A stretch of DNA of 64,000 nucleotides from Candidatus Binatia bacterium. Its GTDB lineage: Bacteria > Desulfobacterota > Binatia > HRBIN30. A program made the position numbers and the translations under genes. The notes under the pieces were generated by a model. That model was not told the DNA's origin. It searched no databases and worked only from the letters and a program-made list of their open reading frames with translations. Location of the stretch: positions 1-64,000 of the forward strand of contig CALAMI010000012.1 in assembly GCA_937925685.1 (NCBI GenBank), given 5' to 3'. Below, in pieces: positions 1 through 64,000 of this stretch (position 1 is the stretch's first letter; the number at the start of each line of letters is the position of its first letter).

Positions 1-435
1 GGTGTTCTCGGCTTCGCCTCGGCCGAACGAGAGTGCGCGGGCGCGCTTTAGCTTGCGAGTGAAGTCCAAAGACGGGCGGCTGCCCATCGGGCGGCAAAAA
101 CGCAGTCTGCTGCGCCTCACCTGCAAAGCTCGGCCGTTGCCCTGAAGTCATGCCAGACCCCTTACCGGTTCCGTTAAAGCAGCTGGCCTTTCACTCGGAA
201 ATTCGCCGGGCAGAGGGCGCTCCTCGCACGCCAGCCGAGCGACCGCAAGCACTTTTCGCCCGTGGAGTGCAGCGACCGTTCTTAGCCACCGTAACGTATC
301 CACGCGCTGTTTCCTAAAAGTCAGAAGGTCTGGCGCCTTTTTCTTACGCACTCGGCCGACCGGTCGGTCGTTACGTGCGGGCACGCCTGTTGCTGCAGGT
401 CACGGTGAGAACGTGTCGAAAAGGAGGGAAAGGTG
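1..435. other. Upstream non-coding stretch
   Basis: No gene can be supported here. The short open frames on both strands have no ribosome binding site and no recognisable motif. The region is the likely promoter and leader of the diiron-protein operon that follows, and it contains a GC-rich palindrome described separately. The window edge may cut off a neighbouring gene. Confidence 0.5.
356..367. promoter_or_regulatory. 12-bp palindrome, candidate operator
   Basis: CCGACCGGTCGG is a perfect palindrome. It extends to a 16-bp near-palindrome with one mismatch. It lies about 70 bases before the start codon of the first diiron gene, a plausible place for a TetR- or MarR-type repressor. No regulator gene is adjacent, so the role is inferred. 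Confidence 0.35.
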
Positions 436-1320
436 ATGGCAGACTTTTTGACCGCGTATTCAATTCAAAACTGGTTGGAGTCGTGTCCCCAGGGTTACTT
501 GATGGGCACTGTCTATGGGCACCGGCCGGAGGACGAGGAGCCGGCTCCGCTCCTGGAAAACGAGGTTCTTAGGGAGGAAGCTATCCGGACCACCGTTCAG
601 CTGGTCGTTGGCGAGCGCTGTGCTCTCGCGGCTTCTTCTGGCTTGATTAACGCGGCACCCGACGAAGCGAGCAAGCGTTTCCTAGCTACGCAAACCTTAG
701 ACGAGGCGCGGCACGTGGAGATCTTCACGCAGCGACTCTTGGATCTCGGGGTCCCCAAGAAAGACCTGGAGAGCACCATTCAGCACTTCGCGAATCCAAA
801 CCTCGTGAAGTTTGCCGAAGTGCTGTTGGAAAAAGTCGACAAAAAGGACTTTGTTGCAGGCGTTGTCGGCCAAAACATTGTACTCGAAGGTATGGCATTC
901 AGCGTCTTCGAAATGTTGCACGCGGTATCGGAGCCGACAAACCCGAAATTCGCTCGTATGCTCTCCGGAACGATTGCAGATGAACGTCGCCACGTTGGGT
1001 TCGGCGAGAACCGCATTGGCTCGCTCATTAAGCAATATCCTGAGCGCAAAGCGGATGTGGAAAAGTTACAAAAGGAAATGTCCTACTGGATGCTGGCTAC
1101 GTTTGCCGACGCTTTTCGCAATAACCCCGCTCGGGCCGAGTTCAAGCGGATCGAGGGCGAACTGAGCCGTGCGGGGGTGCATGCCGAGTGGCAGGGAGTC
1201 GATCTCCTGACCAAGGATCCCGAGGAAATGGAGCAGATCCTTGCAGACACGGTCCTCAAAGAATTCAAAACCCGTCTAAGCCGTATCGGCATTGAGTACC
1301 AAACACCGGACCGTCCTTAA
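436..1320 (+). CDS. Ferritin-like diiron oxygenase/oxidase, first tandem copy
   Basis: The 294-residue protein has the full ligand set of a four-helix carboxylate-bridged diiron site. These are E60 (in VGERCA), E90 and H93 (DEARH), E151 (VLEGMAF) and E183 with H186 (DERRHVGFGE). This pattern matches the R2-like, AurF-like and ferritin-like oxygenase group; it has no radical-bearing region I can assign, so a ribonucleotide reductase role is not supported. The ATG is preferred over the GTG one codon earlier because AAGGAGG sits 8 bases before it. The next gene is a paralogue 12 bases downstream and probably co-transcribed. Substrate is unknown; oxidation or N-oxygenation of a small molecule and peroxide detoxification are all possible. 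Confidence 0.75.
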   Translation: MADFLTAYSIQNWLESCPQGYLMGTVYGHRPEDEEPAPLLENEVLREEAIRTTVQLVVGERCALAASSGLINAAPDEASKRFLATQTLDEARHVEIFTQRLLDLGVPKKDLESTIQHFANPNLVKFAEVLLEKVDKKDFVAGVVGQNIVLEGMAFSVFEMLHAVSEPTNPKFARMLSGTIADERRHVGFGENRIGSLIKQYPERKADVEKLQKEMSYWMLATFADAFRNNPARAEFKRIEGELSRAGVHAEWQGVDLLTKDPEEMEQILADTVLKEFKTRLSRIGIEYQTPDRP

Positions 1321-1332
1321 AAACCCTCGCTC

Positions 1333-2154
1333 ATGGGAAACCAGGAACCTGGCCCGCAGGCAAATCGTACCTTGTCCGAACAGGATCACTTCGAGGTGCA
1401 TGACCTCGCTCCGGAGGTCTTTTACGAGCAGGTACACTCGTTTGAATTCTGGTTTCAGGCTGTCCAAGGGTACCTTTCGGGGAAGGTGTACGGAGTCGAT
1501 CCCAACCTCAGCGCGCCTAGTCTGCCCGACTTAGACCGTGATCGGCTAATCACTGTGCTGTGCAACTACTGCGTGGGAGAAACCGCTGCTCTCGAAGGCG
1601 CCAGCGGCCTCATCGCAATCGCCCCGAACCGGCACACGAAAATTTTTCTTTCCACTCAGGTGGTCGACGAAGGCCGGCATCTCGAGGTCTTCCTGCACCG
1701 TCTGCGTCTTTTGGACGTTGCCGACCCAGAGGGCGAAGTGGAACGACGGGCCAGCCGGAGTTTGCTGTTGTTCAAGCGTCGCCTCCTCGAACTCGTCAAT
1801 GGCAAGGATTGGGAAGCTGCGATTTTCGCGCAAAATGTGATTCTGGAATCGTTGGAATTCACCGTCTTTCAAAGCCACGCCCGTGAGGCCGATCCGGTCA
1901 CTCGCGACTTGCTGCTCGGCATCGTCAAGGACGAACGACGCCACATCGGGTTTGGCGAGAACGAGCTAGGTCGCCGATTGCAGCTAGCACCCCACATCCG
2001 TGCCCGGCTGGGACAGGTGAAGCGAGAGCTCGACCACTTGGTTCTCGATACCCTCGAGGAAACTTTGCTCGAACTCGGGGCCGATCCCGTGGAACGAGAA
2101 AAACTCGGACGGGCCTATCTCGAGGCCGCAGCTCGTTTGGGATTAGAAACGTGA
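1333..2154 (+). CDS. Ferritin-like diiron oxygenase/oxidase, second tandem copy
   Basis: The 273-residue protein is a divergent paralogue of the preceding gene. It keeps all six diiron ligands: E83 (VGETAA), E113 and H116 (DEGRH), E172 (ILESLEF), E201 and H204 (DERRHIGFGE). An N-terminal extension of about 25 residues is absent from the first copy. No strong ribosome binding site is visible at the chosen ATG, so translation may be coupled to the upstream gene. The stop overlaps the start of the zinc-ribbon gene by four bases (GTGA). Retention of every metal ligand in both copies argues that both are active, possibly as a heterodimer. Function beyond diiron chemistry is unknown. Confidence 0.72.
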   Translation: MGNQEPGPQANRTLSEQDHFEVHDLAPEVFYEQVHSFEFWFQAVQGYLSGKVYGVDPNLSAPSLPDLDRDRLITVLCNYCVGETAALEGASGLIAIAPNRHTKIFLSTQVVDEGRHLEVFLHRLRLLDVADPEGEVERRASRSLLLFKRRLLELVNGKDWEAAIFAQNVILESLEFTVFQSHAREADPVTRDLLLGIVKDERRHIGFGENELGRRLQLAPHIRARLGQVKRELDHLVLDTLEETLLELGADPVEREKLGRAYLEAAARLGLET

Positions 2155-2465
2155 CAGACCCGCTTCAGCAGGAAAGTACGACAGCAAAAGACCTGGAACT
2201 CGAGAGTCGACCACGTCAACGTTTCGAGTTGGAAGACACAGGCTTCGATGAGGTGCCTCCGCGGTTCCGCAAATTTTACCGCCGCTGGCGCGGGCCTGGC
2301 GACCAACTTGCCCCGAATGAGGTTATCTGCCCCGTTTGCAAGGTCGTAATCCGCTCAACCCGCGAACTCCGCCCCGGTGATCGAGTGTATTGTATGCCGT
2401 GCATGTCGCGCCTGATCGTTGTACGGGGGGAAGACGGTCGGCTCGAAGCTCGCGTTGCTTATTAA
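2151..2465 (+). CDS. Small zinc-ribbon protein of the diiron operon
   Basis: This 104-residue protein has a C-terminal four-cysteine knuckle pair, C60-x2-C63 and C81-x2-C84, typical of a zinc ribbon or rubredoxin-like site. The N-terminal half is acidic and probably disordered. A GTG start overlaps the stop of the second diiron gene by four bases, which implies translational coupling. I do not recognise a named family. The pairing suggests a partner for the diiron proteins, such as a one-electron donor if the site binds iron or a scaffold if it binds zinc. That is inference from position. Confidence 0.6.
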   Translation: MTDPLQQESTTAKDLELESRPRQRFELEDTGFDEVPPRFRKFYRRWRGPGDQLAPNEVICPVCKVVIRSTRELRPGDRVYCMPCMSRLIVVRGEDGRLEARVAY

Positions 2466-2513
2466 ACGCGGCCTTTCGCGCTCACTGGCCCAACGCAATC
2501 TCTCTCGTTCCAA

Positions 2514-3479
2514 CTAAAGGTCCAGTTCCCTCAAGAAGGCGATCAAGGCGGCGTTGACTTCTTCCGGTTTCTCTTGCTGGGTCCAATGCCCACACTCGGA
2601 AACCAAAATGGTGCGGGTAAGATTCGGAACCCATCGCTGCATGCCCTCTGCCATCTCCGGCCGCAAGACGGGGTCCCATTCCGCCGTGATCATCAGCGCA
2701 GGCGCCTGGACCTTCGCTCCAGAGAGATATGCGGTTGTTTCCCAATTCACCTCCATATTGCGGTACCAGTTCAAGCCGCCGGTAAATCCGGTTTCTTCAA
2801 AGGCTCGGGCGAACACCTCAAAATCCTGTTCAAGGATGTACCGGGGCAAAGGAGCATCGCCCAACCGCTCGAGTAAACCTCCCTCTCGCGGGCCAAACAC
2901 CCCCGGGGGATTCTCCTGAACGCGCTGGCGGTTCTCAGGCCGCATCTCCTGGTAAAAAGCGCGAAGGCTTCTCCGCACATCGCGGCCTAATTCTGCGTCC
3001 GCCACACCCGGCTCTTGAAAGTACAAGATGTAATGGAAGCGCCCCTGTGCCATTTCGCGCATCAAAGTCAGCGGCGACACCGGCAACCGCGGGAAGAACG
3101 GCGTATTCACCCCGACGACCCCGGCAACTCGATGCGGCGCCAAAAGCGCCATGTTCCATGTCACGACGCCACCCCAGTCGTGCCCGACGATGACCGCCTT
3201 CTCGATCCCGAGGCCGTCGAGCAAACTCGTGAGATCCCCTACCAGATGATGGATCGTGTACTTCTTCACCTCGACGGGCGCGCTCGTCTGGCCATAACCC
3301 CGCTGATCGGGGGCGATTGCACGGTACCCAGCTTGCGCCAGCGCCCGCAACTGGTGGCGCCAGGAATACCAAATCTCCGGGAATCCATGGCACAGCAACA
3401 CCGGAAACCCGTCGCCGGCTTCGACCACGTGCATACGGATCCCGTTAGCCTCTAGAAAGCGATGGTTGAATTCTGCCAT
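2514..3479 (-). CDS. Alpha/beta hydrolase, epoxide hydrolase-like
   Basis: The protein has the alpha/beta-hydrolase pattern of soluble epoxide hydrolases: the HGFPE oxyanion motif, the nucleophile elbow GHDWGG with Asp as nucleophile, and a late ECGHW His. Asp rather than Ser at the elbow points to epoxide hydrolase or haloalkane dehalogenase chemistry. HGFPE and the NWYRN segment favour an epoxide hydrolase, which would open an epoxide to a vicinal diol in the cytoplasm. I chose the ATG that begins MAEFNHRF (321 residues), because homologues start near here and GAGG precedes it; a TTG 12 codons upstream is possible. It converges with the diiron operon and is probably monocistronic. Confidence 0.8.
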   Translation of the reverse strand: MAEFNHRFLEANGIRMHVVEAGDGFPVLLCHGFPEIWYSWRHQLRALAQAGYRAIAPDQRGYGQTSAPVEVKKYTIHHLVGDLTSLLDGLGIEKAVIVGHDWGGVVTWNMALLAPHRVAGVVGVNTPFFPRLPVSPLTLMREMAQGRFHYILYFQEPGVADAELGRDVRRSLRAFYQEMRPENRQRVQENPPGVFGPREGGLLERLGDAPLPRYILEQDFEVFARAFEETGFTGGLNWYRNMEVNWETTAYLSGAKVQAPALMITAEWDPVLRPEMAEGMQRWVPNLTRTILVSECGHWTQQEKPEEVNAALIAFLRELDL

Positions 3480-3537
3480 GCCCTCGGCGATCTCACGGAT
3501 CGCCGGATCAATCAAGCCCGCTATGCCCCTTGGACGC

Positions 3538-5439
3538 TCAACGCAGGGTCAACTTACCCGTGAGTGGGCTTCTAACAAAGCGCCAGTTGTACACGTGAGC
3601 ATCAGGCCCCAGTCGCACCGCGATAGTCATCGCGAGATGGTCCGTACCCGCAAACTCACTGAGATCTCCCTCGCGTGCCGTAAAGCGTAAAGAGACCCCG
3701 CCCTCGGCTCGCCGAATGAGCCGCAAAGCAACCGAAAACCCATCGACCACGCCGAAAAACCGCCCGAGGCTATCGAGAGCTTCAAGCGAGCCACAAGGGA
3801 ACCGTTGCTCGTTCCGGCCATCGGACCAAAGAATTTCAATTGGCCCGGAGGTTGCCGTCGGGTAAGGGATACGAGCGTTTAACGTCCCCCGGCTCCCCGC
3901 TCCGGCAACCGGAACGAGCGTCGAGGCCCGCCGGGTAAAGCTCTGGTTCGTGATGCTGGCCTCGCTGCCACTCAAACTGCCCACAGTTCCCTCTGCGAGC
4001 CGCGTCACAACTCCAGACAAGCTCGCTTCCAGCTCGACAGGTTCGTCAGGATCAGCTCCGCTCCCGGCGAGCACCTGAATGCGGTAGCGCCCTTCCATCG
4101 CTTCGGGCACAGTGACGCGAACGTCTTGCACGCCGTTACTGTCAAAGTCGCCAACCTCATAACGTGCGAGCGGAATCGTGCTCGTCAGCCGGTTGACCAG
4201 CCGACCGGCTGGATCGAACACCACGAGCTCAATATTGCCGCGCGCTCGGACAACGAGATGCTTGGCAGGATTGGTCGCCCAAAACACCTCGTACCCACGG
4301 TCTGGATTCAGGCCCAGTGGGTCGCAATTCGAACGGTAAACCACGCGTCCGCCTTGGGCCGTTAGTTTCGGACCGACGATAATACAGCCCGGAGGATGCG
4401 AGGTCACTTGGGTAAAGGTCTTGCGTTGTCGATTGTACAGGAAAATTTCCGGCGATCGGTCTGGATTCAAACCCACAAGGTCCTCACGAGCCACAAAACC
4501 GATCCATTCCCCGTCCCAATCGATTGTCGGCTGCTCCGCGTCAAACGGACCGTCAATTCTCGCGGATACCAAGGTCGAGTAGCCGCTTTTCCGTCTAATC
4601 CACACCGCCGAAACGTTGTCCGGGTTCGCCCCTCCCCCCAGGTTGCTCGACGACACGAATACGATGAAGCGCCCGTTTCCACTCACCGCCGGCGCACTGC
4701 TCTCGCCAAAGCCTTCGACATCATTCGTGGCCTGGTAAAGGATACGTTCCTTCACGTCGTAAATCATGAGCTCCTGGCTGAAGTCTTCGTTCCGACCAGT
4801 CAAATTGCTGGTAGAAACGAAGGCCACCAGCGAACCATCGCCGGCCACGGCCGGGGTATAACTCTCCCCCTCTCCTTCCGGATCACGGCTGAGGGGCATG
4901 TTGCCTGAGCGGTTGAACAGGTAAACCTCGTTGCTCAAGTCGGGGTTTCGGGCCCGGAGGTTGCTCGTGGTCTCGAACGCAATTCGACGCCCTTTGAAGT
5001 CAATTGAAGGAAGCACGCTCGATCCATCTCCCAAACGGTCACGGGTCACTTGATAAAAGCGCCTACGCACTCGATCGTAACGGAAAATCTCCTCGCTTCC
5101 GTCTTCGTTCCGTCCGGTGTAATCTGCATCGGAAGAAAAGGCCACATAACGGCCGTCTCCCGAAATCACCGGATCGTTGCCCCCGAGAGTGGTGATTCGC
5201 GAAAACCGGCCCTCTTGAACATCGTAGACAAACACGTTTCCTATCGGCGTCGGGTTCAAGCCAGCCACATTGGCCGTGGAAGAAAACACGATCCAGCGCC
5301 CACTCGCATCCACCGACGCACCGCCGACAGCGCGGCCCGCGGGAGTATCCGTTACTTGCACGATCTCAGCAGCTAAAGCCGAGGCCCACACAGCCCAAAC
5401 AACGGCGACACACACGGACCATTGCGGAAACCGCTTCAT
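3538..5439 (-). CDS. Secreted TolB/PD40-type beta-propeller protein
   Basis: The protein of about 633 residues begins with a signal peptide (a KR pair, a hydrophobic stretch, and ASALAA as probable cleavage site). It continues with at least six repeats of a WD40-like PD40 unit, recognisable as 'ground/IVFSS... AN-L-G-NPD ... EIFLYDR ... F-QVT'. The C-terminal third is different: a beta-rich portion with a PPC-like segment (VRVTVPEAMEGRYRIQV). The fold implies a periplasmic or exported scaffold that binds protein or ligand. No catalytic residues are evident. It is divergently transcribed from the peroxiredoxin gene. No ribosome binding site is obvious, and a GTG two codons upstream is an equal start. 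Confidence 0.72.
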   Translation of the reverse strand: MKRFPQWSVCVAVVWAVWASALAAEIVQVTDTPAGRAVGGASVDASGRWIVFSSTANVAGLNPTPIGNVFVYDVQEGRFSRITTLGGNDPVISGDGRYVAFSSDADYTGRNEDGSEEIFRYDRVRRRFYQVTRDRLGDGSSVLPSIDFKGRRIAFETTSNLRARNPDLSNEVYLFNRSGNMPLSRDPEGEGESYTPAVAGDGSLVAFVSTSNLTGRNEDFSQELMIYDVKERILYQATNDVEGFGESSAPAVSGNGRFIVFVSSSNLGGGANPDNVSAVWIRRKSGYSTLVSARIDGPFDAEQPTIDWDGEWIGFVAREDLVGLNPDRSPEIFLYNRQRKTFTQVTSHPPGCIIVGPKLTAQGGRVVYRSNCDPLGLNPDRGYEVFWATNPAKHLVVRARGNIELVVFDPAGRLVNRLTSTIPLARYEVGDFDSNGVQDVRVTVPEAMEGRYRIQVLAGSGADPDEPVELEASLSGVVTRLAEGTVGSLSGSEASITNQSFTRRASTLVPVAGAGSRGTLNARIPYPTATSGPIEILWSDGRNEQRFPCGSLEALDSLGRFFGVVDGFSVALRLIRRAEGGVSLRFTAREGDLSEFAGTDHLAMTIAVRLGPDAHVYNWRFVRSPLTGKLTLR

Positions 5440-5529
5440 CGGCACTACATTGTGACGGCTGACCGGATCGTGTCAATGGAAATTCTCCGCCCTAGCTTCG
5501 AAGGCGTTCGTATGGCATAGAACCTCCGA

Positions 5530-5997
5530 ATGCTGCAAAAAGGGGATCGCGCTCCGGACTTCGAAGGTCTTACCGGCGACGGGCGGAACTTTCGCCTTCG
5601 CGACTATCTGGGCCGGCGCCACGTGGTTTTGTATTTTTTCCCTCGCGATTTTACTCCGGGGTGCACTAAAGAAGCCTGTTCCTTTCGCGATCATCGCGCC
5701 GAAGTGGCCCGCCTCGATGGGGAGATCGTTGGGGTCAGTTTGGATCCGGCTGATCGCCACGCCGCCTTTGCTGAAAAATACCGCTTGACTTTTCCTCTGG
5801 TGAGTGACACCGACGCGCGCATTGCCCAAAAATACGGCGTGGCCCGCCTTGGCGGCTGGCTACCAAGCAAGCGCGTTACCTTCGTGATCGATAAAGAAGG
5901 CGTAATTCAAGAGGTCATTCACAGCGAGTTCGGAATCGACATCCACGTCGATCGCGCCTTGGCGGCACTTCGCCGCCTTCAAGGCGAGGAAAAATAG
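5530..5997 (+). CDS. bcp: Peroxiredoxin, BCP/PrxQ type
   Basis: The 155-residue thiol peroxidase shows the PrxQ signature DFTPGCTKEAC. C45 is the peroxidatic cysteine and C50 the resolving cysteine five residues on, the atypical two-Cys arrangement of bacterioferritin comigratory protein. It would reduce hydrogen peroxide and organic hydroperoxides in the cytoplasm using thioredoxin. Its length matches the family. It stands alone, and a small inverted repeat follows its stop codon. Confidence 0.93.
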   Translation: MLQKGDRAPDFEGLTGDGRNFRLRDYLGRRHVVLYFFPRDFTPGCTKEACSFRDHRAEVARLDGEIVGVSLDPADRHAAFAEKYRLTFPLVSDTDARIAQKYGVARLGGWLPSKRVTFVIDKEGVIQEVIHSEFGIDIHVDRALAALRRLQGEEK

Positions 5998-6003
5998 TTC
6001 CCC

Positions 6004-6020
6004 GTCACCTGATTGGTGAC
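6004..6020. terminator. Inverted repeat after the peroxiredoxin gene
   Basis: GTCACC and GGTGAC form a perfect six-base stem with a five-base loop, starting seven bases after the bcp stop codon. There is no T-run, so it could be a weak or factor-assisted terminator or a protein-binding site. Confidence 0.3.
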
Positions 6021-6152
6021 AGCGCTCAGCGGTCAGAAAATTCCGTTGCCGCTCGAGATCACGCTCGTTGTTCGCGTCGCACGGTAAGCCAGACCCTTGA
6101 GCACCCGGTACCTTCCGTTGACGCCAGCCCGTGCTTCGTTGCGGCATGGTCT

Positions 6153-6180
6153 TTGACGTTCGCCCCGCGTTGCCTATAGT
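6153..6180 (+). promoter_or_regulatory. Sigma-70 type promoter of parC-parE
   Basis: TTGACG (6153-6158) and TATAGT (6175-6180) are separated by 16 bases, a near-consensus housekeeping promoter. The predicted start near 6187 gives an untranslated leader of about 65 bases before the GTG start of parC. Confidence 0.6.
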
Positions 6181-6252
6181 AATGGCCACGGTTTTTGGTG
6201 GAGGAAGTTGGGGACTGAGGCCAGCGTTGGCCTGACCAGGAGGGTAACCCCG

Positions 6253-8592
6253 GTGAAGGAACAAATTCAGCACCCTGTTCCGGTCATTGACCTAGGGCGG
6301 GCCGTGGAAGAGCGCTATTTGGCGTATGCGCTCAGTGTGGTCACCGCGCGGGCACTGCCTGACGTGCGCGACGGACTCAAGCCCGTTCAGCGCCGGATTC
6401 TTTACGCCATGTTCCAGAATCTGCGGCTCACTGCGGGAGCACGCCCGAGAAAATCCGCTGCCGTCGTCGGTGAAGTCCTGGGGAAGTACCACCCTCACGG
6501 TGACCTTGCGGCTTACGAGGCCATGGTGCGGATGGCTCAACCCTTTACCATGCGCTACCCGCTGGTGCACGGCGAAGGCAACTTCGGGTCCTTGGATGGG
6601 GACAGCCCAGCAGCCATGCGCTACACGGAAGCACGTTTGTCACCGATCGCTGAAGAACTGCTGCGCGACGTTCGGGAAGAGACTGTCGATTTCCGCGACA
6701 ACTATGATGCAACCTTACGGGAACCCATTGTTTTGCCTGCGGCTATTCCCCAATTGCTCATGAACGGCAGCACCGGAATTGCGGTAGGCATGGCCACAAA
6801 TATTCCACCGCACAATCTCCGGGAAGTTGTGGAAGCCCTCGTCGCCTTGATTCGCAATCGAAAGCTAGAAAGCAAAGACCTCTGCCGCTTCATCAAAGGA
6901 CCTGACTTTCCCACCGGTGGTGAAATTCTCAACACAAAGGCTGAACTCCGCCGGATATACGAAACTGGCCAGGGACCCATTCGGCTGCGGGGTCAATTCA
7001 CCACAGAGATGTCCGGGCGACACCGCCGTGTCGTGATCACCTCAATCCCCTACACCACGAACAAGGCAAAAATTGTGGAAGAAATTGCCGAACATATCGC
7101 CACCCGCAAGTTGCCATTGGCCACTGACGTGCGTGACGAATCCACTGAACAGGTGCGCATTGTCGTCGAGCTCAAGGGCGACGCCTCTGCCGAAGCGGTG
7201 ATGGCGTACTTGTTCAAGCACACCAGTTTGCAAATCACCTATCACGCAAACTTCACCGCCCTGGTTCCCACGGCAACCCCCGGAATCGGCCAGCCGGAAC
7301 GGTTGAGTCTCAAGGATCTTTGTGGTCACTTTCTGGACTTTCGCTTTCTCGTGGTCACGAGGAGGTTGGAACACGAGCTCAAACAGCTTCGGGCCCGCCT
7401 CCACATCCTCGCCGGGTTTTTAAAGTTGTTTCATGATCTCGATCACGCTCTGCACATTATCCGCAACGCCTCCTCCCGGGAGGAAGCCCGGCAAGGGCTG
7501 ATGAGTGCCTTTCGACTCGACGTAGAACAAGCCGAGGCCATCCTTGAAACACGCCTCTACCAGCTGTCTCGGCTCGAGGTTGGCCGCATTCGCGAGGAAC
7601 AAAAGGAGAAAGCCGCCCGCGCTGAGGCCATCGAACGGCTGTTGGCACAGCCGCAAGCACGGTGGAAGCTCGTCGAAGACGAACTTTTGGCGGTGGCGCG
7701 CCAATACGGCGACGCCAGGCGCACGCAGCTACGCGCCGGTGCCGAGCTGGTATACGATGCGGAAGCGTATGTCGTTCATGAAGACTCGGTCGTGGTCCTG
7801 ACGCGCGATGGTTGGATAAAGCGGATGGGTGAGCTCAAAGACCCGGCGTCGACCCGAGTGCGCGAAGGCGATCAGGTACAATGGGTCCTTCGCGGTAGCA
7901 CCAAAGATTATCTCGCCCTCTTCACGAACCGAGGCATGCTTTATGTGATAAAGGTACTTCAAGCACCTGCTACCACCGGCTACGGCGAGCCCGTACAGTC
8001 GCTCCTCAACTTCGGCGACGGCGAGCGGGTCATTGCCGCAACGCTAATCTCGAGCGAACACGACGGCCAGGGCAGTTCCTTTCCCGCAGCGTGGGTTGCT
8101 CTTAGCGCCGCTGGCTTTGGCGCACGGATCAAACCCGACTTCAGCGAAACCACCAAGAGCGGCCGGCGCATTGCGCGCCCTGCAGAAGGGGACGAAATTG
8201 CCGTCTTGGTCCCGGTTACTGGCGCAACCCTGACCGTAGCGACCGCTGGCGGTTATGTCCTCTCCTTTTCCATCGAGGAACTCCCCGAACTTGCTGGCGC
8301 GGGGCGAGGCGTGCGGGCGATTCGCGTGGGTCCGGGAGACCGGGTGCTCGGCGGCGTGTCCCATGCCCCCGACAGCCCTCCGATTGCCGTGGACGAACGT
8401 GGCGAGCGGCGTCGATTACACATCAGTGAACTGGGTCATCGTGGTCAGCGGGGACGCCCGCTGCTCAAGCGCTTCAAGCTGCTGTCTTTACTTCCGCGAG
8501 AGGAGAACACTTCTCTAACCCGCGGTTCCAAAGCGCCCGGCGTGCTGCCATTGCCCCTGAAGGGAAGCGACAACGGATCGAGCAAGCCATGA
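6253..8592 (+). CDS. parC: DNA topoisomerase IV subunit A
   Basis: This is the DNA-cleaving subunit of a type IIA topoisomerase. The catalytic tyrosine lies in MRYTEARLS (Y124 from this start), matching Y122 of GyrA and Y120 of ParC in E. coli. The N-terminal winged-helix region carries QRRILYAM and HPHGD, and the C-terminal third contains the beta-pinwheel strands. I see no GyrA box (QRRGGKG), so topoisomerase IV rather than gyrase is favoured. The GTG start is chosen because AGGAGG lies nine bases upstream; a TTG 15 codons earlier lacks such a site. The quinolone-determining residue is Leu instead of Ser (HPHGDL). Its stop overlaps parE by four bases. Confidence 0.88.
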
Positions 8593-10487
8593 CGCGAAAA
8601 TACACCGCGAAAGATATTACCGTCCTCGAAGGTCTTGAGCCCGTTCGCAAAAGGCCAGGAATGTACATTGGAGGAGTAGACCGCGCCGGACTTCATCATT
8701 TGCTGTGGGAGATCTTGGATAACGCGGTCGACGAAGCCATCAACGGCCACTGCGACGAAATTACGGTGACCTTGCACGAGGACGGCAGTACCGTAACGGT
8801 GACCGACAATGGGCGCGGGATTCCTGTAGACGAACACCCGAAGTACCGCCGCCCAGCGCTCGAATTGATCCTTACCACACTGCACGCGGGAGGTAAGTTC
8901 GAGAACCAAAACTACTATCATTCTGGAGGACTGCACGGAGTCGGTGCCTCTGTGGTGACAGCCTTGTCTTCCCGTCTCATTGCGCGAGTCAAACGCGATG
9001 GCTTCCTCTGGGAGCAGGAGTTCTCGCGTGGAACACCGAAAACCAAACTACAACGAAAAGGACCGGCACGTGGTACCGGTACCTCGATCACCTTCACCCC
9101 AGATCCCGAGATCTTTCCTCAACCCCAATTCGATTCCACGTGGATTCGCGGACGGCTTGAGGCTCGGTCTTTCTTGCACCGTGGGCTCAAGCTCGTGTTC
9201 GAAGACCGCACCGCGGGTTTGCGCGAAGTCTTCACACACGAGCGCGGCATCGCCGAGTACGTAGAGAAGTTGCTGCAGCAGTGCGGAGCGCAACCCGTGA
9301 GCGAGCCCATCTACCTCGAACGGCGTGACGGACTCATCATCGAGTGTGCTCTCGGCTGGACCACCGCCACCACCGAGCGTGTGCAATCCTACGTGAATGG
9401 GGTACCCACCCCAGCGGGGGGAACACACGAAACCGGCTTCAAGGCTGGGCTGAGCAAAGCAGTGCGAAACTACCTGCTTGTACAGAACCTCATTCCCAAA
9501 GGGATTACGGTTGCCGGGGAAGACACGCGTGAAGGCTTGGTCGCCGTCCTCAGCGTGTACTTGCAGCAGCCGCAGTTTCAGGGGCAAACCAAAGACCGGC
9601 TCAACAACCCCGAAGTGACGGCGCCGGTGGACAATTTCGTCCGCACCTCGCTCGAAAACTACCTGCTGCAAAATCCCTCACAAGCGCGCGCCATTGCTCA
9701 GCGGGTCATCTTGGCCGCACGCGCACGGCTTGCCTCCCGAGCCGCAGTAGAAAGCGTTCAGCGGAAAAGCTCAGTCTCGCACCGCTTGAATCTTCCGGGA
9801 AAGCTCGCTGATTGCAGTTCGACCGACCCCCGCGTGAGCGAACTCTTCATCGTCGAGGGCGACTCTGCTGGCGGTTCCGCCAAACAAGCACGTGACCGAG
9901 AGTTCCAAGCGGTCCTCCCGCTCAGAGGTAAGGTGCTGAACGCAGAACAAGCTTCGGCGACAAAACTTTTCGCCAACAAGGAGCTGAACGACATTATTTC
10001 GGCACTAGGCTGCGGTGTGGGCAAGGACTTCGACCCCAATAAGCTGCGCTACCACAAAGTCTGCTTGCTGATGGACGCCGATTCCGATGGCCATCATATT
10101 TGCACTCTCTTGCTGACCTTCCTGTACCGGCAGTTGCCCGAGCTCATCCGCCGAGGGCACGCTTACATCGCTCAACCGCCGCTTTACAGAATCGAGCTCG
10201 GTAAGGAGACGCATTGGGCTTACAACGACGAGGAAAAGGAGCGCATCCTCGCCAAAGCCAATGGCCGTGCGGTCGCGGTCCAACGCTTCAAAGGACTTGG
10301 CGAGATGAACCCAACCACCTTGAAGGAAACTACGCTCGATCCTCGCAAGCGCGTGCTCCTCCGGGTAGAAGTCGTGGACGAAGAACAAACGGATCGAACC
10401 ATCCAAACGCTCCTTGGCCGTGACGTCGAGCCCCGGTTTCGCTTCATCATGGAACGAGCACGCCAGGTGGCAGACCTTGACGTCTGA
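8589..10487 (+). CDS. parE: DNA topoisomerase IV subunit B
   Basis: The 632-residue ATPase subunit partners ParC. The GHKL ATP-binding site is seen in [10 protein letters not shown] (Mg-binding Asn), DNGRGIPV and the GLHGVGAS loop. The TOPRIM domain shows [15 protein letters not shown] and the acidic MDADSDGHH motif that binds magnesium for cleavage. It ends with the usual family tail (VADLDV). The ATGA overlap with parC indicates translational coupling and equimolar production. The A-then-B order is the reverse of many parE-parC operons. A gyrB assignment cannot be excluded from this protein alone, but the partner lacks a GyrA box. Confidence 0.88.
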
Positions 10488-11037
10488 TTAGCCACTTTCC
10501 ATCTTTTCGCGTTTTCCTTAAGGCCCTACCCCACTCAGCGCTCACCGATCGTCGTTCCCGAGCCTTAGCTCGTCGCCGTCGAGCCTTCCTGCACGATCGC
10601 AGAAGCCAAAACTACAACTGCGAAAACAGCCCATCTCGCTCTTACTTCGATTACGGCCAGTGAATCACCGCCCAACACGGTCTTTCCCTCCTCCCACTGC
10701 AAGGCCCTTGAAGCTACGCCGGACGTCGCCCGTTGGCTTGTCGTGCCAGCCCCACCGGCCGTCCACGGAGTGATCCTGGGCTGAACCTCGCTACCTCCTC
10801 CCGCCACTGACGCCCAATTGGTGGTTGCGTTGTCCCAGGAGGAACACAGCGCCGTCGGATGCAGTGATGACTACCTCTCACCTCGCCCGATCCCTTGCAA
10901 TCCCCAGGAGATTGCAAGCAAGAACGCCGCAAAGCAGTACGTTTTCGCGGAACAGCTTCCCGACAACAGGCACGGCACCCTGACCAAACCCCAAGCAGCT
11001 CGCGGTCGCTGCTCGCGGTGCCGGCAACGAGCGCGCC
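10488..11037. other. Convergent intergenic region after parE
   Basis: About 550 bases lie between two converging genes. Short open frames occur on both strands, but none has a ribosome binding site, motif or plausible composition. The only structure I can support is a nine-base perfect stem described separately. Confidence 0.5.
10894..10918. repeat. Nine-base perfect inverted repeat
   Basis: CTTGCAATC and GATTGCAAG are perfectly complementary across a seven-base loop (CCCAGGA). There is no T-run on either side. It lies in the parE/amidohydrolase convergent gap and could be a terminator core, an RNA-processing hairpin or a protein-binding site. Confidence 0.4.
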
Positions 11038-12357
11038 TCAAGCGCTCACCGTATCATCGGGAACCGATGCGTAAACGGTCGCAAGCTGTTGCAGAATGTC
11101 TTGGGTAGTTACTGGGCGCTTTTCCGTTGTCGGCGGCTTGCCGCCTTTGGAACGCACCGTCAGATCGACATCCTTGGCTTCCGCCCGTAAAGCACCAACC
11201 GTACATTGTTCACGCGCTCGATACGCAAAGGGGTCGAATCCGAAAAACCGGATGGCGTTTTCATGAGTGATCTTGTCGACGTCCTCCCGGGGCACATCGC
11301 CGAAGCACTCCCAGAGTCTTTCCGGAGACTTTGGCCAGGTGCTGTCGGAGTGGGGATAATCGCACTCCCACGTGATCGTGTGGACCCCAATAATGTCGCG
11401 ATTTCGAATGCCGACCGGGTCATGGATAAAGCAAGAGATGCAGTGCTCGCGCCACACGTCGCTGGGTTTACGTCCGCCGAAATCTTGATGCGTCCAAGCG
11501 TGGTGCCGTTCATGTACGTAGTCGGCCCGCTCCAAGAAGTACGGCATCCACCCGATGCCACTTTCTGACAGGGCGAAACGAATTTCCGGGAAATCGCGCA
11601 ACACCGGCGACCACAGCAAGTTCACCGCGCAATCTACCGAGGCAATTGGCTGTAACGTGATCATCGTATCTACAGGGGCATCCATTGCCGCGAACTTCAT
11701 CCCCGATCCGGAGCCAATGTGGATGCAGATGACTGTGCCCTCGTCTACACAAGCTTTCCAGAAGGGCCTCCAATAGTCATTGTGGATACTCGGCCAACCA
11801 TGGGCCTCGGGGCTCTCCGTAAAACTCACGGCGCGACAACCTTTGCGCGCCAGCCGACGAACTTCTTCTGCCATCAGTTGCGGGTCCCAACACGGGAGCA
11901 GTCCCAACGGAATGAACCTCCCCGGATGCGAGCCACACCACTCGTCAATGTGCCAATCATTGTAAGCTTTCAGCATGATCAGGGCGGTTTCGCGGTCGGC
12001 GTGTTTGGAAAACTTCTCCCCGAAAAGGCCGGGAAAGGAAGGAAAGCACAGCGAGGCAAGAACGCCATTTGCGTTCATGTCGCGGATCCGTTCGTGTACG
12101 TTGTATGTCCCGGGCCGCAGTTGATCGAACGAGGTAGGCTCCATGCCGTATTCTTCGGGTGGGCGTCCAACGACCGCGTTCAGAGCAACATTTGGGTACT
12201 GCTCCCCGCCGAACACCCAAACGTCGCTACCATCCTTCTTCCGGACCAGCCGGGGAGCCTTTGGCTTCCACTGAGCAGGCAGGTGCTGATCGAACAAATT
12301 CGGAGGCTCAACAACGTGATCGTCCACGCTAATCAGAATCATGTCCTCCATCTTCAT
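11038..12357 (-). CDS. Amidohydrolase family protein (PF04909)
   Basis: The 439-residue enzyme belongs to the amidohydrolase-2 (ACMSD-like) TIM-barrel family. The metal-binding DDHVVEP motif is at the N-terminus, a second histidine is in ICIHIGSG, and the late metal aspartate is in WECDYPHSDSTWP. Relatives hydrolyse or decarboxylate aromatic and cyclic acids; the substrate here is unknown. Family members are often found near acyl-CoA and aromatic degradation genes, consistent with the thiolase and DUF35 genes upstream on the same strand. GAGGAGG lies eight bases before the ATG. A 12-base palindrome sits about 30 bases upstream of the start, suggesting repressor control separate from the thiolase genes. 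Confidence 0.82.
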   Translation of the reverse strand: MKMEDMILISVDDHVVEPPNLFDQHLPAQWKPKAPRLVRKKDGSDVWVFGGEQYPNVALNAVVGRPPEEYGMEPTSFDQLRPGTYNVHERIRDMNANGVLASLCFPSFPGLFGEKFSKHADRETALIMLKAYNDWHIDEWCGSHPGRFIPLGLLPCWDPQLMAEEVRRLARKGCRAVSFTESPEAHGWPSIHNDYWRPFWKACVDEGTVICIHIGSGSGMKFAAMDAPVDTMITLQPIASVDCAVNLLWSPVLRDFPEIRFALSESGIGWMPYFLERADYVHERHHAWTHQDFGGRKPSDVWREHCISCFIHDPVGIRNRDIIGVHTITWECDYPHSDSTWPKSPERLWECFGDVPREDVDKITHENAIRFFGFDPFAYRAREQCTVGALRAEAKDVDLTVRSKGGKPPTTEKRPVTTQDILQQLATVYASVPDDTVSA

Positions 12358-12385
12358 GACAGAGCCCTCCTCGCCCTTAAGACGT

Positions 12386-12397
12386 TCAATCGATTGA
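12386..12397. promoter_or_regulatory. 12-bp palindrome upstream of the amidohydrolase
   Basis: TCAATCGATTGA is a perfect palindrome, followed directly by a further TTGA that makes an overlapping TCAATC...GATTGA repeat. It lies 29 bases before the amidohydrolase ATG, where a repressor would block transcription. The family of the regulator is not evident. Confidence 0.4.
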
Positions 12398-12477
12398 TTG
12401 AGTCATACCATGGCTCTTTTACCTAACTCAACCGGTCGGCATCGAGCTGTCGGCAGCGGGTCGTCTCCTGCTGCCCA

Positions 12478-13623
12478 TCACTCGCCCTGCAGGATGGTTA
12501 CCGAGGCATTTGCGCCGCGCCCCACGGTGTGCGCTAGCGCTACACGGCAGCGCTCGAGCCCTCCCCCGGGTGCTCTGCCCTGCAACTGCCAGCACAAGTA
12601 CACCACTTGCCCCAACGCTGAAGCTCCCAATGGTTCCCCCTTCGAAAGCAGACCTCCACTCAAGTTCACCGGAATTTTTCCCCCAGGCAAAAACCAGCCT
12701 TCCCGCAACGCCTGTGCGCACTCGCCCGCACCATACAAGCCCAGCTCGCGACACGCTAGTAGTTCTCGGGCGGCATCCGTATCCTGACACTCGACGAGGT
12801 CGAGCTCCGGCGGGCCAACTCCAGCAATTTCGTATGCCTCCCGCGCCGCCAGCTCCGACGGCGACGGGGGCACCTCTCTGGCAGTGCCGCACAGAGGCGT
12901 GTGCTCTCCCAACACGTTGCCGAACCGGTGGGAGCGAAGGGTGATCGCGGCAACGCGGACCTTACGCCGACCGAGTACCGCCTTGCGGGCCAAAATGACG
13001 CAAGCAGCGCCCTCATTGGGCGAACAAAGCATCCATAAACGCAGTGGTTCGCAGACTTCCGGCGAGGCCAGCACCTCCTCTTCGGTAACCCTACTCTGGA
13101 ACATCGCGTAGGGATTCAAGGCTCCGTTGGCGCGGTTTTTGACGACGATCTTAGCCAGGTCGCGGACGTCGAGTCCCTCCTCGCGCAACAATTGCTGGGC
13201 TCGCAGAGCAAAGTACGCCGGGGTCACTGCCAAACCAGCCTGCTCTTGCCAGAGGTCGAAAAAACTCGAGCGGATCATGCCCTTCGGCATCTTCTCCATA
13301 CCCAGTACAGCCACACAGTCGTAAGCCTGCGCCCGCAATGCCAACGTGCCCAGCAACAACGCGGCCGCGCCACTGGCACAACCAGCCTCTACATTCACGA
13401 CCGGCACACTTGTAGCTCCGAGGGCTCCCAGCACCTTGTGCCCAGCGGCAACACCCCCGTACACGCTGCCACAATAGATCGCCTGAATAGCGGACAGAGG
13501 CAACTCCGCGTCGTGGAGCGCTGCACGGAATGCGTGCACCCCCAAGTCGGTCAGAGTTTGAGCGGGAAAGCGCCCGAAGCGATGGATACCAACACCAGCA
13601 ATGTAAATAGGCGTGTCGATCAC
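12478..13623 (-). CDS. Thiolase-fold acyl-CoA enzyme (SCP-x/Ltp-like)
   Basis: The 381-residue protein has the thiolase fold of the SCP-x and lipid-transfer group. The nucleophilic cysteine is in VEAGCASGAAA. The region that normally reads GHPLGA, holding a catalytic histidine, here reads KGEPLGAS, so Glu replaces His. It starts at a GTG overlapping the stop of the DUF35 gene by four bases, so the two proteins are probably made as a complex. In steroid side-chain degradation, Ltp2-DUF35 complexes act as retro-aldolases instead of thiolases, and the altered site makes that alternative credible. Claisen-type thiolysis of a branched or cyclic 3-ketoacyl-CoA is the other option. Confidence 0.8.
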   Translation of the reverse strand: MIDTPIYIAGVGIHRFGRFPAQTLTDLGVHAFRAALHDAELPLSAIQAIYCGSVYGGVAAGHKVLGALGATSVPVVNVEAGCASGAAALLLGTLALRAQAYDCVAVLGMEKMPKGMIRSSFFDLWQEQAGLAVTPAYFALRAQQLLREEGLDVRDLAKIVVKNRANGALNPYAMFQSRVTEEEVLASPEVCEPLRLWMLCSPNEGAACVILARKAVLGRRKVRVAAITLRSHRFGNVLGEHTPLCGTAREVPPSPSELAAREAYEIAGVGPPELDLVECQDTDAARELLACRELGLYGAGECAQALREGWFLPGGKIPVNLSGGLLSKGEPLGASALGQVVYLCWQLQGRAPGGGLERCRVALAHTVGRGANASVTILQGE

Positions 13624-14117
13624 GACCCAACCACTCTCATTAAACTCGCTTCCGGTTGAACCTCCAGCACACGAAAGCAAGGAGCGAGCAAGAGGTTGCC
13701 CTCCTCGTCTTCACCAACTTCGCGCACCCCGCAACGTACCCGAGTGCCACAGGCCAGGACTTCGTGAGTCTCTACAGGGGCTACGATCAAAAGATCCGAT
13801 GTCAGCCGGATCACAGCCAGGCCGTACGGCGTCGGCCCTCGGTAGCCTGGGGGAGACTTTCGTACCAGCGTGCACAGCTCGACGACCCCGTCGGAGGGAA
13901 GACGACTTACTTGAGTGCGGTCGCTTCCGCAGTAGGGGCAAAGCTCGCTTGCTGGAAACGCCGTGCGGGCACACTTTGTACACTCGCTGCCAAGCAGCCA
14001 GACCGTACCATCTTCTGAACTCGCAGCAAACAACCCCTCGCGAACTGGCTTTGCGGGCATCGCCACCACCGATACAACGCTTTGCCCCACAGAAGCAATC
14101 GCACGACCGCTGGTCAT
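13620..14117 (-). CDS. Zn-ribbon OB-fold (DUF35) acyl-CoA partner protein
   Basis: The protein has a rubredoxin-like zinc ribbon (CTKC ... CPYC) followed by an OB-fold with the RGPTPYGLAVIRL strand typical of DUF35. Such proteins bind acyl-CoA and hold it against a thiolase-fold partner. The gene overlaps the following thiolase gene by four bases. The conserved part starts near residue 20, so an ATG at 14060 (MPAKPVREG) may be the true start; the longer form has GAGG close to its ATG. It is one of two DUF35 genes in the window. Confidence 0.82.
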   Translation of the reverse strand: MTSGRAIASVGQSVVSVVAMPAKPVREGLFAASSEDGTVWLLGSECTKCARTAFPASELCPYCGSDRTQVSRLPSDGVVELCTLVRKSPPGYRGPTPYGLAVIRLTSDLLIVAPVETHEVLACGTRVRCGVREVGEDEEGNLLLAPCFRVLEVQPEASLMRVVGS

Positions 14118-14302
14118 GGGCCTCGGGGCGCAGTCAGGACCTTCAAGCGCTCTTTGGCACCGCGTGGCTAAGCTTCCTGCAGCAACCCGATCTGCCCCGC
14201 TAGGTGTCGGAGCAAGCCCCCCTTCTGCCTCGTCCTCTTCGACCGTGAGGGCGCTGTTTCCTCAGGCCTCGCCACGCTATTTCTTGGGCGAAAACACCCG
14301 AT

Positions 14303-15985
14303 CTAGTGCGCAATTCGCGAAACCGTGCGCCAAACCAAAGGGCTAACTAACTCTTGCCACTGGGCCTCGCTATCTTCCTGAAAAACCGTGGGTAGGCGTA
14401 CCGTCAGCGTGCTCCCGTGGCCGGGTCGGCTCGAGTAGTCAATCTCGCCACCGAGGCGCACCGCCAAATCTTTCGCCAGCGCTAATCCAATCCCCAAGCC
14501 ACCACTGCCTCGAATCAAGGGCGAGTCGTGGAGCCTAAACGGCTCGAACAACCGATCACGCTCCTGCGGCGGAATGCCGGGACCATCATCGTGAACGCTA
14601 ATTTCCACACGTTCCGCTTGCGCCAACCTGGCCTCCAGTTGCACCAGACCCTCACCGGAAAATTTGACGGCATTACTCAGCAGACAGCGCAGCAGCCGTG
14701 CCAACTTTTCGCGGTCGGTCACCAGCTTGGGAAGCGCCTCGTCCACCCTGATCACCAGCTTCATTCTCTTCTCCACGAGTTGTGGCTTGATGGAAGCATG
14801 CAAGTCGTCGAAAAGCTCACGCAGATCAAAGCGACGCGGCCGCACTTGCGCCATTCCGGCACGCACCTCAGCGAGCAAGAGCAGATCAGCAATGATCTCA
14901 TTCAGGTGCTCGGCATTACGGCGTAAGCGAGCCAGCATCTCTGCACCTTCTCGCGACCGGCTGTAGCCAGCGTCGGACTGCAGGATTTCTGCATATCCGA
15001 GAATGGCGTGTAACGGTGTACGCAACTCATGGGACACGAGACCTAACAAGTCACGCCGCATCCTTCCCAGTTCGCCCTGCAGAACGTCCTGCCGCTGTTC
15101 GAGCTCCATCCCCAACGCGCGCGCGACGCGGCAAAACTCACGCTCGACTGGCTCTAACGTTTCGCCGTCATCTCTCCAGACGGCCAGCACGCCACCCTCT
15201 CCCTCCGGAGAGAACAACACCTCCGCGTCTACACTGGAAAGCTGCTCCCGTGCGACCCACTCGCACCGCAGCCCGGGAAAGGACCACTGTAATGCCTGAC
15301 GGGCAAGCTCGATCCAGGCGCGTGTAGTGCTACGAGCAACCTCTGGATTCAAAAGACCAAGTAAAGCGCGCAAGCGGGCTGCCTCCTGTTCGCTTTGGTC
15401 ACGCCGCCAACGCTCTAGCTTGGTTTCCTCCGTCACGTAAGCATAAAAAACAGCGACGATGAAAAAGAAGGGCAAACGCAGCCACTCCCCGCTGCCCAGT
15501 TGGCCTCCCGAGGTAAACCACAGCCAGTAGGCATAGAGGCCACTGACTACCGCTGCGGCCAGCGCAATTTGCCCCACCCCTTGGGTGGCTGCCGTCAAGA
15601 AGATGGTAAAAAAGTAGATAACAAGAAAGTCTTGGGAAAAGCAGCCCACGGTGAGGTACAATCCCGCCAAGATGATGAACGTGTCCGCAAGCAACAAGCC
15701 GGCTGAAAAGCTCGGTTCATGAAACCGAGCTGCGGGAACCCAACCGAGCACCAGGTTTGTCGCCAACAGGACGGCAATGTAGGAGAGCGCCCAGGGTGTC
15801 GCTGCCTGCGGCCCAAATAAGATGAGGTACGCGGTGGAGATGGACACCACCATGCGAAGCAAAAGAATCGTGCGCTTCTTCGTGAGCAGCACCCGAGGCT
15901 GCACCATTCCGGCTGTTGCCAGCGGACGGGCGCCCTTGATCACTTCGGTTGTCACGTCGCGCATGACCAGCAACCACGGTGCCAT
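14303..15985 (-). CDS. Membrane-bound sensor histidine kinase
   Basis: The protein has about six N-terminal transmembrane helices, a short coiled linker, a GAF-like segment, then a full HisKA/HATPase_c core. The phosphoacceptor His is in SHELRTPLHAIL (about residue 319), the G1 box is DDGPGIP and the G2 box GLGIGLA. The start is uncertain; I use the ATG of MAPWLLV, though a TTG eight codons earlier or the ATG at MRDVTTEV are possible. No response regulator lies next to it, so it is an orphan kinase by position. The multi-helix sensor region resembles membrane-signal sensors, but the ligand cannot be read from sequence. Confidence 0.85.
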   Translation of the reverse strand: MAPWLLVMRDVTTEVIKGARPLATAGMVQPRVLLTKKRTILLLRMVVSISTAYLILFGPQAATPWALSYIAVLLATNLVLGWVPAARFHEPSFSAGLLLADTFIILAGLYLTVGCFSQDFLVIYFFTIFLTAATQGVGQIALAAAVVSGLYAYWLWFTSGGQLGSGEWLRLPFFFIVAVFYAYVTEETKLERWRRDQSEQEAARLRALLGLLNPEVARSTTRAWIELARQALQWSFPGLRCEWVAREQLSSVDAEVLFSPEGEGGVLAVWRDDGETLEPVEREFCRVARALGMELEQRQDVLQGELGRMRRDLLGLVSHELRTPLHAILGYAEILQSDAGYSRSREGAEMLARLRRNAEHLNEIIADLLLLAEVRAGMAQVRPRRFDLRELFDDLHASIKPQLVEKRMKLVIRVDEALPKLVTDREKLARLLRCLLSNAVKFSGEGLVQLEARLAQAERVEISVHDDGPGIPPQERDRLFEPFRLHDSPLIRGSGGLGIGLALAKDLAVRLGGEIDYSSRPGHGSTLTVRLPTVFQEDSEAQWQELVSPLVWRTVSRIAH

Positions 15986-16162
15986 CCGTCCATGCTTTTT
16001 TTGAACCAAGGAGCGAGCAACCTTGTGCCGCTGAAGCCGTCAAGAGGGTGGCGTTTTCTCCTCCCGGCGTTACCCACCGAACACTCGCCAAAGTTACTCT
16101 GGGCCCCAGCACTTCTTCCTCGGGGCTTCTGGCAAAAAGCTGCGACAACCCCAGGCTAAAAA

Positions 16163-17626
16163 TCAACCTTCCGGGATGACCAAAACTTGCCCCGGACGCA
16201 AACGTGTACCCCGCCGCAATCGGTTTTCACGCTCCAGGTCGCTCACGCTCAGTCCGTACAGCCGCGCAATCATGGTCAGCGTTTGCCCGCGTCTCACGCG
16301 GTGCTTACGCTTGGCCCTGACAGCTGACTGCGCACCTTCCCCGCCAAAGCGCTTCTCGGCAAGGCGTTCCTTGATAGGACGACCTGCAACCAGCTTTTCT
16401 TGCGTTTTGCGGGCACGCCAAGCTGCGTACCGCTCCTCGAATAGGCGCCGTTTCGCAACCGGAAGATTAAGACGGAAACCCGCAGGAACAGGCACTTGCC
16501 CCTGGACAACTCGCGGCATGAGCGCTGGATTGAGTTCCGCTAATTCCGTCGTCGTCAGACCAGCCATCGTCGCCAAAGCAGCAAACGGGGCACTCTCGGG
16601 GAGATGCACGAGTTCGGTCTGCAAAGGGCGCAGCCTTTCCAAGCGGCCGAAATATCGCTCGGCTTCTCGATCGACTTCGAGGGCGGCCAGGAGCTCTGCG
16701 TAAAAATTCCGCGATGCAAAGCCGAAACCCGGCCCCTGGTATCGACGAATGATGGCAACGATGTCCCGTGAACCAACAGCCTTTACGGCTCTTTGCACAC
16801 CGGCTGGCCCGTGGTTGTATGCCGTCACCGCTAGTGGCCACGTTCCCAACTTTTCGTAATTTCGTTTGAGGAATTTGGCTGCGGCCTTGGTAGACTCGAT
16901 CGGGTCCCGACGCTCATCGATGGTGTCGTCGACCCGCAGAAACAACCGAGCCGTCGATGGCATAAATTGCCAAATACCCGCTGCACCAGCCTTCGAATAC
17001 GCACGAACATTGAAGCACGATTCTACGAGAGGCAGTCGTGTCAGTTCCACCGGCAATCCTTCCGCGCGAAAGATTGCCTCCATGGTCGGCAGGTATCGAC
17101 CAGAAATGCGCAAACCGTCGATAAACTTTTCCCGCAACCCTCGCTGCGCCCGGATTTGCTTCGGATCCGCCGCGCGCAGGAACTTATCGGGATCGCGGTC
17201 CTCCCGGAACAGTGCCACGATTCTTTGTTCTTCCCCGTTCCATGCCGCCGCTTGCCCGTTGTTTTGGTGCAAGCGCAAAAGAAGAGAGCGAATACGCTCC
17301 TTCTCTTGATTCACACGAATCTCGACATACGCCGGCAAAAGATCGGTCTCTAAGTCCTGGGCCTCGCCAGAGAAATCGAGAACCGAGTAAATCCGTTCCA
17401 ACCGCCACGCGTCATGAATAACCACCTGGTTACGACTGTAATGAGCGAAAATCTTCTTCCAAAACTCCACCTGCGGACGTAACTCCGAGGGGTAAGGAAG
17501 CGCTCCCAGTGCTTGGTGAGGCACCAGGAAAACAGTAAGGAGCACCACCAACCTCGCATCCCATCGTCTCTGTAGAAGACCCCGTGCCACCACGACCCAC
17601 AGCGCAGGAGCCCTGTTCTCCATCAT
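16163..17626 (-). CDS. mltD: Membrane-bound lytic murein transglycosylase D-like
   Basis: The 487-residue secreted protein starts with a signal peptide. It carries a central SLT (GH23) domain with the catalytic Glu in PLVESCFN, followed by SKAGAAGIWQFMPSTAR and the AYNHGPAGV motif. The C-terminus has one clear LysM domain (VRRGQTLTMIARLYG to LRPGQVLVIPE) and one degenerate LysM before it. It would cleave the MurNAc-GlcNAc bond of peptidoglycan to give 1,6-anhydro ends. GGAGGAGG lies just before the paired ATG codons. It is divergent from the second DUF35-thiolase operon. Confidence 0.9.
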   Translation of the reverse strand: MMENRAPALWVVVARGLLQRRWDARLVVLLTVFLVPHQALGALPYPSELRPQVEFWKKIFAHYSRNQVVIHDAWRLERIYSVLDFSGEAQDLETDLLPAYVEIRVNQEKERIRSLLLRLHQNNGQAAAWNGEEQRIVALFREDRDPDKFLRAADPKQIRAQRGLREKFIDGLRISGRYLPTMEAIFRAEGLPVELTRLPLVESCFNVRAYSKAGAAGIWQFMPSTARLFLRVDDTIDERRDPIESTKAAAKFLKRNYEKLGTWPLAVTAYNHGPAGVQRAVKAVGSRDIVAIIRRYQGPGFGFASRNFYAELLAALEVDREAERYFGRLERLRPLQTELVHLPESAPFAALATMAGLTTTELAELNPALMPRVVQGQVPVPAGFRLNLPVAKRRLFEERYAAWRARKTQEKLVAGRPIKERLAEKRFGGEGAQSAVRAKRKHRVRRGQTLTMIARLYGLSVSDLERENRLRRGTRLRPGQVLVIPEG

Positions 17627-17719
17627 GGCCTCCTCCGACTGCGCAGGCTAGCAAACAAAGAAAAACATCTTCAACGCATTTTCTTCCTTTCGTTCGGCAC
17701 GCAGGGCCGCCACCCAGCG

Positions 17720-17748
17720 TTGATTCTCGCCTGACCCCTTCCTATAAG
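17720..17748 (+). promoter_or_regulatory. Promoter of the second DUF35-thiolase operon
   Basis: TTGATT (17720-17725) and TATAAG (17743-17748) have a 17-base spacer, close to sigma-70 consensus. Transcription should start near 17755, within a few bases of the ATG at 17759, so the message would be essentially leaderless. Confidence 0.6.
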
Positions 17749-17758
17749 CTTGCACCGC

Positions 17759-18184
17759 ATGCAGACGAAAGTTTCAGAAAATCGCGGCCAAGCGCTCAAA
17801 CCAACTCCCGAAACGCGGCCGTTTTGGGAGGCTGCGAAAAGGCGAGAATTGCAAATCCAACAGTGTCACGAGTGCGGGGCGCATTATTTTTACCCGAGGC
17901 CAATGTGCCCGTACTGCCTCTCGCGAAACGTGGCTTGGGTCACATGCAGTGGCCGGGGTCGGCTGCACACCTTCGTCATCAATTACCGACCGCCCCGCCA
18001 CTACGCTTCCGATAGCCCATACGTGATTGGCATCGTCGAACTCGAAGAAGGGCCACGGTTGATGACCAATATCGTGGGCGTGGCCCCCGACCCCAAGGCG
18101 CTTCGCTGTGATATGCCCGTCGAGGTTGTTTTCGAGGACATCGACGAAAATTTCGCTTTGCCAAAGTTCCGGCCAATTCCATGA
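17759..18184 (+). CDS. Zn-ribbon OB-fold (DUF35) protein, second copy
   Basis: The 141-residue DUF35 protein starts with the helical PETRPFWEAAKRRELQ segment typical of the family. The zinc ribbon (CHEC ... CPYC) and an OB-fold with SPYVIGIVELEEG follow. It is closer to the family consensus than the copy on the minus strand. Its stop overlaps the thiolase start by four bases (ATGA), indicating a coupled two-protein complex that handles acyl-CoA. No ribosome binding site precedes the ATG and a strong promoter ends 10 bases upstream, so translation is probably leaderless. A TTG three codons earlier is a less likely start. Confidence 0.88.
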   Translation: MQTKVSENRGQALKPTPETRPFWEAAKRRELQIQQCHECGAHYFYPRPMCPYCLSRNVAWVTCSGRGRLHTFVINYRPPRHYASDSPYVIGIVELEEGPRLMTNIVGVAPDPKALRCDMPVEVVFEDIDENFALPKFRPIP

Positions 18185-19350
18185 CGCGAAGCGACCGTTC
18201 ACAGCTGCGAGGCGCCGTTGCCATCGTTGGTGCCGGAGAATCAGACTGGGTCGGTCGCCTCCCCAATAAGTCGGCACTGACCCTTCACATGGAAGCGGCG
18301 CACAATGCGTTAGCGGACGCCGGTCTGCGCAAAGAGGATGTCGACGCTGTATTCACGGCCGGTCGCAATATGGCAAACGAGGTTCCCGAGTATCTGGGAA
18401 TTCGCCCGCGCTACGTCGACGGCACCCAGATGGGTGGCTGCTCGTTCTTGGCCCACGTCGAGCATGCCTTGGCAGGAATCGTCGCCGGCTTGTTTGACGT
18501 TGCGTTGATCACCCATGGTGAAAGCGGATACTCCCGCGTCGGCATGCCCGCCACCCGTTGGGGGGACGACTCCAACAACGCCCAGTTCGAACTGATCTAT
18601 GGCTATGCGGGACCCACAACTGGCTACGGCCTGGTGGCTACCCGCCATATGCACGTGTACGGAACGACGAAAGAGCAGATGGCCGAGGTCGCCGTTGCCA
18701 CTCGCAAATGGGCAGCCTTGAACCCGCGAGCTTTCCTGCGCGACCCGATCACAATTGACGACGTATTGTCGTCCCGGCTCATTGCGTGGCCTTTCAACTT
18801 ATTGGACTGCTGCCTCGTCACCGACGGCGGCGCCGCGATTGTCGTCACCTCAGCCGAGCGAGCCAAAGACCTACCCCAAAAGCCAGTCTATGTGTTAGGG
18901 ACTGGGGAGGCGGTGTCACACCAAATGGTCAGCCAAATGCCGAACTTCGACCGGTGGGACGCTGCTATGATTTCCGGCACTCAAGCCTTTTCCATGGCGG
19001 GGATTAAGCACGAGGACATCGACGTGTGTGAGCTTTACGACGCGTTCACCATCGTGCCAATCTTAGCCTTGGAAGCATTGGGTTTTTGCAAGCCCGGTGA
19101 AGGTGGCCCGTTCGTCTCCGGCCAACGAACCGCTCCTGGTGGAGACTTCCCTATGAACACGAACGGCGGCGGGCTTTCCTACACGCACACCGGCATGTAT
19201 GGCATGTTCGCCATCGTCGAGGCTGTTCGCCAACTCCGGGGCGAGTGTGGCCCCCGCCAAGTCCCCCAGGCCCAGATTGCCCTCTGCCACGGCACAGGCG
19301 GCACGTGGAGTTCCGCCGCAACCCTCATTCTTGCTACTGAGATTCCGTGA
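18181..19350 (+). CDS. Thiolase-fold acetyl-CoA acetyltransferase family protein
   Basis: The 389-residue protein has the thiolase fold. The nucleophilic Cys lies in TQMGGCSFLAHVEHAL. The histidine loop reads GGGLSYTHTGMYG, retaining a His, and the C-terminal active-site loop is CHGTGG. It differs clearly from the minus-strand thiolase, so the two pairs are not a recent duplication. Coupling to a DUF35 gene by a four-base overlap suggests a heteromeric thiolase or aldolase acting on bulky acyl-CoA, as known for SCP-x/DUF35 pairs in steroid and isoprenoid degradation. The UbiB-family gene follows after 64 bases. Confidence 0.85.
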   Translation: MTRSDRSQLRGAVAIVGAGESDWVGRLPNKSALTLHMEAAHNALADAGLRKEDVDAVFTAGRNMANEVPEYLGIRPRYVDGTQMGGCSFLAHVEHALAGIVAGLFDVALITHGESGYSRVGMPATRWGDDSNNAQFELIYGYAGPTTGYGLVATRHMHVYGTTKEQMAEVAVATRKWAALNPRAFLRDPITIDDVLSSRLIAWPFNLLDCCLVTDGGAAIVVTSAERAKDLPQKPVYVLGTGEAVSHQMVSQMPNFDRWDAAMISGTQAFSMAGIKHEDIDVCELYDAFTIVPILALEALGFCKPGEGGPFVSGQRTAPGGDFPMNTNGGGLSYTHTGMYGMFAIVEAVRQLRGECGPRQVPQAQIALCHGTGGTWSSAATLILATEIP

Positions 19351-19414
19351 ACCAGGTCACGTCGCTTGCACGGCTCCTGACCTAACGCATTGGAAGCAAT
19401 CGGAGGAACCTAAC

Positions 19415-21019
19415 GTGGAGCTGCAGAAGAGGAGTTTCGTCCGTGACACGGACGCTTACGCATTCTGCGAACCGGGAGCATGGATCATTGATCCAGACCA
19501 ATTAGAATGGTCACAAGGCGCAGAGCAGCGGCGCCAGCAGCTTCGCGAACTCGTGCCACAGTTGACCCAACGCCAGCACCTACCGCCTTTGGGGCGCTTC
19601 TGGGAAGCGGCGCGTCGTTTGGGAGGAGCGCTGCTTTGGTGGTGGTTGCGAGAGCGCCGCAAAGGGGGTACGGTGTCGCGCGAAGGGCTGTCTCGTCGCT
19701 TGCGCGATGCCTTCGAAGCGCTCGGTCCACCGTACATCAAACTTGGTCAAATCTTAGCTAGTGGGCGGGGGATCTTCCCGGAGGAGCTCGTCACAGCGTT
19801 TCGTACCTTGCGCGACCGCGTCACCCCTGAGCCCTTCACGGCAGTGCGCGTTGTCATCGAGCAAGACTTCCATACCCGCCTGGAAAACATCTTCGCTTCG
19901 TTCGCAGCAGAGCCCTTAGCCGCGGCATCGATTGCACAGGTCCACGAGGCCATCCTCCGAAGTGGCCAGCCCGTAGTGGTAAAGGTACAGCGGCCACAAG
20001 TTGCCAGGCTCGTCCGCCAGGATCTTCGCGCGATGACGTGGATTGCCCCCTGGCTCGTGGGCAGAATTCCAGTTGCCGCCCTCGCGAACCCGCCAGCGTT
20101 GGTGGAACTATTTGCCGAGACCATTCTCGAAGAACTCGACTTCCGCCTAGAAGCGGCCAACATGCTGGAGATCGCCGCCTTGTTTGCAGCTACCGGTCGG
20201 CGGAACATTGTCGTCCCCCGTCCTCACCCGAAATATGTGAGCGAACGGGTCCTGGTCATGGAGAGGATCGACGGAATCTCGTATGAACGAGTGGAAGATC
20301 TTGGCGTCGTTGGTTTGGATACCGCCGACTTGTTACGAACTCTCGTACTTTCCCTCCTCGAGGGAGCACTGATTCACGGTGTTTTTCACGGGGACCTGCA
20401 TGCCGGCAACCTTGTCGTCACGGCGAACGGGAACATCGGACTGTTCGATTACGGAATCACCGCGCGGATGAACGAGTGCGAGCGCCTAGCCTTTTTACGT
20501 TTGATCGTTTGCGGGATGATCGGAAACATTCGGGGGCAAATTGCTGCATACAAGGACCTGGGTGCTCTGGCCGCGGACACTGACGTGGAAGAAGTCATTC
20601 GTGAGCTTCGTCTCGACCAACCTGTGGTCGACCCCACCGCCTTGACTAGCCACGAACTTGCCCGTGAAATCCAGCATGTCACCAAGGCGTTACTCGGTTT
20701 TGGGGCGAAGCTACCCAAACCACTCATGCTGTTTGTCAAAAACTTGATTTTCCTCGACGACGCTGTGGCTTCTCTGGCCCCCGATATAAACATTTTCAGC
20801 GAAATGATTCGGATTTACACGCATTTCGCGCAAGCGTACGGCGACCGCATTGCTTCCGAAATCGGCATCGACCTCAACCACCACCAGTTCGACCTCGTCT
20901 CTTTCAAAGCCGGCTTGGGTCTTCGCGCGGACGTAGAGCAAATTACGCACCGCGACTTGGAACGCCGGCGGCGAGTCCTCCGCTCCAAACTTACGGGCCG
21001 TGAATCGCAGCAAACTTGA
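19415..21019 (+). CDS. ABC1/UbiB/AarF-family atypical kinase, first copy
   Basis: The 534-residue protein shows the ADCK/UbiB signature. The KxGQ motif occurs as YIKLGQILASG, an Ala-rich nucleotide loop as AAASIAQVHEA, the catalytic loop as HGDLHAGNLV and the metal-binding motif as LFDYG. Family members are ATPases or kinases needed for ubiquinone or other isoprenoid-quinone lipid metabolism at the inner membrane. The C-terminus lacks the obvious pair of transmembrane helices of E. coli UbiB. The GTG start has GGAGG eight bases upstream; an upstream in-frame extension would overlap the thiolase gene and is rejected. It leads a run with proA, nadD, rsfS and lapAB, most of them housekeeping genes. 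Confidence 0.85.
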   Translation: MELQKRSFVRDTDAYAFCEPGAWIIDPDQLEWSQGAEQRRQQLRELVPQLTQRQHLPPLGRFWEAARRLGGALLWWWLRERRKGGTVSREGLSRRLRDAFEALGPPYIKLGQILASGRGIFPEELVTAFRTLRDRVTPEPFTAVRVVIEQDFHTRLENIFASFAAEPLAAASIAQVHEAILRSGQPVVVKVQRPQVARLVRQDLRAMTWIAPWLVGRIPVAALANPPALVELFAETILEELDFRLEAANMLEIAALFAATGRRNIVVPRPHPKYVSERVLVMERIDGISYERVEDLGVVGLDTADLLRTLVLSLLEGALIHGVFHGDLHAGNLVVTANGNIGLFDYGITARMNECERLAFLRLIVCGMIGNIRGQIAAYKDLGALAADTDVEEVIRELRLDQPVVDPTALTSHELAREIQHVTKALLGFGAKLPKPLMLFVKNLIFLDDAVASLAPDINIFSEMIRIYTHFAQAYGDRIASEIGIDLNHHQFDLVSFKAGLGLRADVEQITHRDLERRRRVLRSKLTGRESQQT

Positions 21020-21077
21020 TCCTCTGTCACCTGGGAGAGTAGTTGGCGCAGTATCCGCCTTGCGATATGGGCTAACC

Positions 21078-22334
21078 ATGGACGTCAGAACCTCCGTAAT
21101 TGAGCTTTGCCAGAAGGCGCGTCGCGCCGCGCGACAGCTGGCGGTGGCCGAAACGAATACCAAAAACGCATGTCTCCTGCGCTTGGCTCAAGAATTACGC
21201 CAACAGCAACCTCGTATCTTGGAAGCAAACGCGCAGGATGTGGAGGAAGCCGGCAAGCAAGGCCTAACCGCAGCTTTGATCGATCGGCTGCGCCTTGACG
21301 AGCCACGGATCGAGGCGCTCGCTCGTGGGGTGGAAGTCGTTGCCACTTTGCCCGATCCTGTGGGAGAAACCATCGCTTGCTGGCGACGACCTAATGGCCT
21401 GGAGATTGCCCAGGTCCGCATCCCTATCGGCGTGGTCGGCATCATATACGAGTCGCGCCCAGGAGTTACGGTCGATGCAGGTTCCCTCTGTCTCAAATCG
21501 GGTAATGCCGTTATCCTCAAAGGGGGAAGCGAAGCCTGGAACACTAACCGGGAGCTCGCCCGCATCTTTGCCGTTGCACTAGAAGCGCACGCGTTGCCCA
21601 GCGATGCCGTGCAACTTCTGCCAACGACGGACCGCGAGGCAGTGCAAGCGTTGCTCCAACAAGCAGAATACGTCGATGTAATCGTGCCGAGAGGTGGAGA
21701 AAGCCTGATTCGTGCCGTTACCGAGACGTCTCGTATACCGGTGATTCAACATTATGCCGGGGTTTGCCATACGTACGTAGACGAGTTTGCCAATCTTCGC
21801 ATGGCCGAGGAAATCTGTTTCAACGCAAAGGTGCAACGTCCGGGCGTTTGTAATGCCATGGAAACCCTACTGGTGCACCAACAGATCGCCCAAGCTTTTT
21901 TGCCACCGATGATTCGTCGTTTCGAAGCTGCGCGGGTGGAAATTCGGGGGTGCGAACGCACGCGAGCCATCGTGCCCCACGTGCGCGCGGCGACGGAAGA
22001 GGATTGGAGAACGGAGTACCTCGACCTCATCCTGGCAGTGAAAGTGGTGTCGTCCCTCGACGAAGCCATTGCTTTTATCAACACCTATGGTACGGGGCAC
22101 TCCGATGCCATCGTCACCGATCACTACGAGCACGCTCGGCGATTTCAGCGCGAGGTGGACTCGGCGGCGGTTTACGTGAATGCATCGACCCGCTTTACCG
22201 ACGGTTACGAATTCGGCTTCGGAGCGGAGGTGGGTATTTCCACCAACCGCCTGCATGCGCGTGGGCCGATGGGTTTAAGGGAACTGACGACCTACAAGTA
22301 TGTGATCTCGGGTAACGGGCAAATCCGCACGTGA
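21078..22334 (+). CDS. proA: Glutamate-5-semialdehyde dehydrogenase
   Basis: The 418-residue enzyme makes glutamate-5-semialdehyde from glutamyl-5-phosphate with NADPH in proline synthesis. Family marks are GVVGIIYESRPGVTVDA near the N-terminus, LKGGSEA, and the catalytic Cys in NAKVQRPGVCNAMETLL. The C-terminal AEVGISTNRLHARGPMG is also diagnostic. Length is standard. The ATG is preferred over upstream in-frame codons that would extend into the ubiB-like gene end. proB is not in the window. The stop overlaps the nadD start (GTGA), as in many bacteria where proA, nadD and rsfS cluster. Confidence 0.96.
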   Translation: MDVRTSVIELCQKARRAARQLAVAETNTKNACLLRLAQELRQQQPRILEANAQDVEEAGKQGLTAALIDRLRLDEPRIEALARGVEVVATLPDPVGETIACWRRPNGLEIAQVRIPIGVVGIIYESRPGVTVDAGSLCLKSGNAVILKGGSEAWNTNRELARIFAVALEAHALPSDAVQLLPTTDREAVQALLQQAEYVDVIVPRGGESLIRAVTETSRIPVIQHYAGVCHTYVDEFANLRMAEEICFNAKVQRPGVCNAMETLLVHQQIAQAFLPPMIRRFEAARVEIRGCERTRAIVPHVRAATEEDWRTEYLDLILAVKVVSSLDEAIAFINTYGTGHSDAIVTDHYEHARRFQREVDSAAVYVNASTRFTDGYEFGFGAEVGISTNRLHARGPMGLRELTTYKYVISGNGQIRT

Positions 22335-23029
22335 AACGCGTTGGTCAGCGCAAGGCGGTTAGCCGCCCGTTGCGGGTCGGGCTGTTTGGCGGCAGTTTCA
22401 ACCCCATCCACATTGGCCACCTGCGCGCAGCCGAGGAAGTTCGCGAGGCGCAGCAGCTCGACCGTATCCTCTTTATCCCTGCAGCTTCTCCCCCTCACAA
22501 ACGCGGGCATCGCCTCGCTACGGCCCAGCAACGGCTCGACATGGTGCGGCTGGCAATTGCGGGCAATCCGTTTTTCCGCGCTTCCGATATCGAACTGGGC
22601 CGGGCTGGACGCTCGTATTCCATTGATACCCTACGCGAATTGAGTCAGCGCTTTCCCCATTGGCAACTCTATTTCATTGTCGGTACGGATGCATTTGCCG
22701 AGATCCACACATGGAAAGAGTTTGAGTGTCTCTTCACCCTTGCTCACTTCGTCGTCGTGTCTCGCCCTGGCAGTCCACCCGTACCGTTGCAAAGATTGTT
22801 GCCGGTTGTCACCCGCAGGGCCTTTTGGTATGCGGCAAACGGTTTGGAGCTGATTCACCGATCGGGACACAGGGTGATTTTTCAACCCATCACTGGCTTT
22901 GATGTGTCGGCAACTGCGATCCGCCACAAAGTCAAGGATGGAGCCTCGATCCGCTACCTCGTGCCGGCTGCCGTAGAGCGGTACATTGCCCAGCACCAAA
23001 TTTACCGAGGGAGGTCTGCCGCATCGTGA
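22331..23029 (+). CDS. nadD: Nicotinate-nucleotide adenylyltransferase
   Basis: The 232-residue nucleotidyltransferase converts nicotinate mononucleotide and ATP to deamido-NAD in NAD synthesis. The GLFGGSFNPIHIGHL motif holds the HxGH ATP-binding signature, and the C-terminal SATAIR-type motif appears as DVSATAIRHK. A GTG start overlaps the proA stop, and its own stop overlaps the rsfS start, so the three genes are translationally coupled. Confidence 0.95.
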   Translation: MKRVGQRKAVSRPLRVGLFGGSFNPIHIGHLRAAEEVREAQQLDRILFIPAASPPHKRGHRLATAQQRLDMVRLAIAGNPFFRASDIELGRAGRSYSIDTLRELSQRFPHWQLYFIVGTDAFAEIHTWKEFECLFTLAHFVVVSRPGSPPVPLQRLLPVVTRRAFWYAANGLELIHRSGHRVIFQPITGFDVSATAIRHKVKDGASIRYLVPAAVERYIAQHQIYRGRSAAS

Positions 23030-23430
23030 AAAAGATGTCCGCGCGCGAAGCTGCTCTCACTTGTGTCAAAGGAGCCTTGGAGAAAAAAGCTTTCGATTTG
23101 GTGCTGCTCGACGTCAGCGAGTTGACGTCGCTCGCAGACTACTTTCTTCTTTGCAGTGGTCGTTCGGATACCCAGGTTCAAGCGATCTCGCAAGCCATCG
23201 AGGAAGCAATGTCCCATGCAGGACAGAAACCGCTGGCCATTGAAGGTTACCGGCATGGCCACTGGGTTGTGCAAGACTTCGGTGACGTGGTGGTGCACAT
23301 TTTCCTCGAACCGGTACGGGAGTTCTACGACCTCGAGCGACTGTGGGCCAAAGCACCGCGAATTCCATTGCCGGAGCCTTACGAATCACAGGCGCGGCAG
23401 GCACGTGTAGTGGCCGGCAGCGAGCACTGA
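23026..23430 (+). CDS. rsfS: Ribosomal silencing factor RsfS
   Basis: The 134-residue RsfS/DUF143 protein binds ribosomal protein uL14 and blocks 30S-50S joining under starvation. The family core is clear: KAFDLVLLDV, ADYFLLCSGRSDTQVQAI and the central EGYRHGHWVVQDFGDVVVHIF. A GTG start overlaps the nadD stop by four bases. nadD-rsfS adjacency is widely conserved. The C-terminal tail after LWAKAPRI is slightly longer than usual. Confidence 0.96.
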   Translation: MKKMSAREAALTCVKGALEKKAFDLVLLDVSELTSLADYFLLCSGRSDTQVQAISQAIEEAMSHAGQKPLAIEGYRHGHWVVQDFGDVVVHIFLEPVREFYDLERLWAKAPRIPLPEPYESQARQARVVAGSEH

Positions 23431-23442
23431 GGAGACGGGGGC

Positions 23443-24726
23443 GTGAGACGCGCAGTTGTCTTCAGCTTGTTGTTGGTGGCCCTGGTCCTTTACCTCGTCT
23501 TCCTCAACAACGAAACCACTCACTTTCGGTTGGCCCCTGAACTCGTCATGCAATGGAACATCGGGGCCCTGGTCGGAGGGGCCTTCGTTGCCGGAGTTCT
23601 CGTGGCGTTCGTGGTCGGATCGGTGCAAACGGGTCTTCGCGCATGGACCGCCTGGCGCAGTGGGCGACGAGAACGGCGCGCATTGCGCGTCGACCAGTGG
23701 GAAGAAAGTGGCAGCAAACTGCTGTGGAGCGGCGAACTTGCCCGTGCCCGGGCACTTCTGCACAAAGCCTGGCAGCGGCGGCTAGACGATCCTTACGCCG
23801 CCCTTCTGCTCGCAGCATCGTTTAGATCCACCGGCGAACTGCACCGCGCCCGAGGAGTGCTCTACGACGCGGCTTCTCAATACCATACCGATCCAGAGGT
23901 ATTGCTTGCCTTGGCGGAAGTGCACCGCGAGCTTGGCGAAATCGGCGCCCGGGTGGAAACCCTGGAACGTTTGCGCGCCCTCTATCCTCGTGCTCCTCAA
24001 GCGCTACGGGCTTTGCGCGACGCGTACGTGGACAGCGAGCAGTGGGGTGCTGCCGCACAAGTGCAAGAAGCATTGATTCCATTGTTGCCGGATCCTGAAG
24101 TCGCTCAGCGAGAACAAGAGACGTTGTTCTGCCTTCGCTACCAGACGGCCATTCGCTTGAGCGATCCCCACGAGCGACTGCGTGCACTGGAAAACCTGGC
24201 CTCGGGGCGCCACGTGCCAGCTCCGGTTTATGTGGCCTTGGGAGACGAACTCGCTGCCGCACGACGAGTTGCCGACGCCTCTGCAGCCTGGGAACGAGGT
24301 CTCCGACAGCACGGGCGCAGCGTGTTCGTCGACCGGCTGCTACGCATCGCCACCGAGCCCAAGCATCGGGAACGGCTACGAAACTTACTGCACAAACTTC
24401 ACGACACCGCTGATGGGGATGCCATTCACGTCTGGCTTGCGGAAACATTTTTAGCAGATCGCAACGCCGAGCAGGCAGCACGCGAGCTCGAAGCAGTACA
24501 AACACCTGCCTCGGTCATTCCCGACTTCGACCGTCTCTGGGCCGAGGTTCATCGCTTACGTGGTCAGGTCGAACAATCTTTGCAAGCATTCGCCCGGGCG
24601 TGCCGGGAACTGCCGCTATACCGGTGCCAGAAGTGCGAGCACTTGTCAGCGGACTGGATTGGCGTTTGCCCCAAGTGTCACGGCTGGGACACGTTCCGCG
24701 CTCGCGTCGAAATTGCCCGAAGTTGA
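23443..24726 (+). CDS. LapA-LapB fusion: membrane-anchored TPR protein with rubredoxin-like tail
   Basis: The 427-residue protein begins with two transmembrane helices (residues 3-20 and about 42-62) with a LapA/DUF1049-like N-terminus (LVFLNNE), followed by a coiled stretch. At least six tetratricopeptide-like repeats span about residues 85-380. It ends in a zinc knuckle pair, C395-x2-C398 and C409-x2-C412, as in E. coli LapB/YciM. LapB couples lipopolysaccharide synthesis to FtsH-mediated LpxC turnover; LapA is its small membrane partner. Here both appear in one polypeptide. GAGG precedes the GTG start. The LPS role is inferred from architecture alone. Confidence 0.75.
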   Translation: MRRAVVFSLLLVALVLYLVFLNNETTHFRLAPELVMQWNIGALVGGAFVAGVLVAFVVGSVQTGLRAWTAWRSGRRERRALRVDQWEESGSKLLWSGELARARALLHKAWQRRLDDPYAALLLAASFRSTGELHRARGVLYDAASQYHTDPEVLLALAEVHRELGEIGARVETLERLRALYPRAPQALRALRDAYVDSEQWGAAAQVQEALIPLLPDPEVAQREQETLFCLRYQTAIRLSDPHERLRALENLASGRHVPAPVYVALGDELAAARRVADASAAWERGLRQHGRSVFVDRLLRIATEPKHRERLRNLLHKLHDTADGDAIHVWLAETFLADRNAEQAARELEAVQTPASVIPDFDRLWAEVHRLRGQVEQSLQAFARACRELPLYRCQKCEHLSADWIGVCPKCHGWDTFRARVEIARS

Positions 24727-24753
24727 GGGCGACGCGAAATCAGTAGACTTTAT

Positions 24754-25521
24754 TTATTTTTTCTGCGGCGTCGGCCCTGTGCTGAGCCCAACAGAATCGA
24801 ACTCCTCCGGACCCAAGGGCACTCCATACTTGAAGTCAACCAAAGTCAAAACTGAGGCCTTCTGGCTGGTGAGATCGATAAACCGTTGCTGTGCCGGCAA
24901 CCACCCCCCACCATGCTCCTCGACGCGCTCGACTACCCACCGCGCCACGGCTCTCCCTTGCTGATCAAAAAACAATCCACGGACGATGCGTAGAGCCCGC
25001 GGATCGATGGAGTAAACACGCACACCGTACCGGTCCTTGTGCTTTTCCTTTGGTGCCAAGCGAATCACCGTGAATACCTGGCCGGCAACGTTCTCCTCTC
25101 CACCCAACTCGAATGTGTACGCCTCCGGGTCAGGAAAGAGGAGATCGGCGAGCGCAATGTTGCTTGCCAGCCATGGCTGCCTCCACTGTTCCTGAGCAAC
25201 CTCGGCCAGACGCTGGGTCTTACCGTCGAAATGCCATACCTTGTCCTCGCCGCCGTCCCGATCCACGATGAGCCAACGCTGGCCGCGAAACTCAGGCGGT
25301 TCGATCACCTCGATTCGGGTGCGGCGGCCATCACGAACCACGTGGGAAAACCGGAACTTCACCGGTTTTCCCACCGTGACCTCGAGCCTCCCCGACGCTT
25401 CCAAGCGCTCCTGCACAACATTGGCTAGGGCCCGGCGATACAACGACTCCTCCGGCGAGGCAGCCCATACCCAACCAGTTTTCAGCAACACCAGCAGTAC
25501 CACAGGTGCCTTATGCTTCAT
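24754..25521 (-). CDS. Outer-membrane lipoprotein-sorting (LolA-like) protein
   Basis: The 255-residue exported protein has a signal peptide (MKHKAPVVLLVLLKTGWVWA) and a LolA/LppX-like half-barrel. Typical segments are WLIVDRDGGEDKVWHFDGKTQR, FEVAGQVFTVIRLAPK and the strand YGVRVYSIDPRALRIVRG. It probably carries a lipid or lipoprotein across the periplasm, but not necessarily as the classical LolA. The ATG is chosen because GGAGG precedes it and a signal peptide begins there. It is 47 bases downstream of the SurA-DsbA fusion on the same strand, suggesting an envelope biogenesis operon. Confidence 0.75.
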   Translation of the reverse strand: MKHKAPVVLLVLLKTGWVWAASPEESLYRRALANVVQERLEASGRLEVTVGKPVKFRFSHVVRDGRRTRIEVIEPPEFRGQRWLIVDRDGGEDKVWHFDGKTQRLAEVAQEQWRQPWLASNIALADLLFPDPEAYTFELGGEENVAGQVFTVIRLAPKEKHKDRYGVRVYSIDPRALRIVRGLFFDQQGRAVARWVVERVEEHGGGWLPAQQRFIDLTSQKASVLTLVDFKYGVPLGPEEFDSVGLSTGPTPQKK

Positions 25522-25568
25522 CACCTTCCTCCCCGCCAAACGTTCCCCAGCCCTAGCAAGCATTGTCC

Positions 25569-26570
25569 TCAGCTCTTTTTTTCTCCACGTTTCAACTCGT
25601 CGTCAATGAGTTGCTTGAACGCCTCGAAGGGCTGCGCTCCAGAGAGCATGCGCCCGTTGACAAAAAAAGCCGGTGTTCCGTTCACGCCCGCAGCGGTGCC
25701 CTCCTCAATGTCACGATCTATAGCAGCAGAGTGCGGTTTCTTTGTCAGGCACTCGGTAAATTTCGCTTCATCTAATCCCGTTTCCTTCGCCAAGGTCTTT
25801 AATCCCGGCTCAGAAAGGTCGTTCACTTTCCACAGGCGGTCGTGATACTCCCAAAACTTGCCCTGAGCGTGCGCACACGCCGCTGCCTCTGCGGCAAGGC
25901 GTGCATGTTGGTGGAAGCTCAAGGGGAAGTCGCGGTGTACAAAGCGGACCTTGTCCCCATAGTGGCGCAACACTTCGGCGATCGTTGCAGACGCACGCTT
26001 GCAGAAGGGACATTCGTAGTCCGAAAACGCGATGATCGTCACCGGTGCGGACGTGGGCCCCCGTGCCGGTCGCCCACCGTCACCTATTTCCACTACCGGA
26101 GGCTTGAGTGCAGTCGTTGTCTTGTACTTGCTGCGCAGCTCGCTCAGGAACTGCCCGTGTCGCTCCGCCAACTTTTGTTGCTTCAAATACTGCACCAACT
26201 GTGGCCGCAGCTGTTCCAGCGACTGGCCTTCTAGGTCTTCCTTATTGTCGTCGTAAAGCTTTTGGATTTCTTCTTGAGTGGGCTCTGCCACCTTGTTCTC
26301 CAGCTCTTCTTTCACCAACTGTTCTACGGAGATGCCCCGCGCTGCGGCCTCGCGTTTGTACAGTTCCTCGGCAACGAGCTCTTCCAGCCCCTCTTGCAGC
26401 ACTTGGAATCGCTGGTTCTCGAGTTGCACCAGCTTGGGCTTAACGTGTTTTTCCAACTCGGCACGGGTGATTTTGCGCTCCCCAACCGTAGCAACGACTT
26501 CGTCTGTGCCACGGCCAATCCGCGGCACAGCCAACACCAGGGCACAAGCAACCAAACAAAAGGTTCTCAT
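25569..26570 (-). CDS. SurA-like chaperone domain fused to DsbA-type thioredoxin domain
   Basis: The 333-residue exported protein has a signal peptide, then a SurA_N/parvulin-chaperone helical domain (about residues 25-150: VVATVGERKITRAELEKHV, RPQLVQYLKQQKL). A DsbA-family thioredoxin domain (about 165-330) follows, with the active site C187-P-F-C190 and the cis-proline loop NGTPAFF. No PPIase domain is present. It would bind unfolded outer-membrane proteins and oxidise or isomerise their cysteines, or act as a DsbC/DsbG-like isomerase. AGAGGAG lies before the ATG and a promoter-like pair is upstream. Similar two-domain proteins are known; the chaperone-thiol coupling is inference. Confidence 0.85.
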   Translation of the reverse strand: MRTFCLVACALVLAVPRIGRGTDEVVATVGERKITRAELEKHVKPKLVQLENQRFQVLQEGLEELVAEELYKREAAARGISVEQLVKEELENKVAEPTQEEIQKLYDDNKEDLEGQSLEQLRPQLVQYLKQQKLAERHGQFLSELRSKYKTTTALKPPVVEIGDGGRPARGPTSAPVTIIAFSDYECPFCKRASATIAEVLRHYGDKVRFVHRDFPLSFHQHARLAAEAAACAHAQGKFWEYHDRLWKVNDLSEPGLKTLAKETGLDEAKFTECLTKKPHSAAIDRDIEEGTAAGVNGTPAFFVNGRMLSGAQPFEAFKQLIDDELKRGEKKS

Positions 26571-26610
26571 CAGGGTCTCCTCTTGCCAACAAGCTTAACT
26601 GAGAGGTCCG

Positions 26611-26639
26611 AGCCTAGGGCCTCTTGATATACCGGTCAA
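26611..26639 (-). promoter_or_regulatory. Candidate promoter of the SurA-DsbA gene
   Basis: On the minus strand TTGACC (26634-26639) and TAGGCT (26611-26616) are separated by 17 bases. The -10 box is a weak match. The implied leader is about 35 bases and contains the AGAGGAG site. Confidence 0.35.
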
Positions 26640-27289
26640 CCCATGTCGGGAATCGATTCGACCAGCAACCTGAGCGTGCTAAGAGAAAGCGTGGAGAGCC
26701 GCGAAGTTCCCTCAGCCCTTTTCAGCAGCTCGGAACCGTGGATCTTCCGGGCCGAGCTCAGGTGGGTCTCGAGCGGGACCCGACGAGCCCACCCGGTGCG
26801 AATGGCAAATGGCGCGATGGGGGCTTTTTTACTAAAAGGCATAGTCCTTTTTGTTCTCGGCGACTGGCCACTTAACCGCCTGAGCAATCCATGGCTTGCC
26901 ACCCAGGCAGTCTCTCCGGGTGGAGAGGGCTTCCCCATTCCTCCCTTGCAGCACGCCCCCGCCAGCTGAGCCGCGGTTGCCTGGCGCTACCCCGGAAACT
27001 GCGGCGACACGAAGCCTACACCTACCCTGCTACACCGGAAACCCACTCGCCCAGCTTGCGGCCTAGCCAGCAAAGCAGATCTGATGGCCTTTACAGCAAC
27101 CAAGATAGATCTTCAGGACAAGCCGTTGTCCCCTGCTGGAGCGGGCCACCCCCCATTAGAGCTCGCTCGCGCGCGGCAGTGCTCGAACTTCACCATTCGG
27201 AGATCCCCGGCGCCGTCACTGTTCACCCAGACAAAACAAGCTGGCGGCCGCTCTTTTCGCCAAGATGTTTGTTTGCAAAGCTGGGCGGC
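26640..27289. other. Divergent intergenic region before the second UbiB-family gene
   Basis: This stretch lies between two divergent genes. Overlapping short open frames exist on both strands near 26640-26970, about 100 codons each way, but neither has a ribosome binding site or family motif and they cannot both be real. An in-frame extension of the UbiB-like gene across 26891-27289 reads as low-complexity Arg/Ser/Pro-rich sequence and is not supported. Confidence 0.4.
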
Positions 27290-28666
27290 ATGGCCCCGGA
27301 CCAGCCTAAAAAGAAAGCTACCAAGATCACCAGTGGGCGCGCGCGGCGTGTGCTCAAGGTCGGTGAGTTAGCCACCTCTGTTGGCACGAGTTACTTGTGG
27401 AATGCCATTCGGGCGCCCTTTCAGTCCACCGGCGAGCGAGAAAAGGCGCTGTTAGACACCCACATCAAAAACGCGATGCGCATCGTCGAGCGATCACAGG
27501 AGCTACGGGGCGCTTTTACCAAACTCGTGCAAATGCTGTCCATGCGCGACGACATTCTCCCGGCCGAGGTGTTGAGCGTGTTGTCGTCCGTGCAGTCGCA
27601 AGTGCCACCCATGGACTACGGGCTCATCCGTGAGCAAATTCGGCGCGAACTCGGAAAGGCCCCGGAACAACTTTACGCATGGTTTGATCCGGAAGCGTTT
27701 GCCGCCGCCTCGCTCGGCCAGGTTCACCGGGCGCGCCTCCACTCTGGAGCAGAAGTCGTCGTTAAGGTCCAGTATCCAGGAGTGGAGGATACCGTCAAGC
27801 AAGACCTACAGAACATCAAGGCCCTCCTCAACGTGTTTACACTCATTGCTCGCGACGTCATGCGGCAACGCGTCGACCCCTCCGACGTCTATCGCGAGCT
27901 CGAAGAACGGCTTTACGAGGAACTCGACTACCTCAACGAAGCACGGAATATCGAACGCTTCCGAGAAATGTTCGCGGACGACCCAGAGGTCATCATCCCT
28001 AGCGTTTACCCGGAGCTTACCTCGCGCCGGGTTCTGACCATGGAATATGTCGAGGGGTACCCGCTAGCGAACGTGCTGGCACCAGGCGTGGATCAGGAGC
28101 TGAAAGACTGGATTGCAAAGAAGTACTTTCGTGTCGTCTGGCGACAGGTGTTCGAGTACGGAACTTTGCACACAGACCCCAACCCAGGCAATTACTTAGT
28201 GACGTATCACCCGAAGCTTGCCATTTTAGACTTTGGTTCCATCCGCATCTTCCCCGAGCCGATCCGCAAAGCGTATCTGCAGCTCGCCGATGCCTTACTG
28301 CGGGACGATCGTACCACCATGCAGCAGTGCTTTGTCACCCTGGAGTTCTTGGATCCGGATCAAGATCCTGCACCGATGGTGCAGATCATGAAGATTATCT
28401 TCGAACCTTTGCTAGTAGACCGGCCGTACCATCCGCGAGACTACAACACCGTGGAGCGCGGAATCGAAATTGCCAAGATTGCCATCGAACACCGCATCTT
28501 TAAGGATCCCGGTCACCGCGTCTTTCTGGTGCGCGCTCTCATGGGGCTCGATGCCTACCTGAAGCAAGCCGGTACCGTGGCCAACTGGCACCGCGAGTTC
28601 CGCGCCTGCGTGCAACGTGCGCTGGAATTGCAAAGGCCAACATCGAGGGGGAAGCAGGCCTGGTGA
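27290..28666 (+). CDS. ABC1/UbiB/AarF-family atypical kinase, second copy
   Basis: The 458-residue protein is of the ABC1 family and divergent from the copy at 19.4 kb. The KxGQ motif is altered (FTKLVQMLSMRDD). The Ala-rich loop is AAASLGQVHRA, the catalytic loop is LHTDPNPGN and the metal motif is ILDFGSI. It has the N-terminal KITSGRARRVLKVGELATSVG helix seen in soluble ADCK3-like members. Family role is lipid or quinone metabolism at membranes. The ATG is chosen because homology-like sequence begins there; no strong ribosome binding site is visible and the start could be a nearby TTG. It is probably monocistronic. Confidence 0.82.
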   Translation: MAPDQPKKKATKITSGRARRVLKVGELATSVGTSYLWNAIRAPFQSTGEREKALLDTHIKNAMRIVERSQELRGAFTKLVQMLSMRDDILPAEVLSVLSSVQSQVPPMDYGLIREQIRRELGKAPEQLYAWFDPEAFAAASLGQVHRARLHSGAEVVVKVQYPGVEDTVKQDLQNIKALLNVFTLIARDVMRQRVDPSDVYRELEERLYEELDYLNEARNIERFREMFADDPEVIIPSVYPELTSRRVLTMEYVEGYPLANVLAPGVDQELKDWIAKKYFRVVWRQVFEYGTLHTDPNPGNYLVTYHPKLAILDFGSIRIFPEPIRKAYLQLADALLRDDRTTMQQCFVTLEFLDPDQDPAPMVQIMKIIFEPLLVDRPYHPRDYNTVERGIEIAKIAIEHRIFKDPGHRVFLVRALMGLDAYLKQAGTVANWHREFRACVQRALELQRPTSRGKQAW

Positions 28667-30372
28667 GAAAATACCTCGGACGGGGGTTGCCTCTCCGTGC
28701 CCTGTCTGAGCTTTCCAGGCCGGTCAACAGAAGGTTTGTTGAGGACGCCTTTTGCCAAAGTCTCCAGGAGGCGCGGAAGATCACCCGTCCCCGCCGCAAG
28801 CGCTAGACACGGTTAGCCGGCAACACAGCCCCCTTCCACTGAGCAAACGATCCCCCTAACGTCCCACGATCGTTGTGAAGGTCCCTGCAAGTTTCGCGCT
28901 CCGACCTGAGCGAGCCTTGCGCTCGAGCGAGCAGCAAAATCGCCCACCGGGCTACCGAACGGGCCAAGAGAAATTCCCGAGGTCAGCATGCACGCATTGG
29001 CAAGCGGTTGAAGGTCGGCGGCAGCGCTCAACACCACGCCCCAAGCAAGTGAACTGCCCTCAGTCCCCAACGATGTCTTTCGTTCGAACGTGGGTATGGG
29101 CAAGTCTACCCGCACGACGGGGCCCTTGCCCTTCAGAGAAATCGTCGCGGTCGTGCGCCGCTCCACGAACACCGGCCCAGTCACTTCAAGGGTAGCGGAA
29201 AACAGTCTCTGCGCGACCGCAAATGGTGCTCACCAGGTCGAGGCCAAAGACTACCTAGCTGTGCATGCACTCGCGGGGCGGCCGTGCAGAATGCACATAT
29301 GTTCCGGACCCATCCACTGGTGAAATGGCTTGCCCAGCTCACCGACCGTACACAGTATGCTAACGACGTCAAAACGGTTGCCTGCAGCCTCGTTACGTAC
29401 GGTTGCATTCCGTCTGAGCATCGAGGATTCCCGCATGGACACACAAAGCCGCCCGGGGGCATCGATTTCGCTGCAAAACGGCGAGTCCTCACAGGAGGTG
29501 GCAGCGGGCGTGTTGCTCACGAGGGCAAGCGTATGCGCGCTGTCGCACGCATCCAGGGCGCACGGGATGTGGCCCCAGTCGCGACCGTAACTGAGCGGTG
29601 CGTCGAACGCCTTGAAGCACGCGCCATTGCGTTGCAGCAGTCTGCGGTGCAGCGTTGGCGGGGGTGCGGCGCACGGTGCGCCGACAATCCCGACGCCCAA
29701 TGGGCTCGCGTTGAGGCTGCTCGGTGACCAAGTGAGTTCCCGAAGACCGTTCGGCCTACCTCACGGGTCAGCCGGATCGACCCTCGGCCATAGTTCAACA
29801 TACCACAGTCGGCACCTTGGGCTTCTGCCAAACGAGTTTTCACCGATTTGCCGAGCGCCGCTGGGCCACTCATGCTTTGCCACCGCTCCCAGTCGAATCG
29901 AATTGCCTCAAGGGCAGCATTGCTCTGTAAGGCAAACCTAGACTCGCTGCAAAAGAGCCAGGATGTACAGTTCTCATCCGTGGAAAGTTTGCGAACGCAA
30001 CCGCAACGTGGACGTTGTCACTGACACTGGCAAATCTGCTTGGCTCCAACTGACGGAAGCAGCTCCGAAGCACAGATCGGTGCAAGCCCCGGGCCTCTTC
30101 GGCCCGGCTCGTAGAGCGGCGAATTCCGAGGGTAAAGCAGCCACTTCCGTTCCTGCGACCGCCGCGAACACCAGTGACATCCGTGCAACCGTACCTGAGC
30201 CATACCCTTGGGCGGCCTCTAGCTTTGTCGGATTGTTTACTCTGCGCTCAACGGATTTGTGCACGTTTTGGTTCGGAAGAGCCACTTTCCCGCACCCAAT
30301 TTCGGGAGTGGCTAGCGATCACCAATTCGCCAGTTCAGAGAGCGGCAGGACCCTGACAAGAGTCAGCGATGG
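28667..30372. other. 1.7-kb gene-poor convergent region
   Basis: No gene can be supported between these converging genes. Several overlapping open frames of 100-150 codons exist on both strands. The minus-strand frame at 29251-29700 is cysteine-rich, but it has no ribosome binding site and no recognisable domain. I see no rnpB, ssrA or 6S-like motif, no transposase fragment and no tandem repeat. It could hold a decayed gene, a structured non-coding RNA or horizontally acquired remnants. Confidence 0.5.
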
Positions 30373-30846
30373 TTAGATGCGGAAATATCCGCCGCGGAAG
30401 TAAAGCAGCGGCCTTTTCTCCGCAGCGACGTCACCAGCAAGCACGCGCCCGATTAAGATAGTGTGGTCTCCCGCGTCAACCGTCCGTTCCACTTGGCAGT
30501 CAACGAACCCGAGTCGCTCTGCCAACACCGGGGCTCCGCTCGAGCCCTCGGCAAATGGAATGCTGCGAAACTTCTCTCCGCCGGACACGGCAAAATGTCG
30601 GGCGTAGTGCTCTTGCTCGGCCGCGAGAAAGTTCACCGCAAACACACCCGAAGACAGGAAATGAGGGTAACTTTCCGATTTCTTGTCAACGCAGACCAAC
30701 ACCAACGGTGGATCGAGCGAAACCGATGTAAACGCTGTCGCTGTGAGACCGTACGGCCGGCCTTCCACGGAGCGTGTGGTCACCACGGTAACCCCCGCAG
30801 CGAAGCTCCCCAGCCAGCGTCGAAATTCCTCCTTGCTCACTGCCAT
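30373..30846 (-). CDS. Flavin reductase-like domain protein
   Basis: The 157-residue protein is of the flavin reductase-like FMN-binding split-barrel family. Motifs are GVTVVTT, GLTATAFTSVSLDPPLVLVCVDK and NFLAAEQ, with GDHTILIGRV near the end. Such enzymes reduce FMN or FAD with NAD(P)H and feed a two-component monooxygenase. No large monooxygenase component is adjacent; the DoxX gene lies eight bases upstream on the same strand. GAGGGG precedes the ATG. Confidence 0.88.
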   Translation of the reverse strand: MAVSKEEFRRWLGSFAAGVTVVTTRSVEGRPYGLTATAFTSVSLDPPLVLVCVDKKSESYPHFLSSGVFAVNFLAAEQEHYARHFAVSGGEKFRSIPFAEGSSGAPVLAERLGFVDCQVERTVDAGDHTILIGRVLAGDVAAEKRPLLYFRGGYFRI

Positions 30847-30854
30847 CGTGCCCC

Positions 30855-31244
30855 TCAAAATGCACGCAGGCCGAGGAGAACCACGGCAAAGTACGCCGCA
30901 ATCACCGCGGCCCCCGCGTAATCCTTAGCCAGGCGCTGCCCGAACAACAGGCAAAGAAGGACTACGCCCGACATTGCCACGCCCCAGCCGGCAACGCGCA
31001 TACCGGGCTGTCGAAAATCGAGCAGGATCAAACCCAATCCGCAGAGTCCTCCCGCAACGAGCTCAAGGACCGTAATGGTCGTCAACAGTTGAGGCACCCA
31101 CGAGCCCAGCGGAGTATGTTGGAAGTGCTCCGACAAATATTGAAGGTTCCCCTCGCGATCGAGCACTTTGTCCAGCCCCGACTGCAGGAACGTCACGGCG
31201 AAAAACGCGGTGACGAACAACCGTCCGATTAAATTTGCATCCAT
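30855..31244 (-). CDS. DoxX family membrane protein
   Basis: The 129-residue protein has four predicted transmembrane helices and the DoxX-family pattern, with GRLFVTAFFAVTFLQSGLDK at the N-terminus and an LELVAGGLCGLG helix. DoxX-like proteins are linked to quinol oxidation or membrane thiol redox control. The ATG is preceded by GGAGGAG. It forms an operon with the flavin reductase, which suggests a small redox module. Confidence 0.82.
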   Translation of the reverse strand: MDANLIGRLFVTAFFAVTFLQSGLDKVLDREGNLQYLSEHFQHTPLGSWVPQLLTTITVLELVAGGLCGLGLILLDFRQPGMRVAGWGVAMSGVVLLCLLFGQRLAKDYAGAAVIAAYFAVVLLGLRAF

Positions 31245-31419
31245 CTTTGGCTCCTCCTCACAACTGAACCACCAGGTGCTTATCCAACACTGAAGTTCCA
31301 GCGCAACTAGAGGCAACGATCCCCTTGAACAAAGGGCCGATACAGGCAATGCTCTTTTCCGCCACGAGCCGACCGAAACCGCACCTGTGCTGGCACCGCC
31401 GACACGAAAGGAGTCTCCC

Positions 31420-33075
31420 GTGAAAAACGTAATTGTTCTTACCCACCGGACTCACGATGTGCTCAACCAGCCGCCGCCGTTCGAAGGTCATGACTTATGG
31501 ACCACAGACCCCATTTTGGCCGAGGCACTGGTTCGTGAGGGAGCTGGGTGGGCTCGGGATAGTGTGGCGGAGCTTGCGCGCATTCTCGCTGGCGAGCCGA
31601 TTCGTTGGGCCGTGCAGGCAAACACGTACCCTCCAGTTTTGCGCAGCTACGACCGCTACGGCCACCGGATCGACGAGGTCGAATATCATCCAGCGTATCA
31701 TCATCTCATGGAGCTGGCGATTGCCCATGAACTCCACGCTCTTCCGTGGAGAACACAGAAAGCTGGCGCCCACGTCGCTCGTGCAGCCAAGTTCTACCTG
31801 CAGTCTCAAGTCGAGGCTGGGCATGGTTGCCCGATCTCGATGACGTACTCCATCGTTCCCGCCCTCCGACATCAACCGGAACTCGCAGCGGAGTGGGAAC
31901 CCCGCATTGTCTCCCTCGAATACGATCCACGGTCTCTCCCGCCGAGCCAAAAGCGGGGGGTTATTTGCGGCATGGCAATGACCGAAAAGCAAGGCGGCTC
32001 TGACGTCCGTGCCAACACCACCCGGGCAGAGCCTGTAGATTCCGCGGGACCGGGTGCCGCTTACTGGATCACTGGCCACAAATGGTTTTGTTCAGCGCCC
32101 ATGAGCGACGCTTTCCTGTTGCTCGCGTACACGGACAAAGGGCTCTCCTGCTTCCTCGTTCCACGCTGGCGGCCCGACGGCGCACGCAACACGATTTTGA
32201 TCCAACGGCTCAAAGACAAATTGGGCAATCGATCCAACGCCTCGAGCGAGATCGAGCTAGACCGCGCCTGGGGCCGCATGGTCGGGCAAGAAGGTCGCGG
32301 TGTGTCTACGATTATTGAGATGGTCAACCACACCCGCCTCGACTGCGTGATCGGCTCGGCTGCGGTGATGCGGCAGGCTCTGGTTCAAGCCATCCATCAT
32401 TGTCGTCATCGGGCGGCGTTCGGAAAACGCCTTTCCGAGCAGCCACTCATGCAAAACGTGCTCGCCGATCTCTGCCTGGAAAGTGAGGCCGCCACGGTTG
32501 CGATGATGCGCTTGGCTCGTGCTTACGACGAAGCAGACCGCGACCAGCAACAACGCGCCTTCGCCCGGCTTGCCACGGCAGTCGTCAAGTACTGGGTATG
32601 CAAACGGGCGCCCGTGATGGTCGTGGAGGCACTCGAATGCCTCGGAGGTGCCGGCTACGTCGAGGAGAGCATCATGCCCAGGTTGTACCGCGAGGCACCC
32701 TTGAACGGCATTTGGGAAGGTTCGGGTAATGTCATTTGCTTGGATGTTTTGCGGGCTATGCGCAAAGAACCAGAGACCGTGCCCGCATTCTTGGGCGAGG
32801 TCTCCCGAGCGCAAGGCGAACCGATTCTAGACCGTGGGCTGCGCGCGCTCCAGCAGGAGCTAGCTCAGCTCGACGACCTCGAGTTTGGCGTGCGTCGGCT
32901 TGTCGAGCGGATGGCGGTTTTACTGCAGGCTTCGCTTCTGCTTCGCCACAGTTCGCCCGAGGTCGCTCAGGCGTTCTGTCGTTCCCGCTTAGAGGGTGAC
33001 TGTGGCCGCGCCTTCGGCACCTTGCCCCAGGGAACCAACGTGCAAAGGATCATCGATCGGAACCTGCCAACCTGA
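31420..33075 (+). CDS. Acyl-CoA dehydrogenase, AidB-like
   Basis: The 551-residue flavoprotein follows the AidB branch of acyl-CoA dehydrogenases. It has an extended N-terminal region (LNQPPPFEGHDLWTTD is diagnostic), the FAD-binding MAMTEKQGGSDVRANT, and the C-terminal LNGIWEGSGNVICLD with the Glu of the usual catalytic position. AidB protects DNA against alkylation damage and binds DNA through a C-terminal basic domain; many relatives are plain dehydrogenases. AAAGGAG precedes the GTG start. The PPIase gene follows six bases later, and the gene is divergent from doxX. Confidence 0.87.
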   Translation: MKNVIVLTHRTHDVLNQPPPFEGHDLWTTDPILAEALVREGAGWARDSVAELARILAGEPIRWAVQANTYPPVLRSYDRYGHRIDEVEYHPAYHHLMELAIAHELHALPWRTQKAGAHVARAAKFYLQSQVEAGHGCPISMTYSIVPALRHQPELAAEWEPRIVSLEYDPRSLPPSQKRGVICGMAMTEKQGGSDVRANTTRAEPVDSAGPGAAYWITGHKWFCSAPMSDAFLLLAYTDKGLSCFLVPRWRPDGARNTILIQRLKDKLGNRSNASSEIELDRAWGRMVGQEGRGVSTIIEMVNHTRLDCVIGSAAVMRQALVQAIHHCRHRAAFGKRLSEQPLMQNVLADLCLESEAATVAMMRLARAYDEADRDQQQRAFARLATAVVKYWVCKRAPVMVVEALECLGGAGYVEESIMPRLYREAPLNGIWEGSGNVICLDVLRAMRKEPETVPAFLGEVSRAQGEPILDRGLRALQQELAQLDDLEFGVRRLVERMAVLLQASLLLRHSSPEVAQAFCRSRLEGDCGRAFGTLPQGTNVQRIIDRNLPT

Positions 33076-33081
33076 CCTAAA

Positions 33082-33960
33082 ATGGGGCGCATCCTTCACA
33101 AGATCCTTCGTGACCCGAGTTTCTGGTTCTTTGTGGTGGCGGCGCTGCTTCTTGGCCTCACACACGGGCTCGCGCGCCAGCGGAATATCATCACCGTGCG
33201 TCAGGAGGAGATCGCCAACCTAGAACAGAGCTTCACCTCGCAGTGGGAACGGACCCCGACCGCGGCCGAGCGCGAGGCCTTGCTCGCCGACTATGTCAAC
33301 CAAGAGCTACTTTGGCGCGAAGGTGTGCGCCTGGGCTTGGACCGGGCAGACCCGATCGTACGCCGCCGCATCGTGCAAAAAATGACTTTTCTTCTTGAAG
33401 CCGCTGCTAACGGTGGCCCACCCAGTGACGACGTCCTCAAGAGCTACTTTCACCGCCACTCGGAGCGGTACCAGCTACCGGAGCGGGTAACGTTCCAACA
33501 CGTCTTCCTCCTCGGGGAAAGCCGCCGCGATAGCGGCTCCCGGAATGCCGAGGTGTCTCTTGCCGTCACCCCTAAAGAAGTCCAGCGCCGCCTGGAAGCC
33601 GGCGAGTCGCCGGAGGCTCTTTCAGCTCCGTTTCTCCGCGGCCTGCGGTGGAAGGAGCGTACTGCCGACGACATCAAGAACACATTCGGCGCCGATTTTC
33701 TGGCTGCCTTGCGTGATCTGCCCACCGGAAAATGGAGCGAACCGATTCCGTCTCTTTATGGGTGGCACCTCGTACGGATTGAAAGTTGGCACCCACGCGA
33801 GCTTCCCGCTTTCGAAGCCGTTCGAGCTCGCGTGGAGCAAGATTGGCTGGACGAAGCGCGCTCGCGTGCCCGTGAACAGGGTTTACAAAAGCTGCGTGCT
33901 CGTTATCGCATCGTTGTGGAATCGATGTCGGTTCCGGCCGGCCACCCGCAAGGGGGGTAA
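33082..33960 (+). CDS. Membrane-anchored peptidyl-prolyl isomerase of the HupE-DUF3604 locus
   Basis: The 292-residue protein has an N-terminal anchor helix (about residues 13-30) followed by a SurA-like helical arm (ADYVNQELLWREGVRLGL) and a parvulin-type rotamase region (RVTFQHVFLL ... FGADFLAALRDLPTGKWSEPIPSLYGWHLVRIE). It would act in the periplasm as a foldase. Related PPIases occur next to HupE/UreJ and DUF3604 genes in other genomes, matching the neighbours here. It lies six bases after the AidB-like gene, so it may be co-transcribed. The partner OMP gene converges from the other side. Confidence 0.82.
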   Translation: MGRILHKILRDPSFWFFVVAALLLGLTHGLARQRNIITVRQEEIANLEQSFTSQWERTPTAAEREALLADYVNQELLWREGVRLGLDRADPIVRRRIVQKMTFLLEAAANGGPPSDDVLKSYFHRHSERYQLPERVTFQHVFLLGESRRDSGSRNAEVSLAVTPKEVQRRLEAGESPEALSAPFLRGLRWKERTADDIKNTFGADFLAALRDLPTGKWSEPIPSLYGWHLVRIESWHPRELPAFEAVRARVEQDWLDEARSRAREQGLQKLRARYRIVVESMSVPAGHPQGG

Positions 33961-33969
33961 TTTCTGAAC

Positions 33970-33999
33970 CCGTGGGCCAGGCTCACTGGCACCGCACGG
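33970..33999. terminator. Bidirectional hairpin between PPIase and OMP genes
   Basis: A two-part stem is formed by CCGTG with CACGG and GCCAG with CTGGC around a short loop, in the 59-base gap between converging genes. No T-run follows, so factor-independent termination is not certain. Confidence 0.3.
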
Positions 34000-34019
34000 A
34001 CCTCGCGCTACCCGCGTCC

Positions 34020-35312
34020 CTAGAAGCCATACGTCAACGTGACCATTAGCCCCGACTTCGTGACCTCCTTGTATCGTACCTGCGTTTCACCCAGAGGCGG
34101 CGCACGGTTGGGAGCGAAGCCGTCACCCAGCACCCGCGTGTTCGGGTCGGCAAAGTAACCGACCCCAAGTTGTAGCTGGTCTCGGGGAAACAATGTGTCA
34201 ACGCGCCAGCTCAACATCAATCCAGCACCGACAGCATCGACAAAGTCGTCCCCGAACTGAACGCCAAGAAAGGGGCCAAGCCCGAGGCTTTCGCTGAGCC
34301 GTGCTCTTGTCTCGAGCGGGCTTTGACGAACTGCCGCAGCGACCCCTCGATCGCCCGAGGGGTCAGCCTTCCACTCTCTTTTGCTCCTCAATGGGAACAG
34401 GTAATGCACCTCGACCAATGCTCGGGGGATGTTCGTGGAAGCACGGTCCACGCGAACGATCCGCGTGCCACTCTTCGGCTCCTCCACGATGCGCGCAGTC
34501 TCTACTCGAGCCTTGCCCCCAATGTCCACATTGAAAGCCAGCCCCAAGCCAGCACCCCAGCGCCGTGGCGCCCGGGGTGATGGTTTCAGCCGTTGTCGCA
34601 GCCGCGGCACGTCTGCGGCCCGCTCCAGGTCTTCTGCTGCGCGCGTCAGTGCCTCTCCCGCTTGGACAAGGTGATTCAGGCTGTCCACCAACGCCGCCTG
34701 CTTTCGCGCCAACGATTCCTCGTAACGACGAGCCTTCGCCTCCGTCAACTGGGCTCGCGAAAGCTCCAAACGCGTATGTACCGCTTGCAGCTCGAGCAAC
34801 GCGTCGCGCGCCAACACGGCCGCGGCTCGCACGCGCGCCGTACTTTCTGCCACCCTGTCCGACAGACTACGCAACTCCTCGGGCACTTCCGGCACTCCCC
34901 GTTCCAGAGCAGCCGGTGTCTCCAGAAGCCTGTCGAAGGTCTCCAAGGCGGTACGCGCCACTGCACGCGCCTCGGTCACCACCGCAACACGCTCGCGCCG
35001 CGCTAAGTCTGCCCCACGTCGTGCCGCCAAATACTCCCGGCCACCACGTGCACGCAACTCTTCTGCAGTGCGTTCAAGCCAAATCGTCCGTCGTTCGGCG
35101 CGGACAGCGTCACCAATTTTTGCCGCGGTGCGCTCGGCGAGCCGGGCGGCTCGTTCCGCTGCTACCGTGTACCGGTGTGCCGCCAACAATTGCTCTGCCA
35201 GCTGCGACCCCTGCGCAGCCCAGCTGTCCACGGCCACCGAAGTGGTAGTAACGGCGCTCAGTAAAGCCGCCACCACCCGCACGTTGCGCCGACCCAACAC
35301 CAACCACACCAC
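34020..35312 (-). CDS. Exported coiled-coil protein with C-terminal outer-membrane beta-barrel
   Basis: The protein has a probable signal peptide (VRVVAALLSAVTTTSVAVDSWA). A long Ala/Arg/Glu-rich helical coiled-coil region covers roughly residues 35-250. The C-terminal 150 residues alternate hydrophobic strands (GAGLGLAFNVDIGG, GLMLSWRVDT, LQLGVGYFA) and end in the barrel signature LMVTLTYGF. I do not recognise a named family. It might be a periplasm-spanning outer-membrane protein. The start is uncertain; a GTG at 35312 with GGAG nearby is chosen, because the upstream extension overlaps the divergent hupE promoter. Its position inside the PPIase-HupE-DUF3604 locus suggests a shared envelope role. 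Confidence 0.6.
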   Translation of the reverse strand: MVWLVLGRRNVRVVAALLSAVTTTSVAVDSWAAQGSQLAEQLLAAHRYTVAAERAARLAERTAAKIGDAVRAERRTIWLERTAEELRARGGREYLAARRGADLARRERVAVVTEARAVARTALETFDRLLETPAALERGVPEVPEELRSLSDRVAESTARVRAAAVLARDALLELQAVHTRLELSRAQLTEAKARRYEESLARKQAALVDSLNHLVQAGEALTRAAEDLERAADVPRLRQRLKPSPRAPRRWGAGLGLAFNVDIGGKARVETARIVEEPKSGTRIVRVDRASTNIPRALVEVHYLFPLRSKREWKADPSGDRGVAAAVRQSPLETRARLSESLGLGPFLGVQFGDDFVDAVGAGLMLSWRVDTLFPRDQLQLGVGYFADPNTRVLGDGFAPNRAPPLGETQVRYKEVTKSGLMVTLTYGF

Positions 35313-35436
35313 AATCAACTCCAAACCTGCTTCGCTGGTTTTTCGCACGCAAACCGCAGCAAAGTCAAACGATCGAGCCGCGCGACACCGCACACCGGGT
35401 CTTGCCTCAGAGCGCCGCGCGAAACAGAACACGGAC

Positions 35437-36474
35437 ATGCAGCCAAGGCCGTGGTCGACTCAAGCCAAGTTTCGATACCGCTCGGCTCCGAACCGACGAG
35501 CGGTGCCATTTGTTGCCTTTGTCGGCTTGCTGTCAGCCCTTAGCCTTGCGCGCGCGCTCTTCGCCCATCCCCTCGAACCAACAATTCTTGAGCTGCGCCA
35601 ACTCGACTCCACGACTTGGGAAGCCCTGGCGTGGAAACCTTCCGGAACGTCGCCGCTCCCATTGAGGGTCCACCTCCCCAGCCAGTGTACACCCTTGATC
35701 GTGCACCCTGCACCGTCGGCACGCTTCGCGTGCAAGCCCTTAGCGATGACGAATGCGAACCTTGTGGTCCGAAGCACCGTGGAAACAGTTGCTACGGTAT
35801 GGGTGCGTACGCGCTATGTCGACGGCAAGGAACTCGCAGGCAGCACCGACCCTCGAAGTGGCCGCTTTCGTGCCGTCCGGCCAGACTTGCTACCCCTCCC
35901 TACGGTGGCCCAGACGTATTTCCGCTTGGGAATGGATCACGTCCTGGAGGGGGTCGATCATCTCTTGTTTCTCGCTGGTTTGGTTTGGTTGCTGGGGAGC
36001 GCCAAAGACGTTCTTCTCACGGTGACTACGTTTACGCTTGGCCATGCTCTAGCACTCTTGCTCGCAGCTACTGGTTGGTTCCATCTAGAGCCGACCATCG
36101 TAGAGGTTCTCATTGGTGGCAGTATTGTCTTCGTGGGTCGGGAGCTCTGGCATCAGGCTGTTTCTACCGCGCAGAGCATGACCCGCTTCTTCGGACTTCC
36201 CTTCGGCCTGCTGCATGGCCTTGGCTTTGCTGGTGCCTTGCAAGATTTGGGGCTTAGCTCCCTTGCGGCCATTGCGTTCTTCAACTGCGGCGTAGAGTTG
36301 GGGCAGTTACTTTGGGTCTTGGGACTCAGTGCCCTAAGCTTACTCGTCCAACGTCGACGAGCATCCTATCGAGCTGTCGCGCGCTTCGCAGCCAGCGGCA
36401 TCGGGATCGCCGGCGCGTGGATCACGCTCGAGCGAATCATTCGCGTCGTCTTCCCGGCCTCGGGGCTACCTTGA
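35437..36474 (+). CDS. HupE/UreJ family membrane protein
   Basis: The 345-residue protein has a signal peptide and an extracytoplasmic N-terminal domain of about 150 residues, then six or so transmembrane helices. The HupE core is clear: YFRLGMDHVLEGVDHLLFL, TFTLGHALALLLA, GSIVFVGRELWHQA and FGLLHGLGFAGAL. The histidine and aspartate residues in these motifs resemble those of nickel or cobalt permeases of the HupE/UreJ group, so metal passage is plausible. The ATG is chosen because upstream in-frame sequence overlaps the divergent OMP gene and has poor composition. DUF3604 follows after 52 bases. Confidence 0.88.
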   Translation: MQPRPWSTQAKFRYRSAPNRRAVPFVAFVGLLSALSLARALFAHPLEPTILELRQLDSTTWEALAWKPSGTSPLPLRVHLPSQCTPLIVHPAPSARFACKPLAMTNANLVVRSTVETVATVWVRTRYVDGKELAGSTDPRSGRFRAVRPDLLPLPTVAQTYFRLGMDHVLEGVDHLLFLAGLVWLLGSAKDVLLTVTTFTLGHALALLLAATGWFHLEPTIVEVLIGGSIVFVGRELWHQAVSTAQSMTRFFGLPFGLLHGLGFAGALQDLGLSSLAAIAFFNCGVELGQLLWVLGLSALSLLVQRRRASYRAVARFAASGIGIAGAWITLERIIRVVFPASGLP

Positions 36475-36526
36475 TTTCGGCAACGCGGCCGCGGTAGGTG
36501 ACCTTCGTCGTACCAGAGGAGCCAAG

Positions 36527-38674
36527 ATGAGCGGTCGGGTCAAGCGGTGGTGGGCTACTGTTTGGTGTCTAGCCGTGGTGCATGCTGCACCAGCAGCCAA
36601 AGCATCCGGTGCACGCTGTGTGGGTGACTGCGACGGCTCGGGCAGCGTTTCCATTAACGAGGTCGTTCGTATGGTCAACATTGCTCTGGGTCGCCAAGCT
36701 CTTGCACTGTGCCCCGCAGGCGACAATAACGAAGACGGCGCGATCACGGTAGACGAGATCGTCGCCGCGGTGGAGTATCTGCTGCGTGGCTGCCCTCCCC
36801 CACCCACGCCAACGAGCTTCCAGCCCACGCCGACGCCGACGGCGCCACCTCAACAATGCGGGAACTACAACCCCGAAAGACAGGTGTTCTTTGGCGACCT
36901 ACACGTACACACCGCTTACTCGTTCGACGCGTACACTTGGGATGTGCGCACGACTCCTGCCGATGCTTATCGCTTCGCTCGCGGAACGCCCATTGCGCTG
37001 CCCCCACTGGATGCCACTGGTAACGGCACGCGTCTCGCTCGCATCGACCGACCGCTGGACTTCACCGCCGTTACAGATCACTCGGAGTTCCTCGGCGAGG
37101 TTTCCCTCTGCTCTACGCCCGGCTCACCAGCCTACGACACGCTCACTTGCCAGAACTTTCGGCAGGGTTTCGCCGAATCCCAGTTGGACTTCGGCGCGCG
37201 CCTGTCCGTGCGCCGGCCGCAACGGGCGGCCGACGTTTGCGGCGCTGATTGGCAACGGTGCCTCGAAGTAGCCGGTGACGTGTGGGAGCGTATCCGCGGT
37301 GCTGCGGCGCAAGCGTACGAGCCGTGCCGATTTACCACTTTTATTGCCTATGAGTACACTAACGCGTTGGCTGGCAGTACGCTGCATCGCAATGTCGTCT
37401 TCGCCAACGATCGTGTGCCGCCTCCAGTGAGCACGTTCGAGCAAAACACCCCCGAAGGGTTGTGGCGCGAGCTTCAACGGGTGTGCACCCAGCAAATTCC
37501 AGGCTGCGACGTCATCGCAATTCCCCACAATTCCAACGAAAGCACGGGCCGCATGTTTACCGTGGAGTACGGTGGGGCATCTTCTATCGAGCAGCAGCGG
37601 GAGCAAGCATCGCTTCGGGCGCGGATGGAAGTACTTGTGGAGGTTTTCCAGCACAAAGGCTCGAGCGAGTGCTTTGCCGGGCTGTCGAGTGTCCTGGGAG
37701 TCCCTGACGAAGCCTGTGACTTCGAGCCGCGCCAGCGGGGAGAGCTGACCGACTGCGGCGAAGGCGTCGGTCAGCTCGGGGCTGCTGGACGTGGCTGTAT
37801 CTCGCGCCGGGATTACGTCCGCAACGTCTTAGGGATGGGCCTGCGAGAATACGCTCGGCTTGGCGTCAATCCGTTTTCCTTCGGTTTGATTGCCAGCACC
37901 GACACCCATAACGGCACGCCTGGCCGGGTTGCGGAATACGAATTTCAAGGCCACCGTGGCTCCGCCGAGGCCACGCCTGGCGGTTTAATTGGATACGATG
38001 AACTTGGAGAGGCGACCGTGCTGTTCAACCCAGGCGGTCTCGCTGCCGTCTGGGCCGAGGAAAACACTCGCGAGTCCATCTTCGCTGCGTTGAAACGTAA
38101 AGAAACGTTTGGCACTAGCGGCCCCCGCATCGTGGTGCGCTTCTTCGCCGGCTGGGATTTACCCCCAAACTGGTGCGAGAGCCCAGAGCGGATCGGAGTC
38201 GGCTACAGGCAGGGCGTTCCCATGGGCGGGACGCTGGTGAGGAATTCGAGCAACGGGGCGCCCGTGCTTGCCATTGCTGCCGAGTCTGACCCTGGCACTG
38301 TGGAGCACCCAGGCACGCTCCTTCAGCGGATCCAGGTCATCAAAGGGTGGCTGAGCCACGGCCAGCCACAGTTACGTATCTACGATGTCGCTGGCAATGC
38401 CAACAACGGGGCTAGCGTCGACGTACGGACCTGCACACCGACCGGCCCGGGGTTTACCCGCCTTTGCACAGTATGGCGTGATCCGGATTTCGACCCCGAA
38501 AACCCCGCGTTTTATTACGTACGCGTGCTGGAGAATCCGTCATGTCGGTGGCATGTTCACGCGTGCAATCAGTTGCCCCCCGAGAGCCGGCCATCCGCGT
38601 GTAACGACCCGACGCTGCCGCGAACCATCCAAGAACGAGCTTGGACATCGCCGATTTGGTATCTACCGGGCTAA
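36527..38674 (+). CDS. Secreted DUF3604 protein with dockerin-like EF-hand pair
   Basis: The 715-residue protein has a signal peptide, then two calcium-binding dockerin-type loops: D34 to E45 (DCDGSGSVSINE) and D66 to E77 (DNNEDGAITVDE). A Pro/Thr linker (about residues 90-109) and the DUF3604 domain follow. DUF3604 is PHP-like: FFGDLHVHTAYSFDA carries D124, H126 and H128, followed by VTDHSEFLGEV and FGLIASTDTHNG, all expected metal ligands. It is probably a metal-dependent phosphoesterase or related hydrolase outside the cytoplasm. Many cysteines suggest disulphides, fitting the PPIase upstream. GAGGAG precedes the ATG. The dockerin pair is typical of Binatota secreted proteins as far as I know. 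Confidence 0.88.
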   Translation: MSGRVKRWWATVWCLAVVHAAPAAKASGARCVGDCDGSGSVSINEVVRMVNIALGRQALALCPAGDNNEDGAITVDEIVAAVEYLLRGCPPPPTPTSFQPTPTPTAPPQQCGNYNPERQVFFGDLHVHTAYSFDAYTWDVRTTPADAYRFARGTPIALPPLDATGNGTRLARIDRPLDFTAVTDHSEFLGEVSLCSTPGSPAYDTLTCQNFRQGFAESQLDFGARLSVRRPQRAADVCGADWQRCLEVAGDVWERIRGAAAQAYEPCRFTTFIAYEYTNALAGSTLHRNVVFANDRVPPPVSTFEQNTPEGLWRELQRVCTQQIPGCDVIAIPHNSNESTGRMFTVEYGGASSIEQQREQASLRARMEVLVEVFQHKGSSECFAGLSSVLGVPDEACDFEPRQRGELTDCGEGVGQLGAAGRGCISRRDYVRNVLGMGLREYARLGVNPFSFGLIASTDTHNGTPGRVAEYEFQGHRGSAEATPGGLIGYDELGEATVLFNPGGLAAVWAEENTRESIFAALKRKETFGTSGPRIVVRFFAGWDLPPNWCESPERIGVGYRQGVPMGGTLVRNSSNGAPVLAIAAESDPGTVEHPGTLLQRIQVIKGWLSHGQPQLRIYDVAGNANNGASVDVRTCTPTGPGFTRLCTVWRDPDFDPENPAFYYVRVLENPSCRWHVHACNQLPPESRPSACNDPTLPRTIQERAWTSPIWYLPG

Positions 38675-38719
38675 GCCGCGGGGACTGGCAACAACGGCCG
38701 CGCAGCGGTTGGCGTTCTC

Positions 38720-38763
38720 CCCTTTGGGGGGGCTAAACCTTCCGGCGCTTAGCCCCCAAAGGG
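38720..38763. terminator. Large inverted repeat, bidirectional terminator candidate
   Basis: Arms 38720-38736 and 38749-38763 pair over 15 bases, with two extra G bases in the left arm and a 12-base loop. The hairpin lies between the ends of two converging genes and should terminate both. No strong T-run is seen, but the stem is unusually long. Confidence 0.55.
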
Positions 38764-38824
38764 CTGGACCGATCGACCCCGTGCCGCTTCGGACCTCGAG
38801 CGGCGAGTTCCACAAGGCACGCGA

Positions 38825-39679
38825 CTAGCGCAGTCGGATCGCCGAGTTGCTGATCACCACCGTTTCGCGCTCTTTCGTTTTCGCGGAGATAACGATTTTC
38901 CCGTCCTCTTTCCACATCGAGGTGACGATCGTCTCTCCTGGATACACAACTCCCGAGAATCGGGCCGCGTACGACGCCACCTTGTCAACGGCGCCGTTCA
39001 GCATGGTATCGACGACGGCTTTGCACACGATCCCAAACGAACATAGCCCGTGCAGGATTGGTTTCTCAAAGCCGGCAAGCTTGGCAAACTCCGGGTCACA
39101 GTGCAGTGGGTTTTTGTCGCCCGACAAGCGATATAGCAAGGCCTGATGCGGCATGGTCGGCGACTCGACCACTGCGTCGGCTGGGCGGCTCGGGGTTTCG
39201 TGCTGTGCTTTCGGCCCCGGGTCACCACCGAAGCCACCTTCCCCTCGTGCAAAGATCGTGAATCGATTGGTGAAGAGCGGCTCCCCTCCCTTCTCCTTCG
39301 TATTCACTTCGAGCACGATCAACGCTGCTTTCCCCTTGTCGTAAATACCGGCGACCCGAGCTGTGTTTTCAATTTGAGCGGCAACCGGCAAGGGCCGTTG
39401 CAGTTCGATTTCTTGTTCCCCGTGCAGCACCATTGCGAGGTTAATGTTGATTCCCGGGATATTGTTCATGCCCCCAAGTGCCCCAAACACAGGAATCACA
39501 GCAAAACTCGGCAACACCTTAAGATAGCGCTCGTAAGTATACTCGAGCTCTTTCGGGTCGGTCGGCTTGGTCATTCCGGCACCAATCCCGAGATGGTACA
39601 AAATCACTTGGTCGGCATTCCACGAACCCGTCGTAGAAGGTAATTGCGCATTCAAGGCCTTCTGAACGTCAATGGGCAT
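38825..39679 (-). CDS. MaoC-like (R)-specific enoyl-CoA hydratase, double hotdog
   Basis: The 284-residue protein has two hotdog domains, as in eukaryotic-type hydratase 2 and bacterial MaoC double-hotdog enzymes. The C-terminal domain carries the hydratase-2 motif with catalytic D188 and H193 (YRLSGDKNPLHCDPE) and the HGLCSFG segment. The N-terminal domain keeps only substrate-binding features (GGMNNIPGININLAMVLHGEQ). It would hydrate trans-2-enoyl-CoA to (3R)-hydroxyacyl-CoA, on bulky or branched chains. AAGGAGG precedes the ATG. It is divergent from the primase gene. Confidence 0.9.
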   Translation of the reverse strand: MPIDVQKALNAQLPSTTGSWNADQVILYHLGIGAGMTKPTDPKELEYTYERYLKVLPSFAVIPVFGALGGMNNIPGININLAMVLHGEQEIELQRPLPVAAQIENTARVAGIYDKGKAALIVLEVNTKEKGGEPLFTNRFTIFARGEGGFGGDPGPKAQHETPSRPADAVVESPTMPHQALLYRLSGDKNPLHCDPEFAKLAGFEKPILHGLCSFGIVCKAVVDTMLNGAVDKVASYAARFSGVVYPGETIVTSMWKEDGKIVISAKTKERETVVISNSAIRLR

Positions 39680-39785
39680 TTACAACCTCCTTTCGTTTCG
39701 TTGGCGATCAACGGCGTCGCCGCCTCCAAGAGCGCAAGCGTTGCCACGCTGTCAAAATTAGCGCAAGGGGAGGAGACGGTTGTCG

Positions 39786-40973
39786 ATGGAAAACCATTCG
39801 CGAGAGCAACACGAGCCGTCGCCGTACGGACTCCCGGGGAGGCGAAAGTACAAGTTTGTCGATTGTGCTGCGACTGCCGCTCCCGGTTTCCGCAACCACA
39901 TCTACCCGGTCGAGCGCGTGGAGGAGTTTGTCACACGTTTTGGACCCGAAGACTGTTTCGCCACCATTTTCTTCTTCTCCGAAGAGGTTCTTCTTTACCT
40001 TGCGGAGCACCGCGTCAATGATCACCCATCGATTGCCGGATTCGACGGCAGGATCTGGGCTGCGTTCCTGCCGTTTGACATTGATGGTGAGCCCTCCTCG
40101 GATGGGCTGGCAGCAGCCTTAACGCTTGCACGGCAGACCTACACGTTTCTTCAGCGCCACTGGTGTCTGCCAGAAGGGGCGATTCACATTTACTTCAGTG
40201 GCCACAAAGGCTTCCACTTACTCGTCGATGCGCGTGTCTTCGGTCGAATCGCACCAACAAACGACCTGCACCGTATTTTCTCCCTCCTAAGGCTGCAGGC
40301 ATGGCGTTTACTTGGAATGCCTGCTGGAGCAGCACGTTTTGACCTAGCCATTGGGGACAAAGTGCGCCTTCTGCGACTCGCCAATACTCGACACCGGCAA
40401 AGCGGTCTTTATAAAGTACCGCTGTCTGCCGAGGAGCTACACGCTCTCACCACTGAGGAGATCCTGGTCCTCGCTCGCGCCCCCCGACCTTTGACACGGG
40501 CCTTGTTTCGCGGTTTGTTGCCCAGCGAGCCGGTCGGACCTGTAGGACCCGCTCAGGCAACGTTTTCCCAAGTGCGCCGCTTAGCCCGGCGAGGCCGCCC
40601 TCATCCCTATCGGCTACCGCAGCCTCCACAAGATTTGACCGAGGCACTTTGTGTCGCACGGCAACACATGCTCCGGCACGATATCCCCCGAGGCATGCGC
40701 AATAACGTGGCCATTCGCTTGGCTTCTGCACTTCGCCGTGCCGGGTATACCCTAGCTCAAAGCAGTGCAATCCTGGGCGAATGGAACCGCCGCCTGACTG
40801 TCCCACTTCCCGCTCGAGAACTCCAAAGCGTTATTCGCTCGGCCTACGCCCGTGCTTTCCCTTACGCTTACGGGTGCCACGATGAGGTCATCCGCCTTTT
40901 CTGCCCTTTTCGCGATCGCCTCTTCGATTGCGAGGTCTATCGCAAGCAGCACCTCCAGCAGGGAGCCGACTAG
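39786..40973 (+). CDS. Archaeo-eukaryotic-type primase (AEP) family protein
   Basis: The 395-residue protein has all AEP catalytic motifs. D98 and D100 are in LPFDIDGEP, H140 is in IYFSGHKGFH, and a third acidic motif with conserved arginines is RFDLAIGDKVRLLRLANTRH. The C-terminal part (about residues 285-360) resembles a PriCT helical domain (RNNVAIRLASALRRAGYT ... WNRRL ... VIRSAYA). The tail has C365, C374 and C383 with H366, a possible metal site. GGGGAGG precedes the ATG. No helicase, ligase, phage or plasmid gene is adjacent. It could be a primase-polymerase for DNA damage bypass or a remnant of a mobile replicon. Confidence 0.8.
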   Translation: MENHSREQHEPSPYGLPGRRKYKFVDCAATAAPGFRNHIYPVERVEEFVTRFGPEDCFATIFFFSEEVLLYLAEHRVNDHPSIAGFDGRIWAAFLPFDIDGEPSSDGLAAALTLARQTYTFLQRHWCLPEGAIHIYFSGHKGFHLLVDARVFGRIAPTNDLHRIFSLLRLQAWRLLGMPAGAARFDLAIGDKVRLLRLANTRHRQSGLYKVPLSAEELHALTTEEILVLARAPRPLTRALFRGLLPSEPVGPVGPAQATFSQVRRLARRGRPHPYRLPQPPQDLTEALCVARQHMLRHDIPRGMRNNVAIRLASALRRAGYTLAQSSAILGEWNRRLTVPLPARELQSVIRSAYARAFPYAYGCHDEVIRLFCPFRDRLFDCEVYRKQHLQQGAD

Positions 40974-41234
40974 CCAGGGAAGATTTTTGTGAAATCGGGC
41001 AACACGCAGGAATCTGCTCTAGTGTGATCACGCACGAACCTCGCCCTGCTAACGAAAAACAAATAGGGTCAGTTTGTCGACAGGGTGCTGCGGCAGCCAT
41101 TTTGGCAGAATCCCGGCAAATAGCGTACCGCTTTCCCAGACGTCTCAACCGGTACGATGCCCCGGCAAAGCAACCCTGCATCCTTGCTCTACCCAGCTTG
41201 CTCGGAGTGGGGGAGCAGGTCATTTAGTTCACTC

Positions 41235-42608
41235 ATGCACGCGTTTCGCTATGAATCGGTCATTCCAGTCCCGGCCGCATTTGCCTATGACTGGCACACC
41301 CGCGAGGGTGCCTTCGAGCGGCTCACGCCACCGTGGACTGAAGTAAAGGTGGAGCACCGCGAGGGCACGATCGAAGCGGGCAAAGTGCTCTTCCGGCTGC
41401 AACTCGGGCCCTTCCATGTACGTTGGCACGCGGAACACCACGGCGGCAGGCGCGGCGTGGAATTCCGTGACCGCATGGTTGCTGGCCCGCTGGCATTCTG
41501 GGACCACGTGCATCGCTTCGTGCCCGTGAAAGATGCTCAGTTCCGCATGGAGGACGAAGTGCAGTATCGGGTCGTTGACCGCCCCGCCGTGCTGAACAAC
41601 GCTCTCGACCGGGTATTCATCCGCCGCGAACTCACACGGCTATTTGGATACCGTCACCGCGTCCTCGCTCACGATCTCCTTTGGCACCACGAACTATCTA
41701 GTAATTCAATGGGTTTCTTGGTCACTGGAGCAACTGGCTTGGTTGGTTCGACGTTGTGCCCCTTTTTGAGCGCGGGTGGGCACGCGGTCATTCGCGCTAC
41801 CCGAGCGCCACGCCACTCGGCGAATGATGCCCAGTGGGATCCGCCAACTGGTGTCGTCAAGTTGCCAGGCCACCGAGCAGTCGACGTGGTCGTGCATCTG
41901 GCGGGAGCCAATGTTGGCGAGAGTCGGTGGACGGAACAACGCAAGATGGAAATCCGCGCTAGTCGCGTCTTAGCCACTCGTAAGCTGGCAGAACAGCTCG
42001 CCCGTTGGAAAGTGCCACCCAAAGTTTTCGTTGTCGCCTCGGCAATTGGCTTTTACGGCGACCGTGGGGATGCTCTGCTGGACGAGGACAGCCCGGTCGG
42101 AACCGGCTTCCTCGCGTCCGTATGCCGCGATTGGGAGGAAGCAAGCCGGCCAGCCGAGGAGGCAGGAATCCGTGTGGTTCGATTACGGATCGGCGTCGTC
42201 CTAAGCCCCAAAGGCGGCGCACTTCGGCAGCTCTTGTGGCCATTTTGGCTGGGTCTGGGTGGACCCACAGGTACTGGTCGTCAGTACATGAGTTGGATCA
42301 CGCCGGACGACCTAGCAGCAGCCATTTTGTTTTGCGCTAGTCACCGTGATTTACACGGACCAATCAATGCGGTGGCACCCCATCCCGTGACGAACGAAGC
42401 CTTCGCGCACGCTCTGGCAAGGGCGTTGCACCGCCCGGCGCTCCTGCCGTTTCCGGAATTCGCTGTTCGTTGGACTTTTGGGGAAATGGGTGAAGAGTTA
42501 CTCCTCTCGAGCACACGCGTGCATCCGAGCCGCTTACTACAAAGCGGCTTTCGGTTCAGCTTCCCAACCGTTGAAGCCGCCTTGGCTCACGTGCTCGGCA
42601 CAAGCTGA
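41235..42608 (+). CDS. SRPBCC domain fused to TIGR01777 NAD(P)-dependent epimerase
   Basis: The 457-residue protein has an N-terminal SRPBCC (START-like) ligand-binding domain (about 1-155: YESVIPVPAAFAYDWHTREGAFERLTPPW). A short-chain epimerase of the TIGR01777/SulA-like group (about 157-457) follows, with GATGLVGSTL for the nucleotide, VVHLAGANVGESRW, SAIGFYGDRGD and DWEEA. The C-terminal DUF1731 segment (SSTRVHPSRLLQSGFRFSFP) is present. The fused order is common in the family. Function is unknown; an NAD(P)H-dependent activity on a hydrophobic ligand is plausible. The gene stands alone. Confidence 0.9.
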   Translation: MHAFRYESVIPVPAAFAYDWHTREGAFERLTPPWTEVKVEHREGTIEAGKVLFRLQLGPFHVRWHAEHHGGRRGVEFRDRMVAGPLAFWDHVHRFVPVKDAQFRMEDEVQYRVVDRPAVLNNALDRVFIRRELTRLFGYRHRVLAHDLLWHHELSSNSMGFLVTGATGLVGSTLCPFLSAGGHAVIRATRAPRHSANDAQWDPPTGVVKLPGHRAVDVVVHLAGANVGESRWTEQRKMEIRASRVLATRKLAEQLARWKVPPKVFVVASAIGFYGDRGDALLDEDSPVGTGFLASVCRDWEEASRPAEEAGIRVVRLRIGVVLSPKGGALRQLLWPFWLGLGGPTGTGRQYMSWITPDDLAAAILFCASHRDLHGPINAVAPHPVTNEAFAHALARALHRPALLPFPEFAVRWTFGEMGEELLLSSTRVHPSRLLQSGFRFSFPTVEAALAHVLGTS

Positions 42609-42638
42609 AGATCCCCGCCAACACGGAGGGAGGATTCT

Positions 42639-42686
42639 ATGCTCTTCTCCACGCGATGCCTTCGGTGTATGTTCGAGTGGTCTTAA
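42639..42686 (+). CDS. Possible 15-residue peptide with strong ribosome binding site
   Basis: An ATG preceded by GGAGGGAGGATTCT opens a 15-codon frame (MLFSTRCLRCMFEWS) ending in TAA, between the epimerase and PEBP genes. The match to the Shine-Dalgarno sequence is better than at many real genes here. The CxxC pair and short length suggest a leader peptide or a chance frame; no homology can be judged. Confidence 0.2.
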   Translation: MLFSTRCLRCMFEWS

Positions 42687-42810
42687 GGGCTAAGCCGCTG
42701 TGGTAGACCGTCATCATTTGCGCGCTTCAAGAGTTCAAGGAGAACGTGCGTTCGCCACAGTATTTTTTCTCGCTCTCCTTGCCAGTTTCCCTTTAAGAGG
42801 AGGAAAGGTT

Positions 42811-43290
42811 ATGGCATTGACGATCGAATCGCCGGCGTTTGCGCACCGCGGAGCAATCCCGTCGAAATACACATGCGACGGGGATGACATTTCCCCGCCG
42901 CTCAGTTGGTCGGGCGTTCCGCAAGGGGCGAAGAGTCTCGTCCTCATTGTCGACGATCCTGACGCTCCCGACCCTGCCGCCCCACGGATGACTTGGGTAC
43001 ACTGGGTCCTCTACAACCTCCCGCCTGACAGCACCGGTCTACCAGAAGGGGTGAAGTCGGAAGATTTACCAGCGGGGACCAAAGAAGGCGTCAACGACTG
43101 GAAGCGCACTGGCTACGGTGGTCCCTGCCCACCGATCGGGCGTCATCGCTACTTTTTCAAATTGTACGCCTTAGATCGCGTCTTACCCGACCTTAGCCGG
43201 CCCACGAAAGCCCAGCTTGAAAACGCGATGAAGGGGCACGTACTCGAACAGGCGGAACTCGTGGGCACGTACGAGAAGGCCCGCCGTTAG
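42811..43290 (+). CDS. YbhB/YbcL family PEBP-like protein
   Basis: The 159-residue protein is a Raf-kinase-inhibitor/PEBP-like protein. Motifs are SPPLSWSGVP, LIVDDPDAPD, WVHWVLYNLP and GGPCPPIGRHRYFFKLYALD. Bacterial members are small cytoplasmic or periplasmic proteins of unclear function. The ATG is chosen since AGAGGAGG lies just upstream; a GTG 37 codons earlier would add a hydrophobic stretch resembling a signal, so export cannot be fully excluded. The end overlaps the converging glycosyltransferase gene by four bases. Confidence 0.9.
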   Translation: MALTIESPAFAHRGAIPSKYTCDGDDISPPLSWSGVPQGAKSLVLIVDDPDAPDPAAPRMTWVHWVLYNLPPDSTGLPEGVKSEDLPAGTKEGVNDWKRTGYGGPCPPIGRHRYFFKLYALDRVLPDLSRPTKAQLENAMKGHVLEQAELVGTYEKARR

Positions 43291-44651
43291 GGCTCGTCTC
43301 GTCCCACTTCTCCAGGCGATTGACCAGGCAAGGTGACGTCAGACCCGAACTTGACCCGCTTTAAGTGAGGGTACACCCACACGAGCGCGGCGAGCAGCAC
43401 CAGCCCCAGGAGCGTGGGGACACCGGCCATTTCCAGCCGTGCAGCTAAGCTACGGCCAAGCAAACCCGGCGACAAAAGATTCGTGAAGACACTGGATCCA
43501 AGCCCGACAACTGCGGCCCGATGAGCTGGCGTACCCCTCGAAGTTTGCCACCAAGTGGCAAATAAGAGCGCATTGGGTAGAAGTGCCACGGCTAAGTATG
43601 CCTTCCACGTCACTGGCGAGAACAAAGCCGTTGCCAAAAAGATCACGCTCCACTCGCAAAATTGCTCTCCCGGATGGGCTCCGCCTTTGCGACTTCGTAG
43701 CCAGAAGCCGCCAAGAAGGGGAGCAAGGGTGGCCCCCACGGCCACAGGCACCCATAGGGAGTCCGAAGAGGGGATGTCGTGCGCTCCAGGCGTCAAGATC
43801 GGGATCATGCCGTGTCCCAGCCAACGGTCCCACATTGCCCACACGGATTGATTGAGCCGCCCCACCCCCCAGCCAGCCGACACACGCTCCCGCCAAGCCG
43901 CGACGTAATCCCAGTAACGATACCATCCCCAAAACAAGGCGGGACTCAGAGACAGCCCCACGAAAGTTACACCGGAACTTACCACTGCCCGCCAACAGCG
44001 ACGCCAAAGGAAGTAGACCAAAAAAGTAAGCGGCATCAATTTGATCGCGGCCGCCACTGCAACCAGCGCACCCCCCTTGACTCCCTGCCCCTGAGCTTGC
44101 GCCCTCAAACCAGCCAAAACGAGGGCGAACAAAATCAGGTTGATTTGGACGTGGTCAAAATTACTGCTCACATAACGTTCGCTCACCAAGAGGGGCACGA
44201 AGATCCATGGACTGGTCAGCGGCAAGCCGTGCCCGGGCTGCCAGCTCAGCCTACGCCCGTAAACCAGTTCGGCAATTAAGCTGCCGATCCACCAAAGCGC
44301 AGCGAAATTCAAGGCAAACCAAAGGGCCCGTGCCACGTAGGCGCTGGGCTCGGCCAAGAGCGCGAGAGGTACGCACAAAAGACTGAAAAATGGGGGCCAA
44401 GTGTTCAGTGCCCCGGCGGCCCGATACGGATCCTGGCCACGAAGCACCGCCTCACCCACGCGAAGGTATCCGGCAAAATCCCCTTCGTGATGGATTCGGA
44501 TTGCACACACAGCGACGACGTACAAGGCGATTGCGCGGCGAAGCCACCAATGAGCGGAAGGAGACTGAGCCCAATGGCTCATCCAGCGCCGAACAAGAGT
44601 TTCTCCGTTCTCCGCCAGGCACTTCCCCCTCGACGGCCCCGCGTCACTCAT
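43287..44651 (-). CDS. GT87-like polyprenol-dependent mannosyltransferase (DUF2029)
   Basis: The 454-residue integral membrane protein has about ten transmembrane helices and the GT-C fold features of family GT87: an early HEGDFAGYLRVGEAVLRGQDPY loop, FNFAALWW helices and the SNFDHVQINLILFALVLAGL segment. GT87 enzymes transfer mannose or similar from polyprenyl phosphate in the periplasm. Its ATG overlaps the stop of the ROK kinase by four bases, so sugar activation and transfer may be coupled. A second product assignment is not possible from sequence. Confidence 0.82.
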   Translation of the reverse strand: MSDAGPSRGKCLAENGETLVRRWMSHWAQSPSAHWWLRRAIALYVVAVCAIRIHHEGDFAGYLRVGEAVLRGQDPYRAAGALNTWPPFFSLLCVPLALLAEPSAYVARALWFALNFAALWWIGSLIAELVYGRRLSWQPGHGLPLTSPWIFVPLLVSERYVSSNFDHVQINLILFALVLAGLRAQAQGQGVKGGALVAVAAAIKLMPLTFLVYFLWRRCWRAVVSSGVTFVGLSLSPALFWGWYRYWDYVAAWRERVSAGWGVGRLNQSVWAMWDRWLGHGMIPILTPGAHDIPSSDSLWVPVAVGATLAPLLGGFWLRSRKGGAHPGEQFCEWSVIFLATALFSPVTWKAYLAVALLPNALLFATWWQTSRGTPAHRAAVVGLGSSVFTNLLSPGLLGRSLAARLEMAGVPTLLGLVLLAALVWVYPHLKRVKFGSDVTLPGQSPGEVGRDEP

Positions 44652-45547
44652 CCCTGGCGCTCGCCTTCAGCCGCCAACAAGGCCGCACCGATGACACCCG
44701 CCGAGTCTCCTAGCTGGTGGCGCAAAATCGGCGCGCAAAATTCGCGCCCGAAGACATACCGGGAGACCGCTTCGCGACCGTAAGTGTAAAGTTCGTCGAT
44801 GTTGGACACTCCTCCTCCCAATACCACACAACTCGGATCCAGGATGTTGATCACGTTTGCCAGAGCATGACCGAAGCGCTCCAGAAAATGGTCCAGGACT
44901 CGGCGCGCCGCGACCTCGCCCTGGCGTGCCGCGCGAACCACCTCGGCCAAGGGCGCGGGAAATCCTCTTTCCTTTGCAGCATATGCTTCCACCGCTGGCC
45001 CGGAGAGCAGCGTCTCTACACACCCCCGACCACCGCAGTAACACGGGGGACCTTGCTCAGCGATTCGATGATGTCCCCACTCCCCCGCGAGCCGGTGCGC
45101 CCCTGGCCAAATTTTGCCTTGCCATACGATACCGCCGCCAACGCCTGTTCCTAGGATGACGCCGAACACTACCTCGTACCCCCGTGCAGCGCCAAGAAGT
45201 GCTTCCGCCCAAGCAAAAAGGTTGGCATCGTTTTCCAAGATGACCTTCGTTCCTAGAGCCTGTTCCAAGTCGCGCCGCAGCGGCCGCCCGTTCAAACACG
45301 TGGTATTGCAGTTTTTCATCGTCCCGTCGGCCAGCGACATCGCCCCTGGAGTGCCCACCCCCACCACTCGCGGGCGTTTGCCAGCAGCCCGGCAACAGGC
45401 GGCGAACATCTCGGCCACCCGGTCGACAATCCGTTCGTAACCCTGGTGCCTATGAGTAGGCAGCCGCTCACGAAAGCAAACGCGATAGGCTTCGTCCAGC
45501 ACGACGCCCTCGATTTTGGTTCCTCCTAAATCAATGCCAATGAACAT
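44648..45547 (-). CDS. ROK family sugar kinase
   Basis: The 299-residue ROK protein starts with the phosphate-binding IDLGGTKIEG. The catalytic Asp is in ENDANLFAWAE, and the ROK signature with a structural zinc site reads CYCGGRGCVETLLSG, preceded by the ligand His in GEWGHHRI. No N-terminal DNA-binding domain is present, so it is a kinase, not a repressor. Glucose, fructose, mannose or N-acetylmannosamine are candidate substrates. The ATG at MFIGID is chosen because the family begins here. It is coupled to a GT87-like gene. Confidence 0.92.
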   Translation of the reverse strand: MFIGIDLGGTKIEGVVLDEAYRVCFRERLPTHRHQGYERIVDRVAEMFAACCRAAGKRPRVVGVGTPGAMSLADGTMKNCNTTCLNGRPLRRDLEQALGTKVILENDANLFAWAEALLGAARGYEVVFGVILGTGVGGGIVWQGKIWPGAHRLAGEWGHHRIAEQGPPCYCGGRGCVETLLSGPAVEAYAAKERGFPAPLAEVVRAARQGEVAARRVLDHFLERFGHALANVINILDPSCVVLGGGVSNIDELYTYGREAVSRYVFGREFCAPILRHQLGDSAGVIGAALLAAEGERQG

Positions 45548-45812
45548 GGCGCTGGATTTGATTTGACTACCACGTGGCAGCATCGATCAAAAGACGGGCT
45601 CGCCTTACACCATTTCGTGGCACTCAATGCTTCAATGTGGAAAGGGCATCGCCACGCCTCAGGGGAGCCGCACTTGCCGCGCGCGGGGGTCCCAATACAG
45701 ACGAGTTTGCGCTTCAACAAATGGTCACCACTTGGCCCTATGCAAGACAAGGGACGGCTAGGAAACCTGCTGGCTCTTGCAAGTCGCCGTGCATTTGTGG
45801 CCCGTTCTCTTC

Positions 45813-47171
45813 ATGCAACAGGTTCGGTCCATCCTGCTCCTGGACTTAGTGCTGGTCATTTGCTGCAGCGCCTGTGGCCCCGAACGGCCGGGCGTGGACA
45901 GTGGCAAGCTCACTCTCGGAGACACTCTAGCGGTCAACACCCACTACGGCACTCGGGGCAAAGTGGATCGGCAGGCTTTGGCTTTGCTCCGCGCTGCCGG
46001 GGTACGCACGTTACGCAACGACCTAGACTGGGAAGTCGTAGAGACGCAACCTGGTGTTTATGACTTTTCCAGCAGCGATGAGCTCGTGGAAGCGGCCGGC
46101 GCGCAAGGTTTACGCTTGTTCTTCATCCTTGACTACGGCAACAAGCTCTACGGGCCACCCCGCGCGGTCGTCGACGACGTTGGCCGTACGGCCTTTGCGG
46201 CCTTTGCTCGGGCCGCCGCCACCCGTTATCGCGGCAAGGGAATTCTTTGGGAAATCTGGAACGAGCCGAACTGGCCGTTCTTTTGGGGCGGGCGGGGACA
46301 CGGGCCCGACCCCGCAGCCTACGCTAAGCTCGTTGCCGCTACTGTTCCGGCTTTGCGCGCTGCTGACCCTGCGGCAACCATTATTGCCGGTGCCGTCTTA
46401 GCCTCCGTTCATCCAGATTTCTTGGTCCTCGGTGCAATCCCTCACCTGGCATTCCTCGATCGCATCTTCGCTGCCGGCATTCTTCCTATGGTCGACGGCG
46501 TCAGTGCCCATTTCTACCGTGACCAGCCACCGGAATCGGTGTCTACCGACGTGGCCGAGATCCAAGCACTGATGCGGCGATATGAAATCGAGAAACCCGT
46601 CATCAGCGGGGAGTGGGGCTACAGTACCTACGACCCCAAGGCGCCGGTCACGGGTTTTAACTTTCTGCCAGCCGTTTCGCTCGATGGACAAGCAACGTAC
46701 CTTGCCCGAATGATGTTGACCAATTTTTCCCTCGGCATACCCCTCAGTGTCTGGTTCAAGGATCGGGATGAAACAAACCCCTCGCCCGGAAATATCGAAC
46801 ACCACTGGGGCCTGCTGGCGGGCGACCTCAACCCAAAACCTGCGTACTTCGCGTTGCGCACGTTGAGCGAGCTTATTGGGGACGGGACGTTGTCGGAACG
46901 GGTGTGTTATGGCCCCGGCACGCACGGCTTGGTTTTCGACACGTCCCGGGGAAAAGTAACGGCACTCTGGTCGGAAAGCCCGGCAGAGTGGCACCTGACA
47001 CTTTTCGGGGGAAACTCACGGATCATCGATCGCGATGGTCGAGACCTCACGTCAGTGGTTGCTGCCGGGAATCCGCTCCTTACAGGGCCGGACCGAGGGC
47101 CGCTTTACCTACTTGGCAAAGCGGTCGTTCGCGCCCAGGCACTCTCCGCACAAGTCGCCCAATCGCCGTGA
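45813..47171 (+). CDS. Secreted clan GH-A glycoside hydrolase (GH5/GH39-like)
   Basis: The 452-residue protein begins with a hydrophobic signal sequence, ICCSACG, which may be an imperfect lipobox. A (beta/alpha)8 barrel follows, with the acid/base E151 in EIWNEPNW and the nucleophile E267 in VISGEWGYST; this pair defines retaining clan GH-A enzymes. Spacing and the YRDQ and HFY segments resemble GH39/GH5-type cellulase-fold proteins. It would hydrolyse a beta-glycosidic bond outside the cytoplasm. A short C-terminal beta domain follows the barrel. No ribosome binding site is clear; a TTG 12 codons upstream is an alternative. It is divergent from the ROK gene. Confidence 0.8.
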   Translation: MQQVRSILLLDLVLVICCSACGPERPGVDSGKLTLGDTLAVNTHYGTRGKVDRQALALLRAAGVRTLRNDLDWEVVETQPGVYDFSSSDELVEAAGAQGLRLFFILDYGNKLYGPPRAVVDDVGRTAFAAFARAAATRYRGKGILWEIWNEPNWPFFWGGRGHGPDPAAYAKLVAATVPALRAADPAATIIAGAVLASVHPDFLVLGAIPHLAFLDRIFAAGILPMVDGVSAHFYRDQPPESVSTDVAEIQALMRRYEIEKPVISGEWGYSTYDPKAPVTGFNFLPAVSLDGQATYLARMMLTNFSLGIPLSVWFKDRDETNPSPGNIEHHWGLLAGDLNPKPAYFALRTLSELIGDGTLSERVCYGPGTHGLVFDTSRGKVTALWSESPAEWHLTLFGGNSRIIDRDGRDLTSVVAAGNPLLTGPDRGPLYLLGKAVVRAQALSAQVAQSP

Positions 47172-48412
47172 GGCGCGAATTTCATCACTGCCGGCACCGA
47201 GTGTAGGTACCCTGTACCTGTCTGGCTTCAATCCTCCAGCCCCGCAAACTTAGAGCCATTCTTCTGGAACGACTCGGGATGTTCGTCATTCCCTTCTTTT
47301 TAGGGGCAGGGCCGGGGGCAACGAGGGCCGAGGGCTCGCTGTGGAATACACTGACAGTCCTGTGCTGCCGTCGTGCAAGCACGCTTGTCCGCGATACCTT
47401 CCAAAGACGACGCCGATAAAGGCCAGAACCTCACCCACGCGCCCTTATGAAGCCTCGAAGATGACACACCGGCTCCAGATGACAACACCGGAGCAAGGCC
47501 GGCTCGGTATTGGCGGCGCGCCAGAGCTGCTCGAAGGGATGCCAACCGCGGCGACATACGCTCCCCTTTCTGCCGTGAAACAGGCGCCGAACTCCTCGTC
47601 GCCACGGCTGAGCCTACGCGCCGTTCGCGGGTGCCTGGTACCGAGGCGTGCGAACAAGAGTGGCGCGGGCAGTCAATGGTGGGCAAACCTTCCACAGCAA
47701 GCTACACCGTGTGGAGAGCCTCGCGGCTTCGCGCAAGCCTGCTCGGCTCCTCTTCACTTGGTATCTGCCGAACTCCCGTCATCGCCTTTCTGGCGCTTCC
47801 GTGGGGAGCTGGTCCGTGGAGTCCGTCGGCACTTCCTCGCCGCCAAGGAGTCTGCACCAGCCACGCTGCCGCTCACCCGCGCCGCAGCATAGCCGTGCGC
47901 AACCGGCACGAGCTCGTCCTGCGCGCACACGCCGACAGCGAGTCATGCACTTTGCCGAACCCGCAACCGCGCACGCCTGTCCACGCAGTTGTCCACGACT
48001 TTGTCCAGACGGGGCCATTGCCGTTTTCCGCCTCGACGACTCGGAGCGTTTCGGCGACGTTTTACCCACTCGCGAAACGCACAACGTCGGCCTGCGGACG
48101 CTCGGCTGCCTCGTGGTTGCGCCCGAATCCCCAGCACGAACTGCGCACACAGTCACACCAGCAAGCACGCTGGCCGCTTGCCTGCATCGCTTCGTGGTAC
48201 TCGAACACGAGAGGCTGCCCGCCCCAGGTAGCGCAACGCCTGCCTGGCGGGAGTCGTGCACCGCTGGCACGTTAGCCGCTTCTGCAGTGGGAATAGGATG
48301 CGTCTTCTGTCACAGGGCGTAGCAAGCCCAAAGAAGAAACTTTTCCGCGGTATAGGCCGTTGCGTTACGCCCCCGGAAAGTGACCTGCCCCAGACAAACC
48401 GCGGCACTTCAC

Positions 48413-48445
48413 GCTCCTCTTTTGCAAGAGGGGCTTGCCGGCAAG
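48413..48445. repeat. Hairpin plus adjacent palindrome in gene-poor region
   Basis: GCTCCTCTT and AAGAGGGGC form a nine-base stem with one G-T wobble and the loop TTGC. It is followed directly by the perfect palindrome CTTGCCGGCAAG (48434-48445). The pair resembles a terminator plus a binding site. Confidence 0.35.
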
Positions 48446-48481
48446 TTGCCAGCCCACCGGAAAGTGAATCGAGGAGGCAAC

Positions 48482-48604
48482 ATGGGCCGAAGGGTCCAGA
48501 AAGTGGGTGGTCACCCCAGAGAGCACTTCTCTACCAAGCCCTTCAACACGCTGGCGATGCGAGCCGAGAGCGATTGGGCGCGAGGGTGTAGTCAGACCGG
48601 TTAG
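48482..48604 (+). CDS. Possible 40-residue ORF with strong ribosome binding site
   Basis: GAGGAGG lies five bases before an ATG that opens a 40-codon frame (MGRRVQKVGGHPREH...). It is basic and has no recognisable domain. It lies inside the gene-poor region and converges with the acyl-CoA dehydrogenase gene. It could be a small protein, or a chance frame or remnant. Confidence 0.2.
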   Translation: MGRRVQKVGGHPREHFSTKPFNTLAMRAESDWARGCSQTG

Positions 48605-48630
48605 TCCAGCGCGAGAGAAAAGCTTCGCCC

Positions 48631-49926
48631 TCACGACGGCGTTTCTCCATCCAGCCCCAAACGGCGACGAGCGTGTTCGAGCTGGAGTGGTAAGAACTCT
48701 GGCGGCCAGGGTCCGACGTAAGCTGTGTACTGCTTGAGCAGTTGCCGAGCCACGGTGACTTTGTGCACTTCAGTCGGCCCGTCGGCGATGCCCATGACCG
48801 GCACCGCGAGCCACCACCGCATCAAGGGCAGTTCATTGGAACATCCGAGGGCACCGTGTAGTTGGATGGCTCGACGCACTACATCGTGAAGCACTTCTGC
48901 CATCTGTATTTTGGCGGCTGCGATCAACAGGCGTGCTCGGTCGAGGTGGCCTTGGTCGATGTGCCAGGCAGTATACAGAACGAGCAGGCGAAACTGCTCG
49001 AGTTGCACGAAGGAGTCAGCGATCATCTCCTGCACCAATTGCTTGCTCGCCAAGGACTCTCCTTGCACCTTGCGGCTGAGGGCCCGCTCGCACATCATCT
49101 GCAAAGCCTTCTTGGCCACGGCAACGGTGCGCATGGCGTGGTGAATTCTTCCTCCACCGAGCCGCGTCTGCGCGATGGCAAAACCTTCACCCTCTTGGCC
49201 GAGCAGGTGATCGGCTGGTACGCGGCAATTCTCGAAGCGCAGGAGACAGTGGTGGCCAACTCCGAGTGCCTCCGTCCCGAGACCGGCGCGACGCACGATT
49301 GTCAAGCCCGGAGTGTCCGCAGGCACGAGGAACATGGACGCGCCACGGTGGATCGGTACGTCCCGGTTCGTGACCGCCATAACGATGAGAAAAGCGGCAA
49401 GATCTGCGTGCGAGGCAAAGTACTTTTCCCCTTCGAGGACCCACTGGTCGCCGTCGCGAAAGGCGCGGCAGCGAAAACCACTGGGGTCGCTTCCGCCTTG
49501 TGGTTCCGTCATTGCAAAACACGACACAATGTCACCAGCTAGCAAAGGCGCAAGATAGCGCTGCTTCTGCTCCTCCGTGCCGTACGCGGCCAGAATTTCG
49601 GCGTTCCCGGAATCCGGGGCCTGGCACCCGAAAATCGTTGGCGCCCACTGCGAGCGACCCAAAATCTCGTTCATCAACGCAAGTTTGATTTGCCCGTAGC
49701 CTGGCCCGCCCAGTTCCGGACCAAGGTGACAGGCCCATAGCCCCCGCCGTTTGACCTCTTCCTTCAAGGGCTGCGTCAACGCACGCAACCTAGGGTCGCG
49801 GCGGTCGTACGGCGCAGCGGGATCGGGAAACGCTATGTCCAAAGGCTCCACCCGCTCGCGCACAAAGTTGTCCATCCAATCCAGCTTTTCTTGAAACTCT
49901 GGCTCGGTGCAAAAGTCCCAACCCAT
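48631..49926 (-). CDS. Acyl-CoA dehydrogenase, ACAD10/11-like
   Basis: The 431-residue flavoprotein resembles the ACAD10/ACAD11 branch, which acts on 4-hydroxy and long or branched acyl-CoA. FAD contacts occur in CFAMTEPQGGSDPSGF and the HGALGCSNELPLMRWW segment. The usual catalytic Glu motif is replaced by GIADGPTEVHK, giving an Asp, as in ACAD11 relatives. It starts with MGWDFCTEPEFQEKLDWMDNFV, typical of the group. It is divergent from the carboxylase operon, with a 130-base shared promoter region. Confidence 0.9.
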   Translation of the reverse strand: MGWDFCTEPEFQEKLDWMDNFVRERVEPLDIAFPDPAAPYDRRDPRLRALTQPLKEEVKRRGLWACHLGPELGGPGYGQIKLALMNEILGRSQWAPTIFGCQAPDSGNAEILAAYGTEEQKQRYLAPLLAGDIVSCFAMTEPQGGSDPSGFRCRAFRDGDQWVLEGEKYFASHADLAAFLIVMAVTNRDVPIHRGASMFLVPADTPGLTIVRRAGLGTEALGVGHHCLLRFENCRVPADHLLGQEGEGFAIAQTRLGGGRIHHAMRTVAVAKKALQMMCERALSRKVQGESLASKQLVQEMIADSFVQLEQFRLLVLYTAWHIDQGHLDRARLLIAAAKIQMAEVLHDVVRRAIQLHGALGCSNELPLMRWWLAVPVMGIADGPTEVHKVTVARQLLKQYTAYVGPWPPEFLPLQLEHARRRLGLDGETPS

Positions 49927-50056
49927 CGATTTCAGTTCTCCTCAGGCTGAGCCCGTTCTCCCAAGGCAACTCCTAAGTCAATGGTGACCCCATCGCAGCT
50001 CTGTTTCTCGACAACCTGCAATTCGTTAGAAGACCAAGCCACGGAGGTATGCGAGC

Positions 50057-51214
50057 GTGACGTACGAACCTGGCGAGGACATTTACGGTAGCCCCGAGCA
50101 CCGGGCGTTCCGGGAAGCTGTTCGGCGATTCGTACAAACCGAGCTGGTACCGCGCGCCCGGGAGTTCGATAGCCTGGGACGAATCGATAAATCGCTTTAC
50201 CGCAAGATGGGCGAGCTTGGTTTCCTCGGTATTCGCTACGACCCGAAATACGGAGGTCTCGGCCTGGACTACTCTTATCAAGCGATCTTTCTCGAAGAGA
50301 TTGCTCTCTGCGACAACGCCGGCGTTGCCATGGGCATCTCCGTGCAAACCGACATGGCCACGCCCGCGCTCCACAAGTTTGGAAGCGAAGAGCTCAAGCA
50401 AAAATACCTGGCGCCTGCCATCCGCGGGGAAATGGTCGCGGCCATCGCCGTCACCGAGCCCGGGGCTGGCTCCGACGTAGCCCGGATCCAGACTCGCGCC
50501 GTGCGCGATGGCGATCACTGGGTGATCAATGGCTCGAAAATGTACATCACCAATGCTGCAACTGCCGATTGGCTATGCTTACTTGCGGTGACCGATCCTG
50601 ACGCCGGTTACAACGGCTTCGCGCAGATCATCGTACCGACGGATACGCCGGGGTTCAGTTACAAACTCCTGGATAAAATCGGCAACATCGGGTCAGACAC
50701 CGGACTTCTCTTCTTCGACGACGTTCGCGTACCGATCACCAACACCATCGGCGATCCCCGTCGTGGATTCCAACAGCAAATGATGCAGTTCCAAGACGAG
50801 CGTATGGTTCCCGTGGTCATGGCGCCGGTGCAAGCGAGGCAATTGTGGGAAATAACTCTGCAACACTGCCAACAACGCGTCGTCTTTGGGAAACCACTGT
50901 CCAAGCATCAAGTAAACCAACACAAATTTGTGGACATGCTCATTCAAATCACCGCTGCCCAAGAGCTGGCCCACCGCTGCATCCGCTTGATGATGCGCGG
51001 CGTCGACGCCACCAAGGACATTTCCATGGCTAAGGTATTTAACTCGAACGTGCTTCAGTACGTTGCCACCACCTGTGTGCAACTGTTCGGCGGTGCAGGC
51101 TATTGCTGGGAAAACCCAGCCGCGCGAGCCTTTGTGGACTCTCGTTTGCTCACGATCGGTGGCGGAGCCGACGAAGTGATGAAACAAATCGTAGCCAAAC
51201 TGCTGGGCATCTAG
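50057..51214 (+). CDS. Acyl-CoA dehydrogenase heading a carboxylase operon (AtuD/LiuA position)
   Basis: The 385-residue acyl-CoA dehydrogenase has FAD motifs [10 protein letters not shown] and [10 protein letters not shown]. The C-terminal catalytic position is IGGGADEVM, with Gly instead of Glu, and the alternative helix-G position used by isovaleryl-CoA dehydrogenases is Q244 (MMQFQDERM). This resembles the citronellyl-CoA dehydrogenase AtuD group as I remember it, and not LiuA. With the two carboxylase subunits and enoyl-CoA hydratase downstream it should form the alpha,beta-unsaturated acyl-CoA that is then carboxylated. GGAGG lies nine bases before the GTG start. The acyl chain (citronellyl, isovaleryl or other) is unproven. 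Confidence 0.88.
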
Positions 51215-51224
51215 TCGAGGACGT

Positions 51225-52820
51225 ATGCCGGTTTTACCCACACGCATCGATCCAAAGTCAGAAACCTTTCGGACCAACTACGCGGCCATGCTGGAGCAGG
51301 TGCGCTACCTGCAGGAGCAACTGGCTCTCGCGCGAGCTGGCGGTGGAGACAAGTATGTCCAGCGACACCGCGAGCGTGGCAAGTTGCTACCGCGGGAACG
51401 GATCGAACTTCTTCTCGATCCAGATGCGCCGTTCCTCGAACTGTCGCCTTTGGCCGCGTGGGGCACGGAGTATACGGTCGGTGCTGGCGTCGTCACGGGC
51501 GTTGGGGTGGTCAATGGGGTCGAGTGTGTCCTGGTAGCCAACGATCCGACGGTCAAGGGTGGGGCTATCAATCCGTACGGCCTGGAGAAAAGCTTGCGGG
51601 CGCTCGAAATCTCCGCCAAAAATCGGCTGCCGCTCATTCACCTCACGGAGTCTGCGGGAGCCGACCTGCCAGTACAGTCGAAGATCTTCGTTCCAGGGGG
51701 AAAAACCTTTCGGGAGATCACCCGAAGGTCGGCGGAACGCGTGCCGACAATCTGTCTCGTGTTCGGCAGTTCCACGGCGGGGGGCGCGTACGTACCGGGC
51801 ATGTCGGATTATGTGGTCATGGTGAAGGGCCAGGCCAAGGTTTTTCTCGGGGGGCCCCCCTTGGTGAAAATGGCAACAAACGAGGATGCCGACGAGGAGA
51901 GCCTCGGCGGCGCCGAGATGCACAGCAGGGTTTCCGGCGTTTCCGACTACCTTGCGGAAAACGAGCTCGATGCCATTCGTGTGGCTCGGGAAATCGTAGG
52001 GCATTTGAACTGGCGCAAACTGGGCCAAGCGCGGCTGCGACCGGTGGAGGAACCCCGCTACGATGCGGATGAACTCCTCGGGATTCCCTCTGCAGATTTG
52101 CGCAAGCCATTCGAGGTCCGCGAAGTCATTGCCCGCATTGTCGACGGGTCCTACTTCGAGGAGTTCAAGGCGAACTATGGAACTACCCTAGTGACGGGTT
52201 GGGCCCACCTCCACGGATATCCCTTAGGCATCGTCGCCAACAACGGAATCCTGTTTTCCGATTCTTCCCAAAAGGCGGCACAGTTCATCCAGCTTTGCAA
52301 CAAGATCGACGTGCCCATTTTGTTCCTGCAGAACATCACTGGTTACATGGTCGGGGTGCAGTACGAACAAGGTGGGATCATCAAAGATGGCGCCAAAATG
52401 ATCAACGCCGTTGCCAACTCCACCGTGCCCATGTTCACGGTGATGATCGGCAGTTCGTACGGTGCCGGCAATTACGGCATGTGCGGCCGTGCGTACGATC
52501 CACGGTTCTTGTTCACCTGGCCGAACCACCGCATCGCGGTCATGGGGCCGGAACAGCTTGCGGGAGTGATGTCCATTGTCCGGCGTCAGGCAGCGGAACG
52601 TGCCGGGCAAGCCTTTGACGAAGATCAGGACCGCGCCATCCGTCAAATGGTGGTGCAACAAGTCGAGCAGGAGTCCAACGCGTTTTACGCAACAGCGCGG
52701 CTGTGGGACGACGGGGTCATCGACCCGCGTGAAACGCGCACCGTTCTGGGCATCGTCCTCAGTGCGGCCTTCAACAATGTGGTCAAGGGGACGGATTCGT
52801 TCGGAGTCTACCGCATGTAA
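51225..52820 (+). CDS. Acyl-CoA carboxylase carboxyltransferase (beta) subunit
   Basis: The 531-residue subunit belongs to the methylcrotonyl/geranyl-CoA carboxyltransferase group. It has the two crotonase-like halves, with [16 protein letters not shown], the carboxybiotin/CoA loops [17 protein letters not shown] and [51 protein letters not shown] is diagnostic for the MCC/GCC branch. It transfers carboxyl from biotin to a 3-methyl-branched enoyl-CoA. It lies 10 bases after the dehydrogenase gene and is co-transcribed with the biotin subunit. Confidence 0.93.
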
Positions 52821-52834
52821 GAGGGAGGTTTGGG

Positions 52835-54832
52835 GTGGCTCGGTTTCACAAGGTTCTTGTTGCCAATCGCGGAGAAATTGCTCGGCGGATCTTTCGCGCC
52901 TGTCGCCAGCTTGGGCTGAAGACGGTTGCTTTGTTCGCCGACCCGGACCGGGAAGCACCTTTCGTTCGGGAAGCTGACGAGGCCGTGGCCTTAGGTCCGC
53001 CGATCACGGGCCAAGGCTTCTTGGCCATCGAAACGATCATCTCGGCAGCGCGCCGTACGGGCGCCGATGCGATCCATCCAGGCTATGGTTTCCTTGCCGA
53101 GAATGCCGACTTCGCCCAGGCTTGTGCTGACGCAGGGCTCGTTTTTGTCGGCCCTCCCCCTTCGGCGATTCGCGCCATGGGTACAAAAATCGAAGCCAAG
53201 CAAATTGCCGCCAAGGTTGGAGTGCCTGTGATCCCTGGTTTCGCCACCCGCAACCTGACCGAGATCACGGTAATGGAACGGGCCCGAGAGATTGGGTTTC
53301 CGGTTCTGGTGAAAGCGTCCGCCGGGGGCGGGGGCAAGGGAATGCGGCTGGTAGAGCGGCCCGAAGATTTCGGCGCCGCCCTGGCGGCTGCGGGACGAGA
53401 AGCGCAAAGCGCCTTCGGGGACCCGGAGTTGCTGGTGGAACGCTACATCGAGAGACCTCGGCATATCGAGATCCAGGTGCTGGCAGACGAGCACGGGAAC
53501 GTGGTGCATGTCTTCGAGCGCGAGTGCTCCATTCAACGGCGCTATCAAAAAATCCTCGAAGAGAGCCCCTCGCCGTTCCTCGACGATCTCTTGCGTGAGC
53601 GTATGGGGGCGGCAGCCGTGGCGTTGGCGAAGGCCATCGGGTACGTCAATGCAGGCACGGTAGAGTTCGTCGTCGACCCTAACGGCGCATTCTATTTCCT
53701 CGAGATGAACACGCGCTTGCAGGTAGAGCATCCGGTCACCGAAGAAGTTACCGGCTTGGACCTCGTGCTATTGCAACTGGAAATTGCCCAAGGAGCGCCA
53801 CTCCCCTTTGCCCAAGAGGACCTCCTCCTACGTGGCCACGCCATCGAAGCGCGGCTTTACGCGGAAGACCCGTGGCACGACTTTTTACCGTCAACGGGCA
53901 CGATCGTGTGCTGGGAACCAGCAGACATTCCCGGTGTACGATACGAAGGCGGGGTCGAAACTGGCTCAGCCGTAACGATCCATTACGACCCCATGCTGGC
54001 AAAGATTATCGCGCGCGGAACCAGCCGTGGCGAGGCCATCCGCCGCCTGTCACGGGCGCTCGAACAATTGCGGATTCACGGGGTTACGTGCAATCGTGAT
54101 TTCTTGCTCCGCGTTTTGCAGCACGAGCAGTTCCAGGCGGGCAATTTCGATACGCATTTTCTCTCTCGCCACCCGGAGCTTTTCGTCCCGCCGGACCACA
54201 AGGCGGTCGGCAGCGTACACGCACTTGCCGCAGCGCTGTGGGATCAAACACGACGCCGCCAAGAGGCCAAAGTCCTCGCCTCTATTCCCTCTGGCTGGCG
54301 CAACAACCCGAGCCAACGCCAATGGGTGGAGTATCGGTGCGGGGACAGCCTTTTCCGTGTCGAATACCGCATGGTGAGAGGACAGCAGTTCAACGCCTCG
54401 GTGAATGGGCAGGGCCACACCGGCGAAATTGTCTTTGCGGACGAAAGCGGTATTGCCCTCGAAATCGACAGTGTCCGACGCCACTACCTTCTTCACGTGG
54501 CTGGCGCCATGCGGTACGTGGACAGCGTCTTAGGCCACTCGGCCTTAGAAGAGCTACCGCGCTTTCCAGCCCCCGAAATGGAAACGGTTCGTGGCGGCTG
54601 TACGGCTCCCATGCCTGGCCGAATTGTCGCTCTGCGTGTCGAGCCGGGTCAAAGCGTCGAACGTGGCCAGGTGTTGGTCGTTCTCGAGGCCATGAAAATG
54701 GAGCACGAGGTCGTTGCCCCCTTCTCTGGCCGCGTGCAGGAAATTCTCGTCGAACCAGGACAGCAGGTCGAGGCGGGTATGGTCTTAGTCGTAGTCGAGC
54801 CGGCCGAAAACGAGGCCGCTGCGAGCAAGTGA
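52835..54832 (+). CDS. Acyl-CoA carboxylase biotin carboxylase/carrier (alpha) subunit
   Basis: The 665-residue subunit has an ATP-grasp biotin carboxylase domain (KVLVANRGEIARRIFRACR at the start, SAGGGGKGMRLV in the ATP lid and MNTRLQVEHPVTE). A BT linker domain and a C-terminal biotinyl domain with K621 in EAMKMEHE follow. It carboxylates biotin with bicarbonate and ATP. The domain order is that of MccA, PccA, LiuD and AtuF. It pairs with the upstream carboxyltransferase. GGGAGG precedes the GTG start and the next gene follows after 18 bases. Confidence 0.95.
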   Translation: MARFHKVLVANRGEIARRIFRACRQLGLKTVALFADPDREAPFVREADEAVALGPPITGQGFLAIETIISAARRTGADAIHPGYGFLAENADFAQACADAGLVFVGPPPSAIRAMGTKIEAKQIAAKVGVPVIPGFATRNLTEITVMERAREIGFPVLVKASAGGGGKGMRLVERPEDFGAALAAAGREAQSAFGDPELLVERYIERPRHIEIQVLADEHGNVVHVFERECSIQRRYQKILEESPSPFLDDLLRERMGAAAVALAKAIGYVNAGTVEFVVDPNGAFYFLEMNTRLQVEHPVTEEVTGLDLVLLQLEIAQGAPLPFAQEDLLLRGHAIEARLYAEDPWHDFLPSTGTIVCWEPADIPGVRYEGGVETGSAVTIHYDPMLAKIIARGTSRGEAIRRLSRALEQLRIHGVTCNRDFLLRVLQHEQFQAGNFDTHFLSRHPELFVPPDHKAVGSVHALAAALWDQTRRRQEAKVLASIPSGWRNNPSQRQWVEYRCGDSLFRVEYRMVRGQQFNASVNGQGHTGEIVFADESGIALEIDSVRRHYLLHVAGAMRYVDSVLGHSALEELPRFPAPEMETVRGGCTAPMPGRIVALRVEPGQSVERGQVLVVLEAMKMEHEVVAPFSGRVQEILVEPGQQVEAGMVLVVVEPAENEAAASK

Positions 54833-54850
54833 GGTCGGGAGGGAGAGACG

Positions 54851-55606
54851 ATGAATCGGATCAAATATTACGTGAGCAACCAGGTGGCCTCCATTACGCT
54901 CGATCGGCCGGAGCGTCGTAACGCGCTCGACGATGCAATGGTCGATGGCCTACTGACCACGTTTCGCCAAGCGCAGGAAGACGACGCGGTTCGCATGATC
55001 GTTCTGCGCGCCAGCGGCGATACCTTTTGTGCTGGGGCTGACCTTAAAAGCGGGGGCGTTCAGCTACGCGACGCCGAGCAACCATTCGTCACTCTTCTAC
55101 GAGCGATGTGGCACTGTCCCAAGCCGATCGTCGGGTGCATCTCGGGATCTGCCTATGGAGGAGGTTTGGGTCTCATAGCTGCTTGCGACCTGACAGTCGC
55201 TGCAACCGAGGCACAGTTCGCATTCAGCGAGGTACGGGTCGGGGTCGTTCCGGCGATGATTTCGGTGGTCGTGATCCCGAAGATTGGCATCCAAAACGCA
55301 ATGTGGCTTTTCTTGACCGCGGAGCGCTTTTCCGCCGAACGGGCGCGCCAGATGGGCCTCGTGCATCAAGTTTGTCCCCGAAACGAGCTCGATGCCGCTG
55401 TGGAAAACCTTCTCTCTCAGCTCCGCCTGGCCGGGCCCCAAGCATTACGGCATGCAAAAGAGCTAGTACGGCGTGTTCCGCACATGAGCATGGACGAGGC
55501 TTTTCGATACACGAGCGTCTTGATCGGCGAACTGTTTTCTTCTCCCGAGGCGCTGGAAGGGATGCGCGCCTTCGCCGAAAAACGCAAGCCGGCGTGGGCA
55601 CTTTGA
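54851..55606 (+). CDS. Enoyl-CoA hydratase/isomerase (methylglutaconyl- or isohexenylglutaconyl-CoA hydratase type)
   Basis: The 251-residue crotonase-fold enzyme has the oxyanion segment FCAGADLKSGG, the CoA-binding GSAYGGGLGLIAACDL and the catalytic Glu region FSEVRVGVVPAMIS. In leucine (LiuC) and terpene (AtuE) degradation operons an enzyme of this family hydrates the carboxylated product. Its place after the carboxylase subunits fits that step. GGGAGG precedes the ATG. No HMG-CoA lyase or dedicated regulator is next to it, so the pathway is incomplete in this window. Confidence 0.9.
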   Translation: MNRIKYYVSNQVASITLDRPERRNALDDAMVDGLLTTFRQAQEDDAVRMIVLRASGDTFCAGADLKSGGVQLRDAEQPFVTLLRAMWHCPKPIVGCISGSAYGGGLGLIAACDLTVAATEAQFAFSEVRVGVVPAMISVVVIPKIGIQNAMWLFLTAERFSAERARQMGLVHQVCPRNELDAAVENLLSQLRLAGPQALRHAKELVRRVPHMSMDEAFRYTSVLIGELFSSPEALEGMRAFAEKRKPAWAL

Positions 55607-56026
55607 GCCGCTCCTGTGGCCAAACCCACCCCGGACCGGGCGCGGGCACCGAGCAGCAAAAAGCCAGCCGGCCGTCGTTTGGTTACAACGAGCGCGCGCT
55701 GGCTCAACGCCACCGAACACCGTGCGCTGTCACCAAAAGGCTGGCAACCACTCTCCAAACGATGGAAGGAGCTGACTTGGCCCTTGGCCCGATGCACCCG
55801 TACCAAGCGGAGAGTTCATGCTTCCTTACCCAGACTCCCTTGGTGCCTTTCGTCAGGTGTGCGAGCATAGCGGCCAGCTTCGGGAGGGCACTTGCCGCTT
55901 TCGTTCGCAAAATTCGTGACCTTCCCGGTGTATCCGCGCTTCTCGATCGGGACGCGCCCTAGCTAGAACGACAGCCCTCTGGACACGTCCCGACTGCGCC
56001 CACTTGAGGAACCGCGCGCATCTCGG
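55607..56026. other. Convergent intergenic region before regA
   Basis: About 420 bases separate the enoyl-CoA hydratase stop from the end of the response regulator gene. Short frames exist, including one starting with GTG 10 bases after the stop, but none has a motif or ribosome binding site. I see nothing to annotate. Confidence 0.45.
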
Positions 56027-56590
56027 TCACTGCCGCGGTGGGTACTTGCGCAACTTTCGCTGTAACGACCGACGATGAATGCCGAGGCGCCGTGCGGCCT
56101 CGGAGATGTTGCCTCCACAGTCCGTGAGCACTCGGTTAATATGTTCCCATTCCGCCCGGGCAAGCGAAGGCGCCGTATATTCTGGTCCTGGCTCCAATGG
56201 AGGTGCTTCGGCACGGGCAAATGCCGCTAGGATATCGTCCGCATCGGCTGGCTTGCTGACGTAGTACACCGCTCCTAACCGCATCGCTTCAATGGCCGTG
56301 GCAATGCTCCCGTAGCCAGTCAAGACCACGATCCGCATCGTCGGATCCAGTCTATGGAGATCGCGCGTAAGCTCCAATCCGGAGCGACCGGGCATTTTCA
56401 AGTCAACAACGGCCATGTCCGGCGACTCCCTTTGTGCCAGAGCCAGTGCTTCCTCGTAGTTACCCGCGGTTGTGACCTCGTAGCCACGCTGTTGAAACGC
56501 CCGCGCCAAACGAGCGCGAAAGATTTCGTCATCATCTACGAGGAGCAAGGCGGTACGTTCGTCCGTGCGCTCCTGGGCGTTCACGTACAT
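56027..56590 (-). CDS. regA: RegA/PrrA-type response regulator
   Basis: The 187-residue response regulator has a receiver domain with D63 (VVDLKMPG) as the phosphate acceptor, the same number as in Rhodobacter RegA. The Fis-type C-terminal helix-turn-helix shows the RegA/ActR/PrrA signature GGNISEAARRLGIHRRSLQRKL. RegA controls genes for anaerobic or energy metabolism in response to respiratory redox state. The ATG of MYVNAQ is chosen for family length (about 184); an in-frame ATG 11 codons upstream would overlap regB by 17 bases. The regB gene lies 16 bases upstream on the same strand. Confidence 0.9.
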   Translation of the reverse strand: MYVNAQERTDERTALLLVDDDEIFRARLARAFQQRGYEVTTAGNYEEALALAQRESPDMAVVDLKMPGRSGLELTRDLHRLDPTMRIVVLTGYGSIATAIEAMRLGAVYYVSKPADADDILAAFARAEAPPLEPGPEYTAPSLARAEWEHINRVLTDCGGNISEAARRLGIHRRSLQRKLRKYPPRQ

Positions 56591-56606
56591 TCCACCCTCT
56601 TCTTTT

Positions 56607-57938
56607 TCACCCTTTGCTGGCATTCTTTGCATCGTTTGCAACGTGACTTTTTGTCGCACCTGCGGTTGGCACAGTGATTCGGGCAGTGGTTCCGACACCG
56701 TACGTGGACTGAATTTCCAAACTCCCCCCCATTTGCTCTACCAGCGTACGGGTGAGAAACAACCCCAAGCCGATGCCCTCTCCTGGGTCCTTCGTTGTAA
56801 AAAAAGGCTCTCCGACGCGCGCCAAAACCTCCGGCGTCATCCCCGTTCCGTTATCACGAACGATTGCCTCGAGCGAACCGTCGTACAGAGCAAGATGGAC
56901 ATGCACGACCCCACCCGGCGGCGACGCTTGCACGGCATTTCGCACCAAGTTGCCCACCGCACGACAGAACGCTTGCCGTGCCAACCGCACTGGCTCGTCT
57001 TGATCCCGCGAACGTACTTCCACAACGGTACGCACATCCCTAGCGGGCGCCTCCCTCTCGAGCTGCGACGCCAGCTCTGCCAGCGAAACCGACTGAATCC
57101 CCTCGCCCATACCTTGCCCGGCCTCAGCCGCCATTTGTTGCAGGATACCCTGGCAGCGTCGCACTTGATCGCGAATCAGCCGGATATCCTCTGCTACTTC
57201 ACCCGAGTCCCCACCGTACGCCTTTTCCAGCTCCCTCGCGGCAACCGCAATGGTCGATAACGGTGTACCCAGTTCGTGTGCCGCGCCAGCCGCCATGGTG
57301 GCTAGCGCGGCAGCCTTTGCTTGTCGCGCGGCCAGATCCCGAGCTGCGGCCAGTTCACGTTCCCTCTCAGCGAGTGCTTGCCGTACTCGCTGAACGAAGT
57401 ACACAATGAATACCGCGCTCACGCCAAAGGCCACGTACATCCCCTGCAAGTGCAGCCACAAGTGATCGTGGTGCGTAGCCTCCGACTGGTGGGGGAAATT
57501 GGGCCATGGAGGAAGTACAAAGAGCAACCCAAAAGCCACCAGCCCCAAAGCGGTAAGCGCCCAAGCAGCCATTGGGCGTAGAGTGACTGCGGCCAGGGCA
57601 ATGTGCACCAAGTATAAAAAACTGAACGGATTCACTGGGCCACCTGTCATGTGCAACAACGCCGTCAACAAAAGCACGTCCAGGGCCAGGATTCCCACCA
57701 ACCACCGCTCCGTAACGGTTCGGCACCGAGCGAACCACGCCGCGATCGCATTGCTTCCTGCCTCTGTGCCAAAAACTGTCACCAGGGCTACCCACGGAAG
57801 CCGAACCCTCAGCAACGCTTCGATCCCAGCAACGACTAACAGTTGTCCCACCAAAGCGAGCCAGCGAAGGCGGACTAGCCAGAGAAGCTGAATGTTCTCG
57901 GGAGTTACCAGGACCGAGCGTCGTTCGTTGCTTTCCAT
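56607..57938 (-). CDS. regB: RegB/PrrB-type redox-sensing histidine kinase
   Basis: The 443-residue membrane kinase has about six transmembrane helices. It carries the RegB quinone-sensing heptapeptide GGPVNPF (99-105) in a conserved loop, the phosphoacceptor H221 in HELGTPLSTIAV, and the redox-active cysteine C262 in VRRCQGIL. These correspond to H225 and C265 of Rhodobacter RegB. The ATP-binding region ends with a DPGEGIGLGLFLTRTL G2 box. It would autophosphorylate under reducing conditions and phosphorylate RegA. A start at MESNERR is chosen over an upstream in-frame codon. It is divergent from the outer-membrane protein gene. Confidence 0.92.
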   Translation of the reverse strand: MESNERRSVLVTPENIQLLWLVRLRWLALVGQLLVVAGIEALLRVRLPWVALVTVFGTEAGSNAIAAWFARCRTVTERWLVGILALDVLLLTALLHMTGGPVNPFSFLYLVHIALAAVTLRPMAAWALTALGLVAFGLLFVLPPWPNFPHQSEATHHDHLWLHLQGMYVAFGVSAVFIVYFVQRVRQALAERERELAAARDLAARQAKAAALATMAAGAAHELGTPLSTIAVAARELEKAYGGDSGEVAEDIRLIRDQVRRCQGILQQMAAEAGQGMGEGIQSVSLAELASQLEREAPARDVRTVVEVRSRDQDEPVRLARQAFCRAVGNLVRNAVQASPPGGVVHVHLALYDGSLEAIVRDNGTGMTPEVLARVGEPFFTTKDPGEGIGLGLFLTRTLVEQMGGSLEIQSTYGVGTTARITVPTAGATKSHVANDAKNASKG

Positions 57939-57994
57939 CTTCTTGGAATTATTGCAAGGATAGCTTTTCCCCGCAGCCCGGTGCTTGTTTGATC

Positions 57995-58009
57995 GCGACA
58001 ATTCGCCAC
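57995..58009 (-). promoter_or_regulatory. Candidate RegA/RegR-type binding site
   Basis: On the minus strand this reads GTGGC, five bases, GTCGC, in the 121-base divergent region between regB and the outer-membrane protein gene. It is close to the RegA/RegR box as I recall it (GCGGC-N5-GTCGC or GNGRCRTTNNGNCGC), with one mismatch in the first half-site or two in the central T pair. A regulatory link is inferred. Confidence 0.35.
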
Positions 58010-58059
58010 ATCGATCGCCATCTGGTGCAAGCTATTACCGCTGGCGTAGGAGTGCAAAC

Positions 58060-59088
58060 GTGACAAAGTTTGAACCTTTTCGCCTGACGTGTGTCCTCAT
58101 TTTCTTGGTGTACGCTGCAGCTCCTTTGGCGGCTCTTGGTTGTGATATCTGTGCCATCTATACTGCAACTGAGCTCCAGGAGAGCCGCACCGGTTGGCGA
58201 GCTGGCATCGCAGAGCAATTCACCCGCTTTGCCACGCTCCAACAGGATGGGGAAAAAATCGCCAATGCCCACCGGGAGCGATTGGAAAGCTCGATTACCC
58301 AGTTGCTCGTAGGCTACTCGTGGAACCCGCGAATCTTATTCCAGCTCAACGCTCCCATCATTCATCGAAGGTTCCGCCGTGCTACGACGGCGGGAATCGA
58401 CCACGATCAGGAGAGTGGCTTGGGCGACATTTCCTTGCACGCCATCGGCACACTCGTACAAGCTGTCAGCGAAAACAGCGTGCAAAGAGTCTCGTTGTCT
58501 CTCGGTGTCAAAGTACCCACAGGAAGTTCCGCCCGGCTACGGGAGGAACTCGCCGAAGACTCGGAGACCCCCCACGCCGATATTCCACCCGTGTTCCGCA
58601 CTCGTCTTTTGTATCCACGTCACGCTCACCCTAGCGTCACGAGCGGTATCCATGGCCACGATGTGGCCCTCGGTTCTGGGTCTACCGACGTCATTTTCGG
58701 TGGCCAGTGGTTAGCTACCTACCGCCGCTTCTACGGCAACTTGCTGCTGCAGTACTTCGTGCGCACCGAAGGATCGTACGACTATACCTTTGCGAACGAA
58801 ACCATCCTTTCCGGAGGCCCTGGTTTGTTCCTGTTGACCCGCCACGATTCGACTCTGGGTTTGCAATCGCAGTTCACCCTCGACACTAAGGGCACCGACA
58901 CGCTTCGCGGCGAGCGCGTCGGCGACACCGGAGCAACCTTTGTTTATGGCGGCCCGGCGGTGCATTGGACTTGGAAAACCAGCCTTAGTGCCGATCTCAG
59001 CCTCGATTTTCCAGTGCTACGGAACAATACCTCGTTGCAAATCGTTCCCGACTTACGGGTGCGAGGGGGGTTGGTGTGGCGATTCTAA
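58060..59088 (+). CDS. Outer-membrane beta-barrel protein with N-terminal CDIC motif
   Basis: The 342-residue exported protein has a hydrophobic signal followed directly by GCDICAIYTATEL, a Cys-x-x-Cys motif at the mature N-terminus. The rest is rich in amphipathic strands (ITQLLVGYSWNPRI, RVSLSLGVKVPTG, LLLQYFVRTEG) and ends in a C-terminal Phe (LVWRF), typical of outer-membrane barrels. Related proteins sit beside thioredoxin-like and SCO-type genes, matching the TlpA-like gene that overlaps its end by 13 bases. The GTG start has AGGAG seven bases upstream. Function is unknown; metal- or redox-dependent transport is a guess. Confidence 0.75.
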   Translation: MTKFEPFRLTCVLIFLVYAAAPLAALGCDICAIYTATELQESRTGWRAGIAEQFTRFATLQQDGEKIANAHRERLESSITQLLVGYSWNPRILFQLNAPIIHRRFRRATTAGIDHDQESGLGDISLHAIGTLVQAVSENSVQRVSLSLGVKVPTGSSARLREELAEDSETPHADIPPVFRTRLLYPRHAHPSVTSGIHGHDVALGSGSTDVIFGGQWLATYRRFYGNLLLQYFVRTEGSYDYTFANETILSGGPGLFLLTRHDSTLGLQSQFTLDTKGTDTLRGERVGDTGATFVYGGPAVHWTWKTSLSADLSLDFPVLRNNTSLQIVPDLRVRGGLVWRF

Positions 59089-59633
59089 GGGACCGCAAAA
59101 GCCTCCGGCTCGTCACTGCAGTTCTATTGGGGTGCAGCGGGCTTGTCTTTTGCCACCCGCGCACGACGGCTGCGCTGCGACAGGGAAAACCCTTTCCAAA
59201 TGTCGAACTCGAGGACGAGAACGGAATTCCTGCCACTCTGGACCTGCGAAATTCCACTCGAGCCTTGATCCTCGTCTGGGCGACCTGGTGTGCTCCTTGT
59301 CATGAAGCCCTCCCCGCGCTCCTTCATGCTGTCAAAGCGCTACCAGATGATCGCCGCCCGACGCTGATTCTCTGGAACATCGACCGTGATCGAGACAGAG
59401 CAAAAAAGTTCCTCGTCCAGCTCCAGTTGGACCTTCACGAAACCGTGATCCGTTTTGACCCCGAGGGCCGTGAATTTCACCGGCTAGGCGCTCCGGGAAT
59501 GCCTGCCACGTTCGTCATCGTCGGCGGCACCATAAAGGCAGCCTTCGGCGGGTACCAGCCTGAGATACAACAAAAGGTCATCCGAACTTTGAACGCCATG
59601 CAACCCGGTGAAGCCCCGCTTCAAAATCCCTAG
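59076..59633 (+). CDS. TlpA/ResA-like periplasmic thioredoxin
   Basis: The 185-residue exported thioredoxin-fold protein has the active site C72-A-P-C75 (WATWCAPCHEALPAL) and a later cis-Pro loop (GAPGMPATFVIV). TlpA/ResA proteins reduce disulphides in the periplasm, for example in cytochrome c or copper-centre maturation. The N-terminal signal peptide includes a Gly-Cys (LLGCSG) that might make it a lipoprotein. The start overlaps the OMP stop by 13 bases, which suggests coupled expression and a joint role. Confidence 0.85.
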   Translation: MAILRDRKSLRLVTAVLLGCSGLVFCHPRTTAALRQGKPFPNVELEDENGIPATLDLRNSTRALILVWATWCAPCHEALPALLHAVKALPDDRRPTLILWNIDRDRDRAKKFLVQLQLDLHETVIRFDPEGREFHRLGAPGMPATFVIVGGTIKAAFGGYQPEIQQKVIRTLNAMQPGEAPLQNP

Positions 59634-59647
59634 GACATTTCGCGGTC

Positions 59648-60742
59648 TTAGTCTGGCCGTTGGCTTTCCGCCGGGTGTGCTGTCCGAGGCTGAACAAGCA
59701 CCGTCATGATTCTCCTCCCCTGGACCCGTTCCACGACAAAGCGCACACCCTCCAGCTCCACGGAGCAACCCTCTTCCGGAATGCGTCCGGCGAGACCAAA
59801 CACCAAGCCGCCCACGGTATTCCAGCTCGCGTGTGGAAGCTCCACTCCAAGTAGCTCGTTGAGGTCCACAATGGGCAGGCTAGCCTGCACGCGGTACGAG
59901 CCATCCGGCAAAGAAAAGACCTCAGGAGCCTCCTGGTCGAATTCATCGGCGATCTGCCCCACAAGCTCCTCGAGCAAATCTTCCAAGCTCACAACCCCCG
60001 TTACAGACCCGTATTCGTCGCTGACAACTGCCAAGTGAAATCCCGTTTCTTGCATTTCACGAAAAAGCTCAGCCAAAGGTTTCGTTTCCGGTACAAAGCG
60101 CGCTGGTCGCGCTACGCTTTTCACCGGCAGCTCGCCTTCTCCCCGCACGAGGGCTCCCAGAAGGTCTTTCACGTGTACCACACCTTCGGTGGAATCCAGG
60201 TCTCCCGAAAACACCGGGCATCGAGAAACCCCGTGCTCCAGCATCTTTTTTGCCGCCTCACGTACCGATGTCTCCACGCTCACGGCGACCACATCTGGCC
60301 GTGGCACCATGACTTCCCGAACAATCCGTTGGCTCAGCCGTATGGTCGCGCTCGGAAAGCTGGCCTTTGCCACGGAATTTTCCAACGAAGGCGCCGCTTT
60401 GGCTTCAAGCTCTTGCGGGAGCCGGAATAAGGCGGGCAGTACCCTCATCCACAGTCGACCAAGTTGGGCGAGCCAAGCTGGCTGGCTCACGCCACCCTTC
60501 GCCATGAGGAGGCTAAGAAAACGCCCGGCAACCGGAGGCGTCAAAAACAAGAACAAAAAACTGATGATCGCGCTCAGAACCCATTTCCCAATCCAAAGCT
60601 GCAGCGCTAGGGCCACAGCTATTGCGACGGCGCCGCACAGAAAGCCAACCGTCGCGCCGGCCCCCACATGCCAGTGGAACTGATCAAGCTCGTCTCCGGG
60701 CGGCGCGGAAACGATTGGTTTGTTGCCGTCCGCGACTTTCAT
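59648..60742 (-). CDS. CBS/CorC_HlyC domain membrane protein (truncated CNNM-type)
   Basis: The 364-residue protein has only two predicted transmembrane helices at the N-terminus, far fewer than a full DUF21/CNNM domain. A conserved motif (REVMVPRPDVVAVSVE), two CBS domains and a C-terminal CorC_HlyC FAD-binding-like domain (GSYRVQASLPIVDLNELLG ... WNTVGGLVFGLAGRIPEEG) follow. CNNM/CorC proteins export magnesium or cobalt, or regulate transport. The abbreviated membrane portion makes a regulatory or partner role likely. It is on the minus strand downstream of the DUF3365 gene, separated by a hairpin. Confidence 0.85.
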   Translation of the reverse strand: MKVADGNKPIVSAPPGDELDQFHWHVGAGATVGFLCGAVAIAVALALQLWIGKWVLSAIISFLFLFLTPPVAGRFLSLLMAKGGVSQPAWLAQLGRLWMRVLPALFRLPQELEAKAAPSLENSVAKASFPSATIRLSQRIVREVMVPRPDVVAVSVETSVREAAKKMLEHGVSRCPVFSGDLDSTEGVVHVKDLLGALVRGEGELPVKSVARPARFVPETKPLAELFREMQETGFHLAVVSDEYGSVTGVVSLEDLLEELVGQIADEFDQEAPEVFSLPDGSYRVQASLPIVDLNELLGVELPHASWNTVGGLVFGLAGRIPEEGCSVELEGVRFVVERVQGRRIMTVLVQPRTAHPAESQRPD

Positions 60743-60800
60743 CGAAGGTATTGAAATGCGGTATCGCCCAATTTTCCCTGGAAACTGTTATCTCCAAACG

Positions 60801-60820
60801 AGCGCACAATCCTGTGCGCT
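60801..60820 (-). terminator. Hairpin after the DUF3365 gene
   Basis: AGCGCAC and GTGCGCT form a perfect seven-base stem with a six-base loop just downstream of the DUF3365 stop (minus strand). It probably separates it from the CBS gene, although no T-run follows. Confidence 0.45.
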
Positions 60821-61395
60821 TATTCGGATTTTGGAATCTCGGCCCAAAAGAAACCTCGAAATTCGCCTTCACGGAATCCCGTAGCACGGTCCCCTGGATA
60901 CAATTCCGCCAACGTAGCACGGAGCCCAGGATCAAAGCTTTCAGGGGCACCGTGGCAGACAAGGCATGTCCCGGCCGTAGCGATTGGTCGCAATACTCCA
61001 ACACGATCCCCGAGGTCGACAACCACCTTACTCACGGCGGAAGCTGGCTGACCGGCAGCCCGCTCCAGATACGGAACGACCCAATCGCGAGGCGCGTTAG
61101 CCGGATTGCGTAACTTGTGACTTGTACGTCCCAACTGAATCCCCGCTTCCCCGGCCACCGCCCGAGCGAGGTCCGGCGCTTCTTCACGGCAAACTTTGAC
61201 CGCGCCAGCTGGCCCTTTTTCCTCAAGGGCGGCAAGCAACCGAGCTTGTAATCGCTGCTGCAAAACATCCATGGCCTTCTCCGCACGGCGCTCGGCTGTT
61301 CCGATGGGGCGCGGTTCCTCGCCAACGGCGCGGGGCGCCTCATGCGCGAATACCAGCACTAAAAGCCCAACGGTCGCTCCCAGCCGCTTGCTCAT
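60820..61395 (-). CDS. DUF3365 (Tll0287-like) haem-binding protein
   Basis: The 191-residue exported protein has a signal peptide, a long helical region (AEKAMDVLQQRLQARLLAALEEKGPAGAVKVC) and one c-type haem motif, C144-L-V-C147-H148. It ends with the DUF3365 tail GFREGEFRGFFWAEIPK. The family includes haem-binding PAS-like sensors and cytochromes such as Tll0287. The single haem could sense redox or gas, or carry electrons. It lies beside a CBS-domain gene and near the RegBA/TlpA group, consistent with a redox theme. No kinase is fused. Confidence 0.87.
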   Translation of the reverse strand: MSKRLGATVGLLVLVFAHEAPRAVGEEPRPIGTAERRAEKAMDVLQQRLQARLLAALEEKGPAGAVKVCREEAPDLARAVAGEAGIQLGRTSHKLRNPANAPRDWVVPYLERAAGQPASAVSKVVVDLGDRVGVLRPIATAGTCLVCHGAPESFDPGLRATLAELYPGDRATGFREGEFRGFFWAEIPKSE

Positions 61396-61542
61396 AGGTC
61401 CATTCCTCTGTTCTCGTCCTTGGAGGGAGGCCCCAATCCCGCTCGGGGACGCGTGCCCTCCAGCAACCGTGCACGCTGGCGAGGAAAATTTTTGAAGCTC
61501 AGCAAGGCCAGGTCGTCTGAGACCGCGTTATCGGAGGTTTCC

Positions 61543-62046
61543 ATGGAGCACGTTTTGGTGGTGGTGGATAACAATGTCAACGCCCGCATTGTCTGCCAGG
61601 TATTGCTCGAGTCTCGAGGGGATCCTTGCACGTTCTGGGCGTGTGGAGCCGATGCTGCCTGCCCGGTGCACGGTGTGTCCCGCGGGAACATTTTTCTGTG
61701 CGACGCCGAGCTCAACGAAAAAGGCCACATCCAGAACTTGCAAAGCACCTTGGATTATTTACAAAACTCGTGGCAAGAGCCTGTGGCAGTGCTCGTTGTC
61801 ACGGAAGAACCCGCAAGGGTTCACGTGGCTGGCCTCAGCGACCGTATCGACCGGGTCATTCACCCGAACGAGGTTGGCGGAAAGCTGCTCGCTGTAATCG
61901 ACGCACTCCGAGCAATCTCGGCTCCGCTTTACAGTCGTATCGTCACGCGCTCGCAACCGTCCGTCGGTGCGCGAAATCGAGCAATCCTGGCATCAGCCGC
62001 GACCGGAGAGGTGGCTGCTTCAACGGACGGTCCTCGTCCGAGCTAA
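61543..62046 (+). CDS. Degenerate receiver-like protein, unknown function
   Basis: The 167-residue protein has the beta-alpha pattern of a response-regulator receiver: MEHVLVVVDN at strand 1, D54 (FLCDAEL) at the phosphate-acceptor position and VLVVTEE with T87 at strand 4. The usual conserved Lys is replaced by His107 (VIHPNEV). The first acidic pair is DN instead of DD. Between strands 1 and 3 it has a C29-x4-C34-x5-C40-P-x-H cluster that might bind metal. GGAGG precedes the ATG. The last 40 residues are low-complexity. No named family is recognised; the receiver relation is inferred. Confidence 0.5.
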   Translation: MEHVLVVVDNNVNARIVCQVLLESRGDPCTFWACGADAACPVHGVSRGNIFLCDAELNEKGHIQNLQSTLDYLQNSWQEPVAVLVVTEEPARVHVAGLSDRIDRVIHPNEVGGKLLAVIDALRAISAPLYSRIVTRSQPSVGARNRAILASAATGEVAASTDGPRPS

Positions 62047-62224
62047 GGAGAGTCTGCCTGGGAAGATCAGTGACCGCGCCAAGAGCGGTGGAGCTCCTAG
62101 CATCTAAGCCGGCCACACACCGAGGCGCGTCCGCTCCCGCGGGCAACGACCAGGATAGGGCGTACCGCACCGAAGAGCGCGGCGACTTGCGCGCGACTCA
62201 CGACGAGGCTATTGAGCCGCGGCC

Positions 62225-62635
62225 ATGTCGACCGAGACGCGGCCCAAGGGCAACGGCGGAAGAAGGCTCCGTGCTTCCAAGGCCGCCGCGTCTATCCTCG
62301 CCACTTTGCTTTTGGTTCAGGCTTTTCCGCTCTTGCGGCATTTCCACCTTCACATTCCGCCGCTCTGTGCAGAAGGGCAAAACCCAGATCAGGAGTCCAT
62401 CGGGCCTTGTGGGCAGGACTCTCACAGAACCTCGCTTCATCACGACACCGTGGGTTGCGCGCTTTGTCGCGCGGTACGGGATCTCAGCCGCGGCGAGAAC
62501 GTTTCCCCGGTTGCACTAAACATCCCCTTCCACGAGGGCTTCACTCATTGGCAAGGCCCGCAGGCTTTCCTTGCTTCCGCTTGCGCGACTTGTCCTCCGC
62601 CACGCGCTCCTCCGCGACGAACCATTTCCCTGTAA
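62225..62635 (+). CDS. Small secreted His/Cys protein (DUF2946-like)
   Basis: The 136-residue protein has a basic N-terminus and a signal or membrane segment (about 20-37). A short histidine-rich region (RHFHLHIPPLCAE, HRTSLHHD) and a CxxC pair (C78, C81) in HDTVGCALCRAV follow. This layout is typical of small exported metal-linked proteins such as DUF2946 that sit before outer-membrane metal receptors. No ribosome binding site is clear at the ATG. It lies 81 bases before the receptor gene on the same strand. Metal sensing or chaperoning is inferred. Confidence 0.5.
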   Translation: MSTETRPKGNGGRRLRASKAAASILATLLLVQAFPLLRHFHLHIPPLCAEGQNPDQESIGPCGQDSHRTSLHHDTVGCALCRAVRDLSRGENVSPVALNIPFHEGFTHWQGPQAFLASACATCPPPRAPPRRTISL

Positions 62636-62716
62636 AGGCATTTGCCCCGGGGCCCGTTCGGGGCACGCTCCACAGAGCGTCCCAGGCACACCTGCACGTT
62701 CGTCAGAGGAGGATCC

Positions 62717-64000
62717 ATGCAAGATGCTCGACTCACCTTTTGGTCGTGGTTGTTTTTAGAGGTAACTGGACTCGTCGCACTCGCATGCTGCATGACTTTT
62801 GGCCCAAGTCATGCCAGCAGCGAGGAGACCACTCGGGGTACCGCGGAACACCTCCAGCGCGAGATCATAAAGTTGCGGCGAGCACGGGAGGAACAGGATA
62901 AACGCCTCAACGAGGTTGAGCGTGAACTCCGTCGTTTGCAAGATACATTGTCCCCTTCGAGCACGAAGAGTCAGGAAGCACTTGATCGTGCTCTAGAAAC
63001 TTCGGCTCCGCCAACGGAAATTCAACCTGCACCGGCCGCTCCCCTTTGGAGCACCACCGTGGGGGGGACACCTTTGCGACTGCTCGACCTATCGCTCGAT
63101 GCCCTCGTGGCGGCTGGGTGGTCCACTGCCACGGACGAGGATTTAAAAGGGCGGCTACAAGCCGGGGGACACGATCCCGTACGCCGGGGATTTACCTTGC
63201 AACAAGCCGAACTTTCGTTGATAGGCGCCGTCGATCCTTATTTCATCGGCGAGGCTCATGTGCTGTTTTCCAGTCACGGAGCCGAACTAGAGGAGGCGTT
63301 CCTCACGACTTCGAGCCTGCCTTATGGCCTGCAGGTCGAGGCCGGGCTGATGCTGACCGAGTACGGGCTCCTCAATCCTTTGCATCCTCACGCTTGGGAC
63401 TGGGTCGACCAAGCAGTAGTACTGTCGCGGCTGCTGGGTTCTGAAGGGCTACGGTCTCCTGGTGTGCGCCTCGGCTGGCTCACGCCGCTCCCTTGGTTTT
63501 CCGAAGTCCACCTGGGAGCGCAAAACGCTAACGAGGGGGAGTTCACTCCTAGTTTCTTGACTGCGGAGCCCGTCGCCGGTCGCCCGGCAGTGCGCACCGC
63601 CACGCGATCCCTGACCGACTTACTTTACCTGGTACGGTGGGAAAACTTCTGGAACCTCACTTCCGAAACCGGCCTCGTGCTCGGCACCAACTTTTTGCAC
63701 GGTCCGAACTCGACCGGTGGGGACGGGCAAACCTGGATTTATGGCGCGGATTTCAAACTTAGGTGGCGCCCTCATAACAACTTTCGCGGCTGGCCCTTTT
63801 TCTTATGGCAGACCGAGGTACACAAACGCGACTATACGGCATCGTACTATTTGCCACCGTCACAAACACCAGAAGGTCCACACGATCAGGCTACATTGTT
63901 TCCTCGTCACTCGCCCTCGCACGAGCCCGACGGCTCCGGGGAGCCTCTTCCCTCCCTGCCCATCCCTGGCGAGATTTTGCGCGACGCCGGCTTTTACACC
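62717..64000 (+). CDS. Outer-membrane receptor/porin, 5' part, similar to zinc-regulated TonB-type receptors
   Basis: The gene is cut by the window end; 428 codons are present with no stop. The protein has a signal peptide (LVALACCMTFGPSHA), a predicted coiled coil of about 45 residues (QREIIKLRRAREEQDKRLNE ...) and then a beta-barrel-like region. FTLQQAELSLIGAVDPYFIG and GLQVEAGLMLTEYGLLNPLHPHAWDWVDQ are recognisable from a group annotated as zinc-regulated TonB-dependent outer-membrane receptors. GGAGG lies four bases before the ATG. No TonB box is seen. Together with the upstream His/Cys protein it suggests a metal-uptake locus. Confidence 0.65.
   Translation, partial: MQDARLTFWSWLFLEVTGLVALACCMTFGPSHASSEETTRGTAEHLQREIIKLRRAREEQDKRLNEVERELRRLQDTLSPSSTKSQEALDRALETSAPPTEIQPAPAAPLWSTTVGGTPLRLLDLSLDALVAAGWSTATDEDLKGRLQAGGHDPVRRGFTLQQAELSLIGAVDPYFIGEAHVLFSSHGAELEEAFLTTSSLPYGLQVEAGLMLTEYGLLNPLHPHAWDWVDQAVVLSRLLGSEGLRSPGVRLGWLTPLPWFSEVHLGAQNANEGEFTPSFLTAEPVAGRPAVRTATRSLTDLLYLVRWENFWNLTSETGLVLGTNFLHGPNSTGGDGQTWIYGADFKLRWRPHNNFRGWPFFLWQTEVHKRDYTASYYLPPSQTPEGPHDQATLFPRHSPSHEPDGSGEPLPSLPIPGEILRDAGFYT

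Follow-up and report, generated by a model that had tools for sequence, protein, structure and literature searches.

The window analysed here, a stretch of 64,000 nucleotides from a Candidatus Binatia assembly of 3.7 Mb in 51 contigs, carries a gene at 39786..40973 on the forward strand that combines an archaeo-eukaryotic primase (AEP) domain with a PriCT domain in 395 amino acids counted from the ATG. The open reading frame covers 39780-40973 (+), and the TTG at 39780 would give a protein of 397 amino acids. The ATG at 39786 matches the start of the HRbin30 orthologue (74% identity). Residues are numbered by the 397-residue frame; ATG-based numbers are lower by 2.

The PriCT_1 domain (PF08708) was identified by Pfam C-terminal to the AEP domain with an E-value of 5.5e-11, which confirms the PriCT-like domain reported in a preliminary description of this DNA. 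That description suggested a profile search including PF01896, as well as structure prediction. PF01896 was sub-threshold on the window protein (Pfam E 0.1), and a single-sequence search of PDB returned nothing but chance RNase T matches. When a profile of 16 sequences was used, Sulfolobus PriS was matched at E 1.2e-7. The AlphaFold2 model of the protein (pLDDT 84) showed the AEP catalytic fold in residues 22-256 (39843..40547, +), with Z-scores of 12-14 to PriS/Pri1, Prim-PolC, LigD and CAPP. The matches to Prim-PolC (Z 13.9), human Pri1 (13.7), CAPP (13.4) and LigD (about 13) are all effectively tied.

The three catalytic motifs were compared in alignment A2. Motif I, D100-x-D102 (40077..40085, +), is at least 90% conserved. 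In motif II, SGHKGFH at residues 140-146 (40197..40217, +), S140, G141, K143, G144 and H146 are invariant. Motif III, D193-K-V-R196-L-L-R199 ... H205 (40356..40394, +), aligns with the DxxRLIRxPNSxH of PriS; R196 and R199 are invariant, and D193 and H205 are at least 90% conserved. The catalytic-motif residues are thus invariant or nearly so in the 16 homologues, with the exceptions of H142 and F145, which vary. The motif I DxD, the motif II SxH, the motif III aspartate and the AEP fold place the protein in the AEP superfamily. The stand-alone AEP with three catalytic motifs of the preliminary description is therefore borne out by conservation, by the PriS profile match and by the predicted fold. 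The protein is presumably an active enzyme. Its N-terminal PriS-like domain would add nucleotides, with D100, D102 and D193 binding metal and with H146 and the R196/R199/H205 set binding the incoming NTP.

The four-cysteine tail and its likeness to PriL

Four conserved cysteines surround the PriCT_1 helical bundle (residues 301-358; 40680..40853, +). C291 (40650..40652, +) precedes the domain and is invariant in the 13 chromosomal homologues covering it, while C366 (40875..40877, +), C375 (40902..40904, +) and C384 (40929..40931, +) follow, the first two invariant and the last at least 90% conserved in A2. Across the chromosomal clade described below, all four are invariant. This order of 1+3 cysteines around a helical bundle is the order of the PriL Fe-S domain. 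The preliminary description listed the tail cysteines as C365-C374-C383. Its three cysteines are present, but each position is off by one (366, 375 and 384, or 364, 373 and 382 from the ATG), and the fourth invariant cysteine, C291, was missed. The PriL-like character that it suggested for the tail is better supported than proposed, given the four cysteines, the alignment with PriL and the fold matches.

The isolated C-terminal domain (residues 281-397) was modelled with a pLDDT of 92. When its fold was compared with those of PriX and the PriL C-terminal domain (PriL-CTD), PriX scored best (Z 8.6), followed by the Fe-S domains of PriL at Z 5.2-6.7. All of these stand above unrelated entries, but a Z of 5-7 for PriL is modest for a helical domain. 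The four-cysteine domain likewise resembles the iron-sulfur domain of human primase. Sulfolobus PriL was matched by a profile of nine phage and plasmid homologues at E 3.5e-4, with all four cysteines in register in an aligned stretch of E 5.6e-4, and this profile aligned with the window family over the full length (hhalign E 1.5e-76). Without this intermediate, the C-terminal profile of the window family gave no significant match, either to the one archaeal PriL used or to PDB sequences. A relation of PriCT to the PriL Fe-S_N domain was already described by Kazlauskas et al., with two of the four cysteines aligned for PriCT-2 (PMC5862659), and conserved cysteines in the PriCT of CAPP were noted in the CAPP paper (PMC8211822).

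A candidate site for the initiating NTP, G305-M-R307-N308-N309 (40692..40706, +), opens the central helix of the bundle, which covers residues 304-320 in the AlphaFold2 model. G305, R307 and N308 are invariant. R72 of PriX and R306 of human PriL serve initiation (PMC5700102), and from its position in this helix we infer that R307 is their equivalent.

The window protein shares with PriS-PriL/PriX the PriS-like catalytic domain, a four-cysteine, probably PriL-CTD-like domain and the candidate initiating-NTP arginine. It differs from PriS-PriL in being one chain, in lacking the PriL N-terminal domain and in belonging to a bacterial host that also has DnaG. This anatomy, PriS and a PriL-CTD-like domain in one chain, is very probable. 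A metal centre in the tail is predicted with high, slightly lower confidence, and an Fe-S type for this centre is favoured over other types with moderate confidence. The PriCT-1/four-cysteine domain would then act as a built-in PriL-CTD, in which C291, C366, C375 and C384 would hold the metal centre, most likely [4Fe-4S], and pin the helical bundle. R307 would hold the 5' initiating NTP, and the first dinucleotide could therefore be made de novo.

Chromosomal residence and relatives of the primase

Ten neighbours of the gene were scanned. They encode acyl-CoA dehydrogenase, MaoC, epimerase/DUF1731, PEBP, GT87, ROK and similar domains, and none is a phage- or plasmid-type, helicase, ligase or cas gene. 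For these ten, the earlier statement that the primase stands apart from helicase, ligase, phage and plasmid genes holds. No tRNA was found in the 64-kb window. In the congeneric HRbin30 the primase gene has the same neighbours over about 17 kb, and a second congener has the same gene order as the window; outside the genus the position of the gene differs (L040). The primase is intact in all three genomes of the genus. Its 74% identity to the HRbin30 orthologue is similar to that of the adjacent epimerase and GT87 genes. Between the window and HRbin30 the primase dN is 0.175 with dS saturated, and the closer pair L042/L047 gave a dN/dS of about 0.18. The gene is under purifying selection in the genus. 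The primase was found in four of the seven genomes of the window's own family. In family f6, seven near-full-length and two fragmentary or weak matches were found in 25 genomes; one of the seven is broken by two in-frame stops (G407, L043 8086-9279). Similarly, the copy of Scalindua rubra (L011 9995-10635) has an internal deletion.

Homologues from phages and plasmids show 25-43% identity. Moorella phage MTATph1 CDS0062, Thermus phage P23-45 gene 40 and Bacillus plasmid pAD3 were compared as stand-alone AEP-PriCT primases, and they share with the window protein the AEP and PriCT domains, the four-cysteine pattern and a similar length. The tail is therefore not unique to the window protein; it is present in phage and plasmid primases beside or fused to DnaB-type helicases. 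A simple sequence pattern detected the four-cysteine module in 35 of 80 IMG/VR relatives; this is a lower bound because the pattern undercounts fused viral proteins, and several relatives scored '--' carry the tail cysteines. For most stand-alone IMG/VR relatives (about 320-370 amino acids), a DnaB-like gene is encoded no more than 3 kb away, and some of these genes are annotated as DnaB. The stand-alone phage and plasmid primases belong to replication modules in which a DnaB-type helicase gene is close by, unlike the chromosomal clade: no DnaB-like gene was found within 3 kb at the 13 chromosomal loci.

The 13 chromosomal sequences were placed on one side of a branch, against 57 others, with an SH-aLRT of 99.8 in an unrooted tree of 70 sequences, where L012 and L013, which derive from genome contigs, were assigned to the mobile-type set. 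The clade has members in the class of the window (families f1 and f6) and in another class of its phylum (f89), and one further member on an Omnitrophota contig. The preliminary description would have regarded the gene as a mobile remnant if its homologues always lay in prophages or integrated plasmids. This fails for the window's clade, with 13 separate chromosomal sequences, no DnaB-like gene within 3 kb, synteny and purifying selection. The survey of genomic context that it suggested gave a divided result, in which the window clade is chromosomal and the deeper kin lie in phage and plasmid replication modules. Mobile ancestry is likely because these deeper kin are phage and plasmid primases; an origin from such replication primases is the direction we infer, the tree being unrooted. 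Beyond bacterial chromosomes, the window protein has its closest kin among phage replication primases, and so it looks like a phage-type primer-making enzyme adopted by some bacteria, possibly for repair under stress.

The PrimPol-PV1 supergroup also has an AEP fused to PriCT, as in the window protein. Its members are nearly always on mobile elements and have a relaxed motif II histidine (PMC5862659), whereas the window gene is chromosomal and H146 is invariant. As a conserved, chromosomal, one-chain protein that bears four PriL-like cysteines, the window primase departs from the view of PriCT primases as (nearly) exclusive to mobile elements (PMC5862659). It also adds weight to the relation of PriCT to the PriL Fe-S domain.

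Cellular role and alternative explanations

DnaG was found in nine of ten carriers tested, which indicates that this primase is additional to DnaG. No DnaG match was found in the window assembly. The ftsI orthologue, which lies about 2.5 kb from dnaG in HRbin30 (comparison locus G360:C3:32000-48000, L159), is also missing there, its best match being a 35% paralogue. Replacement of DnaG by the window primase was therefore rejected, and a gap in the assembly is likelier. PriL was absent in the four carriers tested, and no partner gene common to all lineages was found.

In the related family f6, the primase is flanked by genes of a stress or dormancy type, which encode Usp, CBS, BON, dienelactone hydrolase and phosphoribosyltransferase, and also NAPRTase, NAD synthase, GNAT, RtcB and archease. 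Stress-marker matches numbered 28 in 85 kb near the f6 primase, and 9 of these came from four loci that had not contributed a query. The remaining f6 DNA examined, 203 kb of hand-picked control stretches, gave 0 matches. This neighbour set resembles the DosR dormancy regulon, and the resemblance presumably extends beyond Rv2623, RtcB and the phosphoribosyltransferase. In mycobacteria, the DosR dormancy regulon includes these three, Rv2623 being a universal stress protein (PMC5309233). No stress markers were found around the window gene, so a stress role in the window lineage would be extrapolated from f6.

The anatomy and the chromosomal residence of the window primase are well supported, and its maintenance by the host as a chromosomal gene is highly probable. 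The reading that we prefer, and consider reasonably probable, is a complete, single-chain, chromosome-maintained primase that supplements DnaG, most likely in repriming or gap repair. Such an enzyme would act on exposed single-stranded DNA besides DnaG and without a dedicated helicase; its most likely task would be repriming or gap repair, and in at least one lineage it would be part of a stress or dormancy programme. Taken by itself, this task, perhaps under stress, is given slightly less than an even chance. The most specific version, a cellular one-chain PriS/PriL-type [4Fe-4S] primase recruited from phage or plasmid replication and used with DnaG for repriming under stress or dormancy, is offered tentatively. 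If true, the protein would be a bacterial functional counterpart of eukaryotic PrimPol. It is a candidate bacterial repriming enzyme besides DnaG, and it provides a small soluble system in which to test what the debated Fe-S domain of primases does.

Several alternatives were weighed against this repriming primase. The same enzyme could hold structural zinc with its four cysteines, because Zn and Fe-S are indistinguishable in sequence and the spacing between the last cysteines varies among homologues; this is rather unlikely given the probably PriL-CTD-like fold and the single cysteine before and three after the bundle, in register with the Fe-S cysteines of PriL. A mobile remnant, a prophage or plasmid replication primase passively carried with no cellular role, would agree with the phage and plasmid nature of the deeper homologues, the patchy distribution, the broken copies and the reported near-exclusivity of PriCT-AEPs to mobile elements (PMC5862659). 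It is improbable when the gene is intact with the same neighbours in all three genomes of the genus, is under purifying selection, has no phage or plasmid genes among ten neighbours and falls with all 13 chromosomal sequences into one group apart from the mobile ones. About equally improbable is a gap-filling DNA/RNA polymerase of the Prim-PolC/LigD type, which would serve break or excision repair and would not prime de novo. The AEP fold is shared with Prim-PolC and the LigD polymerase domain at Z 13-14, and the highest single score, Z 13.9, belongs to mycobacterial Prim-PolC with gapped DNA, although the PriS-type matches are level with it. The window protein, however, adds PriCT-1 and the four-cysteine tail and lacks the ligase/Ku linkage: no ligase is among its neighbours, Ku was found in just five of 13 carriers, and both R307 and the PriL-CTD/PriX-like domain suggest a part in initiation.

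A CRISPR-associated primase-polymerase, CAPP-like and used in spacer acquisition, is the least probable of these explanations and is considered very doubtful. MpCAPP too has an AEP and a PriCT with conserved cysteines. In one locus (L009, the same place as L003), the AEP (9980-11140) lies about 0.2-0.25 kb downstream of a 6-repeat CRISPR array (9384-9793) that ends a type I-B-like operon (1455-9217) with Cas7, Cas5, Cas3, Cas1 and Cas4. This adjacency occurs in that single locus; no CRISPR accompanies the gene in the sister locus L048, no cas genes lie beside the window gene, and Cas1 was found in no more than seven of 13 carriers. The window protein also lacks the TPR, RT or helicase fusion of CAPP and its association with CRISPR-Cas operons (PMC8211822). 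These counts for Ku and Cas1 speak against an obligate NHEJ or CRISPR role. PADLOC gave no matches, no defence neighbours were found, and the CRISPR, Ku/NHEJ and defence links were rejected; with no PADLOC match and no consistent link to CRISPR, the "unlisted defence-type enzyme" of the preliminary description is unsupported. Ku was not found in the window genome. A weak, split Cas1-like match just above the Pfam cut-off is present in the window assembly in one 348-residue frame (G000:C11:750-1412), and also in G360:C4; the frame is possibly a divergent Cas1 relative.

Further neighbours were recorded. At the two f89 loci (L003 2304-3362 and similarly L002; verified for one), the AEP is followed by a gene for futalosine hydrolase, an enzyme of the menaquinone pathway, and a tentative mqnD in L010 found no confirmation; the link to menaquinone was judged coincidental. 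In the sister genus, the AEP is preceded on its own strand, at a distance of 25 bp, by a gene for a beta-CASP metallo-beta-lactamase-type nuclease (L007 8456-9967; L040 3330-4841), and the two may form an operon. Within the window, 36527-38674 encodes a 715-residue DUF3604-like protein with an N-terminal dockerin-like stretch, recognized by eye, and this protein is 85% identical in HRbin30.
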